The notes under the pieces were generated by a model that was not told where the DNA came from, searched no databases, and saw nothing but the letters and a program-made list of their open reading frames with translations. A program made the position numbers and the translations under genes. A stretch of 14,104 nt of DNA from Candidatus Tectimicrobiota bacterium (GTDB lineage Bacteria; JACPSX01): the NCBI GenBank assembly GCA_016193065.1, contig JACPSX010000211.1:1-14104 (forward strand), in the 5' to 3' direction. Below are positions 1 through 14,104 of the stretch, one piece after another. Each line of letters begins with the position of its first letter. Within the stretch, counting starts at the first letter, position 1.

Positions 1-268
1 CATGGCGGCGCTGAACTGCGTCGACTATGTGACCCTTTTTTCGGAGCTGACCCCCGAGCGCTTGATTGCTGATCTCAAGCCTGACGTGCTGGCCAAGGGG
101 GCGGACTATACTCGGGAACAGGTCGTGGGCCGCGACATCGTGGAAGCTTACGGAGGAGTCGTCGAACTCATTCCCCTGGTGGAGGGACGTTCCACCAGCG
201 GTCTGGTCCAGGCCATCGTCGAGAGGTACAATAATTCCAGCAAAGGCTCGGGGGCAGCGAACCACTAG
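1..268 (+). CDS. hldE: D-beta-D-heptose 1-phosphate adenylyltransferase (RfaE2/HldE C-terminal domain), 5'-truncated
   Basis: This is the 3' part of a gene that begins before the window. The frame is open from base 2 and ends at TAG 266-268. The visible 88 residues match the end of the cytidylyltransferase-fold RfaE2 domain: an AALNCVDYV segment, then ELTPERLIADLKPDVLAKG, the VVGRDIVEAYGG segment, and IPLVEGRSTSGLV near the end. By family knowledge the enzyme transfers AMP from ATP to D-glycero-beta-D-manno-heptose 1-phosphate in the cytoplasm, making the ADP-heptose precursor of LPS inner core. I cannot tell whether this is a stand-alone RfaE2 or the tail of a bifunctional HldE kinase/adenylyltransferase, because the upstream part is missing; the symbol is therefore provisional. 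The ATG at base 2 is internal to the conserved domain and is not the true start. The stop overlaps the next gene's GTG by one base (TAGTG), suggesting translational coupling. Confidence 0.9.
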   Translation, partial: MAALNCVDYVTLFSELTPERLIADLKPDVLAKGADYTREQVVGRDIVEAYGGVVELIPLVEGRSTSGLVQAIVERYNNSSKGSGAANH

Positions 269-1260
269 TGGGAAAAGAAGCCGGAAAATTCTCCTCTCAG
301 TTTGTCGATCTCTCCAAGGTAAAGACCTATCCCCTGGCGGAGCGCAAAAGCCTGGTGCGCCGCCAGGACCTGGCTCCGGCAGTACGCTGGCGGGAGGTGG
401 ACAGCCTTGCTTTCCTCTTCCCGCAGATTTTAAAGGGGAAGGACCTGAGGGAAGTCCGGGAGGCTATCGTCTCCGCGGTTGCCGGGGGAAAGCCGGTTCT
501 GTGGGGATTGGGGGCCCATGTGATTAAGTGCGGGTTGAGCCCGCTGATCATCGATCTCATGGAGCACGGGGCGGTGAGCTGCCTGGCCATGAACGGGGCC
601 GGGGCCGTGCACGATTTCGAAATGGCTTTTCTGGGCCAGACCTCGGAAGACGTGGCCGCGGAGCTGGAAAGCGGCCGCTTCGGGATGGCCCAGGAGACCG
701 GGGCTTTTCTCAATAATGCCTGGAAACGCTACGTGGGAGAGGGTGTGGGTCTGGGGGAGGCCATGGGCCGGGCCCTGTCGGAACGTCCTCTTCCGCACGG
801 GGAGTTGAGCCTGGTGGGGAACGCCTATCGGCTGGGGATTCCGGTGACCCTCCACGTCGCTTTGGGAACCGACATCGTGCACATGCATCCCGGCGCTGAC
901 GGAGCCGCCATTGGTTTGGGAACCATGAACGATTTCCGGCTGTTCACCGGGGTTCTCTCCGGCATGGGGGACGGCGGGGTTTATCTCAACGTGGGCTCCG
1001 CGGTGGTTCTCCCGGAGGTGTTCTTGAAGGCCGTGAGCCTGGCCCGCAATCTCGGGTATCCGGTGCGAAATTTCACCACGGTAAACCTGGATATGATCTC
1101 TCATTACCGTCCCCAGACCAACGTGGTCCAGCGCCCGACCAGCGCAGGTGGAAAGGGGTACTCCCTGATCGGTCATCACGAGATCATGATCCCGCTCCTC
1201 TACCAGCTTGTGGTTGAAGGACTGGAAAGGGTACGGGGATCCGGAGGCCCGGACCTGTGA
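268..1260 (+). CDS. Deoxyhypusine-synthase-like protein of unknown function (330 aa)
   Basis: The product looks like a divergent bacterial member of the deoxyhypusine synthase (DHS) superfamily, and I cannot assign its substrate. What is visible: GAHVIKCGLSPLIIDLMEHG at about 82-101, then AMNGAGAVHDFEMAF at 107-121 and a TSEDV box. By memory this succession resembles the DHS segment where an SG..(I)..LV motif precedes TAGG.EED. Farther on are IPVTLHVALGTDIVHMHPG (191-209), DGAAIG (211-216), a glycine-rich GGVYLNVGSAVVLPEVFLKA stretch (236-255) and SAGGKGYSLIGHHEI (292-306), whose Lys296 might correspond to the DHS catalytic lysine. In eukaryotes DHS uses NAD and spermidine to modify eIF5A; bacteria lack eIF5A, so the role must differ. 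There is no signal peptide or membrane segment, so it is probably cytoplasmic. The GTG start overlaps the upstream heptose-gene stop by one base, and the stop overlaps purB GTG by four. No strong Shine-Dalgarno is seen, which fits coupled translation. The N-terminal KVKTYPLAERKSLV segment looks like family sequence and supports this start. Confidence 0.72.
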   Translation: MGKEAGKFSSQFVDLSKVKTYPLAERKSLVRRQDLAPAVRWREVDSLAFLFPQILKGKDLREVREAIVSAVAGGKPVLWGLGAHVIKCGLSPLIIDLMEHGAVSCLAMNGAGAVHDFEMAFLGQTSEDVAAELESGRFGMAQETGAFLNNAWKRYVGEGVGLGEAMGRALSERPLPHGELSLVGNAYRLGIPVTLHVALGTDIVHMHPGADGAAIGLGTMNDFRLFTGVLSGMGDGGVYLNVGSAVVLPEVFLKAVSLARNLGYPVRNFTTVNLDMISHYRPQTNVVQRPTSAGGKGYSLIGHHEIMIPLLYQLVVEGLERVRGSGGPDL

Positions 1261-2561
1261 TACCCCGCTACAGCCGGCCCGCCATGACCAGCATCTGGTC
1301 CGATGAGAACAAGTACAGGAAGTGGCTGGAGGTCGAGATCCTGTGCTGCGAAGCCTGGTCCCGCCTGGGTGTGGTTCCCGCCGAGGCCGTGGAGCGGATC
1401 CGCCATCGGGCGCGCTTCGACCCCGGGCGGATTGATGAAATCGAGAAAACCGTAAGGCATGATGTTATTGCATTTTTAACGAATGTGGCGGAATCAGTTG
1501 GAGAAGATTCCCGCTTCATTCATATAGGACTTACTTCCTCCGACCTCCTGGACACGACGTTGGCCCTGCAACTCCGGGAGGCCGCTGATTTGATCCTGGA
1601 GGATCTGGCGCGCCTGGAGGAGGTGCTCGAGCGCCGCGCCCGGGAATACAAGCTCACGCCCGTGATCGGCAGGACCCACGGAATTCACGCCGAGCCTACG
1701 ACGTTCGGCCTGAAACTGGCCCTCTGGTATGCCGATGCCGGGCGCAGCCGGGAGCGCATGGCGCGGGCCCGGGGGGTGATCAACTACGGGAAGATCTCCG
1801 GGGCCGTGGGCACCTTTGCCCACGTGCCGCCGGCCGTTGAGGAGTACGTGTGCCAGCGTCTGGGGCTGCAGCCGGCTCCCATCTCGACACAGATCATTCA
1901 GCGCGACCGGCACGCGGAATTTCTCGCCATGCTGGCCCTGGTGGGCGGCATGGTGGAGAAGGTCGCCACCGAGGTCCGACACTTACAGCGCACGGAGGTC
2001 CTGGAAGCGGAAGAGTTTTTCGCGGAAGGGCAGAAGGGTTCCTCGGCCATGCCCCACAAACGGAATCCGGTCGGTGCCGAGCAGCTCTGTGGCTTGGCTC
2101 GCCTGGTGCGGGGCTACGTGGTTCCCGCTCTGGAAAACGTTCCCCTCTGGCACGAGCGTGACATCAGCCATTCTTCCGTGGAGCGGCTGATCCTGCCGGA
2201 CAGCACGATTGCCGTGGACTACATGCTCTGGCGCCTCGCCGGAATCCTGGACCAGCTTCTGGTTTACCCCGAGCGCATGGCCGGAAATCTGGTCCGCAGT
2301 CAGGGGCTGTTCTTTTCCCAGCGCGTGCTGCTGGCCCTGACTCAGAAGGGATTGTCCCGGGAGGAAGCCTACGGGCTCGTGCAAAGCTGCGCCATGGCGG
2401 CCTGGAGAGGGGAGGGGGAATTCAAGGTTCTGCTCAAGAGAGAACCCGGGATCAGCCGCCACCTCTCGCAGGAGGAAATCGAGGACTGTTTTTCCATGGA
2501 GTTTTTCCTGCGTCATGTGGATACCATCTTTCAACGAGTCTTCGGGGGGAAGGAGAGCTAG
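1257..2561 (+). CDS. purB: Adenylosuccinate lyase
   Basis: PurB acts twice in purine synthesis: it releases fumarate from SAICAR to give AICAR, and from adenylosuccinate to give AMP. The 434 residues are the usual length of the short bacterial form. Visible landmarks are the N-terminal MIPRYSRPAM..IWSDENKY..WL.VE segment, RHDVIAF with His68, FIHIGLTSSD with His89, GRTHGIHAEPTTFG with His141, and the fumarase/aspartase-superfamily signature GSSAMPHKRNP (261-271), whose Ser263 is the expected catalytic base. These positions agree with the Bacillus/Thermotoga numbering as I recall it, so the start is well placed. Translation starts at GTG 1257-1259, overlapping the previous stop as GTGA. Bases 1441-1540 are clearly AT-richer (about 41% GC by hand count) than the rest and use unusual codons such as TTA and TCA. 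They nevertheless encode conserved active-site sequence in frame. The gene sits at the head of the pur run. Confidence 0.97.
   Translation: MIPRYSRPAMTSIWSDENKYRKWLEVEILCCEAWSRLGVVPAEAVERIRHRARFDPGRIDEIEKTVRHDVIAFLTNVAESVGEDSRFIHIGLTSSDLLDTTLALQLREAADLILEDLARLEEVLERRAREYKLTPVIGRTHGIHAEPTTFGLKLALWYADAGRSRERMARARGVINYGKISGAVGTFAHVPPAVEEYVCQRLGLQPAPISTQIIQRDRHAEFLAMLALVGGMVEKVATEVRHLQRTEVLEAEEFFAEGQKGSSAMPHKRNPVGAEQLCGLARLVRGYVVPALENVPLWHERDISHSSVERLILPDSTIAVDYMLWRLAGILDQLLVYPERMAGNLVRSQGLFFSQRVLLALTQKGLSREEAYGLVQSCAMAAWRGEGEFKVLLKREPGISRHLSQEEIEDCFSMEFFLRHVDTIFQRVFGGKES
2550..2555 (+). promoter_or_regulatory. Ribosome binding site that fixes the purC start
   Basis: AAGGAG lies seven bases before GTG 2563, at the very end of purB. 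It favours GTG 2563 over an upstream in-frame ATG at 2515, which would place purC's first 16 codons inside purB with no family match. Confidence 0.7.
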
Positions 2562-2562
2562 G

Positions 2563-3270
2563 GTGGAAAAGAGGCAGAAGATCTATGAGGGCAAGGCGAA
2601 AATCCTCTACACTACGGACGATCCGGATCGAATCATCCAGTACTTCAAAGATGACGCCACGGCGTTCAACGCCCAGAAGAAAGGGACCATCCAGGAAAAG
2701 GGGATCCTCAACAACCGGATCTCATCCCGGCTTTTTACCTATCTGGAAGAGCGGGGGATCCGCACCCACTTCATGCGTCAGTTAAGCGACCGGGAAATGC
2801 TGGTGAAAACTCTGCAAATCGTACCCGTGGAGGTGGTGGTGCGAAACATCATTGCCGGCAGCCTGGCCCAGCGCATGGGGATGCCGGAAGGAGGAGACCT
2901 GAAACTCCCGGTGCTGGAATTTTATTACAAGAAGGATGAGCTGGGCGATCCCATGATCAACGAGAGCCACATTGCCGCCTTCGATCTGGCCAAGCCCCAA
3001 GAGATCTCCGTGATCCGGGAGGTTGCCCTGGCAGTGAACCGGCACCTCACCGCATTTTTTGAGGAAAGGGGGATCCTCCTGGTGGACTTCAAGCTTGAGT
3101 TCGGCCGTCATAAGGGCGAGATTCTTCTGGGAGACGAGATCACCCCGGATGGATGCCGGCTGTGGGACCGGGTCACGCGGGAGAAAATGGACAAGGACCG
3201 TTTCCGGCGGGATCTCGGCAAAGTGGAAGAAGCCTATCAGGAGGTCTACCGGCGGGTATGTCAGTCGTGA
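2563..3270 (+). CDS. purC: Phosphoribosylaminoimidazole-succinocarboxamide synthase (SAICAR synthetase)
   Basis: PurC joins CAIR with aspartate using ATP to make SAICAR, the substrate of the PurB encoded just upstream. From GTG 2563 the protein has 235 residues, the normal bacterial length. It opens with VEKRQKIYEGKAKILY, the expected nucleotide-binding start (KIYEGKAK). It carries DDATAFNAQKKGTI, the first family signature VPVEVVVRNIIAGS (about 87-100), and the second signature LVDFKLEFG (about 163-171) followed by LGDEITPDGCRLWD. An ATG at 2515 is in frame but would overlap purB by 47 bases and adds an unrelated leader, so I rejected it. Only one base separates the purB stop from this start, and a good Shine-Dalgarno (AAGGAG) sits in the purB tail. 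It is presumably on the same transcript as its neighbours. Confidence 0.97.
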   Translation: MEKRQKIYEGKAKILYTTDDPDRIIQYFKDDATAFNAQKKGTIQEKGILNNRISSRLFTYLEERGIRTHFMRQLSDREMLVKTLQIVPVEVVVRNIIAGSLAQRMGMPEGGDLKLPVLEFYYKKDELGDPMINESHIAAFDLAKPQEISVIREVALAVNRHLTAFFEERGILLVDFKLEFGRHKGEILLGDEITPDGCRLWDRVTREKMDKDRFRRDLGKVEEAYQEVYRRVCQS

Positions 3271-3283
3271 AACGGAGACAATG

Positions 3284-3577
3284 ATGAGGGCCAGGGTCTT
3301 TGTCACGCTGAAGCGGTCCGTGCTGGACCCCCAGGGAAAGGCGATCCAGGGGGCTCTGGAGACACTGGGATATCCGGAGGTGGAGGAGGTTCGGGTCGGC
3401 AAGGTCATCGAGATCACCCTGAAGGATGGGGAGAGGTCGGCGGCTCGGGCCCGTCTCGAGGAGATGTGCCGGAGGCTGCTGGCAAATCCCGTAATCGAGG
3501 ATTACCGGGTGGAATTCGAAGCAGAACCGTCGGGCGCCCGTGAGACGGAGCCGACAAGCGCCAAGGATCCCGCATGA
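3284..3577 (+). CDS. purS: Phosphoribosylformylglycinamidine synthase subunit PurS
   Basis: PurS is the small subunit that bridges PurQ and PurL in the three-part FGAM synthase (FGAR + glutamine + ATP to FGAM). The sequence begins [20 protein letters not shown], the classic PurS start, followed by [19 protein letters not shown] and a [13 protein letters not shown] segment. Two adjacent in-frame ATGs exist (3281 and 3284). I chose 3284 because GGAG at 3274-3277 is then six bases away and because family members begin with a single M before K/RARV. The product is 97 residues, somewhat longer than the usual ~80-85; the extra is a polar tail (ending SAKDPA). The stop overlaps the purQ start as ATGA, so the tail-coding bases also hold purQ's upstream signals. 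Confidence 0.95.
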
Positions 3578-4290
3578 AGTTTGGAATCGTCGTCTTCCCC
3601 GGATCGAACTGCGATCACGATGCCTACCGCGCCATACGGGAAGGCCTGGGAGAAGAGGCCCGGTTTCTCTGGCACAAAGATCAGTCCCTCGGAGACGTGG
3701 ACTGCCTGATATTACCCGGAGGGTTTTCGTACGGGGACTATCTGCGAGCCGGCGCCATTGCGCGGTTTTCTCCCATTATGGGCGCTGTCACTGAATTTGC
3801 CCGGCGAGGAGGACTGGTTCTGGGCATCTGCAACGGTTTCCAGATCCTTCTTGAAGCGGGCCTGTTGCCGGGTGCCATGCTGCGCAACCGGGCCCTCAAG
3901 TTTGTGTGCCGCTTCGTTTCTTTGCGGGTGGAGAACCGTAACACCCCTTTTACCCACCTGTGCCGCCCCGGCCAGATACTCAAGCTGCCGGTGAAACACG
4001 GGGAAGGCAACTATTTTGCGGACCCCGACACGTTGCGGCTTCTCCAGGAAAGGGACCTCGTGGTCTTGCGGTATTGCACGCCGTCCGGGGAAATCACCGT
4101 GGATGCGAACCCCAATGGGGCGCTGAAGAACATCGCCGGGGTGTGCAATGAGGCCGGCAATGTCTTCGGGCTCATGCCCCACCCCGAGAATGCTTCCGCC
4201 GAGATTCTCGGTTCGGTCGATGGCCTCTTCATTTTCCGATCGATCGTCTCCAGCCTTAAAAAGAGAAGCGATGGATATCAGGTCGCCTGA
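3574..4290 (+). CDS. purQ: Phosphoribosylformylglycinamidine synthase subunit PurQ (glutaminase)
   Basis: PurQ is the class I glutamine amidotransferase that releases ammonia for PurL. Visible features are [20 protein letters not shown] at the start, the oxyanion region [17 protein letters not shown] (48-64), the nucleophile elbow GICNGFQ with Cys86, the HGEGNYF segment (142-148), and the catalytic His203/Glu205 in LMPHPE. All triad residues are present. At 238 residues it is within the range for this stand-alone subunit, with a slightly long basic C-terminus ([12 protein letters not shown]). It starts in an ATGA overlap with purS, as expected for subunits made in fixed proportion. Its end lies 31 bases before the preferred purL start. 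Confidence 0.97.
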
Positions 4291-4306
4291 GGAACCGGCC
4301 AGCGTC

Positions 4307-4313
4307 GAGAGGA
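4307..4313 (+). promoter_or_regulatory. Ribosome binding site that supports the downstream purL start
   Basis: GAGAGGA ends eight bases before ATG 4322. The alternative ATG at 4271, still inside purQ, has only a weak purine run (AGAGAAG) close in front of it. Confidence 0.55.
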
Positions 4314-4321
4314 CAGTGTCG

Positions 4322-6574
4322 ATGACGCCGGAACTCATCGCAGCCCACGGGCTCACGGCGGAGGAGTACCGCATCCTGCGGGAGATTCTGGGCCGGGAGC
4401 CCACATTGACGGAGCTCGGGATCTTTTCCGTCATGTGGAGCGAGCACTGCAGCTACAAGAGTTCCCGGATCTACTTAAAAGAGCTCCCCACCCAGGGGTC
4501 AAACATCCTCCAGGGCCCGGGGGAAAATGCCGGGGTCGTTGATATCGGAGAGGGTCTGGTGGCCGTCTTCAAGATCGAAAGTCACAACCATCCTTCGTTC
4601 ATCGAGCCCTACCAGGGAGCCGCCACGGGAGTGGGGGGGATCCTGCGCGATATTTTCACGATGGGCGCCCGACCGCTGGCTCTGATGGATTCCTTGCGCT
4701 TTGGTCCCCTGGAAGAGCCGCGTAACCGCTACCTCTTGAGCGGAGTCGTGGCGGGAATTGGAGGGTACGGCAACTGCATTGGGGTCCCCACCGTGGGAGG
4801 GGAAACTTATTTCGCGGACTGTTACAGCCATAATCCTCTGGTCAATGTGTTCAATCTGGGAATCGCGCGGCGAGACCGGATTTTTACAGCCCGAGCCGCC
4901 GGTGTCGGCAACCCGGTGATCTATGTGGGCTCGAAAACCGGACGCGATGGAATCCACGGCGCCACCATGGCCTCCGAGTCCTTTCATGAGGGTTCCGAGG
5001 AGCGCCGTCCGACCGTGCAGGTAGGAGACCCCTTCACAGAGAAGCTTCTTCTCGAAGCGTGCCTGGAGATCATGAAGACGGACGCCCTGGTGGGGATTCA
5101 AGACATGGGGGCGGCCGGGCTCACCTGCTCCACCGTGGAGATGGCTGCACGGGGCGAGGTGGGAATCGAGATCGATGTAGCCCGCGTCCCGCAGCGCGAA
5201 GAGGGGATGTCCTCCTACGAGATCATGCTTTCGGAGTCCCAGGAGCGCATGCTCCTGGTCGCCAAGGAAGGCAGGGAAGAAGAAGTCCTCTCCCTCTTTT
5301 CCCGCTGGGATCTCGATGCGGTCGTCATTGGCCGCGTGACCGAGGAGCCCAAGTTGACGGTCCGGGATCGGGGCCGGGTAGTGGCTCAAATTCCCGTCGC
5401 GGCCCTCACCGAGGATGCTCCCTTGTACCGCCGGCCCGTCTCCCGACCCGGGTGGCTCGATGAGCTGGGCCATCTGGATCTCCAGGAAATTCCCGATCTC
5501 CGTGACGGGAACGAAAGCCTGCTGCGCATCGTGGCTTCTCCCAACATCGCAAGTAAGGCCTGGATCTATGAACAGTACGATTATCTGGTGAGGCTGAACT
5601 CCCTCGTACTACCCGGCGCCGACGCGGCTGTCATTCGGGTTCCAGGAACCTCGAAAGCGCTGGCCATGAGCCTGGACGGCAACGGGCGCTTCTGCTACTT
5701 GAATCCGCGCCAGGGAGCCATGCTGGCGGTGGCGGAAGGGGCCCGCAACGTCGTATGCGCCGGTGCCAAACCCCTGGCCATCAGCAACTGCCTCAACTTC
5801 GGCAATCCGGAGAACCCGGAAATCATGTGGCAGTTCGCCGAGGCGGTGCGGGGCATGGGGGACGCCTGCCGCCTCCTGGGCACCCCGGTGACCGGAGGAA
5901 ATGTGAGCTTCTACAACGAGACGGAAGGGAACGGAATTTATCCCACTGTCGTGATCGCCATGGTGGGCTTGCTAGACGATCAGACTCGGGTCCTGACGCC
6001 ATGGTTTCAAAACGACGGAGATGAGATCTTCCTGCTCGGGCCTTTTCGGGAGGAACTGGGAGGAAGTGAATATTTGAACCTCTTTCACCACCTGGTTGCC
6101 GGCCAGGTTCCGTCTATCGATCTGGAGATGGAGAAAAAGGTTCAGGGAGTTTGCCTCCAGACCCACCAGGCCGGCTGGCTCCTCTCCGCCCACGATTGCG
6201 CCGAAGGTGGGCTGGCGGTAGCTCTGGCCGAGTGCTGCATCGGCGGACCCGGTGAACCCCGGGGGGCCCGGATTCACCTTGAAGGCGGGCAGCGGTTGGA
6301 CGGTGTTTTGTACGGCGAAACTCCCTCCCGTCTGGTCCTGACCACGCCTCCGCAGCGCTCCCCGGAAATTGAGGCACTGGCCCGCCACCAGGGGGTCCCT
6401 TGTCTCCGTCTGGGAACCGTCGGGGGAACCTCTTTACAGATCAGGGTCCAGGGGCGCAAGGGAGCCATCAACTTGCCCGTTGCCGAAATCCGGCGCGCCT
6501 GGCAAAATGGTATCCATCAGTATTTTGAGGAACAGTCGATCCGCGATGGCTTGCGGGGGAGGATCCATGGCTGA
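4322..6574 (+). CDS. purL: Phosphoribosylformylglycinamidine synthase subunit PurL (small form)
   Basis: PurL is the ATP-dependent synthetase subunit that makes FGAM from FGAR with ammonia from PurQ. Starting at ATG 4322 it has 750 residues, the size of the small PurL that needs PurS and PurQ. There is no fused glutaminase domain. The N-terminus [16 protein letters not shown] is followed by [18 protein letters not shown] with the conserved His42. Next come [21 protein letters not shown] and IFTMGARP, then [16 protein letters not shown] in the first half. The second AIRS-like half has [39 protein letters not shown] and [15 protein letters not shown]. Alternative in-frame starts are ATG 4271 (17 residues longer, overlapping purQ by 20 bases) and GTG 4316. 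I prefer 4322 for its Shine-Dalgarno and family fit. The stop lies inside the purF start region (8-base overlap). Confidence 0.96.
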
Positions 6575-7970
6575 GAAATTCAAAGATGCCTGCGGAGTCT
6601 TCGGCATCTATGGACATCCAGAGGCCGCCAAGATCACGTACCTGGGGCTCCATGCCCTGCAGCACAGGGGACAGGAAAGTTCCGGAATTGTGACCTCGGA
6701 TCAAGAGCGTCTTTACGTGGAGATCGGAATGGGTCTGGTTGCCGACGTTTTTTCCGGTGAGGTCCTGCGGCGGCTCCCTGGTGACATGGCCATCGGCCAT
6801 AACCGGTATTCCACCACGGGAGCAAGCCATATCAAGAACGCACAGCCCTTTGTCGCGGAATACATGCGCGGGGGGCTTGCCATCGCCCATAACGGAAACC
6901 TGGTCAACGCGACCTCCTTGCGCGCGGAACTGGAGGAAAACGGCTCGATTTTCCGCTCGACGAATGACACGGAGGTGATTGCGCACCTCATCGCGGTGTC
7001 CCATCGCAAGCCGTTCCTGGACCGGGTGGTGGAGGCTCTGACCCGGGTCCGGGGAGCCTACTCTCTCCTGTTGATGACCGAGAAAGAACTCATTGCGGCT
7101 CGAGACCCCTATGGATTTCGCCCGCTCTGTTTGGGAGCCCTCGGCGAGGCGCACGTGGTGGCCTCGGAAACCTGCGCGCTCGACCTTATCGAGGCCAGCC
7201 ATGTCCGGGACGTGGAGCCCGGAGAAATCCTCATCATCAACGGGGAAGGGGTCACCTCCATGAAACCCTTCAAGCCCGTGTTTCCCCACCAGTGCATCTT
7301 CGAGTTCGTCTACTTTGCCCGCCCCGACAGCACGATTTTCGGAGAAAACGTCTACCTGGTGCGCCAGGCTCTTGGACGCCAGTTGGCCCGGGAAGCCCCG
7401 GTGGATGCGGACATCGTGGTCCCGGTCCCGGATTCTGGGGTCCCGGCCGCCATGGGGTTTTCGAAGCAGTCCGGGATCCCCTTTGAACTGGGGCTGATTC
7501 GGAACCATTATGTAGGCCGCACCTTCATCGAGCCCCAGCAGTCCATACGGCATTTCGGGGTCAAGATCAAGCTGAACACGGTCCGTCGGCTTGTGGAAGG
7601 CAAGCGGGTGATCGTCATCGATGATTCAATCGTGCGGGGGACCACGAGCCGCAAGATCGTCAGCATGATCCGTGGGGCCGGGGCGCGGGAAGTGCACATG
7701 AGGATCAGCTCCCCGCCGACGACTCACCCCTGCTATTATGGGATCGATACGCCCACCCGTCGCGAGCTCATTGCCGCCTCCCGCAGTTGCGAAGAAATTC
7801 GCCGCTACCTGGAGGTCGACAGCCTGCAATACCTGAGCCTCGACGGCTTGATTTCCGCCGTTGAGGAGGCCACCCACGGCCGCTATTGCTCCGCCTGCTT
7901 CACAGGCCGGTATCCCGTGACCTTCCCCGAAATGGAAGTCCCTCAAGAGCTTGAGTTGCCATTCCGATAA
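6567..7970 (+). CDS. purF: Amidophosphoribosyltransferase (glutamine PRPP amidotransferase), Fe-S type with propeptide
   Basis: PurF makes 5-phosphoribosylamine from PRPP and glutamine, the first committed step of purine synthesis. From ATG 6567 it has 467 residues. Cys9 in [11 protein letters not shown] is the N-terminal nucleophile of the Ntn glutaminase, so an eight-residue propeptide must be removed first. [10 protein letters not shown] and AHNGNLVN are further glutaminase motifs. The phosphoribosyltransferase half has [16 protein letters not shown], the PRPP-binding loop. Four cysteines sit where the Bacillus-type enzyme holds its [4Fe-4S] cluster: Cys243 ([15 protein letters not shown]), Cys389 ([11 protein letters not shown]), and Cys441/Cys444 ([11 protein letters not shown]). 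Such enzymes are known to be oxygen-labile. The start overlaps purL by eight bases and is preceded by GGGGGAGGA. This is the last gene of the pur run; no clear intrinsic terminator follows. Confidence 0.97.
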
Positions 7971-7991
7971 GTCCTTTGCAGCGGTTTTTGG

Positions 7992-8020
7992 TTGACTCCA
8001 GGAGCGCAGGACTGTAACCT
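7992..8020 (+). promoter_or_regulatory. Weak candidate sigma-70 promoter for the lytic transglycosylase gene
   Basis: TTGACT (7992-7997) is close to the -35 consensus. With a 17-base spacer the -10 position reads TAACCT (8015-8020), only a 3/6 match. It lies 51 bases before the next start codon. This is a weak guess based on pattern alone. Confidence 0.25.
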
Positions 8021-8057
8021 AGCCGCGATTTGTGCCTAGATCCCAGAACGCGGTAGG
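8018..8057. repeat. Imperfect inverted repeat in the leader of the lytic transglycosylase gene
   Basis: CCTAGCCGCG (8018-8027) pairs with CGCGGTAGG (8049-8057) with one unpaired base, giving a nine-base-pair GC-rich stem around a 21-base loop. An alternative pairing uses CTAGCC (8019-8024) with GGCTAG (8056-8061). No T-run follows, so it is not a standard terminator. It could be an operator, an RNA leader structure or chance. Confidence 0.4.
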
Positions 8058-8070
8058 CTAGCAAAGGGGC

Positions 8071-9258
8071 ATGATATTCGAAAGGTTACACGCTGTGGAT
8101 CAATCTAATCCCCGGAAGACGGACGTCAGGAACGGATCAGCTTTCAGGTGGAGAACTTCCGTTGCCGCCTTGATCTTCCTGGTGGTTACGCTTCTCGCAA
8201 CCTTCCCGGCACGTTCCCAAGTCCCCGAAGAATCACAGACAGGAAACCCCAAAGAATCCGACCTGGATCTGGTTTCTCCGCCTCCTCCCAGCCCCAGCGC
8301 CGATTCCTCTGAATCCACGGACCTTCCGATTGCCCGCAATCGAGAGGTGGAGCGCTTCATCGACCAGTTTCGCCAGGCCCGCAAGAATTTTTCCAGAGTG
8401 CTGGAGCGCAGCGGACGCTACTTTACCGTCATGCGTACCATCCTCGCGGAGCAGAACCTCCCGGAGGACCTGGTGTATCTGGCGGTCATTGAAAGCGGGC
8501 TGTATTTTGATGCAACTTCTTCCTCCGGAGCCAAAGGGTTCTGGCAATTCCTGGGCGGCACCGCGAAGCGCTACGGCCTGGTGATCAACCGCTGGGTGGA
8601 TGATCGCCGCGATCCCATCAAGTCCACCCACGCGGCTGCCCGCTACCTGACGGACCTCTACGACATGTTCCAATCCTGGCTCCTTGCCCAGGCCGGCTAC
8701 AACGCCGGCGAAAACGCCATTCAGCGGGCCACGGAGAGAGGTGCGACAAAGGATTTCTGGGAACTTGCCCGCAAGGGGATGCTGCGCGAGGAAACCCGCA
8801 ACTTCGTGCCCAAGTTGATGGCGGCCGTGTTGATCGGGAAAAATCCGCAGGAGTACGGCTTCGGCGAGGTCAAGTACATGGCTCCCATGGAATACGAGGA
8901 GATTCCCGTCGAGGGTGAGATCGATCTGCGGGTTCTGGCCAAGCTGGGGCGGGTCTCGTATGACCAACTCCGGGATCTAAATCCGAGTCTTCTGGGTCCC
9001 TATACACCTCCTTCTTACCCAGGGGGGTACCGTTTGCGAGTCCCTCCCCAGAACGAAGAGAACCTCTTGCGGGCTCTCAAGCTGCTAATGAAAAAGGGGA
9101 AGCCCGCCTCTCGGTTTCACCGTGTGGCAGGGGGAGAAACCCCCGCAACAATCGCGGCGCGCTACGGGATTGCGGTTACCTCTCTCCTGAAGGCCAATCG
9201 CATTTCCGATCCCCGCCGTGTGAGAGTCGGCACTGCGCTGCAGATTCCGCTGGAATAG
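8071..9258 (+). CDS. Secreted MltD-like lytic transglycosylase with SLT domain and C-terminal LysM
   Basis: The product is a 395-residue exported murein lytic transglycosylase. It would cleave the glycan strands of peptidoglycan in the periplasm to leave 1,6-anhydro ends. There is a hydrophobic signal segment at about 30-45 (VAALIFLVVTLLATF) with a likely cleavage near PARSQ (46-50). No lipobox cysteine is seen, unlike E. coli MltD. A Pro/Ser-rich linker (about 66-85) follows. The SLT domain runs from about 110 to 260: AVIESG with catalytic Glu141, GAKGFWQF (153-160), AARYLTDLYD, and AQAGYNAGENAI (206-217). A degenerate LysM-like stretch (about 283-325) and a clear LysM module (349-395, FHRVAGGETPATIAARYG) follow and would bind peptidoglycan. 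The ATG at 8071 has a poorly spaced AAGGGG before it; GTG 8095 (with AAAGG nine bases upstream) would remove eight residues and give a tidier signal peptide. It is transcribed alone, convergent with gpmI. Confidence 0.93.
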   Translation: MIFERLHAVDQSNPRKTDVRNGSAFRWRTSVAALIFLVVTLLATFPARSQVPEESQTGNPKESDLDLVSPPPPSPSADSSESTDLPIARNREVERFIDQFRQARKNFSRVLERSGRYFTVMRTILAEQNLPEDLVYLAVIESGLYFDATSSSGAKGFWQFLGGTAKRYGLVINRWVDDRRDPIKSTHAAARYLTDLYDMFQSWLLAQAGYNAGENAIQRATERGATKDFWELARKGMLREETRNFVPKLMAAVLIGKNPQEYGFGEVKYMAPMEYEEIPVEGEIDLRVLAKLGRVSYDQLRDLNPSLLGPYTPPSYPGGYRLRVPPQNEENLLRALKLLMKKGKPASRFHRVAGGETPATIAARYGIAVTSLLKANRISDPRRVRVGTALQIPLE

Positions 9259-9382
9259 ACACCGGCCTCCGGGAGACAGCGCCTAAACTTCGGACGAATT
9301 TTTCCCGCATGTAAATTCCGCTTCGTGCCCAGCGAGCGCCATCCGGAGCCTGTTCCCCCAGTTTTTGCTGCTCCATAGGAAA

Positions 9383-9472
9383 GGGGCCGCTTCCCGTCCT
9401 TCGCTCCGGGTACCCGCTTGCGGGTGTTCCGTTGCTCCCGGCAGTTGCGCTCAGGACGGGAAAGTCGGCCCC
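9383..9472. repeat. 90-base foldback (long imperfect inverted repeat) with nested hairpin
   Basis: The left arm GGGGCCGCTTCCCGTCCT (9383-9400) and right arm AGGACGGGAAAGTCGGCCCC (9453-9472) are reverse complements except for two extra bases in the right arm. Within the 52-base loop is a perfect hairpin, ACCCGC (9412-9417) and GCGGGT (9420-9425), and an outer CCGGG/CCCGG pair. The ends are GC-rich and no transposase or obvious target-site duplication was seen. It could be a MITE-like or REP-like element, or a bidirectional terminator. Confidence 0.75.
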
Positions 9473-9491
9473 CTCGGAGCTCTCCCTCTGA

Positions 9492-9537
9492 AGGGGGTAG
9501 CCCCGCAGGCGACCTTATAGGGTCGCTCGAAGAGACC
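9492..9537 (+). repeat. Intergenic 46-base repeat, copy 1
   Basis: The unit begins AGGGGGTAGCCCCGCAGG, contains the hairpin GCGACC (9509-9514)/GGTCGC (9521-9526) with a six-base loop, and ends GAAGAGACC. It matches copy 2 at 9666-9711 at about 31 of 46 positions without gaps, and more if the hairpin loop is shifted by one base. Confidence 0.7.
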
Positions 9538-9584
9538 GGGTGTGCCCCGTAGGGCGCGACGGAGGGCACCCACGCAGGGGTGCC
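9538..9584 (+). repeat. Partial repeat module and hairpin
   Basis: GGGTGTGCCCCGTAGGGCG (9538-9556) resembles the 5' part of the 46-base repeat and directly abuts copy 1. GTGCCC (9542-9547) can pair with GGGCAC (9564-9569). A separate perfect seven-base-pair hairpin is formed by GGCACCC (9565-9571) and GGGTGCC (9578-9584). No T-run follows on either strand. Confidence 0.5.
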
Positions 9585-9635
9585 TACGAAGTCTTGCAGG
9601 CGCCGCACCCCCAGCCATCAAACACCTTGCACATT

Positions 9636-9664
9636 GGACAGTGGCAAGCTTCCCCATCCTGTCC
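9636..9664. repeat. Short inverted repeat
   Basis: GGACAG (9636-9641) pairs with CTGTCC (9659-9664), and TGG/CCA extends the stem inward past a two-base bulge. It stands immediately before repeat copy 2. Its role is unknown. Confidence 0.4.
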
Positions 9665-9665
9665 G

Positions 9666-9711
9666 AGGGGTTGCCCCCGTAGGCGATCTAAGCGGTTGCG
9701 AGGAAGAGACC
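9666..9711 (+). repeat. Intergenic 46-base repeat, copy 2
   Basis: This is the same module as copy 1: AGGGGTTGCCCCCGTAGG, then the hairpin GCGATC (9683-9688)/GGTTGC (9694-9699), and the identical end GAAGAGACC. The two hairpin differences from copy 1 (C to T in each arm) both convert G-C to G-U pairs, so all six pairs are kept in RNA. Confidence 0.7.
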
Positions 9712-9759
9712 TCTCAATCCGGCCGACACAACTGACGTCGCAAGCGCTTCGTGAGCCCA

Positions 9760-9840
9760 AGGGGGCTGCCCCGAGGACCGGGAGGGTAGCATTGCTTGGG
9801 AGTGGGCAAGGGTTCCCGGAGGCCGCTACGAAGAGAGGAG
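9760..9840 (+). repeat. Probable third, expanded or rearranged copy of the intergenic repeat, reaching into the gpmI 3' end
   Basis: AGGGGGCTGCCCCGAGG (9760-9776) matches the 5' part of the repeat, and GCTACGAAGAGAGG (about 9825-9838) resembles its 3' end (GCTCGAAGAGACC in copy 1). The middle is different and holds the pairings CCGGGA (9778-9783)/TCCCGG (9814-9819) and GGGG/CCCC. The gpmI stop codon (9826-9828) lies inside the 3' part. Confidence 0.45.
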
Positions 9841-11379
9841 GGGTTCTCCCGTCATCTCCTGGGGCAGAGGGAGGCCGGCGAGTTTCAGGATCGTCGGAGC
9901 GATATCGGCCAGGATCCCTTCCGGACGAATCGCTTGGTCGCGCAGAGAATCTCGTACGACAATGCAGGGGACTCGGTAGGCCGTATGGGCCGTATGAGGC
10001 CCTCCGGTATCGGGATCGATCATGCACTCGGCGTTGCCGTGATCGGCCGTGATGATGGCGATCCCGCCGGTCCGGGACACGGCCGCGACGACCCGGCCGA
10101 TCTGCTCATCCACAGTCTCGCAGGCTCGAATTGCGGCCGGGATCACCCCGGTGTGGCCCACCATATCCAGGTTCGCATAGTTGAGGATGATCAGTTCGAA
10201 GCGGCGGGAGTCAATCTGAGCGAGAACCGCGTCGGTCAAAGGGATCGCGCTCATCTCCGGTTTCCGATCGTAGGTCGGCACATCCCTGGGGGAGGGGACC
10301 AGGATTCTCTCCTCATTTTCGAAGGGTTCCTCGCGGCCACCGCTGAAAAAATAAGTGACGTGGGCGTATTTTTCCGTCTCGGCGATCCGCAGTTGCCGGA
10401 AGCCGAGGCGGGAGTAATGCTCGCCCAGGGTCTGCCTGAGGTTTTCAGGAGGAAATCCCACCGGGTAAGGAAACGTCGCGTCATATTCGGTCATGGTGAC
10501 AAAGCCGAGCAGGCTAGGGGCCTCTTTCCGATCAAATTCTGAAAAGAGGGGGTCGGCCAGCGCCCGAGTAAGCTGGCGCGCCCGGTCCGCCCGGAAATTG
10601 GCGAAGATAACCGCGTCTCCGTTCCGTATGGAACCCAGGGGTTTTCCGTTCCCGCTCACGATGACTGTGGGGGTCACAAACTCGTCGGTTTCCCCCAGTT
10701 CATAGGCCTTCTCGACCGCCTCCCACGGAGTCGGGGCCGGCCTGCCCTCCCCGCAGACAATGGCGCGATATGCTTTCTCCGTTCGCGGCCAGCGCCGATC
10801 ACGGTCCATGGCGTAGTAGCGTCCGGAAACGGTCGCAATGTCTCCAATTCCTTTTTCTCTCAAAAAATCCTCAAGCCCCTTCAGGTATCCCTGTGCGCTC
10901 GTGGGCGGGGTATCCCGGCCGTCAAGAAAGGCGTGGCAGTGGACCTGTTTTACACCCGCCTGGGCGGCCAGCGTCACCAGGGCCATGATGTGCTCCAGGT
11001 GACTGTGAACCCCGCCATCGGAGACGAGCCCCAGGATGTGCAGGTCGTCCGCGCCGTTTTTCCGCAACTGTTCACAGAGATCCAACAGGACCGGGTTGCG
11101 GAAAAAGTCTCCGCGGCGGATGGAGCGGTTAATGCGGGTGAGCTCTTGGTAGACAATGCGGCCGGCTCCCAGGTTCAGATGTCCCACCTCGGAGTTTCCC
11201 ATTTGACCATCGGGGAGTCCTACGGATTCCCCGGATGATTGCAGAAGGGTGTGGGGGAAACGGGCAAAGAGAGCATTCAGGTTTGGCGTCCTGGCCAGAG
11301 AAATCGCGTTTCCCCGGCCCGGTGCACCAGCTCCCCAGCCGTCGAGTATGATGAGAACTACGGGTGCCGCCACGCTCAT
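9826..11379 (-). CDS. gpmI: 2,3-bisphosphoglycerate-independent phosphoglycerate mutase
   Basis: GpmI interconverts 3- and 2-phosphoglycerate in glycolysis and gluconeogenesis; it is an alkaline-phosphatase-superfamily enzyme needing two Mn2+ ions. The 517 residues are the usual length. Metal and catalytic positions are all visible: Asp13 in LIILDGWG, Ser63 (the phosphorylated serine) in [24 protein letters not shown] (121-127), DGRDTPP (153-159), NFRADRAR (261-268), Asp405/His409 in NLDMVGHTG, Asp446/His447 in TADHGNAE, and a late His in HTAHT. ATG 11377-11379 is preceded by AAGGA six bases away. It is the last gene of the leftward run, 27 bases after rsfS. The final residues (LLSS, then TAG) lie in sequence that resembles the adjoining intergenic repeat. 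Confidence 0.97.
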
Positions 11380-11406
11380 CGTGGTTCCTTGCCGAAAGGG
11401 GACTAT

Positions 11407-11802
11407 TTACAGAGTGGCCGGCCGGCGCTGGGGAGCCACCATAAAGGCACCGGCGCGTTCAACCCAGTGCTGGGCGGCCATGCCCCAGAGCCTCTCCAGA
11501 TCGTAAAATTTCCGAATTTCGGGTTGGAAGATATGGACGATAAATTCATCGTAGTCGAGCAAGACCCAACGCCCTTCGTCGTAGCCTTCGCGTCCCACGG
11601 GGTGGACGCCGTTTTGAGAGAGAACTTCATCGATCGCGTCGGCGATGGTCTTTACTTGCCGCTCGGATTGGCCGCTGCAAATTAAGAAGAAATCGGTGAT
11701 CGTGGAAAACTCACGCAAGTCCAGAAGAATGGAGTCTTGGGCCTTCTTTTCTTCTGCCACGCGACCACAAATCTTAAGCCTCTCTTCTACGCTTAACGCC
11801 AT
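11407..11802 (-). CDS. rsfS: Ribosome silencing factor RsfS (Iojap family)
   Basis: RsfS binds ribosomal protein L14 and blocks joining of the 30S and 50S subunits, lowering translation when nutrients are short. The 131-residue protein shows the family pattern: DSILLDLREFSTITDFFLIC (23-42), SGQSERQVKTIADAIDE (43-59), then GREGYDEGRWVLLDYDEFIVH (70-90) and the end segment FYDLERLWG (99-107). It is a little longer than the usual 105-120 residues because of a basic tail (APQRRPATL). The start overlaps the nadD stop by 10 bases and has a near-perfect Shine-Dalgarno. The nadD-rsfS pairing is very common in bacteria. In Geobacter-type clusters rlmH often follows rsfS, but here gpmI follows directly. 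Confidence 0.95.
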   Translation of the reverse strand: MALSVEERLKICGRVAEEKKAQDSILLDLREFSTITDFFLICSGQSERQVKTIADAIDEVLSQNGVHPVGREGYDEGRWVLLDYDEFIVHIFQPEIRKFYDLERLWGMAAQHWVERAGAFMVAPQRRPATL

Positions 11803-12482
11803 GAATCCTCCTTCAAGTAGAGTCCGTACTTCACGATGTGTCGCTCAACCGTCTCGGGTACCAGACCTGTCACGTCTCGCCCCTGGCGCAGACGGCTGCG
11901 GATTTCCGACGCCGAAATGTCCAGGGCCAGAATGGAAACCGCATACACACCATAGCGCGAGCCTTCGATTCGAATCATGCCGTGGTCCCCGCCGGGCCCG
12001 GCACGGTGGAACTCCAGCTCCGGATAGCTCGATCTCACGGTGTCCTGCAGCAGGGAAAAGAGGTCTCCCGCCTCGTGGCCGGGACGGTTGACCACGGCAA
12101 AATGGCAGCTCTTCAGGAGCTTGTCCGTGTCTTTCCAGGATCCCATTTCCGCAAACGCATCGCTGCCCAGGATAAAGAAGAAGTCGGTGCTGGCTGGGAA
12201 AAGCCTGCGCAACGCTTCTACAGTTTCAACCGAGTATGACTTTCCGGGACGTTCCACTTCCAGCGCGGAGACCGTGAAGGCGGGATGCGAATTGGTGGCC
12301 AGGTAGGCCATGGCCAGGCGGTGATAGGGGGCGAGAACCGGGTCTGCCTCCTTATGGGGGGGCTGCCCCGTTGGGATAAAGATGACCTGATCCAGTGCCA
12401 ACTTTTCCCGGACTTGAGCCGCGCACAGGAGGTGGCCGCAGTGGATCGGGTTAAATGTCCCTCCTAAGATGCCAAGCCGCAT
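11793..12482 (-). CDS. nadD: Nicotinate-nucleotide adenylyltransferase
   Basis: NadD adenylates nicotinate mononucleotide with ATP to give deamido-NAD, a late step of NAD synthesis. From ATG 12482 the protein has 229 residues. It carries the nucleotidyltransferase motif GGTFNPIHCGH (7-17), the substrate segment IPTGQPPHK (36-44), LGSDAFAEMGSWKD (105-118), and the second nucleotide motif DISASEIRSRL (188-198, the usual ISSTxIR position). It ends with VERHIVKYGLYL. A TTG codon just before the ATG is in frame and could be used, adding one residue; AGAGGG precedes both. The start lies 40 bases after proA's stop, the widest gap in this leftward run. The 3' end overlaps rsfS. Confidence 0.96.
   Translation of the reverse strand: MRLGILGGTFNPIHCGHLLCAAQVREKLALDQVIFIPTGQPPHKEADPVLAPYHRLAMAYLATNSHPAFTVSALEVERPGKSYSVETVEALRRLFPASTDFFFILGSDAFAEMGSWKDTDKLLKSCHFAVVNRPGHEAGDLFSLLQDTVRSSYPELEFHRAGPGGDHGMIRIEGSRYGVYAVSILALDISASEIRSRLRQGRDVTGLVPETVERHIVKYGLYLKEDSWR
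11807..11814 (-). promoter_or_regulatory. Strong ribosome binding site for rsfS
   Basis: On the minus strand GAAGGAGG stands four bases before ATG 11802, inside the 3' end of nadD. It is the best Shine-Dalgarno in the window and confirms the overlapping start. Confidence 0.75.
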
Positions 12483-12522
12483 CAACCCTCTTTGGAACCG
12501 GCGAATCCCCGGCCGAGTCAGG

Positions 12523-13788
12523 CTACTCCCGGATCTGTCCGCTCCCTTGTATAATGTACTTCGTACAGGTCAGATCTTCAAGGCCCATGGGCCCGCGCAC
12601 ATGGAGCTTCTGCGTGCTGATCCCCATTTCCGCCCCCAAGCCGAACTGGTTGCCGTCTGTGAAACGGGTGGAGGCATTGACGAATACGGCGGCGGCATCC
12701 ACCTCATCCAGAAACCGCCGCGAGTTTGCATAATCCGAGGTGATGATGGCCTCTGCGAGGCCCGATCCATGCCGCTCAATGTGAGCCAGAGCTTCTTCAA
12801 TATTATCGACCACCTTCACGGCCAAGATCAAATCCAGGTACTCCTCGTCCCAGTCCTGGTCTTGGGCCGCCCGAGCTCCGGGGAGAATGGCCTGGGTGCG
12901 GGGACAGCCCCGGATCTCGACGCCGGCCGGGCTGAAAATTTCCGATAGTTGCGGCAGAAAATAAGAGGCGACGGATTGGTGAACCAGCAGTGTCTCCATA
13001 GCGTTGCAAACACCGGGACGCTGGATCTTGGCATTCGTGCAGACCCGCAAGGCCATCTCCAGATCCGCGTGGGCGTCCACATAGGTATGGCACAGGCCCT
13101 TGTCGTGTTTGATGATCGGTACCCGGGAGTGTTCGGTCACCAAGGAGATCAGATCGGGGCCTCCCCGGGGAATGATCACGTCCAGGTGGCGGTCCATTTG
13201 CAGAAGTTCATGGACGGCGTCCCGGTCCGTGGTCTCAACGAGCTGCAAAGCCCCCGCGGGGATCCCCTGGCCGCTGGCGGCATCCGAGAGGATACGGGTA
13301 ATCGCTCGATTCGAATGGAACGCCTCGGATCCCCCTCTCAAAATGACGGCATTCCCCGATTTAAGACAGAGGGCTGCGGTATCCGCGGTCACATTGGGTC
13401 GAGATTCGTAGATCACCCCGATGACTCCCAGCGGGACCCTGACCTTTCCGATCAGGAGACCGTTGGGCCGACGCCACATTTTCGGCACTTCCCCGACCGG
13501 ATCGTGGAGAGTGGCGATCTCCAGGATCCCATCGGCCATGGCTTTCAGCCGCTGCTGGTTCAGGGTGAGGCGATCCACCATGGCGGCGCTGAGCCCTTTC
13601 TCCCGTGCGGCTGCACAATCCCGCCGGTTCGCTTCCAGAATGTCCTCCGCGTGCTCCAGTAGGCCGGCAGCCATGGCTCGCAAAGCCTCGTTCTTGACTG
13701 TGGTCGACACTTTGGCCAGAGAGCGGGAAGCGGCCCGGGCTTTCTGCCCCATGGCGAGGACCATTTGTTTCAAGACTTCCGTTGCCAC
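12523..13788 (-). CDS. proA: Gamma-glutamyl phosphate reductase (glutamate-5-semialdehyde dehydrogenase)
   Basis: ProA reduces gamma-glutamyl phosphate with NADPH to glutamate semialdehyde, the second step of proline synthesis. The 421 residues are typical. Visible features are an ALDH-like N-terminal helical region, VPLGVIGVIYESRPNVTAD (118-136), AVILRGGSEAFHSN (147-160), DVIIPRGG (203-210), PIIKHDKGLCHTYVD (224-238), the catalytic Cys261 in IQRPGVCNAMETL, and the C-terminal VNASTRFTDGNQFGLGAEMG and TQKLHVRGPMGLE. It starts at GTG (13786-13788), three bases after the proB stop, with GAGGT in the end of proB as the likely ribosome binding site. Adjacency to proB fits the known cooperation of the two enzymes, whose intermediate is unstable. 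Confidence 0.97.
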   Translation of the reverse strand: MATEVLKQMVLAMGQKARAASRSLAKVSTTVKNEALRAMAAGLLEHAEDILEANRRDCAAAREKGLSAAMVDRLTLNQQRLKAMADGILEIATLHDPVGEVPKMWRRPNGLLIGKVRVPLGVIGVIYESRPNVTADTAALCLKSGNAVILRGGSEAFHSNRAITRILSDAASGQGIPAGALQLVETTDRDAVHELLQMDRHLDVIIPRGGPDLISLVTEHSRVPIIKHDKGLCHTYVDAHADLEMALRVCTNAKIQRPGVCNAMETLLVHQSVASYFLPQLSEIFSPAGVEIRGCPRTQAILPGARAAQDQDWDEEYLDLILAVKVVDNIEEALAHIERHGSGLAEAIITSDYANSRRFLDEVDAAAVFVNASTRFTDGNQFGLGAEMGISTQKLHVRGPMGLEDLTCTKYIIQGSGQIRE

Positions 13789-13791
13789 CTC

Positions 13792-14104
13792 TTACACCTC
13801 CAGAAGAACCAGATCGTCCCGGTGGATCACCTCGTCGTAGTCCTTGCGCCCCAGGATGGACTCGATGGAGTCCGTATGAGCCCCTTTGATTTTCGCCAGA
13901 TCCCGGGCGCTGTAGTTGACCAGGCCTCGGGCGAATTCCCGCAGGTCCTGTCCGAGGCAGCTGACGGCATCTCCGAAGGTAAAGCTTCCCCGCACATCGA
14001 CAACTCCGGAAGGGAGCAAGCTCTTGCCGTGCCGCACCAGAGCCTCCTTGGCCCCGTCGTCGACCGTGATTTCCCCCCGCGGCCGCAGGGTATGGAGGAT
14101 CCAG
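13792..14104 (-). CDS. proB: Glutamate 5-kinase, C-terminal part (PUA domain), truncated by window edge
   Basis: Only the last ~103 codons are in the window; the gene continues past 14104. The frame remains open to the edge and reads WILHTLRPRGEITVDDGAKE, then ALVRHGKSLLPSGVVDVRGS and FTFGDAVSCLG. It ends with YDEVIHRDDLVLLEV. This is the linker and PUA domain of glutamate 5-kinase; the amino-acid kinase domain lies outside. ProB phosphorylates glutamate to start proline synthesis and is normally feedback-inhibited by proline, a property of the part not seen here. A GTG at 14035-14037 is internal and not a start. The stop is three bases before proA. Confidence 0.95.
   Translation of the reverse strand, partial: WILHTLRPRGEITVDDGAKEALVRHGKSLLPSGVVDVRGSFTFGDAVSCLGQDLREFARGLVNYSARDLAKIKGAHTDSIESILGRKDYDEVIHRDDLVLLEV

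Follow-up and report, generated by a model that had tools for sequence, protein, structure and literature searches.

A proposed non-homologous replacement for the heptose epimerase HldD on a deoxyhypusine synthase fold

The locus and its protein family

The stretch of DNA analyzed here (14,104 nucleotides of contig JACPSX010000211.1 from a Candidatus Tectimicrobiota bacterium, referred to below as the window) starts within hldE, so this gene is incomplete in the window, and it continues with a gene of the GSU2086 family followed by a purine cluster of purB, C, Q, L and F (Table 1). The open reading frame check in the window gave the GSU2086-family gene a GTG start. One base of this start, at 268, is shared with the stop codon of the upstream hldE, and at the other end a GTGA at 1257-1260 overlaps the stop codon of the gene (TGA, 1258-1260) with the GTG start of purB (1257). 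The preliminary description, in which the gene overlapped an ADP-heptose gene upstream and purB downstream, was therefore correct on this point.

The gene is confirmed as real. It is not a chance open reading frame, as its product belongs to a strongly conserved protein family: the protein scored 414.2 bits against NF052581, the NCBIfam model of the GSU2086 family (cut-off 250), over model positions 2-300 of 301, and mean column identity was 57% in an alignment of 65 family members from many phyla. This family, to which Geobacter sulfurreducens GSU2086 belongs, has no function recorded in NCBIfam. Apparent N-terminal extensions in three members (L040, L048 and L060) are candidates only.

Membership in the deoxyhypusine synthase (DHS) family, as first suggested for this protein, was not borne out by the profile search, with 14.8 bits to PF01916 against a Pfam cut-off of 27. 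Scores also fell below the cut-offs for the TIGR00321 DHS profile (15.3 bits; cut-off 304) and the PF21570 ArgZ/AgrE C-terminal domain (16.6 bits; Pfam cut-off 27). The HldD model TIGR02197 did not match the gene, including at E 1e-70, and the matches of that model in the window's own genome were generic SDRs (best E 1.6e-33). To our knowledge, bacteria lack eIF5A. A distinct protein of the DHS family, with the EAVSWGK catalytic motif intact, is encoded elsewhere in the genome of the window (G000:C231:3500-4393, L001; 227 bits).

Table 1. Genes and residue motifs at the 5′ end of the window
Feature	Coordinates	Strand	Basis
hldE 3′ end, adenylyltransferase domain, last 88 aa	2..268	+	phmmer to E. 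coli HldE C-terminal domain, 50 bits; stop TAG 266-268
GSU2086-family protein, proposed HldD-replacing heptose epimerase, 330 aa	268..1260	+	NF052581, 414 bits; AlphaFold2 pLDDT 91.8; DHS/AgrE fold
GAH.IK.G segment (G81-C88; invariant G82, K87), glycine-rich first Rossmann crossover, putative NAD site	508..531	+	Invariant columns; profile alignment to DHS
N109-GAGAV-H115-D116-F-E118 box; H/D/E invariant in all three subfamilies	592..621	+	Alignments; position equals HD motif of archaeal DHS and ArgZ/AgrE
D275...Y280-R281...N285...R289, invariant in main subfamily; segment in place of DHS SWGK catalytic region	1090..1134	+	Alignments
Lys296, earlier proposed catalytic Lys; unconserved	1153..1155	+	K 23, R 22, Q 16, A 3 of 76
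G302-H303-H304-E305 motif; E305 invariant in main subfamily	1171..1182	+	Alignments
purB, translationally coupled via GTGA overlap	1257..2561	+	purB linkage only in close relatives

Predicted fold and conserved residues

An AlphaFold2 model built with 65 family members as input (pTM 0.88) matched best, with a Z of 20.9, the NAD-binding ornithine cyclodeaminase domain of AgrE/ArgZ, and archaeal DHS (7cmc_A) aligned to it over 271 residues at an rmsd of 3.7 Å (Foldseek E 2.9e-8, Z 20.8). The structural prediction thus upholds the DHS-like fold that had been guessed from the sequence. NAD complexes exist among the matched folds for both DHS (1dhs) and AgrE/ArgZ (6lrg), at a Z of about 20. Both DHS and the AgrE domain use NAD for a transient oxidation, and by analogy with these relatives this may be the very logic that a redox epimerase requires. 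The preliminary description was probably right in expecting an NAD-dependent reaction other than that of DHS.

Residues invariant in the main subfamily include K87, H115, D116, E118, S126, E127, D222, E250, K254, D275, Y280, R281, N285, R289 and E305, with H115, D116, E118, E127, D222 and K254 constant also in both divergent subfamilies (beta and gamma). The NGAG..HDFE box reported earlier is present (N109, H115, D116, E118). Lys296, earlier named as a possible catalytic residue, exists in the protein but is not conserved, as this position holds a mixture of K, R, Q and A in 76 main-subfamily members, with other residues in 12 of them, and a catalytic role for Lys296 was rejected on these grounds. 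Single-sequence comparison to DHS was uninformative. Profile alignment against three DHS proteins (local E 5e-7) put the DHS catalytic motif WGK in a gap. As judged from this alignment, the catalytic Trp-Gly-Lys motif has no counterpart in the GSU2086-family protein, and DHS chemistry is not conserved.

Heptose linkage and exclusion with HldD

Within the source phylum, the search for relatives yielded the window's own genome alone, and sampling was therefore widened to the whole domain; 34 of the 98 genomes in this sample (one genome per family, bacteria-wide) carried the GSU2086 family. Within 5 kb of the family gene, 60 of 80 loci from many phyla contained gmhA, the hldE kinase, the hldE adenylyltransferase or gmhB, mostly directly adjacent; gmhA was near in 42 loci, the hldE kinase in 20 and the adenylyltransferase in 18. 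Heptose genes were likewise close by in many of 33 other loci, and the recurring hldE link anticipated earlier was borne out. In G. sulfurreducens, where the surroundings of GSU2086 have been labeled a “sugar biosynthesis operon”, insertions in the neighboring genes hldE, GSU2086 and gmhA caused near-equal fitness defects (-3.1, -3.2 and -3.7, respectively) in Tn-seq under electrode growth (PMC5585712). One member from a record labeled Nitrosospira (L082) is nearly identical to that of Nitrospira, and this MAG is probably mislabeled.

The ADP-heptose pathway proceeds through GmhA, the HldE kinase, GmhB, the HldE adenylyltransferase and HldD, the last of which (also called RfaD or WaaD) is the ADP-L-glycero-D-manno-heptose 6-epimerase and has an SDR fold. 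Among the 98 genomes, the GSU2086-family gene is accompanied by the HldE kinase and GmhA. The distribution of the family is the mirror image of that of HldD, which is the main result of the analysis and was absent from the preliminary description: among 386 genomes, with those holding only divergent (beta/gamma) members set aside, the main subfamily was present in 124 and HldD (TIGR02197) in 113, with no genome containing both where 36.3 were expected (Fisher 4e-24, with the genomes taken as independent and shared ancestry ignored). Three of these genomes (G109, G282 and G286) were counted as main subfamily without a subfamily check, and HldD was found in none of them. A strong HldE kinase was present in 225 genomes, of which 104 had GSU2086 only, 88 had HldD only, none had both and 33 had neither, so that some heptose pathways may do without both enzymes; the last group may use D,D-heptose or a third epimerase, or may be incomplete. 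In further genomes with a main-subfamily gene, HldD was absent from 42 of 43. The sole exception, Geomesophilobacter sediminis, has a full-scoring HldD in addition to its main-subfamily gene. This HldD stands apart from the heptose genes, none of which lies within roughly 8 kb of it (G408:C43:77760-78704, L179). The two types occur in different genomes of one taxonomic family in f12, f99, f127 and f198.

In family f198, two genera have a colinear Kdo/heptose cluster in which one operon slot is taken by HldD in one genus and by GSU2086 in the other. The cluster in G367, a genome in which HldD was not found, consists of a GT2 glycosyltransferase, the hldE adenylyltransferase (hldE2), a PEMT-like gene, DUF3108, GSU2086, the hldE kinase (hldE1), kdsB, pyrG, kdsA and a kdsD-like gene. 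In the sister genus, G238 has the identical gene order at about 53-82% identity to G367, with HldD where GSU2086 stands, G386 has a colinear cluster with HldD in the same slot, and G387 has HldD beside hldE; GSU2086 was absent from all three of these genomes. The sequence from G367 is identical to that of L114, an Elusimicrobia MAG. Taken together, the main subfamily is found where the epimerase step of an otherwise complete heptose pathway would be missing, with HldD accompanying the main subfamily in 0 of 124 and 1 of 43 genomes and with the swap in the slot itself.

A single function for the whole family was rejected, as the three apparent co-occurrences with HldD (G023, G079 and G293) involve only divergent beta/gamma members, which score 205-265 bits with the A1 profile compared to at least 365 for main-group members and fall outside the main clade in a quick tree. 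That beta/gamma members co-occur with HldD in three genomes indicates that proteins of this fold have another or a parallel role as well. Several beta members (L049, L149, L151 and L153) are located beside gmhA-like and hldE-like genes unlike the standard ones, forming a second cluster in some genomes, and HldD or the main subfamily is sometimes encoded alongside such clusters in one genome, as might be expected of a parallel nucleotide-heptose pathway. At L058:7944-9548, a beta member is fused to a C-terminal cytidylyltransferase domain (PF01467), and the next open reading frame has similarity to the hldE-like kinase and adenylyltransferase. Beta members probably serve related nucleotide-heptose pathways. 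Gamma members (L063, L064, L157, L158, L159 and L160) are open reading frames of about 370-440 aa that align in two pieces to the main model, with no alignable YRP..N..R..GHHE segment.

Proposed function, alternatives and known systems

We propose that the GSU2086-family protein is probably a non-homologous replacement for HldD, epimerizing the heptose precursor by a transient NAD-dependent oxidation; here we infer the activity, the substrate level, the cofactor and the catalytic residues. The DHS-fold enzyme would bind NAD(P) tightly and would oxidize C6 of a D,D-heptose precursor, most likely ADP-heptose and possibly a heptose phosphate, to a ketone. The hydride would then be returned to the other face of the ketone, and the product would have the L-glycero-D-manno configuration used in the LPS inner core. 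With somewhat less confidence, we also think it likely that the family represents a second, non-homologous class of heptose 6-epimerase on the DHS fold, which would roughly match HldD in its spread over bacterial families and would have been exchanged with it repeatedly; its beta and gamma relatives would define parallel nucleotide-heptose pathways.

The same linkage and HldD exclusion would also fit an enzyme that acts in this pathway by a different change to the D,D-heptose nucleotide, whether oxidation or epimerization at another carbon or a dehydration, such that a different heptose replaces L,D-heptose. The beta subfamily, in its separate gmhA-like/hldE-like clusters that sometimes accompany HldD, hints at chemistry on related heptoses, but an unchanged product is the simplest explanation for a swap in an identical slot of a colinear cluster in sister genera, and we regard a different heptose, although the main rival, as unlikely. 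It is far less probable still that the gene replaces another step, namely the GmhB phosphatase or part of HldE, and that HldD and the gene exclude each other only by chance in the lineages sampled. GmhB-like proteins went undetected in 8 of 29 main-subfamily genomes in the 98-genome set, but by hand count in that set they are equally frequent in both groups (21 of 29 main-subfamily genomes compared to 22 of 28 HldD genomes), HldE and GmhA are found together with the gene, and HldD and GSU2086 are exchanged inside four taxonomic families. Replacement of GmhB was rejected because GmhB-like proteins co-occur with the gene.

Two further readings start from the fold and from the downstream operon, and we give each of them almost no weight. 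An enzyme of the deoxyhypusine or homospermidine synthase type acting on polyamines would share the fold and account for the weak DHS profile match, but this reading is largely refuted by scores below the Pfam and NCBIfam cut-offs for DHS, by the WGK motif falling in a gap, by the variable residue at position 296 and by the separate SWGK-bearing protein in the same genome. No polyamine linkage was seen, and nothing in the analysis points to the polyamine connection raised in the preliminary description. A purine-linked function, also raised there, would follow from the coupling to purB in the window and from the purB genes near L042, L069 and L150. The neighborhood survey disfavors it, as a strong purB match within 5 kb was found only at L069 among the 80 loci and at L042 and L150 among the others, and these loci fall together with the window in one clade of eight members in a quick tree. 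As the purB linkage is confined to this small clade of close relatives, the purine connection looks like local operon growth and is probably incidental to function.

The NCBIfam family name and the heptose-operon position in the G. sulfurreducens study were already known. Searches of the open-access literature, with most subscription journals outside their coverage, found no functional work on GSU2086 and no report of a non-orthologous HldD replacement; nothing was found in open-access literature on the nickel-pincer nucleotide with ornithine cyclodeaminase. In textbooks, the synthesis of ADP-L-glycero-D-manno-heptose ends with HldD, a step supposed to be general, and ADP-heptose is a building block of the LPS core that innate immunity senses as well. 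The proposed replacement of HldD, if correct, would fill a pathway gap in Nitrospirota, Desulfobacterota/Geobacter, Omnitrophota, Elusimicrobiota, Acidobacteriota and others, provide the first function for the conserved GSU2086 family, and represent the repurposing of a polyamine-enzyme fold for sugar epimerization.

Compared to known systems, the protein has its family and its hldE/gmhA context in common with G. sulfurreducens GSU2086, and a function for this family, with none on record, is proposed here. With DHS (PF01916; PDB 1dhs and 7cmc) it shares the fold over about 270 residues, a glycine-rich NAD region and the HD box, but it lacks the SWGK catalytic lysine (human Lys329), falls below the family cut-off, and resides in a heptose rather than a polyamine context. 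The ArgZ/AgrE C-terminal domain (PF21570/TIGR00300; PDB 6lrg, 6juy and 3c2q) has the motif N.A..HD.E....G.TS in common with it, as well as a known NAD complex, but that domain converts ornithine to proline and has no sugar link, and the window protein scores below its cut-off. HldD (TIGR02197) would be its equal in role, with a shared operon slot and a complementary phyletic distribution, whereas the two are unrelated in sequence and differ in structure, HldD having an SDR Rossmann fold and the GSU2086 family the fold of DHS.
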